From Pseudoleptotrichia goodfellowii (GTDB taxonomy: Bacteria > Fusobacteriota > Fusobacteriia > Fusobacteriales > Leptotrichiaceae), in contig NZ_AP019822.1 of NCBI RefSeq assembly GCF_007990505.1, positions 1,302,001-1,366,000 of the forward strand: a DNA stretch of 64,000 bases. The letters run 5' to 3'. Shown here piece after piece: positions 1 to 64,000 of the stretch. Every line of letters begins with the position of its first letter. Positions within the stretch are counted from its first letter, which is position 1. Below the pieces are notes generated by a model. That model was not told where the DNA came from, did no database searches, and saw only the letters and a program-made list of their open reading frames with translations. A program made the translations under genes and the position numbers.

Positions 1-291
1 ATTACTATGCCTATTCAAAAATTTATTTCCCAAATTTTAATCCATGTACCTCCTAAAAATTTTAAAATGGTTAATAGATATGGACTATATGCAAGACATA
101 TTTCCAATAAGCTAAAAAGAGCTGTTATTCCTTTTAAGAAGAATATTGTCCCTAATAAATTTTCTTTTTATCAAAGACAAACATTTAAAACTTTCGGTAT
201 AAATCCTTTCTATTGTCCTATATGTAACATTAGAATGATTGTATGGGAATTTTATCATTATTTATATCCCAAACCTAAAAGATATTATTAA
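1..291 (+). CDS. IS91-family transposase, C-terminal part
   Basis: This is the last 96 codons of an HUH/Y2-type transposase, identical to the C terminus of the intact gene at 22828-24054. The frame is open to the window edge, so the apparent start at 7 is an internal methionine. The fragment lies after the HUH and tyrosine motifs. It holds a short CPIC-type cysteine pair near the end and gives no information on whether this copy is intact upstream. Confidence 0.88.
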   Translation: MTMPIQKFISQILIHVPPKNFKMVNRYGLYARHISNKLKRAVIPFKKNIVPNKFSFYQRQTFKTFGINPFYCPICNIRMIVWEFYHYLYPKPKRYY

Positions 292-458
292 ATCTTTTTA
301 ATCCAACTATGTTGGATATTTTGTCATACATTTTTTTTGATAAAAAGATAATAAAGAGGCTTACGCCTCTTATATAATTTGCAAAACATATCATTGAATT
401 TGATTTCTAATCATTTATTTAATCATTAAATTTAAATTTACTTTCCTTAGGAATAAAA
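1..458 (+). mobile_element. IS91-like element, 3' part (cut by window edge)
   Basis: These 458 bases are identical, base for base, to 23764-24221, which is the 3' part of the intact element. They hold the last part of the transposase gene and about 167 bases of non-coding right end. The right end has two hairpins: TCCAAC/GTTGGA at 302-316 and AAGAGGC/GCCTCTT at 354-371. Identity with the second copy stops exactly at 458, which marks the right end of the element to within a few bases. The rest of this copy lies left of the window. Confidence 0.9.
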
Positions 459-461
459 GTG

Positions 462-493
462 AAGCTGTCTCAAAATGTACTACGAGACAGCTT
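462..493 (-). terminator. Terminator of the metal ABC transporter operon
   Basis: A perfect 10-bp stem (AAGCTGTCTC / GAGACAGCTT) lies 6 bases beyond the permease stop. On the minus strand it is followed by an interrupted T-rich run that is partly supplied by the abutting end of the insertion sequence. Confidence 0.8.
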
Positions 494-499
494 TAATTT

Positions 500-1588
500 T
501 TATCTGATATATTCCCTACCCTTATCCGAAATTTTAAATATTCCGTTATCTACATATATAAGTTTTCTGTCTTTTGCTTTTTCCGATATTTTCTCAAAAA
601 AACTCTTTTCCCAACGCAAATGATACTCCATTGTATCGATTCCGCATTCTTCTTTTTCTTCAGCAGTATCTTTGTGATTTAAAATATGGATTAACAGCAT
701 TTTTGTGGAAAACTCGATTTTCTGATTTTTTTTACGTCTGAATGTGGAAACAAGTCCGCTTTTAGGGGAAACAATCAGTACAACAATAAATATTGCTCCT
801 ATTACTACCGCAATCATTCCCGCTATGGAAACATCCCACGCACTTGCCAGGAAAAATCCGATTACACTTGATATTGCCCCTAAAACAACACTCAAAAACA
901 TCATCATTTTCAGATTATTTGTCAATAAATAAGCTGTTATAGGCGGTCCGATCATAAATGCGACTACCAATATCGAACCTACCGCTTCAAAAGAAGCTAC
1001 TGAAGTCATAGACACAAGCGACATCAGCATATAATGGATTAATATTGGTTTCATTCCCAAAGTTGCTGCAAGAACTCTGTCAAAAGTGGATATTTTCAAC
1101 TCTTTAAAAAATATCACGACAAACAGGAAATTTATAAGAAATATTCCGAATGTAGTTACTAATCCTTTTACAACAGTAACTCCAAATATTTTTGCAGTGT
1201 TAAAAGGAGCAAAAGCCAATTCTCCCAACAATACCGAATCAACGTCCAGATGAACATTTGAAGCGTATTTGGATATTAATATTACGGCTATACTGAATAA
1301 CAAGGGAAAAACAACTCCTATTGCCGAATCCTCTTTTACAAGCCTTGTAGAATTTAAAAGTTCTACAAGATAAACTGTCAAAACTCCTACTATTCCTGCT
1401 CCTACGATAAGAAAAGGCGAACTCAAATCATGAACCATAAAGAAAGCTATTACAATTCCGAGCAAAATAGTGTGAGTTATAGCATCAGATACCATTGCCA
1501 TGCTTTTCAGTACGAGAAACGTTCCTAAAATAGAACACGATCCCGCAACACAAATAGCTATAAGTTGTATTGTCAATCCTGCACTCAT
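500..1588 (-). CDS. Metal (Mn/Zn/Fe) ABC transporter permease with C-terminal winged-helix extension
   Basis: This is an ABC-3 family membrane subunit that moves manganese, zinc or iron released by the periplasmic binding lipoprotein. Residues 1 to about 285 form the usual hydrophobic multi-helix permease. The remaining 75 or so residues are soluble and charged. They start at about LLIHILNHKD, end in a WEKSFFEK...IYVDNGIFKISDKG segment, and resemble the winged-helix part of DtxR-type regulators. Family members without this tail are usually 270-300 residues, against 362 here. The start ATG overlaps the upstream permease stop (ATGA), indicating coupled translation. This is the last gene of the operon. 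The permease call is firm; the helix-turn-helix reading of the tail is inference. Confidence 0.9.
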   Translation of the reverse strand: MSAGLTIQLIAICVAGSCSILGTFLVLKSMAMVSDAITHTILLGIVIAFFMVHDLSSPFLIVGAGIVGVLTVYLVELLNSTRLVKEDSAIGVVFPLLFSIAVILISKYASNVHLDVDSVLLGELAFAPFNTAKIFGVTVVKGLVTTFGIFLINFLFVVIFFKELKISTFDRVLAATLGMKPILIHYMLMSLVSMTSVASFEAVGSILVVAFMIGPPITAYLLTNNLKMMMFLSVVLGAISSVIGFFLASAWDVSIAGMIAVVIGAIFIVVLIVSPKSGLVSTFRRKKNQKIEFSTKMLLIHILNHKDTAEEKEECGIDTMEYHLRWEKSFFEKISEKAKDRKLIYVDNGIFKISDKGREYIR

Positions 1589-2532
1589 GATTTTATACCC
1601 CCTTTCAAGCTGCTCAATTCGGATTTTTTATTTTTAAGTTTTTCACTAAGCATTTTTCTTTTTTTTCTGTTCATTGAAAATTTGAATATTATTCCTCTTT
1701 TCGGAGAAAAAAGTATACTGAAAATCACTATCAGACTTATTATCAAAACTATAACAGGTCCTGTAGGAAGATTGCTTTCGGTAATACTCACAAGTGTTCC
1801 TGTCAATCCGGCAAATCCTCCGAATATCCCCGATAAAATAACCATTACCGATAGCTTGTCGGTCCACTGTCTTGCCGCTACTGCCGGAGAAATAATCATC
1901 GCACTTATCAGTATTACTCCTGCTGCCTGAATCCCTATTATAACTGTAACTACAATCAGAACAGAAATAGATATACCTATTTTTTTGCTTGGAAATCCTA
2001 ATGTTCTGGCAAATTCTGCATCAAAAGAAACAATTTTAAATTCCTTCCAAAATAGAATTATTATAGCCAACAGCAATAATCCCGTATAAAACATAAGTTT
2101 TACATCACGTTCCACAAAAGTGGATGCCTGTCCGAAAATAAATCTGTTCAGTCCCGATTTGTTTGCTCCGGGTAATTTATTCAAATAAGAAAGCAATACA
2201 AGACCCAACCCGAAAAATACCGACAATATAAATGCCAATGCACTGTCAAATTTTATTTTGGTATAGTTCTGTATAAGATAAATCAATCCTATACAGACTA
2301 TTCCTATAAACAAAGCTCCCAACAAAAGAATTTCGGTATTTTTTATATGAGTTATCATAAAAGCAAGACATACTCCGGGCAACGAAGCATGTGAAACAGC
2401 ATCTCCGAGCAAACTCTGTTTTCTTAAAATCGCAAAGCATCCAAGCACTCCCGATACTATTCCCAAGAGCATACATCCCATTGCAATAGTTCTGAAAGTA
2501 TAATCACTTACAAGAAGGCTTATTATATTCAT
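1585..2532 (-). CDS. Metal (Mn/Zn/Fe) ABC transporter permease
   Basis: This is the first of two ABC-3 family permeases (315 aa) of a TroCD/MntCD/SitCD-like importer, with about eight or nine hydrophobic segments. The N terminus includes the family-typical SLLGDAVSHASLPG loop, and GIQAAGVILISAMIISP lies near residue 200. The C-terminal 40 residues are basic (FSMNRKKRKML) and should be cytoplasmic. A GGAGG ribosome site lies just upstream of the ATG and the ATPase stop is only 4 bases away. Such permeases work as heterodimers, so this protein should pair with the tailed permease that follows. Metal specificity cannot be read from the sequence. Confidence 0.9.
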   Translation of the reverse strand: MNIISLLVSDYTFRTIAMGCMLLGIVSGVLGCFAILRKQSLLGDAVSHASLPGVCLAFMITHIKNTEILLLGALFIGIVCIGLIYLIQNYTKIKFDSALAFILSVFFGLGLVLLSYLNKLPGANKSGLNRFIFGQASTFVERDVKLMFYTGLLLLAIIILFWKEFKIVSFDAEFARTLGFPSKKIGISISVLIVVTVIIGIQAAGVILISAMIISPAVAARQWTDKLSVMVILSGIFGGFAGLTGTLVSITESNLPTGPVIVLIISLIVIFSILFSPKRGIIFKFSMNRKKRKMLSEKLKNKKSELSSLKGGIKS

Positions 2533-2536
2533 AATA

Positions 2537-3289
2537 TTACGCCTCCTTTTCAGATAAAAACTTGCTTTTATAAGTTTTTTCTATATTTTCCTGAGTAAAC
2601 ACTTCATTTACAGGTCCTGAAGCCACAACAGAAACATTAATAAAAGTAACATAGTCAAAGTAATTTTTCACAGTTTGAAGATCATGATGAACTACTATTA
2701 CAGTTTTACCGTCATCTCTTAACTTTTTCAGTATATTTACTATGGATTTTTCAGTTTTACTGTCGACTCCCTGAAAAGGCTCGTCCATAAAATATATTTC
2801 AGCATCCTGAACCAAAGCTCTTGCCAAAAATACTCTCTGTTGCTGTCCTCCTGACAACTGGCTTATCTGTCTGCTTTTAAACTCTTCCATTTCTACTTGA
2901 CGAATAGCTTCTTCAGTTTTCTCTTTGTCTATTTTTCTTATTCTTTTTAACCATCCTACTTTTCCGTATCTTCCCATTTCCACTACATCAAAAACAGTAG
3001 TCGGAAAATCCCAGTCGACACTTCCTCTTTGAGGCACATATGCTATTTTACTTCTTACTTTATTATATTTTTCTCCGTAAAAATGCACTTCTCCCGTAGC
3101 CGGCTTCAACAGATTCAGCATTGCTTTTATCAATGTAGATTTTCCCGCTCCGTTAGGACCTACAACTGCCATTAATACACCTTTTTTTACTTCCAATTCA
3201 ATATCCCATAAAACGGGTTTGTCCTCATAGGCAACTGTCAAATCCTCCACTTTAATTATAATTTCTTTTGTAATATCTTTTTCAGCCAT
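2537..3289 (-). CDS. Metal ABC transporter ATP-binding protein
   Basis: This is the cytoplasmic ATPase of the metal importer (250 aa, normal for TroB/MntB/ZnuC). Walker A is GPNGAGKST at residues 44-52, the signature is LSGGQQQR near 145, Walker B is YFMDEP near 165, and the switch histidine lies in VVHHD near 200. The family-typical VPQRGSVDWDFP segment near residue 86 is that of manganese/zinc/iron importers. The gene sits between the binding lipoprotein (39 bases upstream) and the permease (4 bases downstream) and is surely co-transcribed with them. Confidence 0.94.
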   Translation of the reverse strand: MAEKDITKEIIIKVEDLTVAYEDKPVLWDIELEVKKGVLMAVVGPNGAGKSTLIKAMLNLLKPATGEVHFYGEKYNKVRSKIAYVPQRGSVDWDFPTTVFDVVEMGRYGKVGWLKRIRKIDKEKTEEAIRQVEMEEFKSRQISQLSGGQQQRVFLARALVQDAEIYFMDEPFQGVDSKTEKSIVNILKKLRDDGKTVIVVHHDLQTVKNYFDYVTFINVSVVASGPVNEVFTQENIEKTYKSKFLSEKEA

Positions 3290-3328
3290 ATTTTTCCCCT
3301 TATTTACACTTCACACAAAGTTATGTTC

Positions 3329-4299
3329 TTATTTTAAAGCATTTGAAATAGTATCAGCATTAGCTTTTACTGTTTTAATATAAGTTTCTGTATTATGAGC
3401 TTCATCTCCCAATGAATCCGAATATAATTCTCCACCTATTTTTACTTCTTTTCCTTTAGCTTTTACAGCTTCCTGCAATGCTTCTATACTTTTTTTAGGA
3501 ACTGAAGATTCAATAAATATTGATTTTATATCATTTTCTACTATAAAGTTCGCCAAATCACTTATATTTTTACTTCCTGTTTCAGAGTCTGTAGAAACTC
3601 CCTGTATAGCTTTTACCTGTAATCCGAACTGTTTTGCAAAATATCCGAAAGCATCGTGAGCAGTTACAAGAACTCTGCTTTTTTCAGGTATTTCATTTAT
3701 TTTTGCTTTTACATAATTTGTCAATTCTGTTAAATCCGCTTTATATTTATCAAGATTTCCTTTATAATAGCTACTGTTTGAAGGATCCATTTTACTTAAT
3801 TCGGCTTCAACAGCATCAGCTTCTTTAGCCCACAATTCTGTATCGAACCATACGTGAGGATCAGGCGTATTTCCTTCTACATAGGCTATTTTACTTTTAT
3901 CCAAAGCATCTCCTACGTTCAATACTACTTTCCCTTGAGAAGTCAGTTTTTCAAAAATTTCAACCATTTTTCCTTCCAAGTGCAATCCTCCGTAAACTAC
4001 CAAATCTGCATTGGACAATTTATCAATATCTCCTGCACTTGCAGTATATAAGTGGGGGTCTACTCCTTCTCCCATTAATCCTGTAACTTCGACTTTATCT
4101 CCGCCTATGGTTTTTATAAGGTCTACGAGCATTGTTGTTGTCGTCGTAACTTTTATTTTTTTACCTGTTTCAGTTTTAGTCATTGCATCTTTTTTTCTCC
4201 GTCGCCTTCTTTTTTACCGCAGGCAAGTAATCCTATCATCATTATCCCGAACATAATTAAAAATTTAAAACTTTTTTTCAAATTAACTTTCTTAGTCAT
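3329..4299 (-). CDS. Metal-binding lipoprotein of the ABC importer (TroA-like), split by a -1 frame change
   Basis: This is a cluster A-I substrate-binding protein that captures Mn, Zn or Fe for the adjacent importer. The mature part (from 4183) has the expected histidine ligand regions DPHLY, PDPHVWFD and TAHDAFGYF, and a C-terminal ELYSDSLGD aspartate region. It has no signal peptide of its own. A good one lies upstream in another frame: ATG at 4299 after GGAGGAG, then a basic hydrophobic leader with lipobox LLAC (Cys27). That frame stops at 4180-4182 after reading GAA AAA AAG ATG CAA TGA. One extra A in the A7 run (4190-4196), or a -1 slip on A AAA AAG, joins the two parts into a normal lipoprotein. 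Without it, the second part could start at the ATG overlapping that stop (ATGA). The repressor stop overlaps the leader start. Confidence 0.85.
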
Positions 4300-4972
4300 C
4301 ATCTGTCTCCTCCGTATTTTGATTTTTTTTGTAAACTTCTATCATTCCGGCTGCATTATAAGCCACTGCTTTTATATTTTTTTCTTTACTGCTCAAGTAT
4401 ATAGGACCGTCAAAAGGATCTTTTCTCTCTATTTTATATATCTCTTTGATACTTATATTAAGCTCTCTCAGATAATCGTACAGTTCAATATTATCTTCCA
4501 CTCTTAATATAATTATCTCGTCATCTTCTTCAGCTTCGGACAATTTAATAATATTTTCTTCATCAAACTTTTTAATACCGTAAAATATAGGACTTCCGTG
4601 CGGACATTCTTTAGGATAAAATAAAAATTTTTCAAGTTTTTTTAACAGTTTATCACTCGTTACATGTTCCAGAGCCTCAGCTTCCGGATGTACTTCATCT
4701 TTTCCGTATCCTAATTTCTCATATAGAAATACTTCCCACACTCTGTGCTTCCTTATTACATTTAAAGCAAAATCATTTCCTTTTTCAGTTAATGTAACAC
4801 TCTTTCCGTTTACTTTAAGATAATCGTCATTTACAAGTTTTTTTATCATTTCACTGACTGAAGCGGGAGATATATTCAGATATTCGGCTAATTTTTTGTT
4901 TGAATACTGCTTATTCTTTTTCAATGTATATATCCCTTTCAAATAATCTTCTATACTCTTACTCATACTCAC
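4292..4972 (-). CDS. DtxR/MntR-family metal-dependent transcriptional regulator
   Basis: This is a metalloregulator expected to repress its own operon when Mn or Fe is plentiful. Residues 1-65 are the winged helix (KKLAEYLNISPASVSEMIKKL is the recognition region). Residues 66-140 form the metal-binding and dimer domain, with the family motif HPEAEALEHVTSDKL and ECPHG. Residues 150-215 look like the C-terminal FeoA/SH3-like domain found in DtxR, IdeR and TroR-type proteins. At 226 aa it is the long type rather than short MntR. It is the first gene of the operon, its stop overlaps the lipoprotein start, and a DtxR-type palindrome lies in its promoter. Which metal it senses is not decidable here. 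Confidence 0.92.
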   Translation of the reverse strand: MSMSKSIEDYLKGIYTLKKNKQYSNKKLAEYLNISPASVSEMIKKLVNDDYLKVNGKSVTLTEKGNDFALNVIRKHRVWEVFLYEKLGYGKDEVHPEAEALEHVTSDKLLKKLEKFLFYPKECPHGSPIFYGIKKFDEENIIKLSEAEEDDEIIILRVEDNIELYDYLRELNISIKEIYKIERKDPFDGPIYLSSKEKNIKAVAYNAAGMIEVYKKNQNTEETDDD

Positions 4973-5003
4973 TCCTTCCTCTTCTTAGTTATCCCTAATT
5001 TTT

Positions 5004-5060
5004 AAATTAGGCTCACCTAATTTCTATATTTATACTACCATTATATATTTTGATTGTCAA
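5004..5060 (-). promoter_or_regulatory. Promoter and DtxR-type operator of the metal importer operon
   Basis: A perfect inverted repeat AAATTAGG-CTCA-CCTAATTT lies at 5004-5023. Its TTAGGnnnnCCTAA core matches the known DtxR/IdeR/TroR style of box. Just upstream on the minus strand is TTGACA (5055-5060) with a TATAAA-like element (5029-5034) at 20 bases, so the box covers the transcription start region. A weaker TTAG...CTAA pair follows at 4985-4998. This arrangement predicts metal-dependent autorepression of the whole operon. Confidence 0.8.
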
Positions 5061-5131
5061 GATATTTTTTTATTTTTTTACAAAAAAATCGTTTCATAAC
5101 AGTAAAACTGAAATAAAACGATTGATTTCAT

Positions 5132-5237
5132 AACCTTCAAATTTTACAACGTAAAAAATATGTCAGTGAGCGTTATGAAAACATCCTTTTTATTTTCATA
5201 GCAGACGTGCATTTTTGAGTATGTAAAATTTGAGGTT
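5132..5237. repeat. Dispersed intergenic repeat, copy A
   Basis: Arms AACCTTCAAATTTTACA (5132-5148) and TGTAAAATTTGAGGTT (5222-5237) are reverse complements except for one extra T. The element lies directly after the small gene at 5282-5545. Both ends and the flanking AAAAAT and TTTTTT tracts resemble copy B at 20411-20481, while the interior is different. The 308-base gap 4973-5281 thus holds the operon promoter, this repeat and a terminator. Confidence 0.65.
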
Positions 5238-5250
5238 AAAAGTTTTTTGC

Positions 5251-5274
5251 CCTACTTTTTTTAAAAAAAGTAGG
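5251..5274 (-). terminator. Perfect palindrome, likely terminator of the metal ATPase locus
   Basis: A 24-base perfect palindrome (CCTACTTTTTTT followed by its complement) lies 7 bases after the stop of the last gene of the HMA/P-type ATPase cluster. Its stem is T/A rich and serves either direction. Confidence 0.6.
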
Positions 5275-5281
5275 TATTTTA

Positions 5282-5545
5282 CTATTTTGAAACACTCTCC
5301 GCAGACAATTCTTTTTCCGCAATCAAGTCTTCAATATGTTCTTTTACAGTCATCAGACTTTCCAAATCCATACTTTCATAATTTGCAGTATTGGAAGTTT
5401 TTACATTGATTCCCTGTTTTCTTAAAAAATTATCAACCTTATTTTGATTTTTCTTATAAAGATAATATCCCGCAGCTACTGCCCCTATTCCTACAACAGC
5501 TCCTACAAGATGTTCTTTTTTCACACCGTTTCCTAAATTTAACAT
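5282..5545 (-). CDS. Small single-span membrane protein of the metal ATPase locus
   Basis: I do not recognise this 87-residue protein by family. It has one hydrophobic glycine-rich segment (HLVGAVVGIGAVAAGYYLY, residues 11-29), then a basic stretch (KKNQNKVDNFLRKQG), and an acidic helical tail with EHIEDLIAEKEL. It would be a single-pass anchor with a cytoplasmic tail, similar in style to YtxH-type proteins. It starts 19 bases after the preceding HMA-like gene, so it is probably co-transcribed with the metal ATPase and could be an accessory subunit. The ribosome site AGGAGG precedes the ATG. Confidence 0.7.
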   Translation of the reverse strand: MLNLGNGVKKEHLVGAVVGIGAVAAGYYLYKKNQNKVDNFLRKQGINVKTSNTANYESMDLESLMTVKEHIEDLIAEKELSAESVSK

Positions 5546-5563
5546 TTTTATACCTCCTATTTT

Positions 5564-6307
5564 TTATTGTAATGTTATATATTTTTCATCAGATCTGTTA
5601 GATCTTATGTTGTTAAAAAAAATTCTGTAAACCAGATCACTTATACTTCCTATGGAATTATCCTCTCTTATATCGGCTATATATTGGTATTTGCCGTTTT
5701 CGTCTTTAATCCTGAATACTCTTATTTCTTTATTGGAAATATTATTCAATATCAGATGTCTTCCGAAAGTAGTCAACCACATGAGCAGAAGCGAATAAAT
5801 CGAATTACTGTTAAGATAAGACTTCAACAAATATAGAGCAGGCAGGATTTCAATATCAAAAAAGCCTTTCTGTTTCGTTTCTCTATATGCATGTTCGACT
5901 ATAGCACCTGTTGTCAATATTGCCGTAAAATGATTTATATTTGTCTGCAGATTTCCTGTATTCTTCTTAATCAGATTATGCAAAAGTGACAGTGAAATTG
6001 CCGCTCCCGAATATAATGACAGAGAATCTATTGACTTTTCTTCATAATCTTCTATGAGTTTTACAGGCATCATTCCGTGTTGGATAGACAATGCGGTAAC
6101 GACTTTATAAATTACTTCCTGTAAATAAATTTTTTTAGGATCGAATTTTACCAGCAAAGTATTTATTTTAGTATTATATCTTATTTCCATATTATTATCA
6201 ACATTTAAAAATTCTTCAAAAACTTTGAAATTTCTGATACGGGGATATACTTTAAATCTTATTCTGTTCGGTAATCTGTGTAATATTGTTAAACTTAACT
6301 TTTTCAT
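5564..6307 (-). CDS. HMA-like domain membrane protein
   Basis: Residues 5 to 75 look like an HMA_2-type ferredoxin-like domain: LHRLPNRIRFKV begins a strand, and NTLLVKFDP and VIYKVVTALS follow. The metal-binding CxxC of classical HMA domains is absent. After it come several hydrophobic segments (SLYSGAAISLSLLHNLI, FTAILTTGAIVEHAY, ILPALYLLKSYL, SIYSLLLMWLTTFGRHLIL) like the leading membrane helices of P1B ATPases, but without any catalytic domain. A C-terminal 45-residue soluble part has FRIKDENGKYQYIADIR. It lies 17 bases after the ATPase gene. It may be a separate membrane subunit or a duplicated N-terminal half of the ATPase. Function unknown. Confidence 0.72.
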   Translation of the reverse strand: MKKLSLTILHRLPNRIRFKVYPRIRNFKVFEEFLNVDNNMEIRYNTKINTLLVKFDPKKIYLQEVIYKVVTALSIQHGMMPVKLIEDYEEKSIDSLSLYSGAAISLSLLHNLIKKNTGNLQTNINHFTAILTTGAIVEHAYRETKQKGFFDIEILPALYLLKSYLNSNSIYSLLLMWLTTFGRHLILNNISNKEIRVFRIKDENGKYQYIADIREDNSIGSISDLVYRIFFNNIRSNRSDEKYITLQ

Positions 6308-6324
6308 ATTACATCTATCCTTTC

Positions 6325-8505
6325 CTACTTGTTTACATTATATTTCAATAATCTCAAAGAATTTCCCACTACTAAAATCGTTATCGAGTTATGCAATATG
6401 GAACTGTATATAGCCGGAAGTATTCCCGTTGCACCGAGTACAAGAGCAAAGCTGTTTACTCCTATCGCCATTGCAAAGTTTTCTTTTATAACTTTCATCG
6501 TATTTTTAGCCAGTCCTACTACTCCCGGAATCAACAAAGGATCATCAGAAGTAATAGTAATATCTGCAGCTTCCATTGCTATATCGGTTTTTGTACTTCC
6601 CAAAGCTATTCCGACATTGGCATAGGAAAGAGCCGGTGCATCATTAATTCCGTCCCCTATCATAATTACTTTGGAGCCTATCGACTGAAATTTAAGAATG
6701 TCTTTTGCTTTATCTTCAGGCAAAAGTTCAGATTCATATCTGTCCATGGACATTTTCGAGGCTATTGTTTCAGCCTGTTGTCTCAAATCTCCTGTCAGCA
6801 GAACTATATCGTCTATTCCCTGATTTCTCAATCTGTTCATTGCTTTTTTTATATTTTCTCTCGGAGGATCGGAAACACCTATTATCCCGATCAGATTTTT
6901 ATTTCTCGCTACATAAATTATAATCTCTCCACGATTAAGCATTCTTTTTGCAGCATCAACAGAATCCAGAAGCTCGACATCACTTTCTTCCATGTATCTT
7001 CTGCTTCCTACACGAATAACATCTTTTCCTACTGTTGTTTCCATTCCTCTTGAAACTTTAATGACCGTTTCTTTGTGTTTCGGAATATTAAGTCCTCTTT
7101 CTTTCATCTCGTTCAAAATAGCTACTGCCAGAGGATGAGACGATGTTTCTTCTGCAGCTGCAGCAAGGGAAAGCATTCTTTCCTCTTTTATATTTTTCCC
7201 GAATATCTGCAATGTCTGAACTTTAGGTTTTCCTTCTGTAATTGTTCCCGTTTTGTCAAAAATTACCGTATCGGATTTTGATAATTCTTCTATATAGTTA
7301 CTTCCCTTTACAAGTATACCGTTTTTTGCAGCGGTATTAATTGATGCCGAAAAAGCTGTAGCCGTAGACAGTCTTATTCCGCATGAATAATCAATTACCA
7401 ACATGCTCAATGCTTTCTGCATATTTCTTGTTGAAGCGTAAACTATTGCTGCAAGCAGAAAATTCAGCGGTATAAGTTGAGCCGAAAAAGTATCTGCATA
7501 TGACTGAATGTCAGCTTTATTAAAAGAGGCATCTTCCACTAATTTTATAATTCTCGATACCGTCCTGTCATCTCCGACTTTTTGAGCTTCTACAGTAATA
7601 TTGCCACTTTTTATAAGAGTTCCTGCAAATACTTCTTCTCCTGTTTTTTTTGAAACGGGCATATATTCTCCTGTTATCGAAGACTGGTCAATTAAAGCAT
7701 TTCCTTTTATGATTTTCCCATCGACACTTATTTTTTCTCCTGTCTGAACGACTATAGAATCTCCTTTACTGATCTCTTCTATAGGAACTTTTTTTACAGT
7801 GCCGTCTTCATTCTGCTTCCATACATAGCTTTCTCCCACACTGAGCATATCTTTAATTACTCCCCGTGTTTTTTTCATAGTATAAACAGTAAGAAGTTCT
7901 GCAAATCTTTCCAGTATCATTATAGTCAGTGCCGTTTTTTCATTTCCGAGTATAATGCTGCTGACAATAGCAGTCGAACTTAAAGTATCGGCATTCGGTC
8001 TTTTATTTTTCACAATGGAATTTATTCCGTTTTTCAAAACCGGCAAAGCGAGAGAAATAGTTGATAAAGTCTTATAATTAAACAAACGACGCATCCCTGT
8101 CAGTTCCCCTTTAGGTCCGGGCATTAAAAGTAAAACTGCCGATGCGATAATTTTTCTCATAATTTCTTTAGGCGATTCTTCCTGCAGTTTTCTTTCAATA
8201 ACATATTTATCAGGTTTCATTTTTTTCTCATTTTTATGTATTTCCACTAAATAGCCGTTTAATATATTTTGTAATAAAGAAAGCAGATTTTCTTCACTTA
8301 AATCATCATTTTTAAATTTCACGACTATAGTTCCTGTTATGTCGGATATAACAGCTTCTTTGACAGATTTCAATACTTTTATCTGATCTTCAATTTCATT
8401 TTTTAAACTTCCGAGATATTTCAGTGCATTTGATTTAATTCTTATTCTTCCCGGAATTTTATGTATAACTTCACAGTCAAGTAAATAATTATTATTTGAC
8501 ATCAT
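6325..8505 (-). CDS. P1B-type heavy-metal-translocating ATPase
   Basis: This is a membrane pump that exports or delivers a transition metal at the cost of ATP (726 aa). Order of parts: a CxxC-less HMA_2-like domain (residues 8-90, with KIPGRIRIKS), membrane helices, an actuator loop with SSITGEYMPV, the membrane metal-site helix, the phosphorylation site DKTGT (Asp417), the HP motif SSHPLAVAI typical of P1B pumps, and the hinge GDGINDAPAL. The metal-site motif reads SCG (374-376) where most P1B pumps have CPC, CPH or SPC, so the cargo is not predictable. The gene overlaps its upstream neighbour by 14 bases and shares a locus with three other HMA-like proteins. Confidence 0.93.
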   Translation of the reverse strand: MMSNNNYLLDCEVIHKIPGRIRIKSNALKYLGSLKNEIEDQIKVLKSVKEAVISDITGTIVVKFKNDDLSEENLLSLLQNILNGYLVEIHKNEKKMKPDKYVIERKLQEESPKEIMRKIIASAVLLLMPGPKGELTGMRRLFNYKTLSTISLALPVLKNGINSIVKNKRPNADTLSSTAIVSSIILGNEKTALTIMILERFAELLTVYTMKKTRGVIKDMLSVGESYVWKQNEDGTVKKVPIEEISKGDSIVVQTGEKISVDGKIIKGNALIDQSSITGEYMPVSKKTGEEVFAGTLIKSGNITVEAQKVGDDRTVSRIIKLVEDASFNKADIQSYADTFSAQLIPLNFLLAAIVYASTRNMQKALSMLVIDYSCGIRLSTATAFSASINTAAKNGILVKGSNYIEELSKSDTVIFDKTGTITEGKPKVQTLQIFGKNIKEERMLSLAAAAEETSSHPLAVAILNEMKERGLNIPKHKETVIKVSRGMETTVGKDVIRVGSRRYMEESDVELLDSVDAAKRMLNRGEIIIYVARNKNLIGIIGVSDPPRENIKKAMNRLRNQGIDDIVLLTGDLRQQAETIASKMSMDRYESELLPEDKAKDILKFQSIGSKVIMIGDGINDAPALSYANVGIALGSTKTDIAMEAADITITSDDPLLIPGVVGLAKNTMKVIKENFAMAIGVNSFALVLGATGILPAIYSSILHNSITILVVGNSLRLLKYNVNK

Positions 8506-8902
8506 TTTTTCCCTTCTTTAATATATCATAGATAACATCAATATTTTCTTCAATTTCTTCTAAAGATTTGCCTTCATACAATTCTGAGTGATTCATTACG
8601 GTTTTCCAAATTTTATTAAGCCAATCGGTAATCTGCTCTGCAGAAAGAATTTCCGAATTATAGTAAATAAGTGCTTTACTTGTTTTGAAACAATACTCCA
8701 CTGATTTTATTCCTTTTTTGCTTAAAATAAAATCAGTTATATAATGCTCGTATTTTTTAAAATCTTCAGGAACATCCGATAGACCGGGAATTAACAGTCT
8801 CAATCTTCCCGGGATACTGTGTACTATTTTTACTTTATTGAAAGTCAAATATGCGGATTTTATAAGATTGTTAAACATTTTCATTTTTTCCTTCCGTAAC
8901 AA
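8492..8902 (-). CDS. Small HMA-like domain protein
   Basis: This 136-residue soluble protein consists mostly of one HMA_2-like domain, with KIVHSIPGRLRLLIPGL at about residues 24-40 and TSKALIYYNSE as a later strand. It has no CxxC pair. The final 30 residues are acidic and helical. It overlaps the genes on both sides (32 and 14 bases), which implies tight co-translation with the ATPase and suggests a stable partner or regulatory subunit. I infer a role in the metal ATPase system from context only. Confidence 0.72.
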   Translation of the reverse strand: MLRKEKMKMFNNLIKSAYLTFNKVKIVHSIPGRLRLLIPGLSDVPEDFKKYEHYITDFILSKKGIKSVEYCFKTSKALIYYNSEILSAEQITDWLNKIWKTVMNHSELYEGKSLEEIEENIDVIYDILKKGKNDVK

Positions 8903-9362
8903 GTATATAAGCCCACCATAATAAAGATATACCCGAAGGCACAGACTTTACTCCTCTTAAACTTTCAATTCCGTAATAAGTAAACAGCCCTGCGACAATT
9001 GTTTTAATATCAAGTAATCCTTTACTTTTATTATAGACTGACAAATCGAGTACCTCAAAAACATTTTTCAAAAATATTTTGATTTTAGTCGGTTTACTTT
9101 TAAAAGCTTCTTCTTCTAGATGTAAAATCTTTAAAATAACTAAATACAAGAAAGACGATTCAATTTTATTTTCATCAAAAAGAATCAGAATACTTCCTAT
9201 TACTGAATTTACATCTGCCGATACGATTCCCTCTATTCGGTTAATATTTTCCAGAAATTCTTTTTTCAATTCAAAATTTTCTTTTAAAACTTGTGTCTGA
9301 AGCCTTAAGCGTCCTTTTTGATAATGTTTCACCTCAATAACCCCGTAAAAATCAGGTAACAT
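8871..9362 (-). CDS. HMA-like domain protein with C-terminal hydrophobic segment
   Basis: This is a 163-residue protein. Its first 85 residues form another HMA_2-like unit (EVKHYQKGRLRLQTQ, then GSILILFDENK) without a metal-binding CxxC. The C-terminal third is hydrophobic (IKTIVAGLFTYYGIESLRG, then ISLLWWAYILV) and likely has two membrane passes. It is the first gene of the metal ATPase cluster and lies 35 bases after yqhQ, so it may be read from the upstream housekeeping transcript. Function unknown; association with the ATPase is inferred from the overlapping gene order. Confidence 0.72.
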   Translation of the reverse strand: MLPDFYGVIEVKHYQKGRLRLQTQVLKENFELKKEFLENINRIEGIVSADVNSVIGSILILFDENKIESSFLYLVILKILHLEEEAFKSKPTKIKIFLKNVFEVLDLSVYNKSKGLLDIKTIVAGLFTYYGIESLRGVKSVPSGISLLWWAYILVTEGKNENV

Positions 9363-9397
9363 GTATATTTGCCTCCAAATTATTTACTTTATAATAT

Positions 9398-10315
9398 TTA
9401 TTTTTCAAATACTTCTACAGCATTTGTTACTTCTCTTCCTAACGCTACATTCAAAGCTACAATAGCTACTTCCAACTGACTTTCATCAGGCTCGCTCGTT
9501 GTGATTTTTTGTAGCCACATTCCCGGTGTTGCGATCATTTTTGCAATTCCGTTATTCAAATGATAACTTGTCCATCTCTGGAGTTCATAGGATATTCCCG
9601 CTACTACAGGCACGAACAATACCCTTGTTACAAGTTTATACAATAAAAACACAATCATTCCGCTGTTATCTTTAGTTACTCCGAATATCAGATCTACCAC
9701 TGAAAATACTAAAATACTTATAAACATTACCAATAGCAGAAAACTTGTTCCGCATCTCGGATGAAATCTCGTGCATTTTTTTGCATTTGCAGGAGTAAGC
9801 TCTGTTCCTTCTTCATAATTTATAATACTTTTATGCTCGGCTCCATGATATTCAAAAACTCTCTTTATATCTTTAAAAAATGAGATCCCCCAAATATATC
9901 CTAAAAACAGCACAAGTTTTACAAGGGCTTCCAACAAATTAGCCATTACAGTTTTCTCTTTAAATATAAGACCTCCCACATAAGAAGGCAACACCATAAA
10001 TATTCCTATTCCCAGTAATATCGATGTAGCAACAGTAAAAGTAACCTGTTTGTCTGTCATTTGCTCTTCTTCAAGTCCTGCCTGATTTGATGCAAATATC
10101 AGTTCTTTAGTTCCTACTACCATTGCATCGTATAATGCCAAAACACCTCTTATAAAAGGCACTTTAAACCATTTGTTTGCTTTTTCCGTTATTTCCGTTT
10201 TTTTATAAACTATACTTCCGTCATGTTTTCTTACAGCCGTTGCTATTGCCTTAGGACCTCTCATCATTACTCCTTCAACTACGGCTTGTCCTCCGACAAC
10301 TACTTTTTCTTCCAT
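9398..10315 (-). CDS. yqhQ: DUF1385 membrane protein (YqhQ-like)
   Basis: This is a conserved integral membrane protein of unknown biochemical role (305 aa). It shows the family signatures VGGQAVVEGVMMRGPKAIA at the N terminus, YHGAEHKSIINYE near residue 160, and FHPRCGTSFLLLV near 187, together with several hydrophobic helices. The conserved His, Cys and Glu residues suggest a metal or thiol function, but that is not established. It lies 19 bases after disA. In B. subtilis the yqhQ gene sits elsewhere, so the disA linkage here is a local feature. Confidence 0.9.
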   Translation of the reverse strand: MEEKVVVGGQAVVEGVMMRGPKAIATAVRKHDGSIVYKKTEITEKANKWFKVPFIRGVLALYDAMVVGTKELIFASNQAGLEEEQMTDKQVTFTVATSILLGIGIFMVLPSYVGGLIFKEKTVMANLLEALVKLVLFLGYIWGISFFKDIKRVFEYHGAEHKSIINYEEGTELTPANAKKCTRFHPRCGTSFLLLVMFISILVFSVVDLIFGVTKDNSGMIVFLLYKLVTRVLFVPVVAGISYELQRWTSYHLNNGIAKMIATPGMWLQKITTSEPDESQLEVAIVALNVALGREVTNAVEVFEK

Positions 10316-10334
10316 TATTCATTCCTTTCTTTTT

Positions 10335-11405
10335 TTAATATCTGTCCAGCATTACTCTGTTTTTCAGTCTTATTAATGCTTTATTTATATGTTCCGCTTT
10401 CAGTTTGCTTATTCCTTTTATTTGTGTCATTTCTTCCACTGTCGCTATTAAAATCGACTGAATTTCTTTAAATTCAGATACAAGCATTTCTATATCTTTT
10501 TTAGTTACTTTATTTACAGTACCTAATATTCTGTATCCTCTCGAATTTATAATTTCATCCAGACTTATATTTTTCAGATTAAATCCTAAAATATTTGCAA
10601 TATTTTCATCTTCAAGAAGTTCTTCTTTATTGAGCATTCTTATATTTTCTATAACTTTTTCGACTTTTTCTTCATTTTTCTTATAATCTCTTATTAAATC
10701 GGTAAATTCTTCATTCTGATTAAGCATAATTTCCTGATACTGTATTTTTACAAGTCTTCCCTCTGTTCCAAGTTCCGATATATATTCTATAAGTTCTTCG
10801 GACATTCTGAAAAGCAGTCCGTACATTCTTATAACTTCTACAATATCATAAAGAGTTACCATATTGTCAAATTCCGAAACAGTAAGATTTATAAGATTTC
10901 TGTTTATCGCTACTGCATATTTTTCCAGAGCCATTATTGCCTGGGAAGATTTCACAAGTAAATCTCCTATATCATGCAAAGTATATCTGAACTCTCCTTT
11001 ATATATAGTAATTTTGTTTCTTCTTTCAGAAACGGTAATAACAAGTTTTCCTGTCTGCTTTGCTACTCTATGTGCAGCCTGATGTCTTGTACCGCTTTCG
11101 TCAGTTTTTATATTTGAGTTAGGCTGAAGTTGAATATTTGCTCCGTATATCGTTTCTATATCTTCGGACAGTATAATTCCGCCGTCCATTTTAGACAGTT
11201 CGTATAATTTTTGAGGAGTATAAGGTGTATTAAGTTTAAATCCTCCTCTCATTATGCTTTCAAGATCCGCAGGATTTCCCAAGACAACTATTGCTCCTAA
11301 AGATGCTTCCTGTATTCTGTCTATTGCGGCTCTCAGAGGCGTTCCCGGTGCCAGTATGGAAAATACATATTCGAGTATTTTCTTTTTAGTTTCCTTCTTT
11401 TTCAT
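10335..11405 (-). CDS. disA: DisA, DNA integrity scanning diadenylate cyclase
   Basis: DisA makes the second messenger c-di-AMP from two ATP and senses branched DNA (356 aa, usual length). Residues 1-140 are the DAC domain, followed by an alpha-helical linker and a C-terminal helix-hairpin-helix (MTQIKGISKLKAEHI). The two active-site signatures depart from the common DGA and RHR: here they read DGG (74-76) and RHQ (107-109, in GTRHQAAHR). Its start overlaps the radA stop by 4 bases, the classical radA-disA pair. In other bacteria RadA is known to restrain DisA activity. Confidence 0.94.
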   Translation of the reverse strand: MKKKETKKKILEYVFSILAPGTPLRAAIDRIQEASLGAIVVLGNPADLESIMRGGFKLNTPYTPQKLYELSKMDGGIILSEDIETIYGANIQLQPNSNIKTDESGTRHQAAHRVAKQTGKLVITVSERRNKITIYKGEFRYTLHDIGDLLVKSSQAIMALEKYAVAINRNLINLTVSEFDNMVTLYDIVEVIRMYGLLFRMSEELIEYISELGTEGRLVKIQYQEIMLNQNEEFTDLIRDYKKNEEKVEKVIENIRMLNKEELLEDENIANILGFNLKNISLDEIINSRGYRILGTVNKVTKKDIEMLVSEFKEIQSILIATVEEMTQIKGISKLKAEHINKALIRLKNRVMLDRY

Positions 11406-12769
11406 ATTCTCATCCTTTCAACTAACTCACTGATATTACTTATATAATTCAATTTTATTTTTGTTTTTTCTTTAGCCAAATCGGCTTTATTGCTTTTAGG
11501 CAGATAAACTCCCGTAAATCCCAGCTTTTCCAATTCATTTATTCTATTTTTTATAAACGACACTTTTCTTACTTCTCCTCTTAATCCCAATTCTCCTATA
11601 GCAGCTATTTTCTGGCTTACAGGAGTTTTATTTACTGAGGACAAAAGTGAAAATACTACCGCCAAGTCTGAACTTCTGTCTTTCAGCTCTATCCCTCCGG
11701 GAATATTAATATAAATATCTTTGGAATTTACATCAATATTTAAAGATCTCGACAGCACGGCACTTAAGATTTCCACTCTGTTTTTATCATAGCCTTCCAC
11801 TGTTCTTCTCGGAATACCGAAATTCGGTGTACTTAAAAGAGACTGAATTTCAAAAAGAAATACTCTGCTCCCTTCAAATATCGGTGCTATTATACTACCT
11901 ATATTTTTTTCTTCTCTGTCGCTTATAAAAAATTCCGAAGGATTTTTAACTTCACTTATTCCGTTTTCTTTCATATCAAAAATCGAAATTTCATTTGTGG
12001 AACCGTATCTGTTTTTTATTGATCTGATTATTCTGTAATAATTGCTTTCTTCTCCTTCTATCTGCAACACTGCATCCACCATATGTTCAAGGAGTTTCGG
12101 TCCTGCAAGTTTTCCATCCTTTGTTACATGCCCTACGATATAAAAAGAAATTTCATTTTTTTTGGCAATCTCTATTAATTTCAATGTAGTTTCTCTAATC
12201 TGAGTTACACTTCCCGGAACAGAATTTACATTTTCCGAATACAGTGTCTGAATAGAGTCGATAACTACTACTTTCGGCTTGTCATTTAATATTACACTTT
12301 CTATTTTTTCAATATTCGTATCATTCAAAATATACAAATTACCGCTGTTTACGTTTATTCTTTCAGCCCTCTGTTTTATCTGTCTTGGAGATTCCTCTCC
12401 CGAAACATAAAAAACATTTCCTATTTTTGAGTATTCTTCGGATAATTGGAGTAAAAACGTCGATTTCCCTATTCCCGGACTCCCTGTTATAAGAACTACT
12501 TCGCCTTTAATAAGACCTCCTCCCAGTACCCTGTCAAATTCTTCGTACTGAGTAACCATTCTGAACTCTTTTTCCACTTCTATTTCCGAAATTTTACTTA
12601 TAGACACTTCTTTCGACTCTATATTTTTAAATGCTTTTTTTATATCAATTTCCTCTTCAAAAGTTCCCCACGAATCACAATTCGGACATTTTCCGAGCCA
12701 TTTTTGTGAAGTATACCCGCATTCCGAGCATATATATTTAACCTTTGAACTTGATTTTGCTGCTGCCAT
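11402..12769 (-). CDS. radA: DNA repair protein RadA
   Basis: RadA is a RecA-like branch-migration helicase of recombination and repair (455 aa). The zinc finger CSEC...CPNC lies at residues 14-31, Walker A GSPGIGKST near 96-104, the RadA motif KNRYG (more often KNRFG) near 255, and the C-terminal Lon-protease-like domain with GGIELKDRSSDLAV near 370. The gene overlaps disA downstream and follows coaD by 66 bases. Intact, with all expected parts. Confidence 0.96.
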   Translation of the reverse strand: MAAAKSSSKVKYICSECGYTSQKWLGKCPNCDSWGTFEEEIDIKKAFKNIESKEVSISKISEIEVEKEFRMVTQYEEFDRVLGGGLIKGEVVLITGSPGIGKSTFLLQLSEEYSKIGNVFYVSGEESPRQIKQRAERINVNSGNLYILNDTNIEKIESVILNDKPKVVVIDSIQTLYSENVNSVPGSVTQIRETTLKLIEIAKKNEISFYIVGHVTKDGKLAGPKLLEHMVDAVLQIEGEESNYYRIIRSIKNRYGSTNEISIFDMKENGISEVKNPSEFFISDREEKNIGSIIAPIFEGSRVFLFEIQSLLSTPNFGIPRRTVEGYDKNRVEILSAVLSRSLNIDVNSKDIYINIPGGIELKDRSSDLAVVFSLLSSVNKTPVSQKIAAIGELGLRGEVRKVSFIKNRINELEKLGFTGVYLPKSNKADLAKEKTKIKLNYISNISELVERMRI

Positions 12770-12835
12770 AATTAAAATTATCCCCCTCAGTTTCCAATTA
12801 TATTTTATAACTTTTTATATTCTATTTGATAGAAT

Positions 12836-13336
12836 TTATAACTCCATTTGTTTTACTTTCTCGATTAATTTTTTCTCTACATTTTCAGGAACAAAAGTTC
12901 TCAAATCTCCGTAATTTTGTGCAATTTCTTTTACAAGACTGGAACTTAAATATAAATATTTTCTTGAAGCACTTAAAAATATAGTTTCAAATTCACTTTT
13001 TGCCAAAGTTTTATTTGTAAGTGTAAACTGCAATTCATACTCGTAATCGGAAAGGGCTCTCAATCCTCTGATGAGAATATCCACTTTCTCTTTGGATATA
13101 AAATCCACAAGTAATCCGTTAAATATCTTTACTTCGGCATTAATATTTTCATTTTTCAAAACTTCTTTTATCATTTCCACTTTTTCTTCATCTGAAAACC
13201 ACGCTTTCGTCTTTGAAGAATTTTTAAAAATCCCTATTATCAGTTTGTCAAATAAATTAGCCGATCTTTTTATTATATCCACATGCCCGCTTGTTATAGG
13301 ATCAAAACTTCCGGGATAAAGTGCTGTCTTAATCAT
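12836..13336 (-). CDS. coaD: Pantetheine-phosphate adenylyltransferase (CoaD)
   Basis: CoaD transfers AMP from ATP to 4'-phosphopantetheine, the penultimate step of coenzyme A synthesis, in the cytoplasm. The nucleotidyltransferase signature is YPGSFDPITSGHVDII at residues 7-22 and the second motif YLSSSLVKEIA lies near residue 128. Length is 166 aa, normal. It starts 11 bases after rnc. CoA feeds acyl-carrier-protein maturation, so its place beside the fatty acid genes is sensible. Confidence 0.95.
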   Translation of the reverse strand: MIKTALYPGSFDPITSGHVDIIKRSANLFDKLIIGIFKNSSKTKAWFSDEEKVEMIKEVLKNENINAEVKIFNGLLVDFISKEKVDILIRGLRALSDYEYELQFTLTNKTLAKSEFETIFLSASRKYLYLSSSLVKEIAQNYGDLRTFVPENVEKKLIEKVKQMEL

Positions 13337-13347
13337 TTTCCCTCATT

Positions 13348-14064
13348 TCATATTTTTTGTATTCTTTTTTTGTTTTCGATAAATTCTATTGCTTCTTTCG
13401 CTGCTCTTTTTTCAGCTTCTTTTTTACTCTTTCCTCTTCCGATACCGATTATTTTATTATTAAGTTTTACGGAAATTTCAAAAACTTTATTATGATCGGG
13501 ACCTTTTGTATCCAGTATTTCATATTCCGGCATTTTTTTATATTTGCTTTGAAATACTTCCTGCAAAACAGTTTTATAGTCTATTATACCTTCAATATCT
13601 TCCAGATTATTTATTTTATCAGGTAAAAATTTCAAAGCCGTATTCTTCGCAGTATAATAATCGGAATCCAAAAAAACCGCTCCGATTAATGCTTCAAAAG
13701 CATCTCCCAAAATAGATTTTCTTTTCCTTCCTCCCGAACTTTCTTCTCCGTTACTTAAATACAGATAGTCTCCCAATCCTATTTCTGCTGCGATTGCAGA
13801 AAATACAGGCTCACTTATTATCTGACTTTTAAGTTTAGCCAGTTCTCCTTCATTTTTACCTTTTCCCAAATTATATATATATTCAGTCGTTATCAGATTT
13901 AAAACCGCATCTCCTAAAAATTCCAGTTTTTCATTGTCAAAATTTTTGGACTTTTCATGTTCATTGGAAAAAGAGCGATGTGTGAGAGCTTCTTTCAAAT
14001 AACTTTCATTTCTGAATTTATAATCTATCTTTTCCATTAATTCTTCAACATTTTTAATCTTCAT
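13348..14064 (-). CDS. rnc: Ribonuclease III
   Basis: Rnc is the double-strand-specific endoribonuclease that processes rRNA and some mRNAs (238 aa). The catalytic signature NEKLEFLGDAVL lies at about residues 43-54, with the second acidic site GDAFEALIGAVFLD near 120. The C-terminal 70 residues form a dsRNA-binding domain (DYKTVLQEVFQ, GRGKSKKEAEKRAAKEAI). As in many bacteria it follows the acpP-fabF genes. A terminator-like hairpin lies between fabF and rnc. Confidence 0.95.
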   Translation of the reverse strand: MKIKNVEELMEKIDYKFRNESYLKEALTHRSFSNEHEKSKNFDNEKLEFLGDAVLNLITTEYIYNLGKGKNEGELAKLKSQIISEPVFSAIAAEIGLGDYLYLSNGEESSGGRKRKSILGDAFEALIGAVFLDSDYYTAKNTALKFLPDKINNLEDIEGIIDYKTVLQEVFQSKYKKMPEYEILDTKGPDHNKVFEISVKLNNKIIGIGRGKSKKEAEKRAAKEAIEFIENKKRIQKI

Positions 14065-14100
14065 AACTAAACTCCTCTATCTTTTACAGTAACATTTCAG

Positions 14101-14133
14101 AAAATCCGGAACAGTTAAAATACTCCGGATTTT
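14101..14133 (-). terminator. Terminator hairpin between fabF and rnc
   Basis: A perfect 10-bp stem AAAATCCGGA / TCCGGATTTT with a 13-base loop lies 25 bases after the fabF stop. On the minus strand the distal arm ends in TTTT, so it can terminate or attenuate transcription entering rnc. Confidence 0.65.
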
Positions 14134-14157
14134 CTCTGTTATATTTAATTTTCCGAT

Positions 14158-15393
14158 TTATCCTTTATATTTTCTGAAAGCAATTACTGCGTTATGTCCT
14201 CCGAAGCCCAAAGAATTTGAAAGTCCTACTTCTATTTCTCTTTTTTCAGCTTTATTCGGAACATAGTATAAATCACATTCGGGATCAGGATTATCCTGAT
14301 TTATTGTAGGCGGTAAAACACCTTCATCTATTGCCATTGCAAGAAATGCCGCCTCTACTCCTCCTGCACCTCCCAATAAGTGTCCTGTTGCTCCTTTTGT
14401 AGAGCTTACTGCCAATTTATAAGCATGATCTCCGAAAGCTGCTTTTATAGCTTTAGTTTCATTTTTATCATTGGCAGGAGTCGATGTCCCGTGAGCATTT
14501 ATATAGCCTACTTCTTCAGGTTTTACATTTCCCTGTTCCAAAGCCATTTTTATAGCTCTTGCAGCTCCTTCTCCTCCGTCAGACGGTGCAGTCATATGGA
14601 AAGCATCTCCTGTTTCTCCGTATCCTACAACTTCCGCATATATTTTTGCTCCTCTTTTTTTAGCGTGTTCCAATTCTTCCAACACAAGTATTCCTGCACC
14701 TTCTCCAAGTACAAAACCGTCCCTGTCCACTGTAAAAGGTCTTGAAGCTTTTTTCGGATCAGGATTTGTCGACAATGCTTTCAAATTACCGAAACCGGCG
14801 ATTCCGCTCGGAGTAACTGTTCCTTCTGTTCCTCCGGCTATTATAACATCGGCTTTCCCAAGTAATATTGTCTGAAAAGCATCTCCGATAGAGTTAGTTC
14901 CCGAAGCACATGCAGTAACCACTGATTTATTAGGACCTTTCGCTCCTAAATATATAGATGCGTTACCTGCCGCCATATTCGCTATTGCAGCCGGAATATA
15001 GAAAGGAGAAACTTTTTTCGGACCTTTTTCCACAAGTTTTCCTATTTCCTGCTCAATTACTTCCAATCCTCCTATTCCCGAACCTATAATCATTCCTACT
15101 CTGTCTGCATTTTCAGGAGTAATTTCCAATTTTGCATCTTCCAATGCTTCTTTTGAAGCCGCTATTGCAAACTGAGAAAATCTTCCTATTTTTTTCAATT
15201 CCTTCTTCTCAATATAATCTTCAGGATTAAAATCTCTGACTTCTCCTGCAATATGAACAGGATATTCTGTAGTGTCAAAAGCTGTAATTTTCTCTATACC
15301 GCATTCTCCGTCAAGCAGTCTTTTCCATGTTTTATCTTTTCCCGTACCTAACGGAGTAATAAGACCTATCCCCGTAATAACTACTCTTTTCAT
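14158..15393 (-). CDS. fabF: 3-oxoacyl-ACP synthase II (FabF)
   Basis: FabF is the elongating condensing enzyme that joins malonyl-ACP to acyl-ACP in type II fatty acid synthesis (411 aa). The Cys-His-His catalytic set is present: [11 protein letters not shown] near residue 163, [14 protein letters not shown] near 303 and [15 protein letters not shown] near 340. The C terminus [14 protein letters not shown] is typical. It follows acpP by 112 bases, a gap that contains a terminator-like hairpin. Confidence 0.96.
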
Positions 15394-15474
15394 TTATACA
15401 CCTCACATTTTTATCTTTTATATACTATTATACTAATTTTTTTATTTTTTTTCAAATAATTTTCAATAAAAATA

Positions 15475-15489
15475 GGGGGAAGTTCCCCC
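15475..15489 (-). terminator. Terminator or attenuator between acpP and fabF
   Basis: GGGGGAA-G-TTCCCCC forms a G/C-rich hairpin 16 bases after the acpP stop. It is followed on the minus strand by TATTTTTATT. Partial termination here would give more acpP than fabF message, as expected for the abundant carrier protein. Confidence 0.65.
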
Positions 15490-15505
15490 GATATTATCAA
15501 AATAT

Positions 15506-15730
15506 TTATTGTTTTGATTCAATATAGTCCATTACATCTCTGACAGTTTTAATTTTTTGTGCATCTTCATCAGGTATTTCAATATCGAATTCTTCTTCAA
15601 ATGCCATGATCAATTCAACTGTATCTAAAGAGTCAGCCCCTAAATCATCAATAAATGATGCATCTTCAGTAACTTGATCTTCATCCACTCCTAATTGTTC
15701 TGCTACTATTGATTTTATTTTATCCAGCAT
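15506..15730 (-). CDS. acpP: Acyl carrier protein
   Basis: AcpP is the small acidic carrier (74 aa) of growing acyl chains. The phosphopantetheine attachment serine is Ser34 in [12 protein letters not shown]. The four-helix pattern and acidic character are typical. A strong own promoter lies upstream, so acpP is not only read from fabD. In many bacteria fabG sits between fabD and acpP; here there is only a promoter region. Confidence 0.97.
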
Positions 15731-15762
15731 TATATGCCACCTCCATTTTTTTATTTCAAGTA

Positions 15763-15791
15763 ATTATATCAAAAGAATTGAAAAAATGCAA
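15763..15791 (-). promoter_or_regulatory. acpP promoter
   Basis: TTGCAT (15786-15791) and TATAAT (15763-15768) are spaced by 17 bases, a near-consensus sigma-70-type promoter. It lies 33 bases before the acpP start. The ribosome site GGAGG follows. Confidence 0.8.
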
Positions 15792-15860
15792 CACTTTTTA
15801 AATAACCTATGTTATATATTTTTTACAGTTATTTTAAAAGCTTTTTTGAGCGTTTTATAA

Positions 15861-16763
15861 TTAAATATTTTCTATATTCTCAATATTAATTACTTCAATT
15901 TCTTTATTTATTTTTTTTATAAGTCCTGCCAAAACTTTTCCCGGACCTACTTCATAAATTTTTGTAACTCCGTTTTCAGACAATTTATTTATTGTGTCCA
16001 CCCATTTTACAGGACCGAATGTTTGTCTGTAAAGTTCTTCCTTTATTTCATCGGAACTGTTCAGTATATTTGCCGTCGTGTTTGCAACAACAGGCACTTT
16101 TAAATCTTTCCATGAATATTTTTCAAATTCTTCTTTTAACTGCTCTGCAACAGGTTTCATAAGAGAAGAATGAAAAGGTCCCGACACTGCCAAAGGTATC
16201 ACTCTTTTAGCACCTTTTTCTTTAAAAATTTCCGAATTTTTTTCTATAACTTCTTTTTCTCCTGCGATTACAGTCTGTTTAGGTTCGTTGTAATTCACTG
16301 CTTCAATTACTCCGTTTATTTCGCTACATATTTTTTCAACTTCACTTGCAGGAAGTCCTAAAATTGCAGCCATAGTACCGTCTACATGAGCATTACTCAT
16401 TATATTTCCTCTTGCCGCAATTAATTTTAAAGTTTCTTTTTCATTAAGAACTCCTGCAGCATATAAAGAACTGTACTCTCCCAAGCTGTGTCCTGCCACA
16501 TAGTCGGGATTTATTCCTTTTTCTTTTAAAAGTTTTGTGAAAATCACCGAAAGCAAGGCTATTGCAGGTTGAGCATATTTAGTATCTTTCAGTTCTTCCT
16601 CACTTCCTTCAAACAAAACTTTTTTTACATTTTCGTCTTTGATATTTTCAAATATTTCATCTATCAGTTTTTTAGTATTATCATCAGATTCATCATATAA
16701 TTTTTTTATCATTCCCGGATACTGAGTTCCCTGTCCCGGAAATACAAAAGCTGTTTTGGACAT
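15861..16763 (-). CDS. fabD: Malonyl-CoA:ACP transacylase (FabD)
   Basis: FabD loads malonate from CoA to ACP (300 aa, normal). It has the N-terminal FVFPGQGTQYPGM motif, the nucleophile serine in GHSLGEYSS near residue 92, the catalytic histidine in SGPFHSSLM near 198, and a C-terminal YEVGPGKVLAGLIKKI. It lies 9 bases after the small membrane-protein gene and about 450 bases after fabH, on the same strand. Confidence 0.95.
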   Translation of the reverse strand: MSKTAFVFPGQGTQYPGMIKKLYDESDDNTKKLIDEIFENIKDENVKKVLFEGSEEELKDTKYAQPAIALLSVIFTKLLKEKGINPDYVAGHSLGEYSSLYAAGVLNEKETLKLIAARGNIMSNAHVDGTMAAILGLPASEVEKICSEINGVIEAVNYNEPKQTVIAGEKEVIEKNSEIFKEKGAKRVIPLAVSGPFHSSLMKPVAEQLKEEFEKYSWKDLKVPVVANTTANILNSSDEIKEELYRQTFGPVKWVDTINKLSENGVTKIYEVGPGKVLAGLIKKINKEIEVINIENIENI

Positions 16764-16772
16764 TATTCCTCC

Positions 16773-17177
16773 TTATTTTATTTCTTCGGCATCGATTATT
16801 TCTTCTTTCTGCTCTTTTTCAACTTTTTCTGCAGGTTTTGAATATTTTCTTTCTTTTTTAGGTTTGTCTCCTTTTATTTCCTTAGCTCCCAAAGTTACAA
16901 GAACTATTCCTCCTATCAAAGTCAATAAAGGCAATCCTTTTTGGAAATAATCTCCCAAAAACGCCTGTAAATAAAGATATAATCCCATTGCAAACATAAA
17001 CCATCCGAATTTACTCTTTTTAAGAATGAAAAACAGTCCTATTAACATCAATATTACCTGATAGTTAAAGATATATTTCATTACACTTTCGGATAAAAAT
17101 TCGGGAAATAATGCCTGTATACCGTAAAATATACTTAAAAGAATTATAATTATTCCCCATAAAAGTTTTTTGTTCAT
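16773..17177 (-). CDS. Small membrane protein in the fab cluster
   Basis: This is a 134-residue protein with about four hydrophobic segments (LLWGIIIILLSIFYGI, VILMLIGLFFIL, FMFAMGLYLYLQAFL, LPLLTLIGGIVLVTLG) and a charged lysine- and glutamate-rich cytoplasmic tail. The pattern resembles the LiaI/LiaF-type transmembrane region, but I see no diagnostic motif. It sits between fabH (32 bases) and fabD (9 bases), a position usually held by other fab or pls genes. Function unknown. Confidence 0.75.
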   Translation of the reverse strand: MNKKLLWGIIIILLSIFYGIQALFPEFLSESVMKYIFNYQVILMLIGLFFILKKSKFGWFMFAMGLYLYLQAFLGDYFQKGLPLLTLIGGIVLVTLGAKEIKGDKPKKERKYSKPAEKVEKEQKEEIIDAEEIK

Positions 17178-17209
17178 TTTTATTCACCCTTTCATCATTT
17201 GATTTTTTA

Positions 17210-18187
17210 TTATATCGACCATTCAAGAAGTATCGAACCGTAAGTCAATCCTCCTCCGAAACCTACCATTACTACTTTATCCCCTTTTTTAAGCTTCCCT
17301 TCTTTATTTGCTTCATCCAGAGCCAACGGTATGGAAGCCCCGGAAGTATTACCGTATCTTTGAAGATTTACATAAAATTTATCCAAAGGCTGTTTAAATC
17401 TTTTAGCTATTGATTCAATAATTCTTATATTCGCCTGATGAGGAATAAACATATCCACATCGTCTGCAGTTATATTCCCCTGAGCTAATACATTTTCAAC
17501 TGTTTCAGGGAAAGCTCTCACTGCAAATTTGAATACATCGCTTCCTTTCATTTTAAAGTAAATCTCTCTTTTATCGATTTCTTCCTTACTTACAGGATTT
17601 CTTGAGCCCCCTGCAAGAATTATAACATCTTCCGCTCCTGAACCGTCAGACACCAGATGACTCGCTATATATCCTCCATTTTCGATCTGTCCCAGAACTA
17701 CTGCTCCTGCTCCGTCTCCGAACAGCACACACGTCGTTCTGTCTTCCCAATCCAGTATTCTCGACATAGTTTCTGCACCTATTACAAGCACTTTTTTATA
17801 TATACCCGATTTTACAAAACTGTATCCTGTTGTAAAAGCATAGACAAATCCTGTACATGCAGCCGACAAATCAAATGCTGCAGCATTTATACCCAATTTA
17901 TCCTGTACGATCGCAGCAGTTGCGGGAGTAATATGATCCGGAGACATAGTCGCCACTATCACCAAATCTATCTCATTTTTATCTATTTTTGCATTTTCTA
18001 TTGCCTTTTCCGCTGCTTTATAAGCCAAATCGGAAGTTGCTTCGTTTTCTGCGGCAATTCTTCTTTCCCGAATTCCCGTTCTTGTTCTTATCCATTCATC
18101 ATTCGTGTCGACAAACTTGGATAAATCATCATTTGTCATCACTTTTTCAGGCAAATAAGAACCTGTTCCCAATATTCCTACTCTCAT
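17210..18187 (-). CDS. fabH: 3-oxoacyl-ACP synthase III (FabH)
   Basis: FabH starts fatty acid synthesis by condensing acetyl-CoA (or a related primer) with malonyl-ACP. The Cys-His-Asn triad is visible: AACTGFVYAF near residue 110, IPHQANIRI near 243 and YGNTSGASIP near 276. Length is 325 aa and the N terminus GILGTGSYLPEKVMTNDDL is typical. It is the first gene of the fab cluster and has its own promoter. plsX, which often sits between rpmF and fabH, is absent here. Confidence 0.96.
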   Translation of the reverse strand: MRVGILGTGSYLPEKVMTNDDLSKFVDTNDEWIRTRTGIRERRIAAENEATSDLAYKAAEKAIENAKIDKNEIDLVIVATMSPDHITPATAAIVQDKLGINAAAFDLSAACTGFVYAFTTGYSFVKSGIYKKVLVIGAETMSRILDWEDRTTCVLFGDGAGAVVLGQIENGGYIASHLVSDGSGAEDVIILAGGSRNPVSKEEIDKREIYFKMKGSDVFKFAVRAFPETVENVLAQGNITADDVDMFIPHQANIRIIESIAKRFKQPLDKFYVNLQRYGNTSGASIPLALDEANKEGKLKKGDKVVMVGFGGGLTYGSILLEWSI

Positions 18188-18233
18188 TTATTCACCTCGG
18201 TTATTTGTTTAAGAATTTACTCCAAGAGGGGCT

Positions 18234-18262
18234 ATAATAAAAGTTTATTACTGCCCGTTCAA
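18234..18262 (-). promoter_or_regulatory. Promoter of the fabH-fabD unit
   Basis: TTGAAC (18257-18262) and TATTAT (18234-18239) are spaced by 17 bases, 47 bases before the fabH start. I see no convincing FapR- or FabT-type palindrome over it. Confidence 0.7.
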
Positions 18263-18346
18263 TATCTCTTTAAAATAATCTTATGATTATGAAGTTTACC
18301 ATAAAATAGTAAAAATTACAATTTATAAAATACATTTTTACAAAAA

Positions 18347-18372
18347 AAGCAAGACTGTTTTTAATCTTGCTT
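18347..18372 (-). terminator. rpmF terminator
   Basis: An 8-bp stem AAGCAAGA / TCTTGCTT just after rpmF is followed on the minus strand by a run of Ts. It separates rpmF from the fab genes. Confidence 0.85.
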
Positions 18373-18377
18373 AAATA

Positions 18378-18572
18378 TTATTCGGAATCAGCTGCAGGGC
18401 TTTCAGTGCTTAACACTTGTCTACCTCTGTATACTCCGGTTTCCAAATTTAATCTATGAGGTCTTCTCACTGTTCCATCAGCTTCAACTATTATATTAGG
18501 TGCTTTGATTGAATCATGTGCTCTTCTCATGTTTCTTTTTGCTTTAGAAGTTCTTTTCTTAGGTACTGCCAT
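18378..18572 (-). CDS. rpmF: 50S ribosomal protein L32
   Basis: This is a small basic ribosomal protein (64 aa) of the large subunit. The N terminus AVPKKRTSKAKRNMRRAHD is the L32 signature. It lacks the zinc-ribbon cysteines found in some bacterial L32 proteins (C-minus form), and the acidic-ended C terminus runs to ESPAADSE. The YceD/DUF177 gene that often precedes rpmF is not present. The gene is monocistronic here, with a promoter, a 5' leader carrying a hairpin and a terminator. Confidence 0.96.
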   Translation of the reverse strand: MAVPKKRTSKAKRNMRRAHDSIKAPNIIVEADGTVRRPHRLNLETGVYRGRQVLSTESPAADSE

Positions 18573-18716
18573 TATTATCGACTCCTTTCCAATAATTTGA
18601 ATATTAATAAATTACCTATAAGAGCTGTAGCAGCTCTATCCGTATTCTCCAAAAAATGAGGGAATATTTAATTTTTTCTTCTATAAGTAATTTCGGCAAT
18701 AATTATAATACAAATT

Positions 18717-18745
18717 ATTATAATAAATAAGTTATTATTTGTCAA
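18717..18745 (-). promoter_or_regulatory. rpmF promoter
   Basis: TTGACA (18740-18745) and TATAAT (18717-18722) at 17-base spacing give a fully consensus promoter, as expected for a ribosomal protein gene. The predicted leader is about 135 bases long and includes the hairpin AGAGCTG-CTA-CAGCTCT around 18623-18641. Confidence 0.85.
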
Positions 18746-18837
18746 GGTTTTTTCACTTAAATATAAAATTTATTTTCCCGGGCTCAAATGAAAAAAGAGA
18801 ATACAGCCGATTTATTTTTTATTATTTTTATTTTGAA

Positions 18838-20304
18838 CTAATTTTTTTCATTGTATTCAATATTTTCTTCATTTATTTCCCATTCTCCTTTTTGTCTTCC
18901 TCCGTTACGTTTGATAACATTTTTTTCTCTTAATTTCATTATATAATATTTTACTTTACTCATCGGAAGATTCAAATCCGAAGCAATCTCATTTTGAGTT
19001 ATAAAAGGATTTTTCATAATGCTTTCAATTATATTTTTGTCTGTATCACTTAATTCCATTGCTTTGTTAGTTATGTTAGCTTTGTTAGTTTCTTTGTTAG
19101 TTAAGTTAATTATGTCTGTTTCTTTGCTATCCTGTTCTTTTCCTGTATTTCTATAGAGATTTATTCTGAAATCTCCTTCAAAGTCTATTAATTCAGGCTC
19201 TCTTAGTCCGTATTTTTTAAACTCTTCAAATATACGCGGAATACCGCTTCCCCATTTTTCAATAATTTCCAGATAAGCGAACACATTGGCAATAGCACGG
19301 TTACGTACTTTGGAATACCCGCTTTTTATCTTATCTATGGTTACGCCTTTAGGCAATCCTCCCGGTGATGTAACTTCGAGTCTGTCGTCATAAAGTGCTA
19401 TCTGAATATCGTTAGGCTCCAGATAATTTCTGTGCACTACGGCATTAGCAATGATTTCCCGAATGCTTTCTACAGGAAATTCGTAAACATCTTTTCTGTA
19501 CAATCCGTTTATTTCAGCTCCTAAATTTATTTTGCTCAATACATATTTATAAGCTTCTTCCAGTTGATTTATAATAGAACCTGAAAATTCTCTTCTGTCT
19601 ACAAATATTGCCCTTGTTTTGCCTTTAAAAACTCCGCATTGAACTTTGATATGATTTTCAATATTTTCTGCCAGAAGAATATAAGCATTTGAAGGAATTA
19701 TTTTATTGTTTTTTTCTGTTAAAATTCCCCATGACAATAATACATTTTTAGTTATATCTTTTATTTCACTTTTACTATTAGAATTTTTTGAAGCAATTTC
19801 TTTTAATTTGGAGCAAAAATTGTTTATTTCTTCTTCGGTTATTTCTATGTCGGCCGGTGCCTGATCATAAGATCTGTTTGCTCCTTCAAAAAGAAGATCT
19901 TTTATTGTGTAATCATCTGCCAATCTTGTAGTTCCTGCTACACGAACATAAGTTCCTTTTTTTATTCCTGATGATTTTATATAATAAGGTGTTTGTTTTC
20001 CCGCAGCTATTTCCACTACAATAACAGTTTTACCATTTATTGTCTGTAAAGTAATATCAGGAATTATTAACGGCTCGCAACTGTCTGACACAGCATTTGT
20101 GATACTGTCCATTAGTTCAAATATATTTTCACTCTCTATTCCTGTTATTTCATAATTTTTATCTTTAACACCGAAAACTATTTTCCCTCCATTGCCGTTT
20201 GCGAATGCAACCACTGTTTTCATATATTTTTGACTGTTTTCGGGAACTGACTCTTTATATTCTACAGTTTTTGATTCTCCTTCTGATAATTTCTCAACTA
20301 ACAT
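18838..20304 (-). CDS. AlbA/Schlafen-type ATP-binding transcriptional regulator
   Basis: This 488-residue protein has an N-terminal AlbA_2 (Schlafen-like) domain (ESKTVEYKESVPEN and GGKIVFGVKDKN, residues 8-65 onwards). A HATPase_c_4 region (FPVESIREIIANAVVHRNYLEPNDI, then GSGIPRIFEEFKKYG) spans about residues 270-375. A C-terminal winged helix (TQNEIASDLNLPMSKVKYYIMKLREKNVIKRNGGRQKGEWE) spans 425-485. Such proteins are widespread regulators of unclear ligand. Between the last two domains is an Asn/Thr/Lys repeat (NLTNKETNKANITNKA). It is a single gene with no obvious operon partner. Confidence 0.88.
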   Translation of the reverse strand: MLVEKLSEGESKTVEYKESVPENSQKYMKTVVAFANGNGGKIVFGVKDKNYEITGIESENIFELMDSITNAVSDSCEPLIIPDITLQTINGKTVIVVEIAAGKQTPYYIKSSGIKKGTYVRVAGTTRLADDYTIKDLLFEGANRSYDQAPADIEITEEEINNFCSKLKEIASKNSNSKSEIKDITKNVLLSWGILTEKNNKIIPSNAYILLAENIENHIKVQCGVFKGKTRAIFVDRREFSGSIINQLEEAYKYVLSKINLGAEINGLYRKDVYEFPVESIREIIANAVVHRNYLEPNDIQIALYDDRLEVTSPGGLPKGVTIDKIKSGYSKVRNRAIANVFAYLEIIEKWGSGIPRIFEEFKKYGLREPELIDFEGDFRINLYRNTGKEQDSKETDIINLTNKETNKANITNKAMELSDTDKNIIESIMKNPFITQNEIASDLNLPMSKVKYYIMKLREKNVIKRNGGRQKGEWEINEENIEYNEKN

Positions 20305-20410
20305 TTTACTTCCTCCCTCGTATAATAAATAAAAATCCCCCGTAAATTTTCATATTTAAAATTATACATTTTAATTTCTGTGATGTCAATTTTTTTGAAA
20401 TAAAAAATTC

Positions 20411-20481
20411 GACCTTAAAATTTTACAACAAAAAATGCTTTATTAAATGCAAAGATTTTTAAATATGTAAAATCCGAGATC
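20411..20481. repeat. Dispersed intergenic repeat, copy B
   Basis: Arms GACCTTAAAATTTTACA (20411-20427) and TGTAAAATCCGAGATC (20466-20481) form an imperfect inverted repeat. Both arms and the adjoining AAAAAT and TTTTTT runs resemble copy A (5132-5237). Like copy A, it sits directly downstream of a minus-strand gene. Confidence 0.6.
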
Positions 20482-20522
20482 AAAATTTTTTAATATCTTT
20501 TCTGAAAAATCAGACTATAATT

Positions 20523-21509
20523 TTATTTCTTTTTATCTTCAGTAAATACAGCCTGTTTCAATACTTCTTCAGGAATTTTTATCCCTAACAGTTCCATATT
20601 TCCTTTATTTATTTCTATTCGTAATTTTTTCATAGTTTCTATAGGAATATCCGAAGGTTTTTTACCGTTTTTCAATATTTCAACTGCTATTTCTCCGGCT
20701 CTGTATCCTATATCATAATCGGTAGTTCCTTGAGAAATAAGTCCTCCTCTGTCCGAATAAACATCATTTGTAGCAAATACAGGTACTTTCGCCTTATTTA
20801 ATATATCAAGCAATGTAGGAAAATAGGAAGAAATTGTATTATCCTGTATTGCATAAAAAATATCGACCTGTTTTGAAAGTATATTCGCTGCTGCAACGAG
20901 TTCCGTTCCATTTGTTATTGACTTGTCTACCACTTCAAATCCCTTTTCGGGAGCCAGTTTTTTTAAATTATTCAATTCGGAAATTGAATTTTGTTCAGAT
21001 GAATTATAGATTATACCGATTTTTTTTGCTTTCGGAAATAATTGTCTCATCAACTCAAGATTTTCATTAATCGGAGCAGCTCCGCTTGTTCCTGTTATAT
21101 TCGGAACACCTTCCAATCCCGCACCTTTAGGATCCGTAACTGCTGCTATGACAACAGGAATATCTTTAATCTTATTTTTTGCCGCCTGTGATGTAGGGGT
21201 TGTTATTGCATAAACCAAATCTTTTTTATCTGCCTGAAATTGTTGCATTATCAGTGCCTGTGTAGGTATCTCTCCGTTAGCAACTTTATCATCGTACTCC
21301 ACTTTGATTCCCGCTTTCTCAATTGCATCTTTAAATCCCTGTTTTGCCGAGTTTAAAGCCGGATGATCTACTATTTGCGACATTCCGATTTTATAAACCT
21401 TTTCCTGTTGCTGAGTTTCTTTGACCTTTCCATTTTCATTATTTCCGCATGACACCGACATGCCTCCTAACATACCGAATAACAGCACACCTCTCATAAT
21501 TTTTTTCAT
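20523..21509 (-). CDS. ABC transporter substrate-binding lipoprotein (ABC_sub_bind family)
   Basis: This is a periplasmic binding lipoprotein (328 aa) of the ABC_sub_bind/TrpX type, often linked to aromatic amino acid uptake. The signal peptide ends at lipobox MSVSC (Cys21). Family segments include KIGMSQIVDHPALNSAKQGF at the mature N terminus, GVPNITGTSGAAPI near residue 133, and KKIGIIYNSSEQNS near 162. The permease and ATPase that normally accompany it are not adjacent, so it is an orphan in this window. It has its own extended -10 promoter. The ligand cannot be told from sequence alone. Confidence 0.9.
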   Translation of the reverse strand: MKKIMRGVLLFGMLGGMSVSCGNNENGKVKETQQQEKVYKIGMSQIVDHPALNSAKQGFKDAIEKAGIKVEYDDKVANGEIPTQALIMQQFQADKKDLVYAITTPTSQAAKNKIKDIPVVIAAVTDPKGAGLEGVPNITGTSGAAPINENLELMRQLFPKAKKIGIIYNSSEQNSISELNNLKKLAPEKGFEVVDKSITNGTELVAAANILSKQVDIFYAIQDNTISSYFPTLLDILNKAKVPVFATNDVYSDRGGLISQGTTDYDIGYRAGEIAVEILKNGKKPSDIPIETMKKLRIEINKGNMELLGIKIPEEVLKQAVFTEDKKK

Positions 21510-21546
21510 CTGAATCTCCTCCTAAAATAATTTATTTTTGTTTTTC

Positions 21547-21555
21547 ATTATACCA
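21547..21555 (-). promoter_or_regulatory. Extended -10 promoter of the binding lipoprotein gene
   Basis: TGGTATAAT on the minus strand fits the extended -10 consensus (TGnTATAAT). The -35 region is weak. It lies 38 bases before the start codon. Confidence 0.65.
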
Positions 21556-21607
21556 CATTTTTCAAATATACAAAATTAATTTTTAAATATATTTATATAT
21601 ATTTTAT

Positions 21608-22237
21608 TTATTCTTTATTTATAATAAACAAATCATCGTCTGAAATTTCTGCTAAAAATACATCTTCTACATTTTCTATACCTTTTCTGTTAAGCTTTTC
21701 CATAAGCCATTCATTGTCTTTTCCCGAATGCATAAGATTATTTTCCTGTATTTTTCCTTCAGCAATCAATACCATACCGAATTTATCTTCTTTCTTAATT
21801 ATAGTAAGTTGACCGTTCGATTCCATAAAAGCATCTTCAATATCCGAAACTTTATATACACCTTTCATTCTTAATTTCGTATAAAAATCGGCAACCGACA
21901 TACTAGCTTTCGCAAAATTTTCGGTTATAAGTTTTCCGTCCTTTGCCAACACTATTATTTGCCCGTCGATTATATTTTTTACTCCGGTACTTGTATTTTT
22001 CAAAAAGTTTATGGAAGTCATAAGTAATCCCCATATGAGTAAAACCATTAAAAACTGAACTACCGTTATTGCAGGATTATAAATAACCCCTCCGATTATT
22101 CCTCCTAAAACATAGTTTCCTATCTGATCTCCCGTAGACAGTGGAGCCAGCTGACCTTTTCCGTTAAGATTCATAAATAAAACCAATGCAATAAATCCTA
22201 TTGTCAATTTTATTGCCATAGATATTATAAAAGACAT
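21608..22237 (-). CDS. DUF421 (YetF-like) membrane protein
   Basis: This is a membrane protein of 209 aa with three N-terminal hydrophobic helices (SMAIKLTIGFIALVLFMNL, GNYVLGGIIGGVIYNP, VQFLMVLLIWGLL). A soluble cytoplasmic DUF421/YetF domain follows, with VLAKDGKLITENFAKA and YTKLRMKGVYKVSDIEDAFMESNGQLTIIKK motifs. YetF-type proteins are conserved in Firmicutes and related bacteria; some are linked to spore or envelope functions, but the reaction is unknown. It starts 16 bases after the DUF3290 gene, a pairing often seen in other genomes. Confidence 0.9.
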   Translation of the reverse strand: MSFIISMAIKLTIGFIALVLFMNLNGKGQLAPLSTGDQIGNYVLGGIIGGVIYNPAITVVQFLMVLLIWGLLMTSINFLKNTSTGVKNIIDGQIIVLAKDGKLITENFAKASMSVADFYTKLRMKGVYKVSDIEDAFMESNGQLTIIKKEDKFGMVLIAEGKIQENNLMHSGKDNEWLMEKLNRKGIENVEDVFLAEISDDDLFIINKE

Positions 22238-22253
22238 TTTTTACTCCTTTCAT

Positions 22254-22697
22254 TTACTTATCAAATATTTTTATTTCATCTACATAAGGTACTGTCATCT
22301 CTTCTACAAGGATATTATTATCAACCCAATGTATCTGATAAAATTTATCTCTTATCTTATAAACCGTATGTTCTGTTATTTCTTTTGTATTAACATATAT
22401 TTCGTCTTCGGAAACATTAAATTTTTCCGATAATCCCCTTATTACACTTGCTGTATTTTTATATATTTTTTCCTGATTATTTTGAGCCTGAACTTCACTC
22501 ATTTTAGACAGGCCAAATAACAGTACCAGTATAAGTGCAAGTAAACTTATCTGTTTTTCTTTCAAAGTGATACTTCCTTTGAACCAACGTGTCAAAATAA
22601 AAAGCAAAAATATTATTATCACGAATATGGCTCCAATGATCAGTTTATCTGTGATTAACTTGCTATTTTGAAGATAGCCCTGACTATAAAATTCCAT
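22254..22697 (-). CDS. DUF3290 membrane protein
   Basis: This is a 147-residue protein with two N-terminal hydrophobic helices (LIIGAIFVIIIFLLFILT and ISLLALILVLLFGLSKM) and a soluble C-terminal domain (FNVSEDEIYVNTKEIT, YQIHWVDNNILVEEMTVPYVDEIKIF). This is the DUF3290 layout. DUF3290 genes usually lie directly before a DUF421 gene, as here. The two probably form one membrane complex of unknown role. An insertion sequence now sits just upstream, so its own promoter may have been altered. Confidence 0.85.
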   Translation of the reverse strand: MEFYSQGYLQNSKLITDKLIIGAIFVIIIFLLFILTRWFKGSITLKEKQISLLALILVLLFGLSKMSEVQAQNNQEKIYKNTASVIRGLSEKFNVSEDEIYVNTKEITEHTVYKIRDKFYQIHWVDNNILVEEMTVPYVDEIKIFDK

Positions 22698-22792
22698 ATC
22701 TTCCTCCTTAATTTCAAATATAATGCTATTTTATTATAAAACTCCGAAAATATCAATCATACATTCCATTTTTTTTATAAAAAAAGCCGAAT

Positions 22793-22821
22793 TTGAAATT
22801 CGGCTGATTTTTTTGTATACT
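22793..22821 (+). promoter_or_regulatory. Transposase promoter overlapping a palindrome
   Basis: TTGAAA (22793-22798) and TATACT (22816-22821) are spaced by 17 bases. The -35 box lies inside the 21-base palindrome at 22785-22805. The predicted start of transcription falls on or next to the ATG at 22828, so the message would be leaderless or nearly so. Confidence 0.6.
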
Positions 22822-22827
22822 GTATTT

Positions 22828-24054
22828 ATGACTAGTAAACACTTTATACAAAATAAACTGAAAACTATCTTCAGTAATAAAAACATTGTACTAAATTCTT
22901 TAAACTTTTGCAAGAAAAATTATCTTAACCCTAAACACCTTCAATATATTAAATTTTCTATCTCTAAATTTCTTGCTTGTAGAGATTTATCCAAAGGCTT
23001 TGTTTCTTTCAAATGCCCTAACTGTCCTATTACTCACAAATTCCCTCTTTCCTGTAAATCCAGACTCTGTCCTTCTTGCGGTTACAAATATTCGCAACTT
23101 TGGACTGATAATATTCATAAACATATTCTAAACATTCCTCACAGACATGTTCTTTTTACTATTCCTAAAGCATGCAGAATGTTTTTCTTCTATGATAGAA
23201 ATCTACTTTCTAAGCTTTCTGTCGCTGTTAATGATATCTTTAAATTTCACTTCCATAATATTTCTAAAAAGAATAAAAGAATTAATAAAATTTCCAAATC
23301 TTCTAAATATTACTTCACTGATTCTGATATTCTTCATTATGGTCTTATTTCTGTTATTCATACTTTCGGGCGTGATTTAAAATGGAATCCTCATATTCAC
23401 GCTATCGTTTCTCTCGGAGGATTTAATAAAAATTTTGATTTTAAAAAACTTGAATACTTTAATGTCAATACTATTGCAGGTCAATGGAAATATCACGTCC
23501 TTGATATTATTTCTAAAGGTAATTATCCTAATCAAAAAATCAAAAGATTAGCTAAAATTACTGTCAATAAGCTATATAGTCAAAATGCAAGATTCTTTTT
23601 TAATGTCAGAAGCGGTGATGTCAATAACACCAAAGGTATTATCAAATACTTAGGTCGATATCTTGCACGTTCTCCTATTGCTGAGTATAAAATTACTGAT
23701 ATTACTGACAATGAAGTTACTTTCTTTTACAATGATTTAGCTAATGATAAACAAAAAACATTTATTACTATGCCTATTCAAAAATTTATTTCCCAAATTT
23801 TAATCCATGTACCTCCTAAAAATTTTAAAATGGTTAATAGATATGGACTATATGCAAGACATATTTCCAATAAGCTAAAAAGAGCTGTTATTCCTTTTAA
23901 GAAGAATATTGTCCCTAATAAATTTTCTTTTTATCAAAGACAAACATTTAAAACTTTCGGTATAAATCCTTTCTATTGTCCTATATGTAACATTAGAATG
24001 ATTGTATGGGAATTTTATCATTATTTATATCCCAAACCTAAAAGATATTATTAA
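22828..24054 (+). CDS. IS91-family transposase (HUH, Y2)
   Basis: This rolling-circle transposase (408 aa) nicks and joins single-stranded DNA. Near residue 60 is a zinc-binding cluster with CPNC, then a CKSRLCPSCG block. The HUH metal site is HIH in KWNPHIHAIVSLGG. The paired catalytic tyrosines are in YLGRYLARSPIA (YxxxY). The C terminus has a CPIC pair. I chose the ATG at 22828 rather than one 105 bases upstream because the upstream part lies across the element end and promoter. There is no clear ribosome site. Confidence 0.9.
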   Translation: MTSKHFIQNKLKTIFSNKNIVLNSLNFCKKNYLNPKHLQYIKFSISKFLACRDLSKGFVSFKCPNCPITHKFPLSCKSRLCPSCGYKYSQLWTDNIHKHILNIPHRHVLFTIPKACRMFFFYDRNLLSKLSVAVNDIFKFHFHNISKKNKRINKISKSSKYYFTDSDILHYGLISVIHTFGRDLKWNPHIHAIVSLGGFNKNFDFKKLEYFNVNTIAGQWKYHVLDIISKGNYPNQKIKRLAKITVNKLYSQNARFFFNVRSGDVNNTKGIIKYLGRYLARSPIAEYKITDITDNEVTFFYNDLANDKQKTFITMPIQKFISQILIHVPPKNFKMVNRYGLYARHISNKLKRAVIPFKKNIVPNKFSFYQRQTFKTFGINPFYCPICNIRMIVWEFYHYLYPKPKRYY

Positions 24055-24223
24055 ATCTTTTTAATCCAACTATGTTGGATATTTTGTCATACATTTTTTT
24101 TGATAAAAAGATAATAAAGAGGCTTACGCCTCTTATATAATTTGCAAAACATATCATTGAATTTGATTTCTAATCATTTATTTAATCATTAAATTTAAAT
24201 TTACTTTCCTTAGGAATAAAAAA

Positions 24224-24271
24224 GAAACTGTCTTTAAAATACAGAACAAATCCGCTATTAAAAACAGTTTC
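24224..24271 (-). terminator. HU gene terminator
   Basis: An 8-bp stem GAAACTGT / ACAGTTTC lies 17 bases after the HU stop. On the minus strand it is followed by CTTTTTT that runs into the insertion sequence end. Confidence 0.75.
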
Positions 24272-24287
24272 CTATGTTTTGATTCGA

Positions 24288-24569
24288 TTATTTCCCTTTT
24301 GCTACTTTGTCAGCCAATTTTTTACCGACTTTAAATTTAACTACTTTTTTAGCAGCTATTTTTATTTCTTTTCCTGTTTGAGGGTTTCTTCCTTTTCTTG
24401 CAGCTCTTTTTTGTACTCCGAATGTTCCCCATCCAACGAATTGAACAGTTTCTCCTTTAGCTAATGATTTTTCAACAGTTCCTAAAAATTCATTTACCAA
24501 TTCCTCAGATCTTTTTTTAGTTTCTCCTGTAGCTTTAGCATAAGCTTCAACAAATTCTTTTTTTGACAT
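24288..24569 (-). CDS. hup: HU-family DNA-binding protein
   Basis: This is a histone-like nucleoid protein (93 aa), active as a dimer that bends DNA. It shows the HU pattern: an N-terminal helix pair (KKEFVEAYAKATGETKKRSEELV), GWGTFGVQKRAARKGRNPQTGKEI including the DNA-intercalating arm RNPQTG, and a lysine-rich C terminus. A good promoter lies upstream and a terminator downstream, so it is monocistronic. Confidence 0.96.
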   Translation of the reverse strand: MSKKEFVEAYAKATGETKKRSEELVNEFLGTVEKSLAKGETVQFVGWGTFGVQKRAARKGRNPQTGKEIKIAAKKVVKFKVGKKLADKVAKGK

Positions 24570-24633
24570 TTTTGCCTCCTAAAAATTTTAAGTTGTTATT
24601 TACACATTTTGCAAATAATCAATCTACACTTGT

Positions 24634-24661
24634 ATTTTAACCTTTTTTTGAAATTTGTCAA
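24634..24661 (-). promoter_or_regulatory. HU gene promoter
   Basis: TTGACA (24656-24661) and TAAAAT (24634-24639) are spaced by 16 bases, 65 bases before the HU start. The rest of the gap to 24790 is AT-rich with no further feature seen. Confidence 0.75.
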
Positions 24662-24790
24662 GTAAAATTATTGTTTTTTACTATTTTTAATTGAAAATTA
24701 AATTTTTACTTATTAAAAAATAACAATAAACTTTAATTTTATAAAATTTTTTTAAGTTAATAATAAAATTTTTTGCCTTTTGATTTACAA

Positions 24791-27478
24791 CTATTTTTGA
24801 ATTATATTTCTTTTTCTTGAAATTATTTTTATAATTTCATTTACTGCAAAAGGAATTAATGCAAATAAGATCACTATATCCCAATCTACCAATTTTATTT
24901 GTGTAACTTTAAATATATTCGATATTGAAGGGATAGAAGTCAATCCTACCTGTAATACTATTCCTGTAATAATAGAAAGAATTAAAAATTTATTTTTAAA
25001 GAATCCTACTTCAAATATAGTTTTTTTACTGTTTCTCATTGTCAATGAATAAAACAATTGAGATACTGTCAATACTATAAATGCCATTGTTCTACCGTAT
25101 GTAAGAGCCGTTTCAGCTTCAGGGGTATTATTATTGAACAACTCCGATATTCCGAATCCGTGTTCATTTATCCCTATATAAAATGCAAAAAGTGTCAAAC
25201 TTCCTATAAGTATTCCTGCGATAACGGCTCTCATTCCTGCACCTTCGGCAAAAAAACTTTCTTTAGGATTTCTCGGTTTTCTTGTCATTACTTCTTTATC
25301 TCCGGGATCCACTCCAAGTGAAATAGCAGGCAAAGTATCAGTTACAAGGTTTATCCATAACAACTGTATCGGCAGTAAAGGTAACGGCCAGTTAAATAAT
25401 GTAGCTGCAAATACACACATAACTTCTCCCAGATTACATGAAAGCAGGAACATTATAGTTTTTTTAATATTATTGTATATATTTCTTCCTTCTTCTATAG
25501 CAGTGACTATTGTTGTAAAATTATCGTCAGTCAAAATCATATCACTTGCACCTTTGGATACATCGGTACCCGTTATTCCCATTGCTACACCTATGTCGGC
25601 GAATTTTAATGAAGGTGCGTCATTTACTCCGTCTCCTGTCATTGAAACAATATTTCCGTGATCTTTGAACGCTTTTACTATTTTAACTTTATGTTCCGGA
25701 GAAACTCTTGCAAATACTCTGTATTTATTTATATCTTCAGCAAACTTGTCCTCAGGAATTTCATCTATTTCCGCTCCGGTTAAACTTTGGCTTATATCTG
25801 TTGCTATTCCCAACTCTTTTGCAATGGCAACTGCTGTATTTTTATGATCTCCTGTAATCATAACAGGGGTTATTCCCGCTTTTTTGGCTTCAACAATAGA
25901 AGCTTTTACTTCTGTTCTAGGAGGGTCTATCATTCCTACGATTCCCACCACAACAAGATCTTTTTCCATTTCTTGGGCTGAAATAATACTGTCTGTATCT
26001 TTAAATGCCACACCTAAAACTCTTAATGCTGTATCAGACATTTCTTCCGCCGCTTTCAATATTTTATTTTTCATTTCTTCAGTTAAAGGAATAATCTCAC
26101 CGTTTACAAATATTCTGTCCGATTTTGTAAGAATATTGTCAATAGCTCCCTTTGTGTGAACTCTGTACCCGTTTTCTTCTTCATTTAACGTAGACATCAG
26201 TTTTCTGTCCGAATCGAAAGGATTTTCTCCTACTCTTTTATACTCTGTATTAAGTGTATTTTTCTCAAGATTGAATCTATCTCCCAATACTACCAGTGCC
26301 ACTTCTGTAGGATCTCCTACATCCTGTCCCACGTCAATTGATGCATCGGAACAAAGTACAAAAGATCTGATTAATTCTTTTTCATCTTTATTCGCTTCAA
26401 AATCTCTTCCTTCGGAAGGCACATCCCTATGATTATCAAGAGTGTATATTTTCACTACTGTCATCTTGTTTTGTGTTAATGTTCCCGTTTTGTCGGAACA
26501 GATTATGTTTACTGCCCCCAAAGTTTCCACAGCAGGAAGTTTTCTCACGATAGCGTGTTTTTTGGACATTCTCGTTACACCCATTGAAAGAACTATGGCA
26601 ACAATAGCCACAAGACCTTCAGGTATCGCTGCAACTGCAAGACTTATAGAAGTCATAAGCATATCAATCCAGTTTCTTCCTTGAAAAAGTCCTATTACAA
26701 ATATAAAAAGACATATTCCTATCGCCATGTATCCCAACGTTTTTCCCAACTCATCGAGCTTTATCTGTAAAGGTGTCAATGTATTTTCATCTTCATCAAG
26801 TATTTTTGCTATTTTACCGATTTCAGTATCCATGGCAGTAGCTACGACTACTCCTTCTCCTCTTCCGTAAGTAGCCATTGTAGACATAAATGCCATATTT
26901 TCTTTATCTCCGAGAGGAATTTTTTCATCTTCTGCAATAAAATCGGCATTTTTTTCGGTAGGAACAGATTCTCCTGTTAAAGCCGATTCTTCTATTTGCA
27001 AATTGGCACTTTCAATAAGTCTTATATCTGCCGGTATAAATCTTCCCGCATCAATTATAAGTATATCTCCGGGAACCAAATCTTCAGAATTTATTTCTAT
27101 AATTTCCCCGTTACGTCTTACTGCACTTTTGGGAGTCGTCATTTGCTGCAGAGCTTCCAATGCTTTTTCCGCTTTAGATTCCTGGACTACTCCTACTACC
27201 GCATTTATCAATACTACTGCTAAAATAATTATCGCATCGGTTACCCCTTCCAAACCGTGAGCAACTATATTAATCACAGCTGCCCCTATAAGTACATAAA
27301 TAAGAACATCCTGTAACTGACCTAAAAACAGTTGAAATATGCTCTTTTTAGGCTTCCCTTTTAATTTATTCTGTCCGTATTTTTCAAGTCTTTTATTAAC
27401 TTCATCATTTGTCAGTCCTGTTTTCGGATTAACATTCAGTTCTCTTAATACTTCTTCCTGTGATTTCGTAAACCACAT
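24791..27478 (-). CDS. P2-type calcium-translocating ATPase
   Basis: This P-type ATPase (895 aa) most likely exports Ca2+ from the cytoplasm. It has an N-terminal cation ATPase domain (LNVNPKTGLTNDEVNKRLEKYG), an actuator with ALTGESVPTEK, the ion-site helix AAIPEGL near residue 287, the phosphorylation site DKTGT (Asp329), TGDGVNDAPSLK in the hinge, and a C-terminal four-helix membrane domain with QLLWINLVTDTLPAISLG. The last two motifs and the PEGL helix are those of SERCA/PMCA-like (P2A/P2B) pumps. It is a single gene with its own promoter. Confidence 0.95.
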   Translation of the reverse strand: MWFTKSQEEVLRELNVNPKTGLTNDEVNKRLEKYGQNKLKGKPKKSIFQLFLGQLQDVLIYVLIGAAVINIVAHGLEGVTDAIIILAVVLINAVVGVVQESKAEKALEALQQMTTPKSAVRRNGEIIEINSEDLVPGDILIIDAGRFIPADIRLIESANLQIEESALTGESVPTEKNADFIAEDEKIPLGDKENMAFMSTMATYGRGEGVVVATAMDTEIGKIAKILDEDENTLTPLQIKLDELGKTLGYMAIGICLFIFVIGLFQGRNWIDMLMTSISLAVAAIPEGLVAIVAIVLSMGVTRMSKKHAIVRKLPAVETLGAVNIICSDKTGTLTQNKMTVVKIYTLDNHRDVPSEGRDFEANKDEKELIRSFVLCSDASIDVGQDVGDPTEVALVVLGDRFNLEKNTLNTEYKRVGENPFDSDRKLMSTLNEEENGYRVHTKGAIDNILTKSDRIFVNGEIIPLTEEMKNKILKAAEEMSDTALRVLGVAFKDTDSIISAQEMEKDLVVVGIVGMIDPPRTEVKASIVEAKKAGITPVMITGDHKNTAVAIAKELGIATDISQSLTGAEIDEIPEDKFAEDINKYRVFARVSPEHKVKIVKAFKDHGNIVSMTGDGVNDAPSLKFADIGVAMGITGTDVSKGASDMILTDDNFTTIVTAIEEGRNIYNNIKKTIMFLLSCNLGEVMCVFAATLFNWPLPLLPIQLLWINLVTDTLPAISLGVDPGDKEVMTRKPRNPKESFFAEGAGMRAVIAGILIGSLTLFAFYIGINEHGFGISELFNNNTPEAETALTYGRTMAFIVLTVSQLFYSLTMRNSKKTIFEVGFFKNKFLILSIITGIVLQVGLTSIPSISNIFKVTQIKLVDWDIVILFALIPFAVNEIIKIISRKRNIIQK

Positions 27479-27513
27479 ATTTCGTCCACCTCTTTCTTAA
27501 TCATTGTCTTATT

Positions 27514-27542
27514 ATTATATCCGATTTATAATCTTTTAGCAA
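27514..27542 (-). promoter_or_regulatory. Promoter of the calcium ATPase gene
   Basis: TTGCTA (27537-27542) and TATAAT (27514-27519) are spaced by 17 bases, 36 bases before the start codon, followed by GAGGTGG as ribosome site. Confidence 0.75.
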
Positions 27543-27584
27543 CTATAAAATATTCAATTTTTGAAAAAAACCGATTCTACAAAA

Positions 27585-27629
27585 AAATTGATACAAAAAT
27601 CTTCATAAACAAATTTTTCATATCAATTT
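27585..27629 (-). terminator. Terminator of the small secreted protein gene
   Basis: AAATTGATA / TATCAATTT arms with a 27-base loop end in a T run on the minus strand, 16 bases after the stop. Confidence 0.6.
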
Positions 27630-27644
27630 CTTTAAAATTTAAAA

Positions 27645-28088
27645 TTATTTTCCGTATGTAGAAAACATCTTTTTAAAAGTATCTCTGAATGTTTTCGAGT
27701 TTGCCAACTTATAGTCTGCTTCTGTAAGCTTTTTACAATTTTTTACATAATACGACTCATAAAGATAGTTTTTTCCTTTTTTAGGATTTTTTTCTCCCAT
27801 TTCATCTAATGCTTCATTTATATCATTCAACATAGCTTTTACATCATTATCCGGGTTTGACAGTTTATCTCCTTTTCCGTCTTTATTATAAGACATCTGC
27901 ATAATCGTAGTACCTATTACCGTACAAATATTTCCCGTTTTGTAATAATCATCTCCGAAAAATTCCTCCCAATCTTCAGAACTCTCACCAACTAAAATAC
28001 CGTCATCATTTATTTTCATTTCTCCGAAACTCACTACTGAAATTATTACAAAAAACAATGTTAATAATACTTTCATCTTCTTAAGCAT
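27645..28088 (-). CDS. Small exported protein of unknown function
   Basis: This is a secreted protein of about 147 residues. The leader MLKKMKVLLTLFFVIISVVSFGE is a normal signal peptide (probable cut after FG). The mature part has a DWEEFFGDDYYKTGNICTVIGT segment, a single cysteine pair (Cys in NICTV and in KNCKKL), and a lysine-rich helical end. A GTG at 28100 is also open, but an AGGAG site overlaps it too closely, so I prefer the ATG at 28088. I do not recognise the family. It lies between the calcium ATPase and the nucleoside genes, with gaps on both sides. Confidence 0.7.
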   Translation of the reverse strand: MLKKMKVLLTLFFVIISVVSFGEMKINDDGILVGESSEDWEEFFGDDYYKTGNICTVIGTTIMQMSYNKDGKGDKLSNPDNDVKAMLNDINEALDEMGEKNPKKGKNYLYESYYVKNCKKLTEADYKLANSKTFRDTFKKMFSTYGK

Positions 28089-28170
28089 AAAAAAACTCAC
28101 TCCTTTATTATTTTAGAATGAGTTATTATATCATATGAAAATAATATTTTCTATACTATTTTTTAAAAGT

Positions 28171-28881
28171 TTATTGTTCGAGTATACTTTCTAATGCCAA
28201 TTCTACCATTTCGTTGAAGTCTGATTGTCTTTCTTTTGAAGAAGTAGCTTCTCCTGTAACAAGAGAATCACATATTGTCAGTAAAGTTAAAGCATTCACT
28301 CCAAATTTGGCAGCAGTAGTATATAATTGTGCCGTTTCCATTTCCACACACAGTACTCCGAATTTTGCCCATTTTTTCCAGTGTTCAGGTTCATCGTCAT
28401 AAAAAGTATCAGTAGAAAGTATATTTCCCGCCCTTATATTGATTTTTTTTAATTTTGCTGTTTTATATGTTCTGAATAATAAATCAGGGCTTGCTGTAGG
28501 TGCGTAATCTGCACCGTTAAATCTTAGCTTGTTTATATTCGACTCTGTTGACGAAGAAATTGCCATAACTATATCTCTTACTTTTAAATCTTTTTGGAAT
28601 GAACCTGCAGTTCCTACTCTTATCAAATTCTTAACTCTGTATTCAGTTATAAGTTCATGAGAATAAATTCCTGTTGAAGGAGTTCCCATACCTGTCCCTT
28701 GTACTGATACTTTTTTTCCTTTATATGTTCCTGTAAAGCCTGACATTCCTCTGACACCATTATACTGCATTACATTTTCAAAAAAAGTTTCCGCTATGTG
28801 TTTTGCTCTCAAAGGATCTCCCGGTAATAATATTGTTTCTGCTATTTCTCCTCTTTTCGCTTCTATATGGGGTGTTCCCAT
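28171..28881 (-). CDS. deoD: Purine-nucleoside phosphorylase DeoD (copy 1)
   Basis: This enzyme splits purine (deoxy)nucleosides with phosphate to base and (deoxy)ribose-1-phosphate; it is the hexameric DeoD type (236 aa). It has [26 protein letters not shown] at the N terminus, RVGTAGSFQ near residue 87, VEMETAQLY near 178 and the purine-binding CDSLVTGE near 203. The copy at 29348 is highly similar over its full length. It ends the transcription unit after cdd, 21 bases downstream of it. Confidence 0.95.
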
Positions 28882-28902
28882 TTTTCTTTCCTCCTGAACA
28901 AT

Positions 28903-29331
28903 TTACAAATCTTCCGGTCCGAACGAATAAGGCAACAACTCGTCTATAGACCAGATTTTATACTTTTTATCTCTATTTGTTAGAATAATAACTGTGTCTT
29001 TATCGGAAAATTCCGATATAAACTGTCTGCATGCACCGCAAGGACTTATCGGCTCAGGAGTTCCTCCTGTTACTATAAGCAGCTTGATTTTTTTCATACC
29101 TTCGGTTACGGCTGTGGGTATTACATTTCTTTCGGCACATATTCCCACTCCATAAGAAGCATTTTCCACATTCACGCCTTTAAATTTTTTTCCGTTCTGA
29201 TCTATCAGCAAAGCAGCTACAGGAAACTTGGAATAAGGCACATAAGCCCTATCCAATGTTTCGTTTGCTTCATCAATATAGTCGGATATTTCTTTTTCAG
29301 TCAATTTTATTTTTCCTGTCAATTCTTTCAT
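28903..29331 (-). CDS. cdd: Cytidine deaminase
   Basis: Cdd converts cytidine and deoxycytidine to (deoxy)uridine (142 aa, the small tetrameric type). The zinc site is complete: ICAERNVI gives the catalytic Cys and Glu and PCGACRQF gives the other two cysteines. YVPYSKFPVAALL near residue 31 is family typical. It sits between the two deoD copies (16 and 21 bases), so deaminated nucleosides feed the phosphorylases of the same region. Confidence 0.95.
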   Translation of the reverse strand: MKELTGKIKLTEKEISDYIDEANETLDRAYVPYSKFPVAALLIDQNGKKFKGVNVENASYGVGICAERNVIPTAVTEGMKKIKLLIVTGGTPEPISPCGACRQFISEFSDKDTVIILTNRDKKYKIWSIDELLPYSFGPEDL

Positions 29332-29347
29332 TTTTATCCCCCGTTTA

Positions 29348-30058
29348 TTACAAGTTTAAAGCACTTTCCAATGCTACTTCTATCATATCGTTAAATGTAA
29401 GTTGTCTTTCTTCTGCAGAAGTTGCCTCTCCGGTAACTAAAGAATCACTTATTGTAAGTAATGTCAAAGCATTTACTCCAAATTTTGCTGCAGTTGTATA
29501 TAGTTGAGCAGTTTCCATTTCTACGCACAACACTCCGAATTTTGCCCATTTTTTCCATGCTTCAGGCTCGTCTCCGTAAAAAGTATCACTCGTAAGAACA
29601 TTTCCCGCTTTCATGCTGAGTCCTTTAGCTTTTCCCACTTCATATGCTTTAAATAACAAATCTGCACTTGCAGTAGGAGCATAATCTGCACCGTTAAATC
29701 TCAACTTGTTTATAGCTGAATCTGTTGATGCCGCCATTGCTATAACTACATCTCTTATTTTTACACTTTCCTGAAAAGAACCTGCAGTTCCTACTCTTAT
29801 TAAATTTTTACATCCGTATTCATTTATCAATTCATGAGAATAAATCCCTATCGAAGGCACTCCCATTCCTGTTCCCTGAACGGAAACTTTTTTTCCTTTA
29901 TAAGTTCCTGTAAATCCTAACATTCCTCTGACATTGTTATATTGTACTATATCCTGTAAAAATGTTTCCGCAATGTATTTCGCTCTTAACGGATCTCCCG
30001 GTAATAATATTGTTTCTGCTATGTCTCCTTTTTTTGCTCCTATGTGTGGTGTTGCCAT
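29348..30058 (-). CDS. deoD: Purine-nucleoside phosphorylase DeoD (copy 2)
   Basis: This is a second full-length DeoD (236 aa) with the same motifs as copy 1 ([28 protein letters not shown]), but SDSLVTGE in place of CDSLVTGE at the purine site and different surface residues. It lies 11 bases after the TfoX-like gene. The two copies flank cdd. They may differ in base preference or may be a recent duplication; sequence alone does not decide. Confidence 0.95.
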
Positions 30059-30069
30059 GTTTTTACCTC

Positions 30070-30423
30070 CTAAAATTTTTTATTATTTATTTTATTTTTT
30101 ACTGCTTTTTTCTTTTTTACTTTCGGTGCAGGAAGTTCCTCATACATTTTTTCAAATAACTCCCTGTATTGCTCTTTATTTTCAGGATCTTCAATCAAAA
30201 TCATCTTTGATCCTCTCTCATAAGGCAATTCAAGTTTTGCATCAGATAAAAGATTTTTTGAAGCATTTGTTACTTTTATCAAAAATCTGTCATCGTATAT
30301 TCCTCCGATAACCTTTTTACGATAATAAATAACATATTCTCCCATCATATATCTGTAAGTTATTTCTTCCAAATCAGATAATTGCTCCAAAATAAATTCG
30401 AGATATTCTTTACTTGAAGGCAT
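30070..30423 (-). CDS. TfoX N-terminal domain protein
   Basis: This is a short protein (117 aa) of the TfoX_N family, known from the N-terminal half of the competence regulator TfoX but here alone. It has the usual start region ([47 protein letters not shown]), a central strand region, and a basic lysine-rich tail. There is no TfoX C-terminal domain. Stand-alone TfoX_N proteins have no firm function. It is embedded in the nucleoside operon, 11 bases before deoD copy 2. Confidence 0.85.
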
Positions 30424-30480
30424 ATTTTTCTCCTTTTTTAATAATCAATCCCATTTTTACAGAATCTTTAATTTCCCGAT

Positions 30481-30582
30481 TCATTGATTCCAGTATCTTT
30501 TAATTACCATATCTTCTTTTGGGCTTCTTACTTTACAAACTATGTTATTTTCCAATTTATATTCATAAACATTTAAAATCAA
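30481..30582 (-). CDS. Possible small protein (TTG start)
   Basis: This 33-codon frame starts at TTG 7 bases after a strong AGGAGG, 14 bases downstream of the flavin-type gene stop. Its product would be MILNVYEYKLENNIVCKV..., ending in KRYWNQ. The good ribosome site and tight packing support translation. The short length and the lack of any recognised family argue for caution. It is otherwise a gap of 173 bases within the operon. Confidence 0.35.
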   Translation of the reverse strand: MILNVYEYKLENNIVCKVRSPKEDMVIKRYWNQ

Positions 30583-30596
30583 GACAAAACCTCCTA

Positions 30597-31106
30597 TTAT
30601 TCATGCTCCTTACAGGAAAGTTCTTCAACTTCAAGTTTAAAAACACATACAGAGTTTATCATCCTTTCATCAAATTTCCATTCGGATTTTTCAGTATTAT
30701 GCTTCATAAGTTCCAAAAGTCCTTTTAATTTCTCTTCGTAATCTTCTATAAAAGTTACTCTGCCGTTTCCTATAACACTCTGAAATGCCGAAGTATAAGT
30801 ACATGCAACATCTTCATTTTTAAAATATATTTTATGATTTGTGTCAAGCTCAAATCCCACGTAATTATTTACTTTCAATATATCATATTTTCTTCCTGTT
30901 TTTGCACCGTGAAAATAAAATGTATACTTCCCGTTTTCTTCTGTAAATCCGAAATTCAGAGGAACTATATAGACTTTTCCGTTATCATTTAATCCCAGTC
31001 TGCAACAGTCACATTCAGAAATAATTTCTTTTATTTTTTCATTATCTGTTATTTCTCTGTCTTTTCTTCTCAATTTTCCCTCCTTAGATTGAACCCAATT
31101 AATCAA
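30597..31106 (-). CDS. Pyridoxamine 5'-phosphate oxidase-family flavoprotein (Nim-like)
   Basis: This is a 169-residue split-barrel protein of the FMN-binding PNPOx-like family, near nitroimidazole-resistance (NimA-like) proteins. It shows RRKDREITDNEKIKEIISECDCCRLGLNDNGKVYIVPLNFGF at the N terminus and FYFHGAKTGRKYDIL near residue 80, both typical of that group. A Cys-Asp-Cys-Cys motif is unusual. Its start overlaps the NUDIX gene end by 8 bases, so the two are translationally coupled. The substrate is not known. Confidence 0.85.
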   Translation of the reverse strand: MINWVQSKEGKLRRKDREITDNEKIKEIISECDCCRLGLNDNGKVYIVPLNFGFTEENGKYTFYFHGAKTGRKYDILKVNNYVGFELDTNHKIYFKNEDVACTYTSAFQSVIGNGRVTFIEDYEEKLKGLLELMKHNTEKSEWKFDERMINSVCVFKLEVEELSCKEHE

Positions 31107-31740
31107 ATACTGCTTCCCACGTGTCGGATTTATATGCTTTAAAACACATTTTTATTTGCTTTTCAGTATTTCTGATTTCTGACAATTCAGGTAACTCATC
31201 TAAACTGAAATATTTTCTTTCGGAAGTTTCTATATTTTTTACAAATTCTCCTTCATTTTCTTCATCTAAAGAGCAGAGAACAAAAATTTTACTTATTCCG
31301 TAAGGCACCTGACCCAGTCCGCATCCGAAATTATTTTTAAAGCCGTCCTGAACAGCAATGATTTTTTTGGCAGTTACTTTCACTCCTGCTTCTTCTTTTA
31401 CTTCCTTTTCAGTATTTTCTTTTATGGATAAGTATACGTCAACCCAGCCTCCCGGTAATGCCCATTTTTTATCTCTTTCTTTTACCATAAGTATTTTATC
31501 GTTTTTAAATACTGCGGCACGGGTATCCATTTTCGGTGTCTGATAGCCGACTTCATTGCAAAACATCATATTTACCTTCTCCAAAGAAACATCTCCTTTT
31601 TTTGCAAGAATTTCTGCCGATATTTCTCTTATTCTTGTATACCTTTCCACATCAAATACATCTTTTGCATAATTCAATCCTGCCTGTGCCAAACTTTGTA
31701 ATTCCATTGCCCATTTCAGCCATTGTTCTCTGTCTTCCAT
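31099..31740 (-). CDS. NUDIX hydrolase
   Basis: This NUDIX pyrophosphohydrolase (213 aa) has an N-terminal helical region (QWLKWAMELQSLAQAGLNYAKDVFDVERYTRIREI) found in ADP-ribose-type NUDIX enzymes with an added leading domain. The NUDIX box spans GGWVDVYLS to KEVKEEAGV near residues 97-120. Its first glutamate position is not conserved and the usual Arg before EV is Lys. It lies 22 bases after deoB. Possible substrates are ADP-ribose or nucleoside diphosphate sugars, which would fit the nucleoside setting, but this is inference. Confidence 0.88.
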   Translation of the reverse strand: MEDREQWLKWAMELQSLAQAGLNYAKDVFDVERYTRIREISAEILAKKGDVSLEKVNMMFCNEVGYQTPKMDTRAAVFKNDKILMVKERDKKWALPGGWVDVYLSIKENTEKEVKEEAGVKVTAKKIIAVQDGFKNNFGCGLGQVPYGISKIFVLCSLDEENEGEFVKNIETSERKYFSLDELPELSEIRNTEKQIKMCFKAYKSDTWEAVFD

Positions 31741-31762
31741 ATTAAGCCTTTCAAATCAGATT

Positions 31763-32938
31763 TTATAATATCTCCTTAGCAAAACTTCCTTCTTTTTCAG
31801 TTCCTAAAAGTATTTCTTCTATTGTTGCCGCTATATCTGCAAAAGTTTTTCTTACCCCTATATTTACATTCTTTTTAACTTTTTTTCCTGTTACAAGTAT
31901 AGGGATATACTCTCTTGTGTGATCTGTCCCTTTATAAGTAGGGTCATTTCCGTGATCGGCAGTAATTATAAGGATTTCGTCATCTCTCAAATTTTTCTCA
32001 ATTTCAGGCAGCCAATTATCAAACTCGATTAAAGCATTTACATATCCCTGAACATTTCTTCTATGACCGTAAACCGCATCAAAATCTACCAGATTTGTAA
32101 ATATAAGTCCTTTCGTATTTTCTTTTAATGCCGCAACAGTTTTTTTAATTCCGTCAAGGTTATCCTGATTGGCTTTTCTGTTATCTGTAATTCCTTTTCC
32201 GTTGAACAGATCACTTGTTTTTCCTATTCCTACTACATCAAGTCCTGCTTTTTCAAGTCTTTCAAGCATGGACTCTTTAGGTGGATCAATGGAAAAATCA
32301 TGTCTGTTGGCAGTTCTTTTAAATTCTCCGACTTTTTTTCCTACATAAGGTCTTGCGATTACCCTTGCAACAGGAGAAATTCTGTTACATATTTCCAGAG
32401 CGATTTCACAACCTTTGTATAACTCTTCAAGAGGTATTACATCTTCATTTGCTGCAATCTGAAACACAGGGTCTGCAGATCCGTAAACTATCCAATCTCC
32501 TGTTTTTATTTGTTCCTCTCCGAATTTATCAATAATCACCGTTCCCGAAGCAGGTCTGTTCCACAATACTTTTCTTCCTGTTTTTTCTTCAAATTCTTTT
32601 ATGACTTCGTCGGAAAATCCATTTGAATAGTTAGGGAACGGTCTTTCTAAAGGTACACCTGCAATTTCCCAGTGTCCTGTAGTCGAATCTTTTCCGATAG
32701 ATACTTCTACCGCCTTACCGTAAGCTCCTTCTGCTTCTTTTACAGCAGGAGTTCCTTCAATTTTAGTTATATTTCCTAATCCCAATTTTCCCATATTAGG
32801 TAAACTCATTCCGCCTGCAGCTTTTGCCATATTTCCTAATGTGTTTGAGCCTACATCATCAAAATCCGCAGCATCAGGTAATTCTCCCGCTCCGACACTG
32901 TCCAGGACTATTAATGTTATTCTGTTTATATCTTTCAT
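31763..32938 (-). CDS. deoB: Phosphopentomutase
   Basis: DeoB converts (deoxy)ribose-1-phosphate from the phosphorylases to the 5-phosphate (391 aa). It has the alkaline-phosphatase-like metal sites: VLDSVGAGELPDA at the N terminus, IGKDSTTGHWEIAG near residue 80 with the phosphorylated threonine region, and ITADHGNDPTYKGTDHTREYIP near 325. It is the first gene of the unit that continues through the NUDIX, flavin, TfoX, deoD, cdd and deoD genes. Confidence 0.96.
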   Translation of the reverse strand: MKDINRITLIVLDSVGAGELPDAADFDDVGSNTLGNMAKAAGGMSLPNMGKLGLGNITKIEGTPAVKEAEGAYGKAVEVSIGKDSTTGHWEIAGVPLERPFPNYSNGFSDEVIKEFEEKTGRKVLWNRPASGTVIIDKFGEEQIKTGDWIVYGSADPVFQIAANEDVIPLEELYKGCEIALEICNRISPVARVIARPYVGKKVGEFKRTANRHDFSIDPPKESMLERLEKAGLDVVGIGKTSDLFNGKGITDNRKANQDNLDGIKKTVAALKENTKGLIFTNLVDFDAVYGHRRNVQGYVNALIEFDNWLPEIEKNLRDDEILIITADHGNDPTYKGTDHTREYIPILVTGKKVKKNVNIGVRKTFADIAATIEEILLGTEKEGSFAKEIL

Positions 32939-33000
32939 TTTTTCATTCCTTTCGTTTTATTATATTTTAATTTTTTATAGAATTATTATTAAAAATATAG

Positions 33001-33006
33001 TATAAT
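33001..33006 (+). promoter_or_regulatory. -10 box of the small toxin-like transcript
   Basis: TATAAT lies 43 bases before the small toxin-like ATG; no strong -35 box is seen. The predicted leader contains the stem GCTC/GAGC (33020-33033) just before the ribosome site AGGAGG. Confidence 0.5.
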
Positions 33007-33049
33007 AAGATTAGCCTTCGCTCTGTTACGAGCAGAAAGGAGGTAAATC

Positions 33050-33150
33050 ATGACTGAACACATCGTCATCGGTATTCTCTCATTAATGTCATTTCAGAAT
33101 TGATTGTGTATTTTATAATCAGATTCATTGAAAAACATCATGAGAGGTAA
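33050..33150 (+). pseudogene. Candidate type I toxin (Fst-like small membrane peptide), frameshifted
   Basis: A perfect AGGAGG precedes ATG by 6 bases. The ATG frame gives 17 residues (MTEHIVIGILSLMSFQN) and then stops. The next frame continues with ELIVYFIIRFIEKHHER and a stop at 33148-33150. One added base in the TTT run near 33092 would join them into a 33-residue peptide: short N terminus, one membrane span, charged C-terminal tail. That is the size and layout of Fst/Ldr-type toxins. It could be a decayed gene, a sequence error or a peptide that is truly 17 residues. It lies alone on the plus strand in the 463-base gap 32939-33401. Confidence 0.5.
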
Positions 33151-33205
33151 AGAAAAAACCCCTGTAGCAGCAGGGATTTTTAGGTAAACATTGACTGAAT
33201 ACATC
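33051..33205 (+). repeat. Direct repeat pair flanking the toxin-like gene and terminator
   Basis: TGACTGAACACATC (33051-33064, over the toxin start) recurs as TGACTGAATACATC (33192-33205) beyond the terminator, 13 of 14 bases identical. Fst-type par loci have such repeats so that convergent RNAs pair at the toxin start. Confidence 0.65.
33060..33180. terminator. Bidirectional terminator of the toxin/antisense RNA pair (hairpin at 33160-33175)
   Basis: The hairpin itself is at 33160-33175 (CCCTG / CAGGG), with AAAAAA on its left and TTTTT on its right, so it works in both directions. It ends the toxin-like message and, from the other side, the antisense RNA. The remaining part of the interval is the toxin-like message body. 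Confidence 0.55.
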
Positions 33206-33211
33206 ATTTAC
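33155..33211 (-). ncRNA. Candidate antisense antitoxin RNA
   Basis: A consensus promoter at 33218-33245 points left, and the shared terminator ends at about 33155. This predicts an RNA of roughly 55-60 bases that contains the complement of the second direct repeat and the terminator hairpin. It could pair with the toxin-like message at the start codon region and the hairpin, as RNAII does in the pAD1 par system. Not proven. Confidence 0.5.
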
Positions 33212-33217
33212 AAACTT

Positions 33218-33245
33218 ATTATACCACATCTACAAAAAAAGTCAA
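33218..33245 (-). promoter_or_regulatory. Promoter of the antisense RNA
   Basis: TTGACT (33240-33245) and TATAAT (33218-33223) are spaced by 16 bases, with TGG before the -10. No coding frame follows, only the short antisense region. Confidence 0.7.
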
Positions 33246-33401
33246 TCTTTTTTCACCCTGTTTTAATTTTATTATTATATTTTCATCTATAATTTTTTCA
33301 TATTTTCCGATATATTTGAAAATCTGTTTCTCTTACAATGTCCAAACTCTGGTTATTTATTCATTTTGATTTTGAAATTACAATGATTTTATTTTAAATT
33401 T

Positions 33402-34163
33402 CTATTTTTCTCCAACAATCATTCCTTTTTGAATATATTCTTTTATTTTCATACCGTAACCCCATTTTTCAGCGTAAGCATCGGTTACTTCATCTTTTAA
33501 GATGATTATATTTTTAAAGCCTGATTTCTCTATTATTTTATATAATTCTTCCTCCGGAATCGCTCCTCCTACTCATGTACAATGCATTTTTTCAGATTTT
33601 CTCCATTCTTTCGGCAAATCTTTTTTCAATATTATATCGGAAATATAGAATTTTCCTCCTGATTTTAAAATTCTGTACAATTCATCATATGTTTTCTGTT
33701 TATCCGGCTCAAGGTTAATAACGCAGTTGCTTATTGCTTTATCTATACTGTTTGAATCAAAAGGCATATTCGTAAGAGTTCCTCTTCTAAATTCTATATT
33801 TTTAAATTTTTTCATATCCCTAATTTTTTCAGCTTTTTTTATTATGTCCTCTAACCTGTCCATACCGTAGAGAACACCTGAATTAGGATATTTCATTCTT
33901 GTCAAAAAGATATCTTTTCCTGTTCCACAACCTAAATCTATAAGAGTTTCTCCGTCATTTAAAATTAGATTCTCAAGAGGATTCCCACAAGAAAGCCCTG
34001 TGTCCGCTTCTTCAGGGAGTTGCTTTAACATTTCCTGATTATAACCCAAAGATTCGGATATTTTTTCGGGAGAAATATGTGTTTTATATTCTTTGTCGAA
34101 AATTTTTTGATAAAATTCATCGACTTTTTCTCTTATTTTTTCATTATCATTTTTATTTTTCAT
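33402..34163 (-). CDS. arsM: Arsenite methyltransferase ArsM-like, with in-frame UGA (candidate selenoprotein)
   Basis: This SAM-dependent methyltransferase methylates trivalent arsenic (253 aa if UGA is read through). The SAM site is LIDLGCGTGKDIF near residue 75. ArsM landmarks are LSCGNPL near 63 and the SNCVINL cysteine near 145. Codon 197 (33573-33575) is TGA, and the same frame continues without break for 56 more codons as VGGAIPEEELYKII...IVGEK to a TAG. In ArsM relatives this place holds a conserved Cys (CxCxGGA type motif); here it reads HCT-UGA-VGGA. A hairpin UUCC-GGA-GGAA starts 13 bases after the UGA with G in its loop, as in bacterial SECIS elements. The alternative is a nonsense mutation. 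It lies 47 bases after deoC. Confidence 0.8.
33549..33559 (-). promoter_or_regulatory. Candidate bacterial SECIS hairpin
   Basis: UUCC-GGA-GGAA on the message, starting 13 bases downstream of the arsM UGA, with two Gs at the start of the loop. Position and loop fit the loose bacterial SECIS rules. The stem is only 4 bp, so the support is modest. Confidence 0.35.
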
Positions 34164-34210
34164 AATTTATCCCTTCAGCAAATAACAAAGCAAATTTACG
34201 GCATTAACAA

Positions 34211-34876
34211 TTAATATTTTCCTTCTTCTACTTCTAATCCTTTTATTATTTCGATTCCCGAGCTTGTTCCGAGTCTTGTTGCTCCCAACTCTATATATTT
34301 TTGAGCAGTTATCAAATCTTTTACTCCACCGCTTGCTTTCACTTGAGCTTTATCACCTACTATCGATTTCATTAATTTTACATCATCAAAAGTTGCTCCT
34401 CCTGTTCCGAATCCTGTGGAAGTTTTTACGAAATCGGCTTTAGCATTTAGAGAAAGTTCACATGCTTTTTTCTTTTCTTCGTCTGTCAAATAGCAAGTTT
34501 CTATTATCACTTTCAACACATTATTTCCGATTGCTTCTTTTATTTCTCTTATTTCCTGCTCTACATAAGCGTATTCTCCGTCTTTCAAAGCAGCCACATT
34601 TATAACCATATCTATTTCAGAAGCACCGTCTTCTATAGCTTTTTTAGCTTCAAAAACTTTCACATCTTTGGACATTGCTCCCAAAGGAAATCCTACAACT
34701 GCTGCCACTTTGACATCACTGTCTTTTACCTGTTCATAGGCATATTTTACATTAGCTCCGTTTACACATACAGAAAAAAATTTGTATTCTTTTGCTTCGT
34801 CACATAATTTTTTTATATCCTTTTTTTGAGCTGTCGCCTTTAAAATCGTGTGATCAATATATTTATTTATTTCCAT
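34211..34876 (-). CDS. deoC: Deoxyribose-phosphate aldolase
   Basis: DeoC cleaves deoxyribose-5-phosphate to acetaldehyde and glyceraldehyde-3-phosphate (221 aa). The Schiff-base lysine is in FVKTSTGFGTGGA near residue 153 and the second catalytic lysine is in VKASGGVKDL near 182. The N terminus NKYIDHTILKATA is typical. It follows the pyrimidine phosphorylase gene by 36 bases, giving the last step of the deoxynucleoside route. Confidence 0.96.
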   Translation of the reverse strand: MEINKYIDHTILKATAQKKDIKKLCDEAKEYKFFSVCVNGANVKYAYEQVKDSDVKVAAVVGFPLGAMSKDVKVFEAKKAIEDGASEIDMVINVAALKDGEYAYVEQEIREIKEAIGNNVLKVIIETCYLTDEEKKKACELSLNAKADFVKTSTGFGTGGATFDDVKLMKSIVGDKAQVKASGGVKDLITAQKYIELGATRLGTSSGIEIIKGLEVEEGKY

Positions 34877-34912
34877 TTTTATTTTCCTTTCTTCACATTC
34901 AATTATTATTGA

Positions 34913-36217
34913 CTATTCTATAATCTCCAAAATAGCTTTCTGCTTGTCGACTTTATCGGATTGTATTACGTAAGCATCTAAAATCATACTTCTTGAATTA
35001 TTGACATTTTTATCATCGTTATAATAAATTTCGGCTATTTTTTCACCTTTATTGACTTTATCTCCGACTTTTTTCAATATTTTTATACCTACCGCATGAT
35101 CAATTATATCTTCCTTAGTTGCTCTTCCGGCACCTATAATCATTGCAGCTTTTCCTATTTCTTCGGCTTTTATTTTTGAAACATAACCGTCTTTTTCAGA
35201 AAATACTTCTGTCATTGACTTCGGTTGCGGAAGTAAATTATAATCATTTACAAGGTTGCCGTTTCCGCCGCTTTCACTTATAAATTCGGACAGTTTTTTA
35301 AGAGCCGAACCGTTATTTATGACTTCTTCTATTTTAGATTTTCCTTCGGACAATTCCTTAATTTCTCCTTTAGCTTTTAATGCAAGGGAAGCAATAGCAT
35401 AAACAACTTCTTTCAGATCTTCAGGTCCGTTTCCCTTCAACGTTTCAATAGCTTCTGTTATTTCATTGGCATTTCCTATAGAATATCCTAAAGGCTCGTC
35501 CATATTACTTAATACCACTTTTACTTTTCTTCCTGCACCTTTTCCTATTTCTATCATTCTTTTAGCCAGTTCTTTTGCATGCTCAATATCTTTCATAAAA
35601 GCTCCGTCGCCTACTTTTACGTCCAATATTATAACATCCGACTGAATAGCCAGTTTTTTACTCATAATACTGCTCGCAATTAAAGGAATACTAGGTACAG
35701 TTCCTGTTACATCTCTCAAAGAATAAAGTTTTTTATCTAACGGAACAATTTTATCACTGTATCCCATAAGTCCTATTCCTGTTTTGTTTGCTACAGAAAC
35801 CAGTTCATCTCTTGTATTTGAAAATTTAAAACCGTCTATTGATTCAAATTTGTCAATAGTTCCGCCTGTGTGCCCAAGACCTTTTCCTGAAAGTTTTGCA
35901 GTTCCCATACCGAGTGCAGCCAATACAGGTGCTAAAACTACCGTTACTTTATCTCCTACTCCGCCGGTACTGTGCTTATCTACTAAAAATTTATCAATTT
36001 CATCAAATTTTATTATATCTCCCGAATCTCTCATTATTGTGGTAAATTCAAGTAATTCATCTACGGTCATGTCATTAAAGTAAGTCGCCATTAAAAATGA
36101 TGACATTTGATAATCAGGAACATTTCCTTTTAAATATTCACTTAATAAAAATGAAATTTCTTCTTTTGTTAGTTCCTGTTTTTCTCTTTTCTTTTCTATT
36201 AAATCTACTACTCTCAT
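34913..36217 (-). CDS. pdp: Pyrimidine-nucleoside phosphorylase
   Basis: This enzyme cleaves uridine, thymidine and deoxyuridine with phosphate (434 aa, thymidine/pyrimidine phosphorylase family). It shows VDKHSTGGVGDKVTVVLAP near residue 82, GLGHTGGTIDKFESI near 116, and a C-terminal domain with DHAVGIKILKKVGDKVNKGE. It opens the pdp-deoC-(arsM) unit, separated from the upstream lipoprotein gene by a terminator. Confidence 0.95.
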   Translation of the reverse strand: MRVVDLIEKKREKQELTKEEISFLLSEYLKGNVPDYQMSSFLMATYFNDMTVDELLEFTTIMRDSGDIIKFDEIDKFLVDKHSTGGVGDKVTVVLAPVLAALGMGTAKLSGKGLGHTGGTIDKFESIDGFKFSNTRDELVSVANKTGIGLMGYSDKIVPLDKKLYSLRDVTGTVPSIPLIASSIMSKKLAIQSDVIILDVKVGDGAFMKDIEHAKELAKRMIEIGKGAGRKVKVVLSNMDEPLGYSIGNANEITEAIETLKGNGPEDLKEVVYAIASLALKAKGEIKELSEGKSKIEEVINNGSALKKLSEFISESGGNGNLVNDYNLLPQPKSMTEVFSEKDGYVSKIKAEEIGKAAMIIGAGRATKEDIIDHAVGIKILKKVGDKVNKGEKIAEIYYNDDKNVNNSRSMILDAYVIQSDKVDKQKAILEIIE

Positions 36218-36245
36218 GTTAATTTCTCCTTTCTTTTAGTCAATA

Positions 36246-36270
36246 AAAGCAGGACGTTAAATCCTGCTTT
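36246..36270 (-). terminator. Terminator of the BMP lipoprotein gene
   Basis: A perfect 9-bp stem AAAGCAGGA / TCCTGCTTT with a 7-base loop lies between the lipoprotein gene and pdp, ending in TTTTATT on the minus strand. Confidence 0.85.
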
Positions 36271-36301
36271 CATTTCTGTTCAAGACTTTTAAGATATTTT
36301 A

Positions 36302-37345
36302 TTATAAAGTAGGTTTAACTACAATTTTTCCATCTTTTATATCTTGTTTTATTTGTTCTAATTTTTTGATATTTTCTTCACCGATTTTATCTTTTGTAAA
36401 TTCAAATTCAGTAGTTCCTACACCGTCTTCTTTTATTCCGAATTCCTGAATTGTAGGTTGATATTTTCCTTCAAGAGTATCTTTAACTTCATTAAATACT
36501 GCATTGTCTACATATTTCATCATTGATGTCAATATTGTTCCCGGAGCTATTCCGTCCTGATTTGAGTCAACTCCTATTGCATATACATTTTTTTCTTTAG
36601 CAGCCTGGAATACACCTTGTCCGCTTGCTCCTGCAGCGTGATATACCACATCGGCTTTTTGTTGAATTAAAGTTTCAGTTTTTGTTTTAGCTGATGCAGG
36701 ATCATTAAATGCACTGTTTCCACCTATATAAACTGATAATGTTTTTATATTAGGATTTACATATTTTGCACCTTGTTCAAATCCTGCCTGGAATTTTTGA
36801 ATTAACGGAGATTCCATTCCACCGACAAATCCTATAGTTCCTGATTTACTCATCATTGCAGCCAATGCTCCTACAAGGAACGAACCTTCATGTTCTTTAA
36901 AACTTAATGAAGCTATATTAGGAACATTTTCGATTTTTTCATCGATAATAGCAAATTTTTGATCAGGGAATTGTTGTGCAACTGCCATAACCGAATCTTT
37001 CATTGTGAACCCTACACCGATTATTAATTGATATTCTCCTGTTTCAGCAAATTTTGTTAAAGCATCTTTTGCTTCAGTTGCAGGATCTTTAGGTTCATAC
37101 TCATCAAAAGTAATTCCCAATTCTTTTTTAGCTCTTTCCAATCCTCTGAACGCAGCATCATTAAATGATTTATCTCCTTTTCCTCCTGTCGAATAAACAA
37201 TAGCCACTTTTTTAGCGGCATCGGTTTTTTGAGCAGTTTCTCCACCGTCTTTTTTCTGTTCTCCTTCAGCAGGCTTTGATCCTCCACAAGCCACAAACAA
37301 AAGCAATGTAGCCATAATGCTGAAAATTGTAACAATTTTTTTCAT
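36302..37345 (-). CDS. BMP-family nucleoside-binding lipoprotein
   Basis: This is the periplasmic binding lipoprotein (347 aa) of a nucleoside ABC importer, PnrA/BmpA type. The lipobox is LFVAC (Cys20), followed by a low-complexity charged linker. The BMP fold begins at KKVAIVYSTGGKGDKSFNDAAF near residue 47, with IGVGFTMKDSV near 107 and FVGGMESPLIQKFQAGFEQG near 172, all family hallmarks. It has its own promoter and terminator and would be made in excess of the membrane parts encoded at 38364-41811. Confidence 0.94.
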   Translation of the reverse strand: MKKIVTIFSIMATLLLFVACGGSKPAEGEQKKDGGETAQKTDAAKKVAIVYSTGGKGDKSFNDAAFRGLERAKKELGITFDEYEPKDPATEAKDALTKFAETGEYQLIIGVGFTMKDSVMAVAQQFPDQKFAIIDEKIENVPNIASLSFKEHEGSFLVGALAAMMSKSGTIGFVGGMESPLIQKFQAGFEQGAKYVNPNIKTLSVYIGGNSAFNDPASAKTKTETLIQQKADVVYHAAGASGQGVFQAAKEKNVYAIGVDSNQDGIAPGTILTSMMKYVDNAVFNEVKDTLEGKYQPTIQEFGIKEDGVGTTEFEFTKDKIGEENIKKLEQIKQDIKDGKIVVKPTL

Positions 37346-37386
37346 CTTAAAATCCTCCTGTTTTTTTGTGTATATATTTATAATTA

Positions 37387-37414
37387 ATTATACCCTATTT
37401 TTTTATTTTTTCAA
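37387..37414 (-). promoter_or_regulatory. Promoter of the BMP lipoprotein gene
   Basis: TTGAAA (37409-37414) and TATAAT (37387-37392) are spaced by 16 bases, 42 bases before the start codon. Confidence 0.75.
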
Positions 37415-37469
37415 ATGATATTTTTGAATTTTGAAAATTTTTTTCATAAATTTCAACTGTTATTTAAGG

Positions 37470-38231
37470 CTATTCTTCCTCTTCGCCAAGAAAAATATAC
37501 TCTATAATCACTTCACAAACTTCATTATTTTTATCATATCCGAAATACACCGGATATACTCCGTCTCCGAATCCTGTCTGAATCATAGGGACTGTCAAAT
37601 CCGTTCCCGGAATTTTAAAATTAATCCAATCACCGTCTTCTCTTTGAAATTCAGGATTTTCATTATAACTTTTTTTAAATTCTTCAGCAAAAAAGTCATC
37701 GTATATATTTCCGTCAGGATTTTTCTCATACCACTCTTTCTCGAAATCGGCATAAGCATCTCTTGTTTTAACATCTACTATTGTTGCAAGTCCTGCATCT
37801 ACAGCAAATCCAAAGAAGCTCCCTTTTTCAAGATCATCTTCTACAGCTTCATTGCCTATCATTGCTTCTCTGTATACAACAGCTTTTTCATCATTAAATT
37901 TTACTCTCGACAAAGTATATCTATAATGATCTTCTTCTATTTCGGCAACTAAAGTAACAAGTTTATATTTTCCTGTAGGAACTTCCTGAAAGTAAGGTAA
38001 CTCTCTTTTATTAAGATAAACAAGAGGATCTCTCACTAATATTTTACCTGTAGGAAAATTTACTTCTCCCATATCAATATGAAATAACTTTTTACCGAAA
38101 ATTTCCTCTTTCTCAAACAACTCTCCGTAATTTGTATCGGATACAAGTAAATCCTTAATTTCTTGATATCTTTTGAGCCATTCCGGTGTCATAATCTGCT
38201 TTTCCGTTCTCACTTTCATTCCCCCATTCAA
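37470..38231 (-). CDS. DUF4241 protein
   Basis: This is a 253-residue soluble protein of the DUF4241 family: GKKLFHIDMGEVNFPTGKILVRDPLVYLN near residue 45, FFGFAVDAGLATIVD near 137, and a glycine-rich IPGTDLTVPMIQTGFGDGVYPVYFG near 212. No function is established. It sits between the nucleoside permease genes and the binding lipoprotein gene, where it is not expected. The first ATG (38231) has only a weak site; a second ATG four codons later has GGGGGA too close. Confidence 0.82.
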   Translation of the reverse strand: MNGGMKVRTEKQIMTPEWLKRYQEIKDLLVSDTNYGELFEKEEIFGKKLFHIDMGEVNFPTGKILVRDPLVYLNKRELPYFQEVPTGKYKLVTLVAEIEEDHYRYTLSRVKFNDEKAVVYREAMIGNEAVEDDLEKGSFFGFAVDAGLATIVDVKTRDAYADFEKEWYEKNPDGNIYDDFFAEEFKKSYNENPEFQREDGDWINFKIPGTDLTVPMIQTGFGDGVYPVYFGYDKNNEVCEVIIEYIFLGEEEE

Positions 38232-38278
38232 TAGAAAATTCCTTAAATTCCACCGACATTAAAATTCATCCTTTACAA

Positions 38279-38331
38279 ACTCCCGCATTTTCGGAGTCGA
38301 CACAGTCGCGTAGAACGCGGGTAGTGGGAGT
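38279..38331. other. G+C-rich structured intergenic stretch
   Basis: In an AT-rich setting these 53 bases are visibly G+C-rich and can fold: outer arms ACTCCC (38279-38284) and GGGAGT (38326-38331), nested CCCGC/GCGGG (38282-38286 and 38317-38321), and an inner CGAC-ACA-GTCG (38298-38308). No reading frame of note runs across it. It may be a structured RNA, a palindromic repeat or part of the operon end. Confidence 0.5.
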
Positions 38332-38355
38332 ATGAGGGCGGCAATGAGCCCTCAT
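38332..38355 (-). terminator. Terminator of the nucleoside permease operon
   Basis: A perfect 8-bp stem ATGAGGGC / GCCCTCAT lies 8 bases after the permease stop. The T run on the minus strand is weak, so it may attenuate rather than stop transcription. Confidence 0.55.
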
Positions 38356-38363
38356 GAATTTTA

Positions 38364-39233
38364 TTATTTCTCATAAGGCTGTCCCGAAGCTTTCGGTGCT
38401 TTAGCTTTTCCGACAAATCCTACCAACGCAAGTAGTGTCAATACATAAGGTATCATTGATAAAAACTGTTGAGGTATAGGCAGATTTATAGTTTTTGCAT
38501 AATCTGCAAATGCCTGTCCGAACGCAAACAGTAAACTTGCAAGTATTGCTCCTATCGGATTCCATTTACCGAATATCATCGCAGCCATAGCCATAAATCC
38601 CCTTCCGGCAGACATATTATTTGAAAATGCAGGCAACATTACTGCTGTCAGATATGCTCCTCCAAGTCCTGCAAACATTCCGGACAAAATGACACTTATA
38701 TATCTTATTTTATAAACATTTATTCCCACAGTATCAGCTGCAAGCGGATGTTCTCCGACTGCTCTTATTCTAAGTCCCAAAACAGTTTTAAATACTAAAA
38801 AGTGAGTTAATATTGCAAGTATATATATTATAGCAAGTACAACATATTTATCTGCCAATTTTTGAGCCGATGGTGTACTTCCTGCAACTCCGTATATGGT
38901 TTTTATGAGGAATGAAGTCATTGCCACAGCAAAAAGATTTAATGCAACCCCACTTATTATCTGATCGCCTTTAAGATTAATACTTATTACCGCATGAATC
39001 AACGAAATAAGTCCTCCTGTTATTACTCCGACAATTATTCCCAAATAAGGATTTCCTGTAGAAAGATTTACAACTGTTGTTGCGAATGCTCCGCTCAGCA
39101 TTATCCCTTCAAGCCCTATATTTACAACTCCGCTACGTTCGGATATACAAGCTCCAACTGCAGTTATAAGTATCGGCGGTGCTATAATCAATGTCTGTTT
39201 TATTAAAAATATTAAAATAGCTAGTATATTCAT
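38364..39233 (-). CDS. Nucleoside ABC transporter permease (second subunit)
   Basis: This is an integral membrane subunit (289 aa, BPD_transp_2 family) of the nucleoside importer, with eight or so hydrophobic helices. VGACISERSGVVNIGLEGIMLSGAF near residue 25 and LRIRAVGEHPLAADTVGI near 153 are typical of the NupC/YufQ-type partner. Its start is adjacent to the preceding permease stop. The two permeases form a heterodimer with the double ATPase. Confidence 0.93.
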   Translation of the reverse strand: MNILAILIFLIKQTLIIAPPILITAVGACISERSGVVNIGLEGIMLSGAFATTVVNLSTGNPYLGIIVGVITGGLISLIHAVISINLKGDQIISGVALNLFAVAMTSFLIKTIYGVAGSTPSAQKLADKYVVLAIIYILAILTHFLVFKTVLGLRIRAVGEHPLAADTVGINVYKIRYISVILSGMFAGLGGAYLTAVMLPAFSNNMSAGRGFMAMAAMIFGKWNPIGAILASLLFAFGQAFADYAKTINLPIPQQFLSMIPYVLTLLALVGFVGKAKAPKASGQPYEK

Positions 39234-40298
39234 TTATTTCTCCTTTCTCTTCGAGATAAAAAATTTGAACAGATTTTCCGAAGCTACAAATATTATTATC
39301 AAGGCTTGTATAATTAAAACTATTTCTTTATCCACCTGATATCTCAACTGTAATGTCTGTCCTCCTACATCAAGTGCCGCATAGAATATCGCAGCTATCA
39401 ATATCCCGAAAGGATTGTTTTTACCTAATAATGCCACCGCAAGTCCTGTAAATCCTGCATCTCCCATTATCAGTTCAGTATATGCGTATTGTGCCGAACC
39501 TCCTAAAACTCTTTCAGCTCCTCCAAGTCCTGCACAGATTCCTGCAAGTCCCATTGCAAGAAACATCATATTTTTAGGGTTAATTCCTGCATTTTCAGCA
39601 ACAGTTTCACTTAATCCTACAGCTTTAATTTCATAACCTTTTTTCATATATTTGAAAAAGAAATAAATTCCTACTACTACTAAAATTGCTATTATAAATC
39701 CGAAATTCAGATTCTGTTTTGTTATTTTGGCAAACAAAAGAGGCAATCTTGCACCTTCAAAAACTTTCTCCGATTGTGTATTTTGAGAAGTAGGATCCTT
39801 TAATATTCCGTTCAGCAAATAATTCTGAAAATCAACCATTATATAGTTCAGCATTATCGTACTGATTACTTCGTTTACTCCGAATTTGGATTTTAAATAT
39901 CCTGCTATACCTGCCCATAAAAATCCTGCTGCCATTGCAACAATTAAAATTACAATCGTATTTCCTAAAAAATAATTTCTGAATGTAACAGCCCAAAATG
40001 TTGCTGCAAGCCCTCCTGCTATCATCTGTCCCTGAGCTCCTATATTGAACAATCCTGCTTTAAAAGCGACCATCGCTGCAAGTGCAGAAAATATAAGAGG
40101 AGTTGCTGTAAATAATGTTTTTGCAAGCCCTCCCATAAAAGGAGCTCTTGCCGAGCTTCTGTAAAAAGCGGCTTTTGCCATATCCGTATATGCGAGTAAA
40201 GGATTTACCCCCTTAGTCATCATTACTATTCCACCGATAACTAAAGCAATAAAAACTGCTATTATTGACGGTAAAAATTCTTTTAACTTCTTAGTCAT
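39234..40298 (-). CDS. Nucleoside ABC transporter permease (first subunit)
   Basis: This is a longer permease of the BPD_transp_2 family (354 aa, NupB/YufP type). It has FKAGLFNIGAQGQMIAGGLAATF near residue 78, INKNMM-like GINPKNMMFLAMGLAGICAGLGGAERVLGG near 240, and eight or more helices. It overlaps the ATPase end by 8 bases and abuts the next permease, so all three are one translational unit. Confidence 0.93.
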   Translation of the reverse strand: MTKKLKEFLPSIIAVFIALVIGGIVMMTKGVNPLLAYTDMAKAAFYRSSARAPFMGGLAKTLFTATPLIFSALAAMVAFKAGLFNIGAQGQMIAGGLAATFWAVTFRNYFLGNTIVILIVAMAAGFLWAGIAGYLKSKFGVNEVISTIMLNYIMVDFQNYLLNGILKDPTSQNTQSEKVFEGARLPLLFAKITKQNLNFGFIIAILVVVGIYFFFKYMKKGYEIKAVGLSETVAENAGINPKNMMFLAMGLAGICAGLGGAERVLGGSAQYAYTELIMGDAGFTGLAVALLGKNNPFGILIAAIFYAALDVGGQTLQLRYQVDKEIVLIIQALIIIFVASENLFKFFISKRKEK

Positions 40299-41811
40299 CT
40301 AATTTTCCTCCTGCCATTAATATACCTAATTTCTCCATTGTTGCGTCTTTTCTGTCAAGCACTCCGACTATTTTTCCCGAATACATAACCGCTATTCTGT
40401 CGCTTAATGCCATTATTTCCGACAATTCCGCAGAAACAAGCAATATAGCTTTTTTCTTTGTTTTTTCATTTAAAATAGTGTTATGTATCATTTCAATAGC
40501 TCCTATATCCACACCCCTTGTAGGTTGTGCCGCTATTATAAATTTATTTTCTCTTTCAAGCTCTCTCGCTACAACAACTTTCTGCTGATTTCCTCCTGAA
40601 AGTCCTCCAAATTTGATTTTTCCGTCTAAAGGTCTTATATCGTATTTTTCCATATTATCTTTTGTATTTTTTTCAATTACCGAATAATCCATTAAAGCAC
40701 CTTTAGAATATTTATCCTGTAATCCCAGAGCCATATTTTCTTCAATAGTAAAATCATCTATTGTTGCTCTTTTATGTCTGTTTTCAGGAATATGCGATAA
40801 TCCTTTTTCTTTTATAAACTTCGGAGTTTTATTTTCAAGACTTTCTCCTGCAACAGAATAAGTTCCGCTTTCTATTTTTGCCAGTCCGGCTAAAGCCTCG
40901 ATCAATTCAGTCTGTCCATTTCCTTCGACTCCTGCAATTCCGAGAACTTCTCCTTCTTTTATATCAAAAGAAACTCCTTTAACTTTTTCTATTCCGTTTT
41001 CTCCACGAACAGTTATATTATCGACTTTTACTGTTGTTTCTCCCAATTTCACATCAGGTTTTTTTACTTCAAACAGAACTACTCTTCCTACCATCATATT
41101 TGCTATTTTTTCTTTTGTAGCCTCGGAAGTTTTAAGATTTCCTACATCCTTACCTTTTCTTATAACAGTTATATTATCGGACAATTCAAGAACTTCGTGA
41201 AGTTTATGCGTTATAAATATGATTGTCTTTCCTTCTTTTACAAGGTTTCTCATTATTGCATAAAGTTCTATAACTTCCTGAGGTGTCAACACAGCACTCG
41301 GCTCATCGAATATAAGAAGTTCTGCACCTTTGAAAAGTATTTTCAGTATTTCTATTCTTTGTTGAATCCCTACCGATAAATCTGAAACTTTTGCATTGGG
41401 ATTAATGTTCAGATTATATTTCTCCGAAACTTCGATTACCTGTTTTCTTGCAGTTGCCAAGTCAAAAAATGCTCCGCCTTTTCTCGGCTCAAAACCTAAA
41501 ACCATATTTTCCGCAACTGTCAATGGTTCTACAAGCATAAAATGCTGATAAACCATCCCTATTCCTAAATTTGCAGCTACCGAGGGACTTGTTATATCAA
41601 TTTTTTTACCTTTATAAAAAATCTCTCCCGAAGTAGGTGCATAAAGACCGTTTAAAATTTTCATAAGTGTAGACTTTCCGGCTCCGTTTTCTCCTACAAT
41701 TGCATGAATCTCACCCTTTTTTATTTTCAGGGTAATATCATCATTAGCGACTATTTTCCCGCCTAAAAATTCTTTTCTTATGTTCTTCATTTCCAAAATA
41801 TAGTCACTCAT
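40291..41811 (-). CDS. Nucleoside ABC transporter ATPase (double-domain)
   Basis: This 506-residue ATPase has two tandem ABC domains, as in NupA/YufO and ribose-type importers. Domain 1 has Walker A GENGAGKST near residue 40, LSVGIQQRIEILK and Walker B LLIFDEP near 160. Domain 2 has the usual degenerate Walker A GVEGNGQTE near 292 and LSGGNQQKVVVAREL near 403. It energises the two permeases that follow and should work with the BMP lipoprotein. Confidence 0.95.
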   Translation of the reverse strand: MSDYILEMKNIRKEFLGGKIVANDDITLKIKKGEIHAIVGENGAGKSTLMKILNGLYAPTSGEIFYKGKKIDITSPSVAANLGIGMVYQHFMLVEPLTVAENMVLGFEPRKGGAFFDLATARKQVIEVSEKYNLNINPNAKVSDLSVGIQQRIEILKILFKGAELLIFDEPSAVLTPQEVIELYAIMRNLVKEGKTIIFITHKLHEVLELSDNITVIRKGKDVGNLKTSEATKEKIANMMVGRVVLFEVKKPDVKLGETTVKVDNITVRGENGIEKVKGVSFDIKEGEVLGIAGVEGNGQTELIEALAGLAKIESGTYSVAGESLENKTPKFIKEKGLSHIPENRHKRATIDDFTIEENMALGLQDKYSKGALMDYSVIEKNTKDNMEKYDIRPLDGKIKFGGLSGGNQQKVVVARELERENKFIIAAQPTRGVDIGAIEMIHNTILNEKTKKKAILLVSAELSEIMALSDRIAVMYSGKIVGVLDRKDATMEKLGILMAGGKLDD

Positions 41812-41860
41812 ATTTCCTCCTACTTAAAATTTAAAACTATATGTTCAATATATATTGTTT

Positions 41861-42880
41861 TTAATAAAAAAAATCTGAAACATAATAATCGGAATTTGTT
41901 TTTAATAATTCCAAAACATTAACTTTTCTAAGAACTACATCTATTTTATAATCATTAAAATAATATTTTCCCGTTTTTCCTCCTATAAAAATAACGGTAT
42001 TATTTTCATTATAAGTATACCCGTGAAATTGATTATTTTCAAGTAGTAAAATTTCTCTTTTTAATTTTAATTTGCTTTTTGATAAATCTTCTATTATTTT
42101 TTCAGGAAAATCCGTTAAATACAAATTATTTTTTATTTCAGGCAACAGTGCCTGATCTTCTATTTTTTCGGAAATTACAATATCTTTATCAAATTTATAT
42201 ACAGAATCGTCTTCAAATTTATTAAAATCGACATTATTATAACTTTCTTTTACAAAATATTCAAATTTCGAGTTTTCAAAATTTTGAACTGTTCTTTTTC
42301 TTTTCTGTTTCAATTCTGAAATTAAAAATTCCTTATCCAGTTCCGAATAAACATTATCCGGATTGAAATCCTTTTTCCCTAGCAGTTTATACAACACATA
42401 AATCTGTCTGTTTAAATATTCCTGATCCGTTCCCGCATACTGATTTACATTCAATCCTTTTGAAAGTCCTGTCAATTCCTGTCTGTCGTATTCCTCAAGA
42501 GAAGAAGACGGCAACTCCAGAACTTTTTCTTCTTCGGACATTTCATCAATTTTTATTTTTTGTATATCATCATAAAAACGTTTTTCCAGCAATACTGAAT
42601 ATTTTTTGTTCTTATCGGATTTTTCCAATACTCTGTTAAATTCATTGTAAAAATCATTTTTCCCAAAAATATCTGTCGGGTAATTCAATTCAAATAACTT
42701 TATTTCATATCTACCGGGAATTACCTTTCGTGTTTTTTCTTTCCCGTTTATAATCACTTTCACTTCTTTGAATTTGGGCTCTTCTTCTTCTTTAAGTTTT
42801 ATTTCGGATCTTATTTTATCAAATATTCCGAAACCGAGCATATTCATCATTATCATTGAAATCAATATTAATTTTTTCAA
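41861..42880 (-). CDS. Exported protein of unknown function
   Basis: This is a 339-residue protein with a signal peptide (MKKLILISMIMMNMLGFGIF, possible cut after FG) and a highly charged mature part rich in Lys, Glu and Asp. Segments of note are VKVIINGKEKTRKVIPGRYEIKLF and a C-terminal FIGGKTGKYYFNDYKIDVVLRKVNVLE. No cysteines beyond the leader and no known domain recognised. It lies 40 bases after uvrC and 49 bases before the nucleoside ATPase gene. It could be a periplasmic or outer-membrane-associated protein. Confidence 0.75.
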   Translation of the reverse strand: MKKLILISMIMMNMLGFGIFDKIRSEIKLKEEEEPKFKEVKVIINGKEKTRKVIPGRYEIKLFELNYPTDIFGKNDFYNEFNRVLEKSDKNKKYSVLLEKRFYDDIQKIKIDEMSEEEKVLELPSSSLEEYDRQELTGLSKGLNVNQYAGTDQEYLNRQIYVLYKLLGKKDFNPDNVYSELDKEFLISELKQKRKRTVQNFENSKFEYFVKESYNNVDFNKFEDDSVYKFDKDIVISEKIEDQALLPEIKNNLYLTDFPEKIIEDLSKSKLKLKREILLLENNQFHGYTYNENNTVIFIGGKTGKYYFNDYKIDVVLRKVNVLELLKTNSDYYVSDFFY

Positions 42881-42920
42881 GATTTTCCTCCCTCTCTGAA
42901 AATCATTTTTTCTTTCATAA

Positions 42921-44702
42921 TTATAACATTTCCTTTATAGATATCGCCACTTTCTCAGGCACTATTTCTGTAAGTTCTTCTATTGTCGCATTTCTTATAG
43001 TTCCTATTGTGCCGAATTTATTTATAAGTTCTTTCTTTCTTTTCGGACCTATTCCTTCAATATCATCCAATGCACTTTTTATATTTCTTTTACTTCTTAA
43101 TTTTCTATGATGAGTTATACCGAATCTGTGAGCTTCATCCCTCAATCTTTGAAGTATTTTCAAAGTTTCATCGGTTTTTTCAAATATATAAGGCTCGCTT
43201 TCGTAACTTTTAAAAATTTCCTCTTCTCTTTTAGCGATACTTATAATATCTGTAAACTCTATCTTGCCTAACTTTTCAAGAACATCCACCGCAATTCCCA
43301 GCTGTCCTTTTCCTCCGTCTATAAGAATGAGATTGGGAAATTCTTCTTCGGACAGCTTTGAATATCTCCTTGTCAATGCTTCTCTCATCATAAGAAAATC
43401 ATCAGGGGTGTCTTTCACAGTTATCTTAAAATGTCTGTATTCTCTCGGTTCAACTTCACCGTTTATCGCCACAGTCATTGCCGCCACGGCATCTTTCCCC
43501 TGAATATTTGAAATATCAAAACATTCTATTCTTTGAGGCTGCTCCTTTAATTGTAACTCGATTTTTAATTTTTGCAACCCTTCCTGAACAATTTTTTTCT
43601 GTCTGAAGTGTTTTCCAACTTCTTCTTTCAGGTTCAAATACCCCATTTCCAATAGCTGCTGACGTCTACTATTAATTTTCGGAAAATGTAATTTAATGTC
43701 TTTTTCCTTTTCAATCTTAGCCCATTCTTTTATAAGTTCTTCATTTTCATTGTATTTCACATCACTGATTATATTTTTGGGAATGTTCCGCTTTTCATAA
43801 TAAGATGTTACAAGCCTTTCAAACAGGTTGTCCTCATGTCCTCTTTCAAGAGAAATTTTTATATGATTTTTATTTATTACTTTTCCTTCCCTTATGTTCA
43901 GCACACATAAAAACACCATTTCACTCGTTTCTTCAAAAACAAATACATCTTCGTCTATTTCCTTGCTGTATTCAATAATTTGAGTTTGCAGCAGTTTCTT
44001 CAGTGCTTCTATTTTGTTTCTCTCGGCTAAGGCTCTTTCAAACTCCATATTATCACTGAATTTTTTCATTCTTTTTTCAAGTACGTCAAATATTTCCGTT
44101 CTCTGTCCTTTCAAAAAGTTTTTGAAATTGTCCACATTTTCGTTATATTCTTCTTCTATATCTTTGTATTTACAAGGAGCCGTGCACGTATTCATAAAGT
44201 ATTTCAGACACGGTATTGTAACCTTTTCCATACTTCTTTTACAATCTCTTACCGGAAATATTCTCAGCAAAGTTTTTACCGCAAAAAATATTCCCGAAGG
44301 ATATGGTCCGAAATAATCGGCTTTTTCATTCAATTTTTTTGTACTTCTCACTATTTCTATTTTTGGAAATTTCTCCCTCGTAAACTTAATATAAGGATAC
44401 GTTTTTTCATCTTTTAATAAAATGTTATACTTAGGTCTATATTTTTTTATAAGATTATTTTCCAAAATAAGTGCTTCAACTTCGGTTTTACATATAAAAA
44501 ACTCTATATCATCAATATTTTTAACGAGTTCAAGTGTTTTCACATTATGAGAATTTATATTTTTAAAATACGAAGAAACTCTGTTTTTCAGATTTTTCGC
44601 TTTTCCTACATAAATAATTTTCCCGTTTATATTTTTCATTAAATAAACACCGGGACTGTTCGGCATATTTTTGTACTCTACCGGCGGTTTTATTTTTCCC
44701 AT
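42921..44702 (-). CDS. uvrC: UvrABC system protein C
   Basis: UvrC makes the dual incision in nucleotide excision repair (593 aa). It has the N-terminal GIY-YIG nuclease domain (SPGVYLMKNINGKIIYVGKAKNLKNR, residues 12-38), a cysteine cluster near 168-177, a UVR motif (MEFERALAERNKIEALKKLL near 215), an RNase H-like C-terminal nuclease (FDISNIQGKDAVAAM, LILIDGGKGQL) and a tandem helix-hairpin-helix end. It is coupled to rapZ, 21 bases upstream. Confidence 0.96.
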   Translation of the reverse strand: MGKIKPPVEYKNMPNSPGVYLMKNINGKIIYVGKAKNLKNRVSSYFKNINSHNVKTLELVKNIDDIEFFICKTEVEALILENNLIKKYRPKYNILLKDEKTYPYIKFTREKFPKIEIVRSTKKLNEKADYFGPYPSGIFFAVKTLLRIFPVRDCKRSMEKVTIPCLKYFMNTCTAPCKYKDIEEEYNENVDNFKNFLKGQRTEIFDVLEKRMKKFSDNMEFERALAERNKIEALKKLLQTQIIEYSKEIDEDVFVFEETSEMVFLCVLNIREGKVINKNHIKISLERGHEDNLFERLVTSYYEKRNIPKNIISDVKYNENEELIKEWAKIEKEKDIKLHFPKINSRRQQLLEMGYLNLKEEVGKHFRQKKIVQEGLQKLKIELQLKEQPQRIECFDISNIQGKDAVAAMTVAINGEVEPREYRHFKITVKDTPDDFLMMREALTRRYSKLSEEEFPNLILIDGGKGQLGIAVDVLEKLGKIEFTDIISIAKREEEIFKSYESEPYIFEKTDETLKILQRLRDEAHRFGITHHRKLRSKRNIKSALDDIEGIGPKRKKELINKFGTIGTIRNATIEELTEIVPEKVAISIKEML

Positions 44703-44723
44703 TTTTTCCTCTTTTTTGAAATT

Positions 44724-45605
44724 TTAGCTTATTTCAAGTTCATCTCCGACTTCCCTATGAAATTTCGTAATTTTATAATCAAATCTCTTTGATAAATCTT
44801 CATACAGTCTGTTTACAAATGTTGCCGAACGGTGTTGTCCTCCGGAACATCCGATACCTATTCTCAAATGGGATTTCCCGTCCTTTTCATATTTCGGTAT
44901 CAAATAAACGAGCATATCATAAAGAATTTTATAAAATTCCCGACTTTCCTCCAATCCCATTACATAATTGCTGACATCGGGATGATTTCCCGTTTTTTTC
45001 TTCAAATCTTCTATATAATAAGGATTCGGCAAAAATCTTAAATCAAACATTAAGTGCATATCCAAAGGAATACCGTATTTGAAACCGAAAGAAGTCAAAT
45101 TTATACTTAATTTAGTCATTTTTCCCGAAAATTCTTTTTGTAAAATTTCCTGAAATTCTTTTACTGTAGTAGAACTTGTATCAATTATTATGTCCGCTTT
45201 AAGCATAAAATTTTTTATAATATTTCTTTCTTCTTCTATGTTTTCCAAAAGCGTGTCATGCTCATTAAGCGGATGTTTTCTTCTGGAAAGCTCGTATCTG
45301 CTAAGTAGTACATCAGTTCTGGCATCCAGATAAATTATCGTATAATCTATTTTCAAATCGTCCAAAAGTTTCATCTGTTTATGAAACTGAGTTATAAACT
45401 CCTGATTTCTTATGTCAATAGCTACTGCAACTTTATCTCTTTTTTCACTGCTTATGAATATTTCGTTCAGATATTGAAACAAATTTAAAGGAAAATTATC
45501 AATACAGAAATATCCTCTGTCTTCAAAAAAATCCATAGCCTGAGACTTTCCTGCACCGCTCATTCCTGTTATTATAACAAGCTGTTTTTTGACATTTTTT
45601 TCCAT
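44724..45605 (-). CDS. rapZ: RapZ-family nucleotide-binding protein
   Basis: RapZ/YvcJ is a P-loop GTP/ATP-binding protein; in enterobacteria it controls amino-sugar synthesis through small RNAs (293 aa here). Walker A is GMSGAGKSQ near residue 14. The C-terminal domain carries LRIGIGCSGGQHRSATFV near 258 and FHREV near the end. It leads the rapZ-uvrC unit with a clear promoter. Function in this lineage is not established. Confidence 0.94.
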   Translation of the reverse strand: MEKNVKKQLVIITGMSGAGKSQAMDFFEDRGYFCIDNFPLNLFQYLNEIFISSEKRDKVAVAIDIRNQEFITQFHKQMKLLDDLKIDYTIIYLDARTDVLLSRYELSRRKHPLNEHDTLLENIEEERNIIKNFMLKADIIIDTSSTTVKEFQEILQKEFSGKMTKLSINLTSFGFKYGIPLDMHLMFDLRFLPNPYYIEDLKKKTGNHPDVSNYVMGLEESREFYKILYDMLVYLIPKYEKDGKSHLRIGIGCSGGQHRSATFVNRLYEDLSKRFDYKITKFHREVGDELEIS

Positions 45606-45642
45606 AATTTTTTTCCCCTTTCGAGACTCTCTTCATTTGTTT

Positions 45643-45672
45643 ATTATATCACAATTTTTGATAATCTTACAA
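45643..45672 (-). promoter_or_regulatory. Promoter of the rapZ-uvrC unit
   Basis: TTGTAA (45667-45672) and TATAAT (45643-45648) are spaced by 18 bases, with TGTGA before the -10. It lies 38 bases before the rapZ start, in the intergenic region shared with the divergent gene at 45776. Confidence 0.7.
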
Positions 45673-45775
45673 AAAAATTTCATTTTTTTAATATCCTATT
45701 TTTATACATTTTCTAAGAACACTAAAAGTTTTTAATGATACTATTAGCCATAACATACAATCAGTGAGGTGAATT

Positions 45776-46285
45776 ATGAAAAATTTTTTTAAATTAATAG
45801 TATTTCTGCTTGTTTTACTAATAGGAGGAGGAACTTATTTATATTTTCAGAATCAGGTAAAAGTCCCTAATTCAATGATTCAGGCAGCAGTAAACTCAAA
45901 ATTTCCTATGGAAAAATCCTATCCGTTAGGAAAAATAAAGTTATACAATCCTAAATCTCATTTTGAAAATGATAAGTTAATTATAGAAGCCGATTATATG
46001 AATGATGCCTTAAATGATAAAATCAGCGGAACTATGACTTTTGAAACTGATTTGAAATATGATTTAATGGATGCCAAACTTTATCTGAATGATTTTAAGT
46101 TGATAAAAGTTACAAAAGAAGGCAAAGAAATAGATATGGATAAAAAGCCTATTATAAGAACTGTTTTAAACTTCGCTTTCGGTCAACTGGAGAAAAAGGA
46201 ACTGTTAAATTTAAAACAGGTTGAGAAATTTCAAATGATAAAGGATATTAAAATCGAAAATAACAAGGTTGTTGTTATAAAATAA
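45776..46285 (+). CDS. Exported or membrane-anchored protein (possibly DUF1439-like)
   Basis: This is a 169-residue protein with an N-terminal hydrophobic anchor (LIVFLLVLLIGGGTYLYF, residues 7-24) and a soluble domain (VPNSMIQAAVNSKFPMEKSYPLGKIKLYNPKSHFENDKLIIEADY...). The sequence order of a short N-terminal helix, LxxxxKFPxEKxYP and beta strands reminds me of DUF1439 (YceB-like) lipoproteins, but there is no lipobox. It is the only normal protein gene in the window on the plus strand. GTGAGGTG precedes the ATG as ribosome site. Confidence 0.78.
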   Translation: MKNFFKLIVFLLVLLIGGGTYLYFQNQVKVPNSMIQAAVNSKFPMEKSYPLGKIKLYNPKSHFENDKLIIEADYMNDALNDKISGTMTFETDLKYDLMDAKLYLNDFKLIKVTKEGKEIDMDKKPIIRTVLNFAFGQLEKKELLNLKQVEKFQMIKDIKIENNKVVVIK

Positions 46286-46287
46286 GA

Positions 46288-46333
46288 AAAGGCTGTAAGA
46301 AATAGAAAAATATTCTATTTTAAAGCAGCCTTT
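46288..46333. terminator. Bidirectional terminator between convergent genes
   Basis: Outer stem AAAGGCTG / CAGCCTTT with an inner AATAGAA...TTCTATT arm, flanked by A-rich and T-rich runs. It ends the plus-strand gene at 46285 and the minus-strand gene at 46338. Confidence 0.85.
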
Positions 46334-46337
46334 ACAT

Positions 46338-47366
46338 TTATTTCGTATTTTTTGAATTTAATGCTCTTTTTATCATAAAATCCACATTCTCATTTTGATT
46401 TATCGGTAATATTGTTATATTCGGATTTTTATCAGCATAAACTCTGAATATTTCATCTGCAAATCCCTGCCCTATATTTTCTACCATTGAAAAATCTAAA
46501 ACTATAGTTTTAAATTTATCAACATTCAACAATACTCTCCTTGCTTCCGATCGTGATATAAATTTTTGCCCCAGATATTCCTTAGCCAGATGCACTGTTA
46601 TAGTTGTTTTATCAAATATGTAATCATTTGTATATTCTTTAAATACTTCGGATATTTCTCTATCTGTATCTTTTTCTATGATAAAAAGAACTTCTGTTCC
46701 TTTCACTTGCTTGTCTTTTTGAATTTTTTCGAAACTATAAATGTTGTGTTTATCTCCTGTATGAAATTCTTTATCAAATGACTTTATTCTAAAAAAATTT
46801 ACTACTTTTGATACAAAAAATATACCTTCTCCACTATGTCTTTTAATGTCTGAAGTTAATTTTCCTTTTTGCAATTCAAAAATTGCCTGATTTTCATTTT
46901 CTAAATTATGACTTTCTTTTATTTTTTTAAATATCCCTATCCCGTTATCTTCTATACATATGAAAATTCTTTTATAATTTTCAGCATACAGAATACTTAT
47001 TTCTTTTCCGCTAGAATGTTCTATAGCATTATTCAACATTTCAGTAAAAGCGTAGTTTAAAATACGTATTACATTTTCTTTTTTTTCCTTTTCATACTTG
47101 GATATCAGCTTCTCATAAATAATATCTTCTTCTAATTTATTATTTTTCAATAATTCAGAAAAACTTACATAATTTTTTAATTCAAAAATATTTTTAGATT
47201 TTTTTTCAATTATATCTGCTTTCAAAAATTCTTTTATATACTTAGATAGTGTTTGACGGCTTACTTGGTACTTATCAGGGACTTTTTGATAAGGATTTTC
47301 TCCTTTGTCTATAATTTCAATAATATAGTTTTTTATTTCATTCTTATATTCCTTACTAAATCCCAT
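46338..47366 (-). CDS. HTH/HATPase/DUF4325 regulatory protein
   Basis: This 342-residue protein has three parts. An N-terminal winged-helix region (NPYQKVPDKYQVSRQTLSKYIKEFLKADIIEKK) spans about residues 20-60. A histidine-kinase-type ATP-binding domain (FTEMLNNAIEHSSGKEISI, then ICIEDNGIGIFKKI, then SDIKRHSGEGIFFVSKV) spans about 90-230. A C-terminal STAS-like DUF4325 (ARRVLLNVDKFKTIVLDFSMVENIGQGFADEIFRVY) spans about 275-335. No histidine-phosphotransfer part is seen. Proteins of this make-up are of unknown function and may act as switch regulators. A strong promoter with a long inverted repeat lies just upstream. Confidence 0.85.
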   Translation of the reverse strand: MGFSKEYKNEIKNYIIEIIDKGENPYQKVPDKYQVSRQTLSKYIKEFLKADIIEKKSKNIFELKNYVSFSELLKNNKLEEDIIYEKLISKYEKEKKENVIRILNYAFTEMLNNAIEHSSGKEISILYAENYKRIFICIEDNGIGIFKKIKESHNLENENQAIFELQKGKLTSDIKRHSGEGIFFVSKVVNFFRIKSFDKEFHTGDKHNIYSFEKIQKDKQVKGTEVLFIIEKDTDREISEVFKEYTNDYIFDKTTITVHLAKEYLGQKFISRSEARRVLLNVDKFKTIVLDFSMVENIGQGFADEIFRVYADKNPNITILPINQNENVDFMIKRALNSKNTK

Positions 47367-47401
47367 TCCTGATACCTCCTATTTAATAATATATATTCAT
47401 T

Positions 47402-47437
47402 GTAAACTTATTTAATTTTTAACACTTTAAAGTTTAC
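47402..47437 (-). promoter_or_regulatory. Inverted-repeat operator of the HTH/HATPase/DUF4325 gene
   Basis: GTAAACTT (47402-47409) and AAGTTTAC (47430-47437) are perfect reverse complements 20 bases apart, directly downstream of the -10 box. A related GTTTAC-N6-GTAAAC palindrome is at 51050-51067. Confidence 0.65.
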
Positions 47438-47443
47438 ATTAAG

Positions 47444-47472
47444 AGTATACTTTATTTTACCACCGTTGTCAA
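47444..47472 (-). promoter_or_regulatory. Promoter of the HTH/HATPase/DUF4325 gene
   Basis: TTGACA (47467-47472) and TATACT (47444-47449) are spaced by 17 bases. The operator arms occupy the region from about +1 to +40. Confidence 0.8.
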
Positions 47473-47526
47473 TTTTCTCTCAAAACGTGTTTTTTTATAT
47501 CTAAGTAACACTTTTTATAATTTTTC

Positions 47527-48753
47527 CTACTTCTTACCCCACAACTTCTCCAATCTCTCGTTTGCCGCATTCTCAAATTTATTATCTCCATGCTCGTAAA
47601 ACTTTATTTTTTTTGTCATATAGTCCTGTTTTACAAAATGTTCAGGATAAGAATGAGGATATTTATAATCCTTAGCTCCAAGTTTTGTCAAATGTTTGGG
47701 AACTTCCTGAATCTTATCGTTTTCAATGTGACTAATTGCATTGTCAATAGCTAAATAAGCCGAATTGCTCTTAGGAGATAATGCCAAATAAATAGCCACT
47801 TCCGACAAAATTATTCTGGCTTCGGGCATTCCGATTTCTTTCGTCGCTTGCATCCCTGCAGTGGCTATCGCCAAAGCCTGAGGATTTGCAAGTCCTATAT
47901 CTTCCGATGAAAGTATTACAAGCCGTCGGGCAAGATACATCGGATCTTCCCCTCCCGACAGCATTTTCGCAATCCAGTAAACTGCAGCATCAGGGTCGCT
48001 TCCTCTTATACTTTTTATCATTGCCGAAATCGTATCGTACTTATCTTCGGTTTTATGATAAGATTTTTTTGTATTCAAAAATTCTTTCACTTCTTCCAAA
48101 GTGAAGTTTACTCCTGTATTTGAAAGTAATTCCAGAACATTTATAGCCTGTCTTGCATCCCCTTCTATTATCTCCGAAATATATTCGAGAATTTCTTCGG
48201 AAAAATTGAATTTTTCTTTTTCATTTATATTTTTCAAAATTTTAAATAAATCTTCTTTGCTCAGTTTTTTAAATTCAAAAGCCATACATCTTGATAAAAG
48301 AGCATTATTTAAACTGTAATAAGGATTTTCGGTAGTAGCTCCTATCAGAATAATATTTCCGTTTTCCAAATCCTGAAGCAGAGAATCCTGCTGTAATTTA
48401 TTGAATCTGTGAATTTCATCGAAAAATAGTAGAGTCTGTCTTCCTTCAATCCCGAATATTCTTTTTGCTCTTTCGGACAACTCCTTAATATCCGAAACCG
48501 AAGACTTTATAGCATTCAAATATTCATAATTATAATTCATTCTATTTGCGATAATTTCGGCAAGAGTTGTTTTTCCTGTTCCGGGAGAACCCCAAAATAT
48601 TGAATTCATAAAAGTTCCTTTTTCAATAATTTTTCTTAAAACTCCCTTTTCTCCTACAATTTTTTCCTGCCCGTAAAAATCTTCCAGAGTTTTAGGTCTG
48701 TATCTGAATGCCAGCGGTTTTTTTTCATCATATAAATTTTCAAATAAATTCAT
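47527..48753 (-). CDS. rarA: Replication-associated recombination protein A (RarA/MgsA)
   Basis: RarA is an AAA+ ATPase of the clamp-loader/RuvB type that acts at stalled replication forks (408 aa). Walker A is GSPGTGKTT near residue 55, Walker B is LLFFDEIHRF near 108, and sensor 1 is IGATTENPYYSLN near 138. The C-terminal tetramerisation region (GSDPDAAVYWIAKMLSGGEDPMYLARRLVILSSEDIGLANP) is complete. It appears to be a single gene. Confidence 0.95.
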   Translation of the reverse strand: MNLFENLYDEKKPLAFRYRPKTLEDFYGQEKIVGEKGVLRKIIEKGTFMNSIFWGSPGTGKTTLAEIIANRMNYNYEYLNAIKSSVSDIKELSERAKRIFGIEGRQTLLFFDEIHRFNKLQQDSLLQDLENGNIILIGATTENPYYSLNNALLSRCMAFEFKKLSKEDLFKILKNINEKEKFNFSEEILEYISEIIEGDARQAINVLELLSNTGVNFTLEEVKEFLNTKKSYHKTEDKYDTISAMIKSIRGSDPDAAVYWIAKMLSGGEDPMYLARRLVILSSEDIGLANPQALAIATAGMQATKEIGMPEARIILSEVAIYLALSPKSNSAYLAIDNAISHIENDKIQEVPKHLTKLGAKDYKYPHSYPEHFVKQDYMTKKIKFYEHGDNKFENAANERLEKLWGKK

Positions 48754-48793
48754 TTTCTTTTCTCCGATACTTTTTATCTTTCAAATTTTAAAA

Positions 48794-48812
48794 TGCTCTC
48801 AAAAAGAGAGCA
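48794..48812 (-). terminator. Terminator of the membrane protein gene at 48833
   Basis: A perfect 7-bp stem TGCTCTC / GAGAGCA with an A5 loop lies 21 bases after the stop, followed by TTTTAAAATTT on the minus strand. Confidence 0.8.
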
Positions 48813-48832
48813 GTTCTAATATTATGTTTCTA

Positions 48833-49501
48833 CTATTTAATTTCTATTATATTTTGATTATTGTTATTATTCTTTTCGTTCATATATTTTACGTTTAGAT
48901 ATATGATACTATGGATTGATACAAATAATATCGAGACTACCGTTGAAACTATTCCTGAGATTATAGGACCTATTACCGAAATATAAACTACAGGTGTTAT
49001 TATTAACCCACTACATATAGCTATTATAAATCCGGGTAAAATTATTCTAAGTCTATTTCCTGAAGATATTATTCCTGCATATTTATGAGTTTCACTGAAA
49101 GTCATATTTTCACTAACATATGAAGCAACAAAATAAGGGTATATTAGACTGTAAATTATAAATATAAGATTTAATCCCTGAATCCCCTGAAGTAAAGCAA
49201 TAACAATACACTTCATCGTATTATTATTTGATTTTTCTTCCTCAAAACTTAAATCATCGACTTTATCAATAGAATGTATTACCTTTTGCAACAATAATGA
49301 TGTAACAAATCCTGAAAGCACAGGAATTATATAACGTAGAGGAGTTTTTATGGTAAAAAATGTAGTAATACTCAATAATACCATAATTCCTACTAATATA
49401 ACTTCTTTTTGCATTACTTTAGGAAACAGTTCAAAAGCTTTATTAAAATACTCTCCCATTTCCAGATATTTACCTGATAATGATTTTTTCAATTCTTCCA
49501 T
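48833..49501 (-). CDS. Multi-span membrane protein of unknown function
   Basis: This is a 222-residue membrane protein. A short amphipathic N terminus (MEELKKSLSGKYLEMGEYFNKAFELFPKVM) is followed by about five hydrophobic segments, ending in IISGIVSTVVSILFVSIHSIIYLNVKYMNEKN. An Asn-rich DNA run gives the KNNNNNQN tail. Internal spans are compatible with a DUF975/YciC-like membrane family, but I see no firm signature. A decayed paralogue lies at 50748-50982. Confidence 0.75.
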   Translation of the reverse strand: MEELKKSLSGKYLEMGEYFNKAFELFPKVMQKEVILVGIMVLLSITTFFTIKTPLRYIIPVLSGFVTSLLLQKVIHSIDKVDDLSFEEEKSNNNTMKCIVIALLQGIQGLNLIFIIYSLIYPYFVASYVSENMTFSETHKYAGIISSGNRLRIILPGFIIAICSGLIITPVVYISVIGPIISGIVSTVVSILFVSIHSIIYLNVKYMNEKNNNNNQNIIEIK

Positions 49502-49605
49502 TTTATTTCTCCCTTCAAATCTTTTCTATATTCTACTACATTAACTCATAATAAACAAGTTATTTTAATAAAAATTCTATGCATGATTTAAAGGAATATT
49601 TTAAA

Positions 49606-50586
49606 CTAATATTTCTTAATTATATATTCAAAAGCTCCAAGTGCCGCTTTCGCTCCTTCTCCTATTGCCACAACTATTTGTTTCTGCTTAACGGCAGTAA
49701 CATCTCCCGCAGCAAAAATCCCTTTATTGCTTGTCATATTATATTCGTCTATTATAATTTCTCCCATTTTATTTAATTCTGCCAAACCTTTAACCAATCC
49801 GCTTTTTGGCGACAATCCTATTTCTATGAAAACGCCGTCTATTTTCAAATCTTTTTCAGTATTAGTTGCTCTGTCGAGATATTTCAAGTGTTCTGCAAAT
49901 TGAGTTCCTTCAACTGATGTAGTTTGAGCATTTGTAATAACTTTTATGTTGTCTCTTTCGGATAATTTGTTTTGCAAAACCATATCCGCTTTCAATTCGG
50001 GCATAAACTCCAATAATGTAACATGTTTTGCTATCCCTGCTAAATCAAGAGCAGCTTCCACTCCCGAATTTCCTCCTCCGATAACTGCTACATCAAGATT
50101 TTTATAGAAAGGTCCGTCGCATGTAGAACAGTAGTGTACTCCTTTTCCGACGTATTCATTTTCTCCCGGAATATTCAACTGTTTCCATTCTGCACCTGTA
50201 GCTATTATTACAGTTTTTGTTTTGTAACTTTTTCCGTCATCAGTTACCAATACTTTATCTTTTCCGTCTTCTTTTATTTCTTTTACAAGATGTCCTTCTT
50301 TAAAGGCTATTTCGTATTCTTTCATGTGTTTTTCCATTGCCGCTGCAAATTCGGAACCTGTAGTTTTCGGAGTTCCTATTATATTCTCAATTTCGTTTGT
50401 ATCTAATATCTGTCCTCCTACTTTCAGTCCTATCTGTGCTACAGAAAGTCCTTTTCTTACAGCATAAATAGAAGCCGACATCGCTGCAGGTCCTGTTCCA
50501 ACTACAATTACATCATATAATTCATTTTCATCTATTTTTTTTAATTTTCCTTCTTCCAATGCTCCCAAGTTCAAATTAAAGTCCAT
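49606..50586 (-). CDS. AhpF-like NAD(P)H flavin disulfide reductase
   Basis: This is an FAD-dependent dithiol reductase of the thioredoxin reductase group (326 aa). Its FAD site is VGTGPAAMSASIYAVRKG, the redox pair is CSTC in VHYCSTCDGPFYKN near residue 155, and the NAD(P)H site is VIGGGNSGVEAALDLAG. The sequences DLAGIAKHVTLLEFMPELKADMVLQNKL and IVVAIGEGAKAALGAF match the C-terminal part of AhpF more closely than ordinary TrxB, yet the AhpF N-terminal redoxin domains are missing. It probably reduces a separate thioredoxin- or glutaredoxin-like partner. No ahpC is adjacent. Confidence 0.9.
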   Translation of the reverse strand: MDFNLNLGALEEGKLKKIDENELYDVIVVGTGPAAMSASIYAVRKGLSVAQIGLKVGGQILDTNEIENIIGTPKTTGSEFAAAMEKHMKEYEIAFKEGHLVKEIKEDGKDKVLVTDDGKSYKTKTVIIATGAEWKQLNIPGENEYVGKGVHYCSTCDGPFYKNLDVAVIGGGNSGVEAALDLAGIAKHVTLLEFMPELKADMVLQNKLSERDNIKVITNAQTTSVEGTQFAEHLKYLDRATNTEKDLKIDGVFIEIGLSPKSGLVKGLAELNKMGEIIIDEYNMTSNKGIFAAGDVTAVKQKQIVVAIGEGAKAALGAFEYIIKKY

Positions 50587-50747
50587 TTTTCCTCCTAATT
50601 TATATATAATTTTTTTAATTTTGTAATGATTACAATATTTTTAATTTTAATATAAAATACGATATTTGTCAATAGTCGAAGCAGAATTATTCTATTAAAT
50701 TCTTTTTATTATCTCCTGTATCTTCTGTTTCTGTTATTAATTCTTTA

Positions 50748-50982
50748 TTATCGTTTTTTTCTGTCCATATATTCCACATTCAGATAAATAATTGCCTGCA
50801 GCATTATTTGAAAAATTATTATAACCGTCTGAATGATTAAAAAAAGTAAAATTCCAATACAAACACGGCTGTTAATAATACCTTTTCTTTTCCCAAACTT
50901 TTTTTAATAACTTAATCGCTTCTCCAAAATATTCATTCATTGTAAGAAGGCGACTTTCAAGTGTTTTTCTCAGTTCTCCCAT
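50748..50982 (-). pseudogene. Decayed paralogue of the membrane protein at 48833-49501
   Basis: An ATG at 50982 with a GGGGAG site starts MGELRKTLESRLLTMNEYF, clearly like MEELKKSLSGKYLEMGEYF of the gene at 48833. The frame stops after 36 codons (50872-50874). One base removed from the AAAA run before it would join a second part, KGIINSRVCIGILLF..., ending YLNVEYMDRKKR, which matches the C terminus SIIYLNVKYMNEKN. About 140 residues in the middle are missing. It is therefore a remnant with an internal deletion and a frameshift. The rest of the 615-base gap (50587-51201) is AT-rich, apart from a palindrome and the opp terminator. Confidence 0.8.
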
Positions 50983-51049
50983 ACTTTTTCTCCCCTAGTT
51001 TTATTTTCCTTATTTTACAACTTTTTTCTTATTTTTTCAATTTTTAAAT

Positions 51050-51067
51050 GTTTACTGTAGTGTAAAC
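51050..51067. promoter_or_regulatory. GTTTAC-N6-GTAAAC palindrome
   Basis: A perfect 6+6 palindrome with a 6-base spacer lies upstream of the decayed membrane protein gene. Its arms share the GTAAAC core with the operator at 47402-47437. Confidence 0.5.
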
Positions 51068-51092
51068 TGAAAAGCCTTCCTATTTTTAAAAA

Positions 51093-51128
51093 ACCCGTAT
51101 TTTCATAACTTAATACAAAAATACGGGT
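51093..51128 (-). terminator. Terminator of the peptide-binding lipoprotein unit
   Basis: An 11-bp stem ACCCGTATTTT / AAAATACGGGT lies 74 bases after the stop of the last lipoprotein gene and is followed by TTTTTTAAAAA on the minus strand. Confidence 0.85.
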
Positions 51129-51201
51129 AAGAAGTATGACACTGCAAAGAATATAAAATTCAAAATATTATTCTTCGCAAGACAACATAACTATTCATTA
51201 T

Positions 51202-53004
51202 TTAGTTTTTCGCTTTTATAGGTGCATCAGCTGTCAATTCTACCAAATGTACCATTTTTCCTAATTTTTCAGCATCATATCCCACATAAAAGTTTTTTAC
51301 TCTTTTATTTACCGGATACAACTGATATCTATAAGTCAAAGGCACCTCTACTGCTTGATTTATGTAATATTCCTGCCATTTTATCAATGCTTCGGCTTTA
51401 TAATTAGGATCTTCCAAAGTTTTCGGACTTGCAATTTCAGCCATAAGTTTATCGTTTTCGTCAGAAGCAAATCTTGTATAGTTAAACATTGCTTTACGTC
51501 CTGCCGTTCCATATGGATCAGGATCCGTATCTACTCCCCATGCAGCGAAATATACATCTATTTCAGGATCGTCAGCTTCCACTTTATCATAAAAACTGTT
51601 AAACTCTATAAGTCTTCCTGTTGCAAGTACCCCTTTTATCCCTATCTGTTTCCATTGTTGGATATAATATTGAGCTAATGGTTCTGCTATATCTCCTCCC
51701 GACATTGCAGCTATTTTTATTTCAAGAGGTTTTCCATTCTTATCTTCTCTGTATCCGTCACCGTCCACATCTTTGTATCCTGCTTCATCCAAAAGCTTTT
51801 TAGCTTTTTCCAGATTGTATTCAAATCCTTTGAAATCTTTAGGATAATATTTCTTAAATACAGGCGGCACAGAAGAAGTAGCTTTTTCTCTCAACCCTTC
51901 ATAAAAAGCATTTACCATTTCTTCAGTACTTATTCCATATGCTAACGCCTGTCTTAATCTTAAATCACTCATTTTTTTGTCAGGATCTACAACATTTTCT
52001 CCTTTAGCTTTATCAAAATGTCCCATTTTAAATCCCATATAAGAATAATACAATTCTTGTCTTCCGAGCACTTCCAAGTTATCAAAATCTTTATATGTTT
52101 TATACAGATCTGTCGGTATATTTAAAGCAATGTCGTATTCTCCGGCTTTCATAGCGGCTCCTATTGTTTGAGAGTTTACTACCTGTATAATTACTTTTTC
52201 TATTTTCGGTTTTCCTCTGAAATAATGCTCATTGGCTTTCAGTTCCAAACTTTCTCCCTGTACAGAATTTGATATAGTATAAGGTCCTACTGTTACTATA
52301 TTTTTTCTTATTTTATCGGATTTTTCCAAATCTTTTATCGGTACATCCTGTAAATAGTGTTTCGGTAAAGCGTATCTTAACAGTCCGTTTGTTGTAGCAG
52401 TGTATATTCCCTGTCCTAATTGCTTAAAGGTAATTTCTACAGTTTTGTCATCAACCTTTTTTATTCCTGAAATATTTGGAGTTTTTCCTGCATGATATTC
52501 TTCCATTCCTACTATTTTTGTACTTTCATCATTATATCTTATTCCCGTATAATCTTTATTTCCAAGAACTTCATAAGCATATATAACATCATCTGCAACT
52601 ACAGGCTGTCCGTCAGACCACTTCATATTGTCTTTAATTTTTATCGTTACTTTTTTATTCGGAACATCCACAGCCAATGTCGCAATACCTGTATCTGTAA
52701 CTTCAAAATTTTCATCGATGTCTAAAATATAACCGCCTACAAACCAGTCCAGAATATCTCCGTCATATCCGTCTTTATACATTGCATAGTTAAATATTCC
52801 TACAATAGGTGAATCTTTAACCATGGCAACTTTAAGTGTTCCTCCCGAAACGGCTTTACCGTCATTAGATGTTTCTGTCGGAAACTTAAATTCTTTTTTA
52901 TCTCCGTTTCCTCCGTTACTTTTCTTTTCTCCCGGCCCGCAAGCCGTCATCAACACACACATAATAATCATAATCAGCACTGAACCTGCATTTTTCAATT
53001 TCAT
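51202..53004 (-). CDS. Oligopeptide-binding lipoprotein (SBP family 5), copy 1
   Basis: This is a periplasmic peptide-binding lipoprotein (600 aa) with lipobox LMTAC (Cys22). It is an SBP_bac_5 protein: KIKDNMKWSDGQPVVADDVIYAYEVLGNKDYTG near residue 128, LRQALAYGISTEEMVNAFYEG near 350, and AKKLLDEAGYKDVDGDGYRED near 395. It is about 60-70% like its three tandem neighbours by eye and the most divergent in its N-terminal lobe. It belongs to the unit started by the promoter before copy 2. The ligand is probably a peptide; differences among copies suggest distinct ligand ranges. Confidence 0.93.
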   Translation of the reverse strand: MKLKNAGSVLIMIIMCVLMTACGPGEKKSNGGNGDKKEFKFPTETSNDGKAVSGGTLKVAMVKDSPIVGIFNYAMYKDGYDGDILDWFVGGYILDIDENFEVTDTGIATLAVDVPNKKVTIKIKDNMKWSDGQPVVADDVIYAYEVLGNKDYTGIRYNDESTKIVGMEEYHAGKTPNISGIKKVDDKTVEITFKQLGQGIYTATTNGLLRYALPKHYLQDVPIKDLEKSDKIRKNIVTVGPYTISNSVQGESLELKANEHYFRGKPKIEKVIIQVVNSQTIGAAMKAGEYDIALNIPTDLYKTYKDFDNLEVLGRQELYYSYMGFKMGHFDKAKGENVVDPDKKMSDLRLRQALAYGISTEEMVNAFYEGLREKATSSVPPVFKKYYPKDFKGFEYNLEKAKKLLDEAGYKDVDGDGYREDKNGKPLEIKIAAMSGGDIAEPLAQYYIQQWKQIGIKGVLATGRLIEFNSFYDKVEADDPEIDVYFAAWGVDTDPDPYGTAGRKAMFNYTRFASDENDKLMAEIASPKTLEDPNYKAEALIKWQEYYINQAVEVPLTYRYQLYPVNKRVKNFYVGYDAEKLGKMVHLVELTADAPIKAKN

Positions 53005-53043
53005 ACCATCCTACCTCCAGTTTATTTATTGATTTTAATATAT

Positions 53044-54843
53044 TTATTTGCTTGATTTTATCGGATCTTTAGTCGTTAATTCCCATTTATGTATTCCTTC
53101 ACCTTTTTTAGCACTGTCACGTCCTATATAATAGTTTTTTACCCTTTTGTTTACAGGGATTATCGCATATCTGTAAGTCAAAGGTACTTCTACTGCCTGA
53201 TTTATATAATATTCCTGCCATTTTTTATATGCTTCGGCTTTATAATTAGGATCTTCAAGAGTTTTCGGACTTGAAGTTTCAGCCATTAATTTATCATTTT
53301 CATCAGAGCCGAATCTTGTGAGATTAAACTGTGATCTTCTTCCTGCACTTTCTACAGGATTCAGATTTGTTCCTACTGCCCATGCGGCAAAGAACACATC
53401 TATTTCAGGGTCATCAGCTTCTAATTTTTCATAAAAACTGTTGAACTCCATAAGTCTTCCTGTACTTAATACTCCTTTTATTCCTATTTCTTTCCATTGT
53501 TGGATATAAAACTGTACTAACGGCTCAGCTATATCTCCACCTGCCATTGCTGCGATTTTTACTTCAAAAGGTTTTCCGTTCTTATCTTCTCTGTATCCGT
53601 CACCGTTTACATCCTTATATCCCGCTTCATCAAGGAGTTTTTTAGCTTTTTCGGTATTATAAGGGAATCCTTCTATATCTTTTGAAAAATATTTTTTAAA
53701 TGCAGGCGGTACTGACGACGTTGCTCTTTCTCTTAATCCTCCGTAGAAAGCTTTTACCATTTGATTGACGTCAAGTCCGTAAATAAGTGCCTGTCTCAAT
53801 CTTATATCTGCCATTTTTGCATTAGGATCTGTTATATTTTCATTTTTTGCTTTATCAAAATGTCCCATTTTAAATCCTACATAAGAATAATACAATTCCT
53901 GTCTTCCCAATATTTGTAAATTATCGTAATCTTTGTAAATGTTGTACTGATCCGACGGCATTTGTATAACCATATCATATTCTCCGGCTTTTAATGCCGC
54001 TGTTATTGTATTGGAGTTTACAACCTGAACTATTACTTTTTCTATTTTCGGTTTTCCCTTAAAGTAATATTCGTTGGCTTTCAATTCAAGGCTTTCTCCC
54101 TGAACTGCATTAACTATATTGTATGCTCCCAAACTTATAATTTTACTTCTTACTTTTTCCGATTTTTCCAAATCTTTTATCGGTATATCTTTCAAATAGT
54201 GTTTAGGCAATGCCGACCCTTGAAGTCCGTTTCCTATAGTGTAGACTCCCTGTCCCAATTCATTAAAAGATACTTCTACCGTTTTATCATCTATTTTTTT
54301 CAATCCCGATATAGTATTTGCTTTTCCCTCGTGATATTCCTTCATTCCTACTATTTTTACAGAATCATCGTCATATCTCGGTCCTGTATAATCTTTATTT
54401 CCTATCACTTCATAAGAGTATATTACATCATCTGCTGTCAAAGGTTGACCGTCAGACCACTTTATTCCGTCTTTTATTTTTATTGTCGCTTTTTTATTCG
54501 GTGCATTCACTGTCAGTGTAGCCGGTCCTGTATCTGTAACTTCAAAATTTTCATCTACATCAAATATTGAGTTACTGAAAAAGGAACTGACTAAATCCTG
54601 ATCATATCCGTCTTTATTCAACTCTGAATAAAAAATTCCTACAAGTGGCGAATCTTTAACTATAGCCACTTTCAATACCGCATCTTTCACTGCGGGATCA
54701 TTGTTCGATGTTTCAATCGGAAATTTTGAAGCATCTACCGCATCCTTTTCCGCATTACTCTTTTTATTTCCCGGTCCACAAGCTACCATTAATATACACA
54801 TAATAACCATAATTAATGTCGACCCTGCATTCTTCATCTTCAT
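53044..54843 (-). CDS. Oligopeptide-binding lipoprotein (SBP family 5), copy 2
   Basis: This is a second peptide-binding lipoprotein (599 aa), lipobox LMVAC (Cys22). The mature N terminus after Cys is GPGNKKSNAEKDAVDASKFP; the short linker KSNAE/DASKFPIETSN is shared with copy 3. It has the same SBP_bac_5 landmarks as copy 1 (IKWSDGQPLTADDVIYSYEV; LLDEAGYKDVNGDGYRED). It starts a separate unit: a terminator after copy 3 and a new -10 box lie upstream. Copy 1 follows 39 bases downstream. Confidence 0.93.
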   Translation of the reverse strand: MKMKNAGSTLIMVIMCILMVACGPGNKKSNAEKDAVDASKFPIETSNNDPAVKDAVLKVAIVKDSPLVGIFYSELNKDGYDQDLVSSFFSNSIFDVDENFEVTDTGPATLTVNAPNKKATIKIKDGIKWSDGQPLTADDVIYSYEVIGNKDYTGPRYDDDSVKIVGMKEYHEGKANTISGLKKIDDKTVEVSFNELGQGVYTIGNGLQGSALPKHYLKDIPIKDLEKSEKVRSKIISLGAYNIVNAVQGESLELKANEYYFKGKPKIEKVIVQVVNSNTITAALKAGEYDMVIQMPSDQYNIYKDYDNLQILGRQELYYSYVGFKMGHFDKAKNENITDPNAKMADIRLRQALIYGLDVNQMVKAFYGGLRERATSSVPPAFKKYFSKDIEGFPYNTEKAKKLLDEAGYKDVNGDGYREDKNGKPFEVKIAAMAGGDIAEPLVQFYIQQWKEIGIKGVLSTGRLMEFNSFYEKLEADDPEIDVFFAAWAVGTNLNPVESAGRRSQFNLTRFGSDENDKLMAETSSPKTLEDPNYKAEAYKKWQEYYINQAVEVPLTYRYAIIPVNKRVKNYYIGRDSAKKGEGIHKWELTTKDPIKSSK

Positions 54844-54903
54844 ACTGTCCTACCTCCGGTTTTATTTATTGATTTTGTTAATTAATTTTATCACTTTCCA
54901 TAC

Positions 54904-54909
54904 ATTATA
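54904..54909 (-). promoter_or_regulatory. -10 box before lipoprotein copy 2
   Basis: TATAAT lies 61 bases before the copy 2 start. Only a weak -35 is seen (TTATGA, 16 bases upstream). It follows directly after a terminator, so copies 2 and 1 can be expressed apart from the rest. Confidence 0.5.
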
Positions 54910-54930
54910 TCAATCTTTTTTTATTTCATA

Positions 54931-54965
54931 AAAAAATGCCGATAAGCCTTATTTTATCGACATTT
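54931..54965 (-). terminator. Internal terminator between lipoprotein copies 3 and 2
   Basis: A long hairpin (AAATGTCGATAAA paired with TTATCGGCATTT, one G-U) ends in TTTTTTT on the minus strand. It splits the opp cluster after copy 3. The rest of the gap 54844-55046 is AT-rich. Confidence 0.85.
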
Positions 54966-55046
54966 CTTTTAATTATTCCGTTTTTTGTATATTTTATATT
55001 TTTTATATAAATTTTATATATATTATATATAGGTCTTTATACAAAA

Positions 55047-56837
55047 TTATTTACTTGCTTTTATAGGTTCTTTAGCTGTCAATTCCCATTTATGTATTCC
55101 TTCACCTTTTGTAGCTTCATCAAATCCTATATAGAAGTTTTTCAATCTTTTATTTACAGGTACCATTTCATATCTGTAAGTTAAAGGTACTTCAACTGCC
55201 TGAGGTATAAAATATTCCTGCCATTTTTTATATGCTTCGGCTTTATAATTAGGATCTTCCAATGTTTTAGAACTTGCAGTTTCCGCCATTAATTTGTCAT
55301 TTTCATCAGAAGCAAATCTCGGATAGTTAAACATTGATTTTCTTCCTGAACCTTCTATAGGGTTTAAGTTTGTTCCTACTGTCCATGCAGCGAAGAATAC
55401 GTCTATTTCAGGATCATCAGCTTTTACTTTTTCATAGAAACTGTTAAATTCTATAAGTCTTCCTGTAGATAACACTCCTTTTATCCCTATTTCTTTCCAT
55501 TGTTGGATATAGAACTGTACTAACGGTTCAGCTATATCTCCGCCTGCCATTGAAGCAATTCTCACTTCAAAAGGTTTTCCGTCTTTATCTTCTCTGTATC
55601 CGTCACCGTTTACATCTTTATATCCCGCTTCGTCAAGTAATTTTTTAGCTTTTTCAGGATCATAAGGGAATCCTTTTATATCTTTTGAGAAATATTTTTT
55701 AAATATCGGAGGTACTGATGATGTTGCTCTTTCTCTTAATCCGTTATAAAATGCTTTAACCATCTGATCCACATCAAGTCCGTAAGCAAGAGCCTGTCTC
55801 AATCTTACGTCTGCCATTTTTGCATTGGGATCAGGTATATTTTCTCCTTTTTCTTTATCATAATGACCTACTTTGAATCCCATGTAAGAATAGTATAATT
55901 CCTGTCTTCCCAATACTTCCAAGTTATCATAGTCTTTATATACTTTATACTGATCTGTAGGTATTCTTAAAGCCATGTCATATTCTCCCGACTTCAAAGC
56001 CTGAGATATTGTATTGGAGTTTACAACCTGAACTACTGCTTTTTCTATTTTCGGTTTTCCTTTAAAGTAATTTTCGTTTGCTTTCAATTCCAAACTTTCT
56101 CCCTGAACCGAATTGGATATACTGTATGCTCCCAAAGTTACTACTTTACTTCTTATAAGTTCCGATTTTTCCAAATCTTTTATCGGTACATCTTTCAAAT
56201 GATGTTTAGGTAATGCTGTTCCACGAAGTCCGTTTCCTAAAGTGTAGACTCCCTGTCCTAATTCTGTAAACGAAACTTCTACAGTTTTATCATCTATTTT
56301 TTTCAATCCTGAAATATTAGGTGCTTTTCCCTCATGATATTCTTTCATTCCTACTATTTTTGTAGAATCATCATTATATCTTATTCCTGTATAATCTTTA
56401 TTTCCCACTACTTCATAAGAATATATTACGTCATCTGCAGTCAAAGGCTGCCCGTCAGACCATTTTATTCCGTCTTTTATTTTTATCGTTGCTTTTTTAT
56501 TTGCAGCATCTACTGATAATGTAGCCATTCCTGTATCTGTAACTTCAAAATTTTCATCTACTTCAAATATTTGATTATTGAAAAATGTTTCCGCTATTTT
56601 TCCGTCAAATCCGTCTGAGTAAAGTTCCTCATAAAATACTCCTACAAGAGGCGAGTCTTTAACTATAGCTACTTTTAAGACCGCATCTTTTACTGCTGCG
56701 TCTTTATTGGATGTTTCTATAGGAAATTTTGAAGCATCTACTGCTTCGTCCCCTGCATTACTCCTCTTTTTCCCCGGTCCGCATGATATTAGCAGCATTA
56801 AAATAAACAAAGTCATTACTGTTCCGATTTTTCTCAT
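55047..56837 (-). CDS. Oligopeptide-binding lipoprotein (SBP family 5), copy 3
   Basis: This is a third peptide-binding lipoprotein (596 aa), lipobox LLISC (Cys19). It is very close to copies 2 and 4 across the central lobe (KTVEVSFTELGQGVYTLGNGL; NIPDPNAKMADVRLRQALAYGL). It lies 43 bases after copy 4 and is followed by a strong terminator. As the last gene of the upstream opp unit it should be made together with the membrane components. Confidence 0.93.
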   Translation of the reverse strand: MRKIGTVMTLFILMLLISCGPGKKRSNAGDEAVDASKFPIETSNKDAAVKDAVLKVAIVKDSPLVGVFYEELYSDGFDGKIAETFFNNQIFEVDENFEVTDTGMATLSVDAANKKATIKIKDGIKWSDGQPLTADDVIYSYEVVGNKDYTGIRYNDDSTKIVGMKEYHEGKAPNISGLKKIDDKTVEVSFTELGQGVYTLGNGLRGTALPKHHLKDVPIKDLEKSELIRSKVVTLGAYSISNSVQGESLELKANENYFKGKPKIEKAVVQVVNSNTISQALKSGEYDMALRIPTDQYKVYKDYDNLEVLGRQELYYSYMGFKVGHYDKEKGENIPDPNAKMADVRLRQALAYGLDVDQMVKAFYNGLRERATSSVPPIFKKYFSKDIKGFPYDPEKAKKLLDEAGYKDVNGDGYREDKDGKPFEVRIASMAGGDIAEPLVQFYIQQWKEIGIKGVLSTGRLIEFNSFYEKVKADDPEIDVFFAAWTVGTNLNPIEGSGRKSMFNYPRFASDENDKLMAETASSKTLEDPNYKAEAYKKWQEYFIPQAVEVPLTYRYEMVPVNKRLKNFYIGFDEATKGEGIHKWELTAKEPIKASK

Positions 56838-56880
56838 TGCTTTACCTCCAAAATTTTTAATTATAAATTTTCTTTTAAAT

Positions 56881-58674
56881 TTATTTACTTGCTTTTATAG
56901 GCTCTTTAGCCGTCAATTCCCATTTATGTATTCCTTCACCTTTTGTAGCTTCATCAAGTCCTATATAATAATTTTTTACTCTTTTATTTACAGGTACTAC
57001 TCTGTATCTATAAGTTAGAGGCACTTCAACTGCTTGATCTATATAGTATTCCTGCCATTTTTTATATGCTTCGGCTTTATAGTTAGGATCTTCCAATGTT
57101 TTAGGACTCGCAACTTCAGCCATTAATTTATCATTTTCATCAGAAACAAATCTTGTAAGGTTAAATTGGGATTTTCTTCCTGCACCTTCTATAGGATTTA
57201 AGTTCGTTCCTACTGTCCATGCAGCAAAGAACACATCTATTTCAGGATCATCAGCCTGAACTTTATCATAAAAACTGTTAAATTCTATAAGTCTTCCTGT
57301 AGTTAATACAGCTTTTATTCCTATTTCTTTCCATTGTTGGATATAAAATTGTACCAATGGTTCAGCTATATCCCCTTGTGCCATTGCAGCTATTCTGACT
57401 TCAAAAGGTTTTCCGTCTTTATCTTCTCTAAATCCGTCACCGTCTTTATCTTTATATCCGGCTTCATCAAGTAATTTTTTAGCTTTTTCTTTATCATAAG
57501 GATAACCTTTTATGTCTTTTGAGAAATATTTTTTATAAACAGGCGGTACTGATGATGTTGCACTTTCTCTTAAACCGTCATAAAAAGCGTTTACCATTTG
57601 ATCTTTGTCAAGTCCGTAAGCAAGAGCCTGTCTTAATCTTACATCTGACATTTTTGCATTAGGATCTGTTATGTTTTCTCCTTTTACTTTATCATAATGC
57701 CCTACTTTGAATCCCATATATGAATAGTATAAATCCTGTCTTCCTAATATTTCCAAGTTATCGTAGTCTTTATACACTTTGTACTGCTCATTAGGCATTT
57801 GAATAACCATATCGTATTCTCCGGATTTTAGAGCTGTTGATATTGTATTAGAACCTACAACCTGAACTACTACTTTTTCTATTTTCGGTTTTCCTTTAAA
57901 ATAATACTCGTTAGCTTTTAATTCCAGACTTTCTCCCTGAACAGAGTTGGAAATAGTGTATGCACCCAAAGTTACTATTTTACTTCTTGATTTTTCAGAT
58001 TTTGGCAGATCTTTTATAGGTACATCTTTTAAATAATGTTTAGGCAATGCCGATCCCTGAAGTCCGTTTCCTACAGTATAAATACCCTGTCCTAATTCTG
58101 TAAATGATACTTCTACTGTTTTATCATCTATTTTTTTCAATCCTGAAATATTAGGTGCTTTTCCTTCGTGATACTCTTTCATACCTACTATTTTTAAGTC
58201 TTCATCATTATATCTTATTCCTGTGTAATCTTTATTTCCTACCACTTCATAAGCGTATATTACGTCATCTGCAGTCAAAGGCTGACCGTCAGACCATTTT
58301 ATTCCGTCTTTTATTTTTATTGTTGCCTTTTTATTCGAAGCGTCTACTGTTAATGTAGCCATTCCTGTATCTGTAACCTCAAAATTCTCATCTACATCAA
58401 AGATTTGACTATTAAAGAATGTTTCCAATATATATCCATCCGGACCATCTTCATATAATACCGGATTAAATAACCCTACAATAGGAGAATCTTTTACAAC
58501 TGCCACTTTCAGTACCGCATCTTTTACTGCAGGAGCATTATTGGAAGTTTCTACAGGAAACTTTGAAGTATCGGCTTTTTCGCCTCCTCCTTGGCTTTTT
58601 CTTTCGCCTGGACTGCAAGCTGTCAATAACATTAAAACAAATAGAACTAAAATAGTTCCTGTTCTTTTCATCAT
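56881..58674 (-). CDS. Oligopeptide-binding lipoprotein (SBP family 5), copy 4
   Basis: This is the fourth peptide-binding lipoprotein (597 aa), lipobox LLTAC (Cys20), and the one nearest the permease genes (51 bases after oppC), so it is perhaps the original partner. SBP_bac_5 landmarks are complete. Compared with copy 3 it differs mostly in N-terminal surface segments (NPVLYEDGPDGYILETFFNSQ), the part that often contacts ligand. Confidence 0.93.
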   Translation of the reverse strand: MMKRTGTILVLFVLMLLTACSPGERKSQGGGEKADTSKFPVETSNNAPAVKDAVLKVAVVKDSPIVGLFNPVLYEDGPDGYILETFFNSQIFDVDENFEVTDTGMATLTVDASNKKATIKIKDGIKWSDGQPLTADDVIYAYEVVGNKDYTGIRYNDEDLKIVGMKEYHEGKAPNISGLKKIDDKTVEVSFTELGQGIYTVGNGLQGSALPKHYLKDVPIKDLPKSEKSRSKIVTLGAYTISNSVQGESLELKANEYYFKGKPKIEKVVVQVVGSNTISTALKSGEYDMVIQMPNEQYKVYKDYDNLEILGRQDLYYSYMGFKVGHYDKVKGENITDPNAKMSDVRLRQALAYGLDKDQMVNAFYDGLRESATSSVPPVYKKYFSKDIKGYPYDKEKAKKLLDEAGYKDKDGDGFREDKDGKPFEVRIAAMAQGDIAEPLVQFYIQQWKEIGIKAVLTTGRLIEFNSFYDKVQADDPEIDVFFAAWTVGTNLNPIEGAGRKSQFNLTRFVSDENDKLMAEVASPKTLEDPNYKAEAYKKWQEYYIDQAVEVPLTYRYRVVPVNKRVKNYYIGLDEATKGEGIHKWELTAKEPIKASK

Positions 58675-58725
58675 TTTACCTCCAATTTTTATTTTATAAA
58701 TTTATAAAAATTATTTATTCTATAT

Positions 58726-59625
58726 TTATCCCAATCTTTGTCTTGCATCTGCGGCTCTTTTAAGTGCCTGTCCTACATAGTTTATACATAACATCATTAC
58801 TAGTATTAATATTGATGCCGGCATCCAAATCCAAGGCTTTGAAGACAACACTTCAGGGTTTGTAGCATAACCGACCAGCGTTCCCAAACTTGGAATTGAA
58901 GGCGGTAATCCGAATCCTAAGAAACTTAATCCTGTTTCTATTCCTATATTTCCTGCAAAAGCCAATGTTGAATCCACTATAATAATGGAGCTTATATTCG
59001 GCAGCATTTCTCTGAATATTATTTTAAAATCACTCGTTCCCATAGTTTTTGAAGCGTGAACATAATCTCTTCTTCCTTCGGACAAAGCCTTACTTCTTAT
59101 AAGTCTTGCAGTTCCTACCCAGTAAAATGCACTCATTATCATAATAAATGTAAAAATATTATATCTCGGAACTATTGTTATAAATACTATTACAAGCATC
59201 AGTGTAGGCAAAATCATAATAAAATCTATCAATCTCATTATAAGATCATCTACAACTCCGCCGTAATATCCGGCTATAAGCCCTACTATAATACCTAATC
59301 CTGAAGTCAATACTGTTACCGTAAATCCTATAATTATAGAGTTTCTTGCTCCTATTATAAGCTGTCCTAAAATATCACGTCCTCCATAATCGGCTCCAAG
59401 CCAGAATCCTTCTCCCGGTCTGGCATATTTATCAAGCAAACTTATCTTCATAACGTCTTCCTGATTTATAAGAGCTGCACTCACAAATATAATTACAAAC
59501 AATGTTACAAGCAATATTACCGAGCCCATTGCCAGTTTGTCTTTTTTTAACTCTCTTAATATAATACTTATTCCTGTAGGTTTTTCACCTATATTTTGAT
59601 TATCATTTTTTTTCTTCTTACTCAT
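58726..59625 (-). CDS. oppC: Oligopeptide ABC transporter permease OppC
   Basis: This is the second permease of the peptide importer (299 aa). It has the N-terminal OppC segment (ILRELKKDKLAMGSVILLVTLFVIIF), GADYGGRDILGQLIIGARNSIIIG near residue 77, and the EAA-type loop ARLIRSKALSEGRRDYVHASKTMGTSDFKIIFREMLPN near 170. There are six hydrophobic helices. It starts 10 bases after oppB. Confidence 0.94.
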   Translation of the reverse strand: MSKKKKNDNQNIGEKPTGISIILRELKKDKLAMGSVILLVTLFVIIFVSAALINQEDVMKISLLDKYARPGEGFWLGADYGGRDILGQLIIGARNSIIIGFTVTVLTSGLGIIVGLIAGYYGGVVDDLIMRLIDFIMILPTLMLVIVFITIVPRYNIFTFIMIMSAFYWVGTARLIRSKALSEGRRDYVHASKTMGTSDFKIIFREMLPNISSIIIVDSTLAFAGNIGIETGLSFLGFGLPPSIPSLGTLVGYATNPEVLSSKPWIWMPASILILVMMLCINYVGQALKRAADARQRLG

Positions 59626-59635
59626 TTTACACCGC

Positions 59636-60598
59636 CTACTCTATTCTTATTCGCGGATCTACTATACTTAAGATAATATCCGACAATAAACTTCCCAATA
59701 ATGTTAAAAATCCGAACAATAATATCAATGTCGTAACTACACTGTAATCTCTTGTAGAAATAGATGATATAAATAAGTTACCCATTCCCGGATAGCTGAA
59801 TATCATTTCAATAAATATCGAACCGCTTAATAATCCTGTTATTGAATATCCGAAAAATGCAGCTATCGGCAAAATCGAATTTCTGAATATATGTCTTGAA
59901 TAAACTACATTTTCAGGTACACCCTTACTTCTTGCAGTTTTTACATAATCAAGAGATTTCGCATCAATAACTTCATTTCTCAAGTATTGTATTGTTCCGG
60001 TTGTATTCAACAGTGCATAAGTTATAGCCGGAAGCATAATATGGTGTAACCTGTCTATAAAGTACTTGAATGAACCCGGTGTCAGCCCTATAGTAACAGA
60101 CCCTGTTGTCGGAAACCATCCTAAAGTATACCCGAAAAGCCACACCATAATAAGTGATAAAACGAATGTAGGTATTGCATAACTCACATAATTGTAAAAA
60201 GTAACTCCTTTATCGATTAACGAGTTTTGATGTCTCCCTGCTATCATTCCCAAAGGTATCGCTATTGAATATGTAAGTATCATACTTAAAAGTGATAATA
60301 TAAAAGTATTGTTTACCCTTTGTCCTACTAACGTACTGACAGGCAACTTATAAGCATAACTTAATCCGAAATCACCTTTAAAAGCTCTTGTCATCCATCT
60401 TATATATTGAACATGCCACGGATCATAAAATCCTGCTTTTCTTCTTAATTCTTCCAATACTGCGGGACTTGTTTGAGGTGTGATTAACCCTGTAAAAGGA
60501 TCTCCCGGCATTTTTTTAGCCAGTATAAATATTAATATACTTAATATAAATAATTGAGGTATCATTACCAATATTCTTCTTAATACCGTTTTCCACAT
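59636..60598 (-). CDS. oppB: Oligopeptide ABC transporter permease OppB
   Basis: This is the first permease (320 aa), BPD_transp_1 family. The N terminus VLRRILVMIPQLFILSILIFIL and PGDPFTGL are typical OppB/DppB features. The EAA loop reads LRNEVIDAKSLDYVKTARSKGVPENVVYSRHIFRNSILP near residue 210, and the end IVDPRIRIE is a family hallmark. It sits 1 base after oppF and 10 bases before oppC. Confidence 0.94.
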   Translation of the reverse strand: MWKTVLRRILVMIPQLFILSILIFILAKKMPGDPFTGLITPQTSPAVLEELRRKAGFYDPWHVQYIRWMTRAFKGDFGLSYAYKLPVSTLVGQRVNNTFILSLLSMILTYSIAIPLGMIAGRHQNSLIDKGVTFYNYVSYAIPTFVLSLIMVWLFGYTLGWFPTTGSVTIGLTPGSFKYFIDRLHHIMLPAITYALLNTTGTIQYLRNEVIDAKSLDYVKTARSKGVPENVVYSRHIFRNSILPIAAFFGYSITGLLSGSIFIEMIFSYPGMGNLFISSISTRDYSVVTTLILLFGFLTLLGSLLSDIILSIVDPRIRIE

Positions 60599-60599
60599 T

Positions 60600-61541
60600 T
60601 TACTGTTCTCCTCCTTTTACTTCATGTGCCAATGCCGCATAATGCGTATCGGATAATTTTTTCAAATCGTATACTTTTCCTTTTTCATCATAATATTCCA
60701 ATTCATTTGTCTTATATTCTTTTTCTACTGCCAGTCTTTTCTGCTTATTGGCTTCCCGATGATTAGGATTTACTTCGGGAATAGCCGCAATCAGCCTTTT
60801 TGTATAAATATGTTGCGGATTTTCATATATATCTTTCTTTTCTCCCGTTTCCACAAAACGTCCTCTGTACATTATGGAAATATGGTCGCACATGTGTTTT
60901 ACCACTCCAAGATCATGAGATATAAAAAGATAACTCAGTCCGAACTGATTCTGAATCTCTTTCATATAGTTCAATACTTGTGCCTGAACCGACAAATCCA
61001 GTGCCGAAACAGGCTCATCGGCGATAATAAGTTTCGGTTTTATTGCTACCGCTCTGGCAACTCCTATTCTCTGTCTCTGTCCTCCTGAAAATTCATGAGG
61101 ATATTTATATAACGCATCTTCTGTCATTCCTACTATTTCAAGTAGTTCCATTACTCTCGCTTTTTCTTCACGCTCCGTTAATTTTTCAAAATTTCTCAAC
61201 GGCTCTGCAATAATATCGATTATTCTTTTCTTAGGATTTAAACTTGACAGCGAATCCTGAAATATCATCTGAACATTCTGACTGTAATCGGATTTTCTTC
61301 CTATTTTTTTTGAAATAAGTTCGCCCTCATATTTTATTGTTCCGTCTTTTATTTTTTCAAGCCCTATAATAGCTTTTCCGATAGTGGATTTACCCGATCC
61401 CGATTCTCCTACAAGACCGTATGTTTTTCCTTTTTCAATATTCAGATCTATTCCGTCTACTGCATAGACATGATCAACTACTCTATTGAAAAACCCTCCA
61501 CGAATCGGATAATGGACTTTCAAATTCTTTATTTCAATCAT
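60600..61541 (-). CDS. oppF: Oligopeptide ABC transporter ATPase OppF
   Basis: This is the second ATPase of the peptide importer (313 aa). Walker A is GESGSGKST near residue 44, the signature is FSGGQRQRIGVARA near 151, Walker B is LIIADEPVSALD near 171, and the switch is ISHDLGVVKHM near 203. The C-terminal oligopeptide transporter tail (YENPQHIYTKRLIAAIPEVNP) is present. It starts 1 base after oppD. Confidence 0.94.
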   Translation of the reverse strand: MIEIKNLKVHYPIRGGFFNRVVDHVYAVDGIDLNIEKGKTYGLVGESGSGKSTIGKAIIGLEKIKDGTIKYEGELISKKIGRKSDYSQNVQMIFQDSLSSLNPKKRIIDIIAEPLRNFEKLTEREEKARVMELLEIVGMTEDALYKYPHEFSGGQRQRIGVARAVAIKPKLIIADEPVSALDLSVQAQVLNYMKEIQNQFGLSYLFISHDLGVVKHMCDHISIMYRGRFVETGEKKDIYENPQHIYTKRLIAAIPEVNPNHREANKQKRLAVEKEYKTNELEYYDEKGKVYDLKKLSDTHYAALAHEVKGGEQ

Positions 61542-61542
61542 T

Positions 61543-62583
61543 TTATACTTCCTCCGATTTCAAATTGTTTATATTTTTCTCATTACTTTCATCTTCTTTA
61601 AAATAAAAGTTTTTCCAGCAAGTACATCTTACAAAATGTCCCGGTGAAATTTCATGCAATTCAGGATTTTCTTCATGTTCTTCCTCTTTTATCCAAGGTA
61701 TTCTCGGAGCAAATCTGCATCCTTTTCTTTCCAAATTTTTCAAAGAAGGAACTGTTCCCTGTATTACGTGCAGTTTGTCAGTTTCACTGTCTAATTGAGG
61801 TATTGAATTAAGCAGCGATCTTGTATACGGGTGTTTCGGATTATTAAACAATTCGTCTACAGTAGCTATCTCCACAATCTGTCCTGCATACATAACCGCA
61901 ACTCTGTCCGCCATTTCGGCAACAACTCCCAAATCATGAGTTATAAGTATTATTCCTGCCTGTATTTCTTCCTGCAACGATTTCAACAAATCAAGTATTT
62001 GTGCCTGTATAGTAACATCAAGTGCCGTTGTAGGCTCATCAGCTATTATAATTTCAGGTTTACATGAAAGTGCAATGGCAGTCATAACACGTTGTCGCAT
62101 TCCTCCCGACAATTCATGAGGAAACTGTCTTGCAACTCTTTCAGGCTTTGGAATACCTACCTGCACAAGTAATTCCTGTACTCTTTTCTTTCTTTCGTCT
62201 TTATTCAGTTTAGTATGATAAATTAAGCCTTCTTCTATCTGTTCTTCCACTCTCATCAAAGGATTTAAAGCCGACAAAGGATCCTGAAATATCATTCCTA
62301 TCTCATTTCCCCTTACATCGTTATATTCGTTTTCAGTCAATTTCAGGAGATTTCTTCCTTTATAAAGAATTTCCCCTTCCGATTTTGTATTTATCGGATT
62401 GTGAAGTCCTATAATCGACGTTGCCAGTGTACTTTTTCCGCAGCCTGACTCTCCGACTATTGCCAATATCTCATTTTTCTGCAAATCGAGAGTAACATTA
62501 TCAACTGCCGGATAATACTCATCCTTAATACGAAAACTCGTGTATAAGTTGTTAATTTTCAGCAATGTTTTAGTTTCTTCCAC
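61543..62583 (-). CDS. oppD: Oligopeptide ABC transporter ATPase OppD
   Basis: This is the first ATPase (346 aa). Walker A is GESGCGKST near residue 41, the signature is [15 protein letters not shown] near 157, Walker B is [12 protein letters not shown], and the C-terminal oligopeptide domain has [19 protein letters not shown], followed by a Cys-containing tail (KGCRFAPR and VRCTCW), the kind that can hold an Fe-S cluster in some DppD-type ATPases. It is the first gene of the opp unit. Confidence 0.94.
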
Positions 62584-62638
62584 TATTCTTCTCCTCTTAT
62601 TTAATATTCAATCATTAAAATTAATTTTCTATATGCAT

Positions 62639-62665
62639 ATTATAACATATTTTATTATTTTTCAA
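62639..62665 (-). promoter_or_regulatory. Promoter of the opp unit
   Basis: TTGAAA (62660-62665) and TATAAT (62639-62644) are spaced by only 15 bases, 56 bases before the oppD start. No operator is evident. Confidence 0.6.
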
Positions 62666-62681
62666 TACTTTATTTTTCAAA

Positions 62682-62737
62682 AAAACACCTCTAAATACTA
62701 ACTTTTTCGCAAATGTTAAATATTTTAAAGGTGTTTT
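62682..62737 (-). terminator. Long hairpin ending the PTS gene transcript
   Basis: AAAACACCT (62682-62690) pairs with AGGTGTTTT (62729-62737), with further pairing inside (TAAATA / TATTTTA). It can end transcription from the PTS gene before the opp promoter. Between it and the PTS gene stop (62738-62883) I see nothing notable. Confidence 0.65.
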
Positions 62738-62883
62738 CTCAATTTTATATATTTTATATATTTTTATATATTATTTATTAATTCTTTTTCTCTGATAATC
62801 ATTCGTTTTGTTGCTCCGAACGCTTCCAAACCTTATATTACAAGGATTTCTATATTAACAACTTTTTCTAAATAATATATTAT

Positions 62884-64000
62884 CTATGCTTTTTTTATGT
62901 CTTTTTTTAATAGACCTAATAACACTGCCGATATAATACTTCCTACAGCTATTGCTACAAAATACATAATAAAATTATTACTTAATGCCATTACAAGCAC
63001 TCCCCCATGAGGAGCTCTTATTTTTATACCGAACAACATTGTCAATGCTCCTGATATTGCAGCACCTACTAGATTTGCAGGAATAACTCTTGTAGGATCT
63101 GCAGCTGCGTATGGAATAGCTCCTTCTGTAATAAACGATAATCCCATTACATAGTTTGTAAGTCCCGCTTCTCTTTCTTCTTCTGTAAATTTATTTTTGA
63201 ATAATGTCGATGCTAACGCTATCGCTAACGGAGGCACCATTCCTCCTGCCATAACCGCAGCCATTACTCCGCTTCCGCCTGTTGTCATAGTAGCAGCTAA
63301 TGTTCCTGTACCGAATACATAAGCAGCTTTATTTACAGGACCTCCCATATCTACAGCCATCATTCCTCCAAGTATTAGTCCTAACAGCACGGCACTTGAG
63401 CCGTTCATTGAGTTCAAATAGTTTGTCAACGCTGTATTGACTATTGAAACAATAGGATTTATTACTATTATCATTGCTAATCCTACAATTAATACTGATA
63501 ACACAGGATAAAACAGAATCATTTTCAAACCGTTCAATGATTTAGGCAATCCGCTTAGTGATTTTATCAAGAATTTAACAACTGCACCGGCAAATAATCC
63601 ACCAACTATTGCACCTAAAAATCCTGATCCTAAAGATGTAGCCAACGCACCTGCAACAAGTCCTGCGGTTAGTGCTGCCCTATCTCCCATACTGTACGCT
63701 ATATATCCTCCCAAAATAGGCACGAATAATCCGAATGCCTGACCTCCTATAGTCATAAGCATTTTAGCCAATGCCGCTTTCGATCCGAAGTCTTTCCCCG
63801 CATCGGTATTCCCCATTAATGTATCCACTAAGAATGCCAATGCTATCAGTATTCCTCCGCTTATTACAAGAGGCAACATATATGAAACTCCGCTCATCAA
63901 ATGTTTATACAATCCTGATTTTTCATTTGATTTTGAAGCACTTCCTTCTTCCGAAGCCGAAGCTGCATATTTAGGCAAATTCCCGTCCAATACTTTTTGG
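62884..64000 (-). CDS. fruA: Fructose-type PTS permease, EIIC part (5' end beyond window)
   Basis: This is the membrane part of a phosphotransferase-system fructose permease. At least 372 codons lie in the window and the frame is open to the right edge, so the visible TTG at 63990 is internal. The first 25 residues form a flexible linker (YAASASEEGSASKSNEKSG) of the kind that joins EIIB to EIIC in FruA. EIIC then begins at LYKHLMSGVSYMLPLVISGGILIALAFL and includes GGPVNKAAYVFG and ITEGAIPYAAADPTRVIP, both FruA-type landmarks. EIIA and EIIB would lie beyond the edge. Confidence 0.92.
   Translation of the reverse strand, partial: QKVLDGNLPKYAASASEEGSASKSNEKSGLYKHLMSGVSYMLPLVISGGILIALAFLVDTLMGNTDAGKDFGSKAALAKMLMTIGGQAFGLFVPILGGYIAYSMGDRAALTAGLVAGALATSLGSGFLGAIVGGLFAGAVVKFLIKSLSGLPKSLNGLKMILFYPVLSVLIVGLAMIIVINPIVSIVNTALTNYLNSMNGSSAVLLGLILGGMMAVDMGGPVNKAAYVFGTGTLAATMTTGGSGVMAAVMAGGMVPPLAIALASTLFKNKFTEEEREAGLTNYVMGLSFITEGAIPYAAADPTRVIPANLVGAAISGALTMLFGIKIRAPHGGVLVMALSNNFIMYFVAIAVGSIISAVLLGLLKKDIKKA

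Follow-up and report, generated by a model that had tools for sequence, protein, structure and literature searches.

In L. goodfellowii (Pseudoleptotrichia goodfellowii), the gene for a metal-binding lipoprotein is split between two reading frames at the heptamer A_AAA_AAG. Does this split mark a dedicated recoding signal, or is it the trace of a single-base change in an otherwise ordinary gene? An earlier note on the window (the whole stretch of 64,000 nucleotides that was analysed) had offered programmed -1 frameshifting, slippage of RNA polymerase, phase variation between seven and eight A's, and sequencing error. A literature search found no paper joining "goodfellowii" with "frameshift". 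The gene and its neighbours are arranged as follows.

500 to 1588, minus strand: second ABC-3 permease, intact
1585 to 2532, minus strand: ABC-3 permease, intact
2537 to 3289, minus strand: intact ABC transporter ATPase belonging to the metal-uptake operon
3329 to 4183, minus strand: mature metal-binding protein in the -1 frame, ZnuA family (PF01297), TroA its closest solved relative
4180 to 4302, minus strand: leader ORF with signal peptide, lipobox LLAC and start of the linker, by direct reading
4189 to 4195, minus strand: A_AAA_AAG in the leader frame, judged a by-product from the chance counts given below
4190 to 4196, minus strand: seven consecutive A's at which the frame changes, presumably by a one-base change or miscall, the relatives being in frame
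4292 to 4972, minus strand: metal-dependent, MntR/DtxR-like regulator carrying a FeoA domain, its end overlapping the leader start

Direct reading of the leader ORF (4302-4180, minus strand, 40 codons, translation MMTKKVNLKKSFKFLIMFGIMMIGLLACGKKEGDGEKKMQ) bears out the lipoprotein signal peptide and the LLAC lipobox described in the earlier note and shows the start of a linker, with closure at TGA 4182-4180. The ORF begins with tandem ATGs, so that the start proposed at 4299 is an in-frame ATG but only the second of a pair whose first member lies at 4302. The final codons are GAA (4197-4195), AAA (4194-4192), AAG (4191-4189), ATG, CAA and TGA (4182-4180). The mature binding-protein ORF (4183-3329, minus strand, 284 codons) occupies the -1 frame relative to the leader, and its assignment as TroA-like holds: it matches PF01297 over positions 1-263 of 263 with 263.9 bits, and its nearest PDB match is TroA (1toa, E 6.1e-76).

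The join likewise falls exactly where it had been placed. The A run spans seven bases (4196-4190) and is followed by G4189, and A_AAA_AAG at 4195-4189 lies in the zero frame of the leader with the -1 ORF downstream; reading of the codons confirms that a -1 slip at the heptamer would give Lys-Lys-Asp-Ala-Met-Thr and lead into ORF 4183-3329. When a signal-peptide start in the -1 frame was sought upstream of the mature ORF, only 10 open codons and no signal peptide were found, which rules out an alternative start with a signal peptide in the frame of the mature ORF.

Apart from the split, the locus resembles known TroA/ZnuA/MntC systems. The mature ORF matches these lipoproteins end to end, and the operon set of regulator, binding protein, ATPase and two ABC-3 permeases is intact but for the binding protein, whose leader and mature part lie in separate frames, unlike those of the known lipoproteins. 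The end of the MntR-like regulator overlaps the start of the lipoprotein gene (4292-4302), suggesting translational coupling. PF01297 has three further matches elsewhere in the genome. Near the operon, a long ORF at 6325-8505 resembles a P-type metal ATPase, as judged by eye.

A programmed frameshift site would be expected to be conserved among homologues. A search of 60 related genomes yielded 24 further orthologues with identity of at least 41% (loci L006-L029), and in all 24 the leader runs into the mature part without a change of frame at the join; none is split there, and no A run is conserved at the site of the frame break. All but one are open throughout. The exception, the closed genome G029 of the same family (L028), is broken further inside the gene (L028, about 1930-2000) at a run of five A's that has six A's in 16 loci (L005-L020, with the window's own genome included). 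The two congeners, G001 and G002, have no A run at the aligned site, where the linker is variable, and the additional linker length in the window relative to these congeners is not a multiple of three. Same-species copies were also sought: viral contigs gave 0 matches, and the genus gave only G001 and G002 besides the window's own genome.

One genome is thus broken at the join while its homologues are in frame, and by the criteria set out in PMC3711429 this pattern places the gene among singleton frameshifts (the indel or sequencing-error class) rather than conserved programmed sites. Singleton frameshifted genes, a hypothetical pseudogene or error class in which a single genome is broken and relatives confirm the break, provide the best fit among the systems compared, and no difference from the class as PMC3711429 describes it was noted. 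That source expects singleton, homology-validated frameshifts to be mostly sequencing errors.

A close functional parallel is dnaX-type -1 programmed ribosomal frameshifting, which relies on this heptamer in an identical reading phase. In dnaX a Shine-Dalgarno-like element lies about 10 nt upstream of the heptamer. No such stimulator was found here at dnaX-like spacing; the sequence GGAG (4200-4197) stands just 1 nt upstream of A_AAA_AAG. A 60-nt stretch beginning with the heptamer's last base has a predicted folding energy of only -0.4 kcal/mol (z 1.12), and no structure is apparent over 91 nt (z 0.09). The site thus differs from dnaX: it lacks a downstream stem-loop, a suitably spaced Shine-Dalgarno-like element, conservation and a second product with any evident use. 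Of 43 tRNA matches, 41 were read for their anticodons (the other two lie near genome positions 893903 and 1713415), and the only lysine tRNA among them was tRNA-Lys(UUU), which would make AAG shift-prone as in E. coli. In E. coli, according to PMC4066793, few motifs shift more efficiently than A_AAA_AAG once stimulators are in place, but heptamer motifs lacking them shift at no more than about 10 times a background of 0.055%.

Transcriptional slippage has its own precedents, in Citrobacter rodentium tssM1 (11 A's) and Thermus thermophilus dnaX (9 A's). The present gene resembles both, as they are described in the published accounts, in that a stop follows soon after a poly-A run and the remaining protein lies in another frame; it differs in having only seven A's and no conserved run in relatives. 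Bacterial cases in the published work drawn on involve runs of 9-11, one paper giving A runs longer than 7, and seven A's fall below the threshold of about 8-9 or more used for poly-A slippage, which makes the earlier suggestion of RNA polymerase slippage unlikely. PMC1088944, PMC5009743 and PMC4256274 were also consulted.

How much weight the heptamer itself can carry depends on its frequency in this genome. Among 670 non-overlapping ORFs in a sampled 864 kb, in-frame A_AAA_AAG was observed 144 times, against 117.6 +/- 9.0 expected from synonymous shuffles, arguing that the motif is not avoided in genes. When one A was removed in silico from each of 1015 A7-A9 runs in ORFs, 210 of the losses left A_AAA_AAG and 487 left A_AAA_AAN, and the coincidence of a break with the heptamer is, by these counts, not striking. 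Runs of this length are ordinary here: 618 sampled ORFs contain 749 A7, 177 A8 and 13 A9 runs. It was also observed that A_AAA_AAA is depleted in genes (479 versus 702 +/- 18.8 expected) and A_AAA_AAG slightly enriched, as if AAG were used for interrupting long A runs.

The mature part evolves under constraint. Relative to congener G002, dN is 0.073 and dS 0.821 (dN/dS about 0.09), and the window's lineage carries 9 unique changes versus 12 with G018 as outgroup, and 7 versus 12 with G009. No relaxed selection was seen in the mature part, with no excess of changes on the window lineage, and this lack of decay argues that the frame break is either recent or unreal.

The quality of the assembly bears directly on that choice. 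The JCM16774 assembly (AP019822, 2,290,729 bases) was built with Canu and nanopolish from MinION reads, after which Pilon was used to polish it with MiSeq reads; the MiSeq reads are deposited as DRA007809, and the same paper describes JCM16774 as the type strain, in one clade with DSM 19756, and lists drafts of DSM 19756 and F0264 (PMC6914741). These two L. goodfellowii drafts carry the accessions GCA_000516535.1 and GCA_000176335.1, respectively. Long-read assemblies are reported to retain mainly errors in homopolymer length (PMC8812927). The metal-binding locus is single-copy in the genome, so short-read polishing should have succeeded there. JCM16774 and DSM 19756 are, we take it, the same type strain.

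To place the break in a genome-wide setting, 0.864 of 2.29 Mb of this genome was scanned against 1.6 of 2.47 Mb of the L. buccalis genome (G018). All 11 queries flagged in the first scan came from the rRNA region of the window's genome. The finer scan, with that region dropped, left 17 ends that were not open. Five of these had z of at least 3, of which four were in-frame length differences and the fifth was the window gene. Among the remaining 12, whose z was below 3, all four that were read were over-long L. buccalis starts, one was the window's edge and seven were others. A pervasively faulty assembly was rejected on this basis. The window gene is the sole frame break found among 220 sampled orthologues, a count that reflects mainly genes with a well-conserved counterpart and that takes in only hits outside the rRNA region with at least 50% identity and at least half of the query covered, each place being entered once. 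Within the aligned parts of these orthologues lie 303 A or T runs of seven bases or more. When the comparison was turned round, a frame break appeared in 2 of 223 L. buccalis genes, a figure that excludes an rRNA-region hit, an antisense hit, an indistinct case with larger gaps (175876-176569 of G018) and the region at 1090898-1091158 of G018. Two L. buccalis genes, near 1209395 and 1032010, change frame relative to their L. goodfellowii counterparts. The clean sample and the single-copy locus together argue against a gross error, but one homopolymer error left over in an assembly based on nanopore reads is quite possible.

Taken together, these results make it very probable that a gene of the ordinary kind has changed by one base within a poly-A run, whether through a real indel of very recent date or through an error left in the consensus. 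Recoding at the join, whether by ribosomes on A_AAA_AAG or by RNA polymerase slippage, would yield the full-length lipoprotein, and it draws support from the correctly framed heptamer, the stop directly downstream, the single lysine tRNA seen and the strength of the motif when stimulated in E. coli. The absence of the split from all 24 orthologues, the lack of a conserved A run at the site, the lack of downstream structure, the position of GGAG, the weak shifting of unstimulated heptamers, the free use of A_AAA_AAG in genes and the greater length of known slippage runs all count against it; a functional role of this kind is very unlikely, the programmed frameshifting once proposed is not supported, and we infer that no dedicated recoding operates at the join. 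Phase variation, in which changes in A-run length would toggle the lipoprotein on and off within populations, has in its favour a homopolymer break near the start of a gene for a surface lipoprotein. Seven-A runs are commonplace here, however, relatives conserve no run at the site, and no positive evidence for the A7/A8 switch emerged, leaving only a slim chance that it applies. More improbable still is a stable, real split in L. goodfellowii in which low-level slippage on A_AAA_AAG would supply a small, regulated amount of exported protein beside a leaderless cytoplasmic form from the ATGA overlap.

The two forms of the single-base change are about equally likely. A recent real indel in JCM16774 or its culture, inactivating the lipoprotein gene, has a chance approaching even. 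It is consistent with an assembly in which this is the one break among 220 sampled orthologues, with the single-copy state of the locus, with the loss of frame in the same gene at a different A run in G029, and with a similar rate of real frame breaks in the L. buccalis sample; the three other PF01297 matches could compensate for the loss. The undecayed mature part and the intact remainder of the operon speak against it. A residual consensus error, the true gene being in frame and ordinary, is almost as likely: the MinION basis of the assembly, the typical homopolymer errors of such reads, the expectation for singleton frameshifts and the lack of decay all favour it, against which stand the MiSeq/Pilon polishing at a unique locus and the 303 other long A or T runs that passed without a break.

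On the most likely reading, an ordinary TroA/MntC-type lipoprotein gene of a metal-uptake operon would have acquired a one-base change of poly-A length in its hypervariable linker, by a very recent indel in the sequenced culture or by an error retained in the nanopore-based consensus. The A_AAA_AAG at the join would then be a frequent remnant of the loss of one base from an A run in an AT-rich genome. A real indel would leave the exported lipoprotein mostly unmade, save for what low background slippage provides, and the ATGA overlap could then serve as the start of a leaderless form in the cytoplasm. In such a genome the motif alone weighs little, since about one in five one-A losses yields A_AAA_AAG, and poly-A heptamers at frame breaks are easily mistaken for recoding signals. 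For L. goodfellowii, the binding-protein gene of this metal-uptake operon has either been wrongly recorded as broken, or been newly lost, in one reference genome.

Follow-up and report, generated by a model that had tools for sequence, protein, structure and literature searches.

A further example of a selenocysteine-containing ArsM-like methyltransferase, probably encoded through an in-frame UGA in Pseudoleptotrichia goodfellowii

Introduction

Arsenite methyltransferase (ArsM) is counted among the experimentally verified prokaryotic selenoproteins, with selenocysteine (Sec, U) in a UxxG motif, and Table 1 of the source gives WP_011987699.1 as the example of a Sec-containing ArsM, credited to Fomenko et al. 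2007 (PMC13188914). Two other studies report this form, a 2016 survey in 39 organisms (PMC5029168) and another in ocean metagenomes (PMC2398784). The arsenic-binding site of these enzymes has been described in human AS3MT, where C206, C156 and C61 bind As(III), C156 and C206 are required in both methylation steps, and a fourth conserved cysteine (human C32, C44 in CmArsM of Cyanidioschyzon merolae) was considered not to coordinate arsenic (PMC3877260). Bacterial Sec insertion elements (SECIS) are captured by a published model defined by a G in the first two loop positions, a distance of 16-37 nt past the UGA, a stem of at least 4 bp, and a folding energy of at most -7.5 kcal/mol; according to PMC13188914, a subset of these bSECIS elements falls outside the model.

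In this work, we characterized an ArsM-like gene with an in-frame UGA located in a 64-kb stretch of P. goodfellowii DNA (hereafter the window, whose positions are used unless otherwise indicated), which belongs to a genome assembled as a single 2.29 Mb contig with 99.97% completeness. As Sec-containing ArsM is already catalogued in the three sources cited above, this gene is not a new kind, and constitutes a well-supported further example of a known family. The likeness is one of description: as portrayed in the excerpted text of PMC13188914, the known proteins share with ours an ArsM-like fold and one UGA-encoded Sec in UxxG (here UVGG). Conversely, our gene belongs to a lineage that this excerpted text does not name for Sec-containing ArsM, its protein scores below the curated cut-off of the ArsM family model NF008823, and it has no adjacent ars genes.

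Results

The ArsM-like gene and its in-frame UGA

The gene lies at 33402..34163 on the minus strand, the strand having been left out of the preliminary description of this DNA, and its open frame, with TGA translated as U, encodes 253 residues with Sec at position 197 and ends at TAG. Under translation table 11 the ORF (34163-33573, minus strand) has 196 codons and stops at the TGA, which occupies 33573..33575 on the minus strand (33575-33573 in reading direction) and is taken to encode Sec on the basis of the UGA in relatives, the TGT in Gemella cuniculi and the alignment to CmArsM. Past this codon the frame is uninterrupted for 56 codons up to the TAG at 33402-33404 (minus strand), and this post-UGA coding region (33402..33572, minus strand) is supported by the predicted structure and by the constraint measured against a homologue, both presented below; every element of the frame initially described is thus present.

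Within the window, TGA is the stop of only 4 of the 60 long ORFs, and the other three would extend in frame for 3, 4 and 22 codons, compared with 56 in the ArsM-like gene, so that the contrast originally drawn, of an in-frame UGA unique to this gene in the window, holds. With UGA ending these three other long ORFs, a changed genetic code was rejected. The same terminations count against a reading of the codon as tryptophan, or by non-specific readthrough, in which no selenium would be involved; further, the homologous residue is cysteine and not tryptophan, and the genome harbors a full sel locus. The weakness of the hairpin that follows the UGA (see below) would favor such a reading, which we nonetheless regard as very improbable.

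Selenocysteine machinery of the genome

Selenocysteine at this position was initially proposed to depend on the finding of selA, selB, selD and a tRNA-Sec gene, and all four were identified above curated cut-offs and adjacent to one another, clustered within 5.5 kb: tRNA-Sec (genome positions 843024-843116; 72.7 bits against a gathering score of 47), selD (843310-844212; 369 bits), selB (845285-847132; 332 bits) and selA (847185-848531; 598 bits), the last three over their family cut-offs. Two short frames between selD and selB were assigned by eye, and we take them to encode a YedF/SirA-like protein and a DUF3343-like protein. The selD gene carries its own in-frame UGA at the active-site motif CGGUNSK (L048:1447-2502), with a hairpin having a CGGGU loop downstream; because of this UGA, at least one further selenoprotein is very likely encoded in the genome.

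In a set of 98 genomes from the phylum, UGA-bearing matches to the ArsM-like protein (E 1e-15 or better) occur in seven, each of which has selA, a gene found in only 52 of the 98; by our own arithmetic, in which relatedness is ignored, the chance of finding selA in seven out of seven would be about 0.01. The one Cys-only match in the phylum belongs to a genome without selA.

Conservation across relatives

In G009, a relative from a different genus within the family, the gene has UGA at this codon and its product is 74% identical. UGA is also found in a second genome of the family (G005), Ezakiella sp. and Fenollaria massiliensis, at 39-41% identity, and the homologue of Gemella cuniculi DSM 15828 (L053:3998-4753), with 55% identity over its full length and cysteines at the positions of C59 and C147, has Cys (TGT) in place of Sec. 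Position 197, whose state in close relatives had been singled out for comparison at the outset, is therefore occupied by UGA in five genomes of the subgroup, and by Cys in Gemella cuniculi. The preliminary description had placed it in a conserved motif, HCT-UGA-VGGA; the UGA position is indeed conserved, but relatives that retain the UGA have Asn or Ala in place of C195, the preceding partner of U197 in that motif, and there is consequently no conserved CxC pair.

Conservation of the gene is highest past the UGA, and the downstream decay that would have spoken for a broken gene was not found in the relatives. Compared with G009, protein identity is 86% after the UGA and 71% before it, with dN 0.078, dS 1.71 and dN/dS 0.046 in the former, and dN 0.203, dS 1.45 and dN/dS 0.14 in the latter; furthermore, 23 of the 32 nucleotide differences after the UGA fall at third codon positions. 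These values bear on the possibility that the gene is a 196-residue pseudogene, derived from a Cys form by a truncating nonsense mutation. In favor of this possibility, a single base separates UGA from TGT or TGC, and Gemella has TGT; nevertheless, the UGA is common to several genera, the protein downstream is under the strictest constraint, and truncation would remove the invariant residue together with the last strands of the fold. Strict selection on the downstream protein and the retention of UGA in relatives exclude a recent nonsense mutation, and given the post-UGA constraint against G009 this origin was rejected as scarcely credible.

In the tree, the Cys form of Gemella clusters with the window gene at 98/100 support and lies between Sec forms, which implies at least one Sec/Cys switch within the subgroup. 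Loss of selA does not account for the Cys form of Gemella cuniculi, whose genome has this gene. The ArsM-like gene is absent from the two other genomes of the genus that were examined, although both have selA, and can thus be considered an accessory gene. A single-sequence scan of the collected genome contigs for ArsM-like homologues gave no match, and an alignment-based scan of the same contigs gave three loci.

Family assignment, structure and arsenic-ligand positions

Residues 6 to 234 match NF008823 (arsenite methyltransferase; E 3.1e-63), with 213.8 bits, computed with C for U, against a curated cut-off of 263; because of this shortfall we refer to the protein as ArsM-like. It also matches the Pfam methyltransferase domain PF13847 and CmArsM (4kw7/4fr0; E 2.4e-24). 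Scores against ArsM_DUF2284_UU and ArsM_AhpD_UU (NF041536 and NF041537), two families of double selenoproteins, lie well below the cut-offs (148.8 vs 575 and 136.2 vs 510, respectively); their methyltransferase part is homologous and has Sec at the same position, whereas the window protein carries a single Sec and stops at the end of its methyltransferase domain, with no second domain fused to it. One relative, L050, is longer and has two UGA codons.

The AlphaFold2 model has a pLDDT of 92.9, and its best structural match is CmArsM 4fr0 (Z 24.0, rmsd 2.7, 211 residues aligned), a match by which the protein shows the fold of the SAM-binding and arsenic-binding domains of ArsM/AS3MT. The fold is shared over residues 39-253 (Z 24) with CmArsM (4fr0, 6cx6) and human AS3MT (8xt7), and the C-terminal domain present in CmArsM beyond about residue 279 is lacking. 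Residues 197-253 are modelled with high confidence and the alignment reaches CmArsM residue 279; in the predicted structure, the final strands of the methyltransferase domain come from the post-UGA segment, and a 196-residue product would be devoid of U197 and of these strands.

In the phmmer alignment, U197 corresponds to CmArsM Cys224 (Cys206 in human AS3MT), C147 to Cys174 and C59 to Cys72, in agreement with the earlier proposal that the UGA replaces an arsenic-binding cysteine of the family. The three arsenic-ligand positions are therefore shared with CmArsM and human AS3MT, one of them being Sec instead of C224/C206. No cysteine was found in the window protein at the place aligned with the fourth conserved cysteine (CmArsM C44, human C32). 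In more distant UGA-bearing relatives (L022 and L051), C59 and C147 are replaced by Thr and Ser, which makes arsenite uncertain as their substrate.

Candidate SECIS hairpin

A candidate SECIS hairpin, UUCC-GGA-GGAA, lies at 33549..33559 on the minus strand, beginning, exactly as first reported, 13 bases past the UGA (33559-33549), with its loop 17 nt past that codon. The hairpin agrees with the shape of the published model in its loop G, distance and stem of at least 4 bp, having only four Watson-Crick pairs. Its energy is modest: the 81-nt fold has -7.2 kcal/mol and a z of -0.07, not separated from shuffled sequences, and the 63 nt from the UGA on fold at -4.7 kcal/mol, both short of the -7.5 kcal/mol limit, with a fold window that differs from that of the published tool. 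An Rfam scan of the 64-kb window gave no match.

Being weak by energy, the hairpin owes its candidacy as SECIS to the comparison with relatives. In G009 it reads CUUCU-GGA-AGAAG, the closing C-G pair of the window hairpin having become U-A; the corresponding elements are UAACUUC-GGA-GAAGUUA in G005, CUUCAGA-GGC-UCUGAAG in Fenollaria and CUUCAG-AGGAA-CUGAAG in Ezakiella, and more distant UGA-bearing relatives (G058, G088 and G094) have CCAGAAAA-GGU-UUUUCUGG or close to it. A hairpin with GG in the loop, 16-23 nt past the UGA, was found in all UGA genes tested, and none in the two Cys genes tested, that of Gemella cuniculi included. Under a synonymous-codon null, the probability was 0.024 for a stem with a GG/GU triloop, and 0.07-0.10 with looser definitions. 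Taken together, these patterns suggest that the hairpin acts as a SECIS element.

Gene neighborhood and substrate

The gene is flanked by genes of nucleoside catabolism, namely deoC upstream (34211..34876, minus strand; TIGR00126, 282.5 bits vs a cut-off of 117.3), a pyrimidine-nucleoside phosphorylase gene, and deoB downstream (31763..32938, minus strand; TIGR01696, 494.6 bits vs 341.2). No match to an Acr3- or ArsP-type arsenical transporter (acr3, arsP) was found in the genome.

Alternatively, the protein could be a genuine Sec-197 selenoprotein whose natural substrate is not arsenite but, for instance, selenium, tellurium, antimony or a thiol compound, its ArsM likeness being ancestral only. 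The missing acr3 and arsP matches and the deo neighbors favor this view, as do the contigs of relatives (L053-L055), in which no ars genes were recognized by eye beside the homologues, the scores under the curated ArsM cut-off, and the missing counterpart of CmArsM C44. Against it stand the presence of all three arsenic-ligand equivalents (C59, C147 and U197), the best structural match being CmArsM, and the general knowledge that arsM genes can occur outside ars operons. We consider a non-arsenite substrate a real but minority possibility, and by analogy arsenite is, with some reservation, the probable natural substrate.

Other features of the window were also recorded. Two DeoD-type purine nucleoside phosphorylase-like genes of 236 aa each flank a cytidine deaminase gene at 28171-30058, the second copy being one that we presume to be of this type from inspection by eye of its sequence. 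At 33050-33245, a short ORF that stops early has a strong ribosome-binding site (33050, plus strand), a neighboring frame reads as a small hydrophobic peptide, and a terminator-like hairpin (33160-33175, plus strand) is accompanied by a strong promoter-like site in the opposite direction (33245-33218, minus strand); by analogy, this arrangement resembles that of bacterial type I toxin-antitoxin loci and may be a decayed copy. Finally, four consecutive genes of 596-600 residues at 51202-58674 (minus strand) all encode Opp4A-like oligopeptide-binding proteins, with 566-582 bits, just below the curated cut-off of 650.

Discussion

The sel locus, the conserved UGA, the conserved downstream protein and the Cys counterpart all support the reading of UGA-197 as Sec with which this DNA was first described, and from these sequence comparisons the gene very probably encodes a selenoprotein; we infer that Sec is actually inserted at UGA-197. 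The product would be a 253-residue ArsM-like SAM-dependent methyltransferase, in whose synthesis SelB, guided by the short hairpin just past the codon, would bring Sec-tRNA to UGA-197, and translation would go on for 56 residues, by which the methyltransferase fold would be completed. Trivalent arsenic would most likely be bound by the selenol of U197 together with the thiols of C59 and C147, and then methylated by SAM. Judged from sequence, the enzyme most likely binds a trivalent metalloid in a Sec-dependent manner and methylates it with SAM; homology points to arsenite.

An anaerobic bacterium with ArsM has been found elsewhere to produce methylarsenite, a proposed weapon against competitors (PMC11653729). 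For the Sec-containing ArsM-like subgroup of this lineage, Fenollaria and Ezakiella, with its Cys form in Gemella, we offer as a tentative and rather doubtful proposal that it acts on a non-arsenite substrate, or methylates arsenic outside any ars operon, Sec having been chosen for the chemistry at the metalloid-binding site.

A standard-code reading makes the gene appear to be a truncated methyltransferase, and gene callers for which UGA is a stop would cut it short at that codon. The proper annotation is a selenoprotein that extends to the TAG. Furthermore, the window gene and its Gemella cuniculi homologue, which has Cys and no GG-loop hairpin despite selA in the genome, form a natural Sec/Cys pair that is well suited to asking what selenium gains an arsenic-binding methyltransferase.
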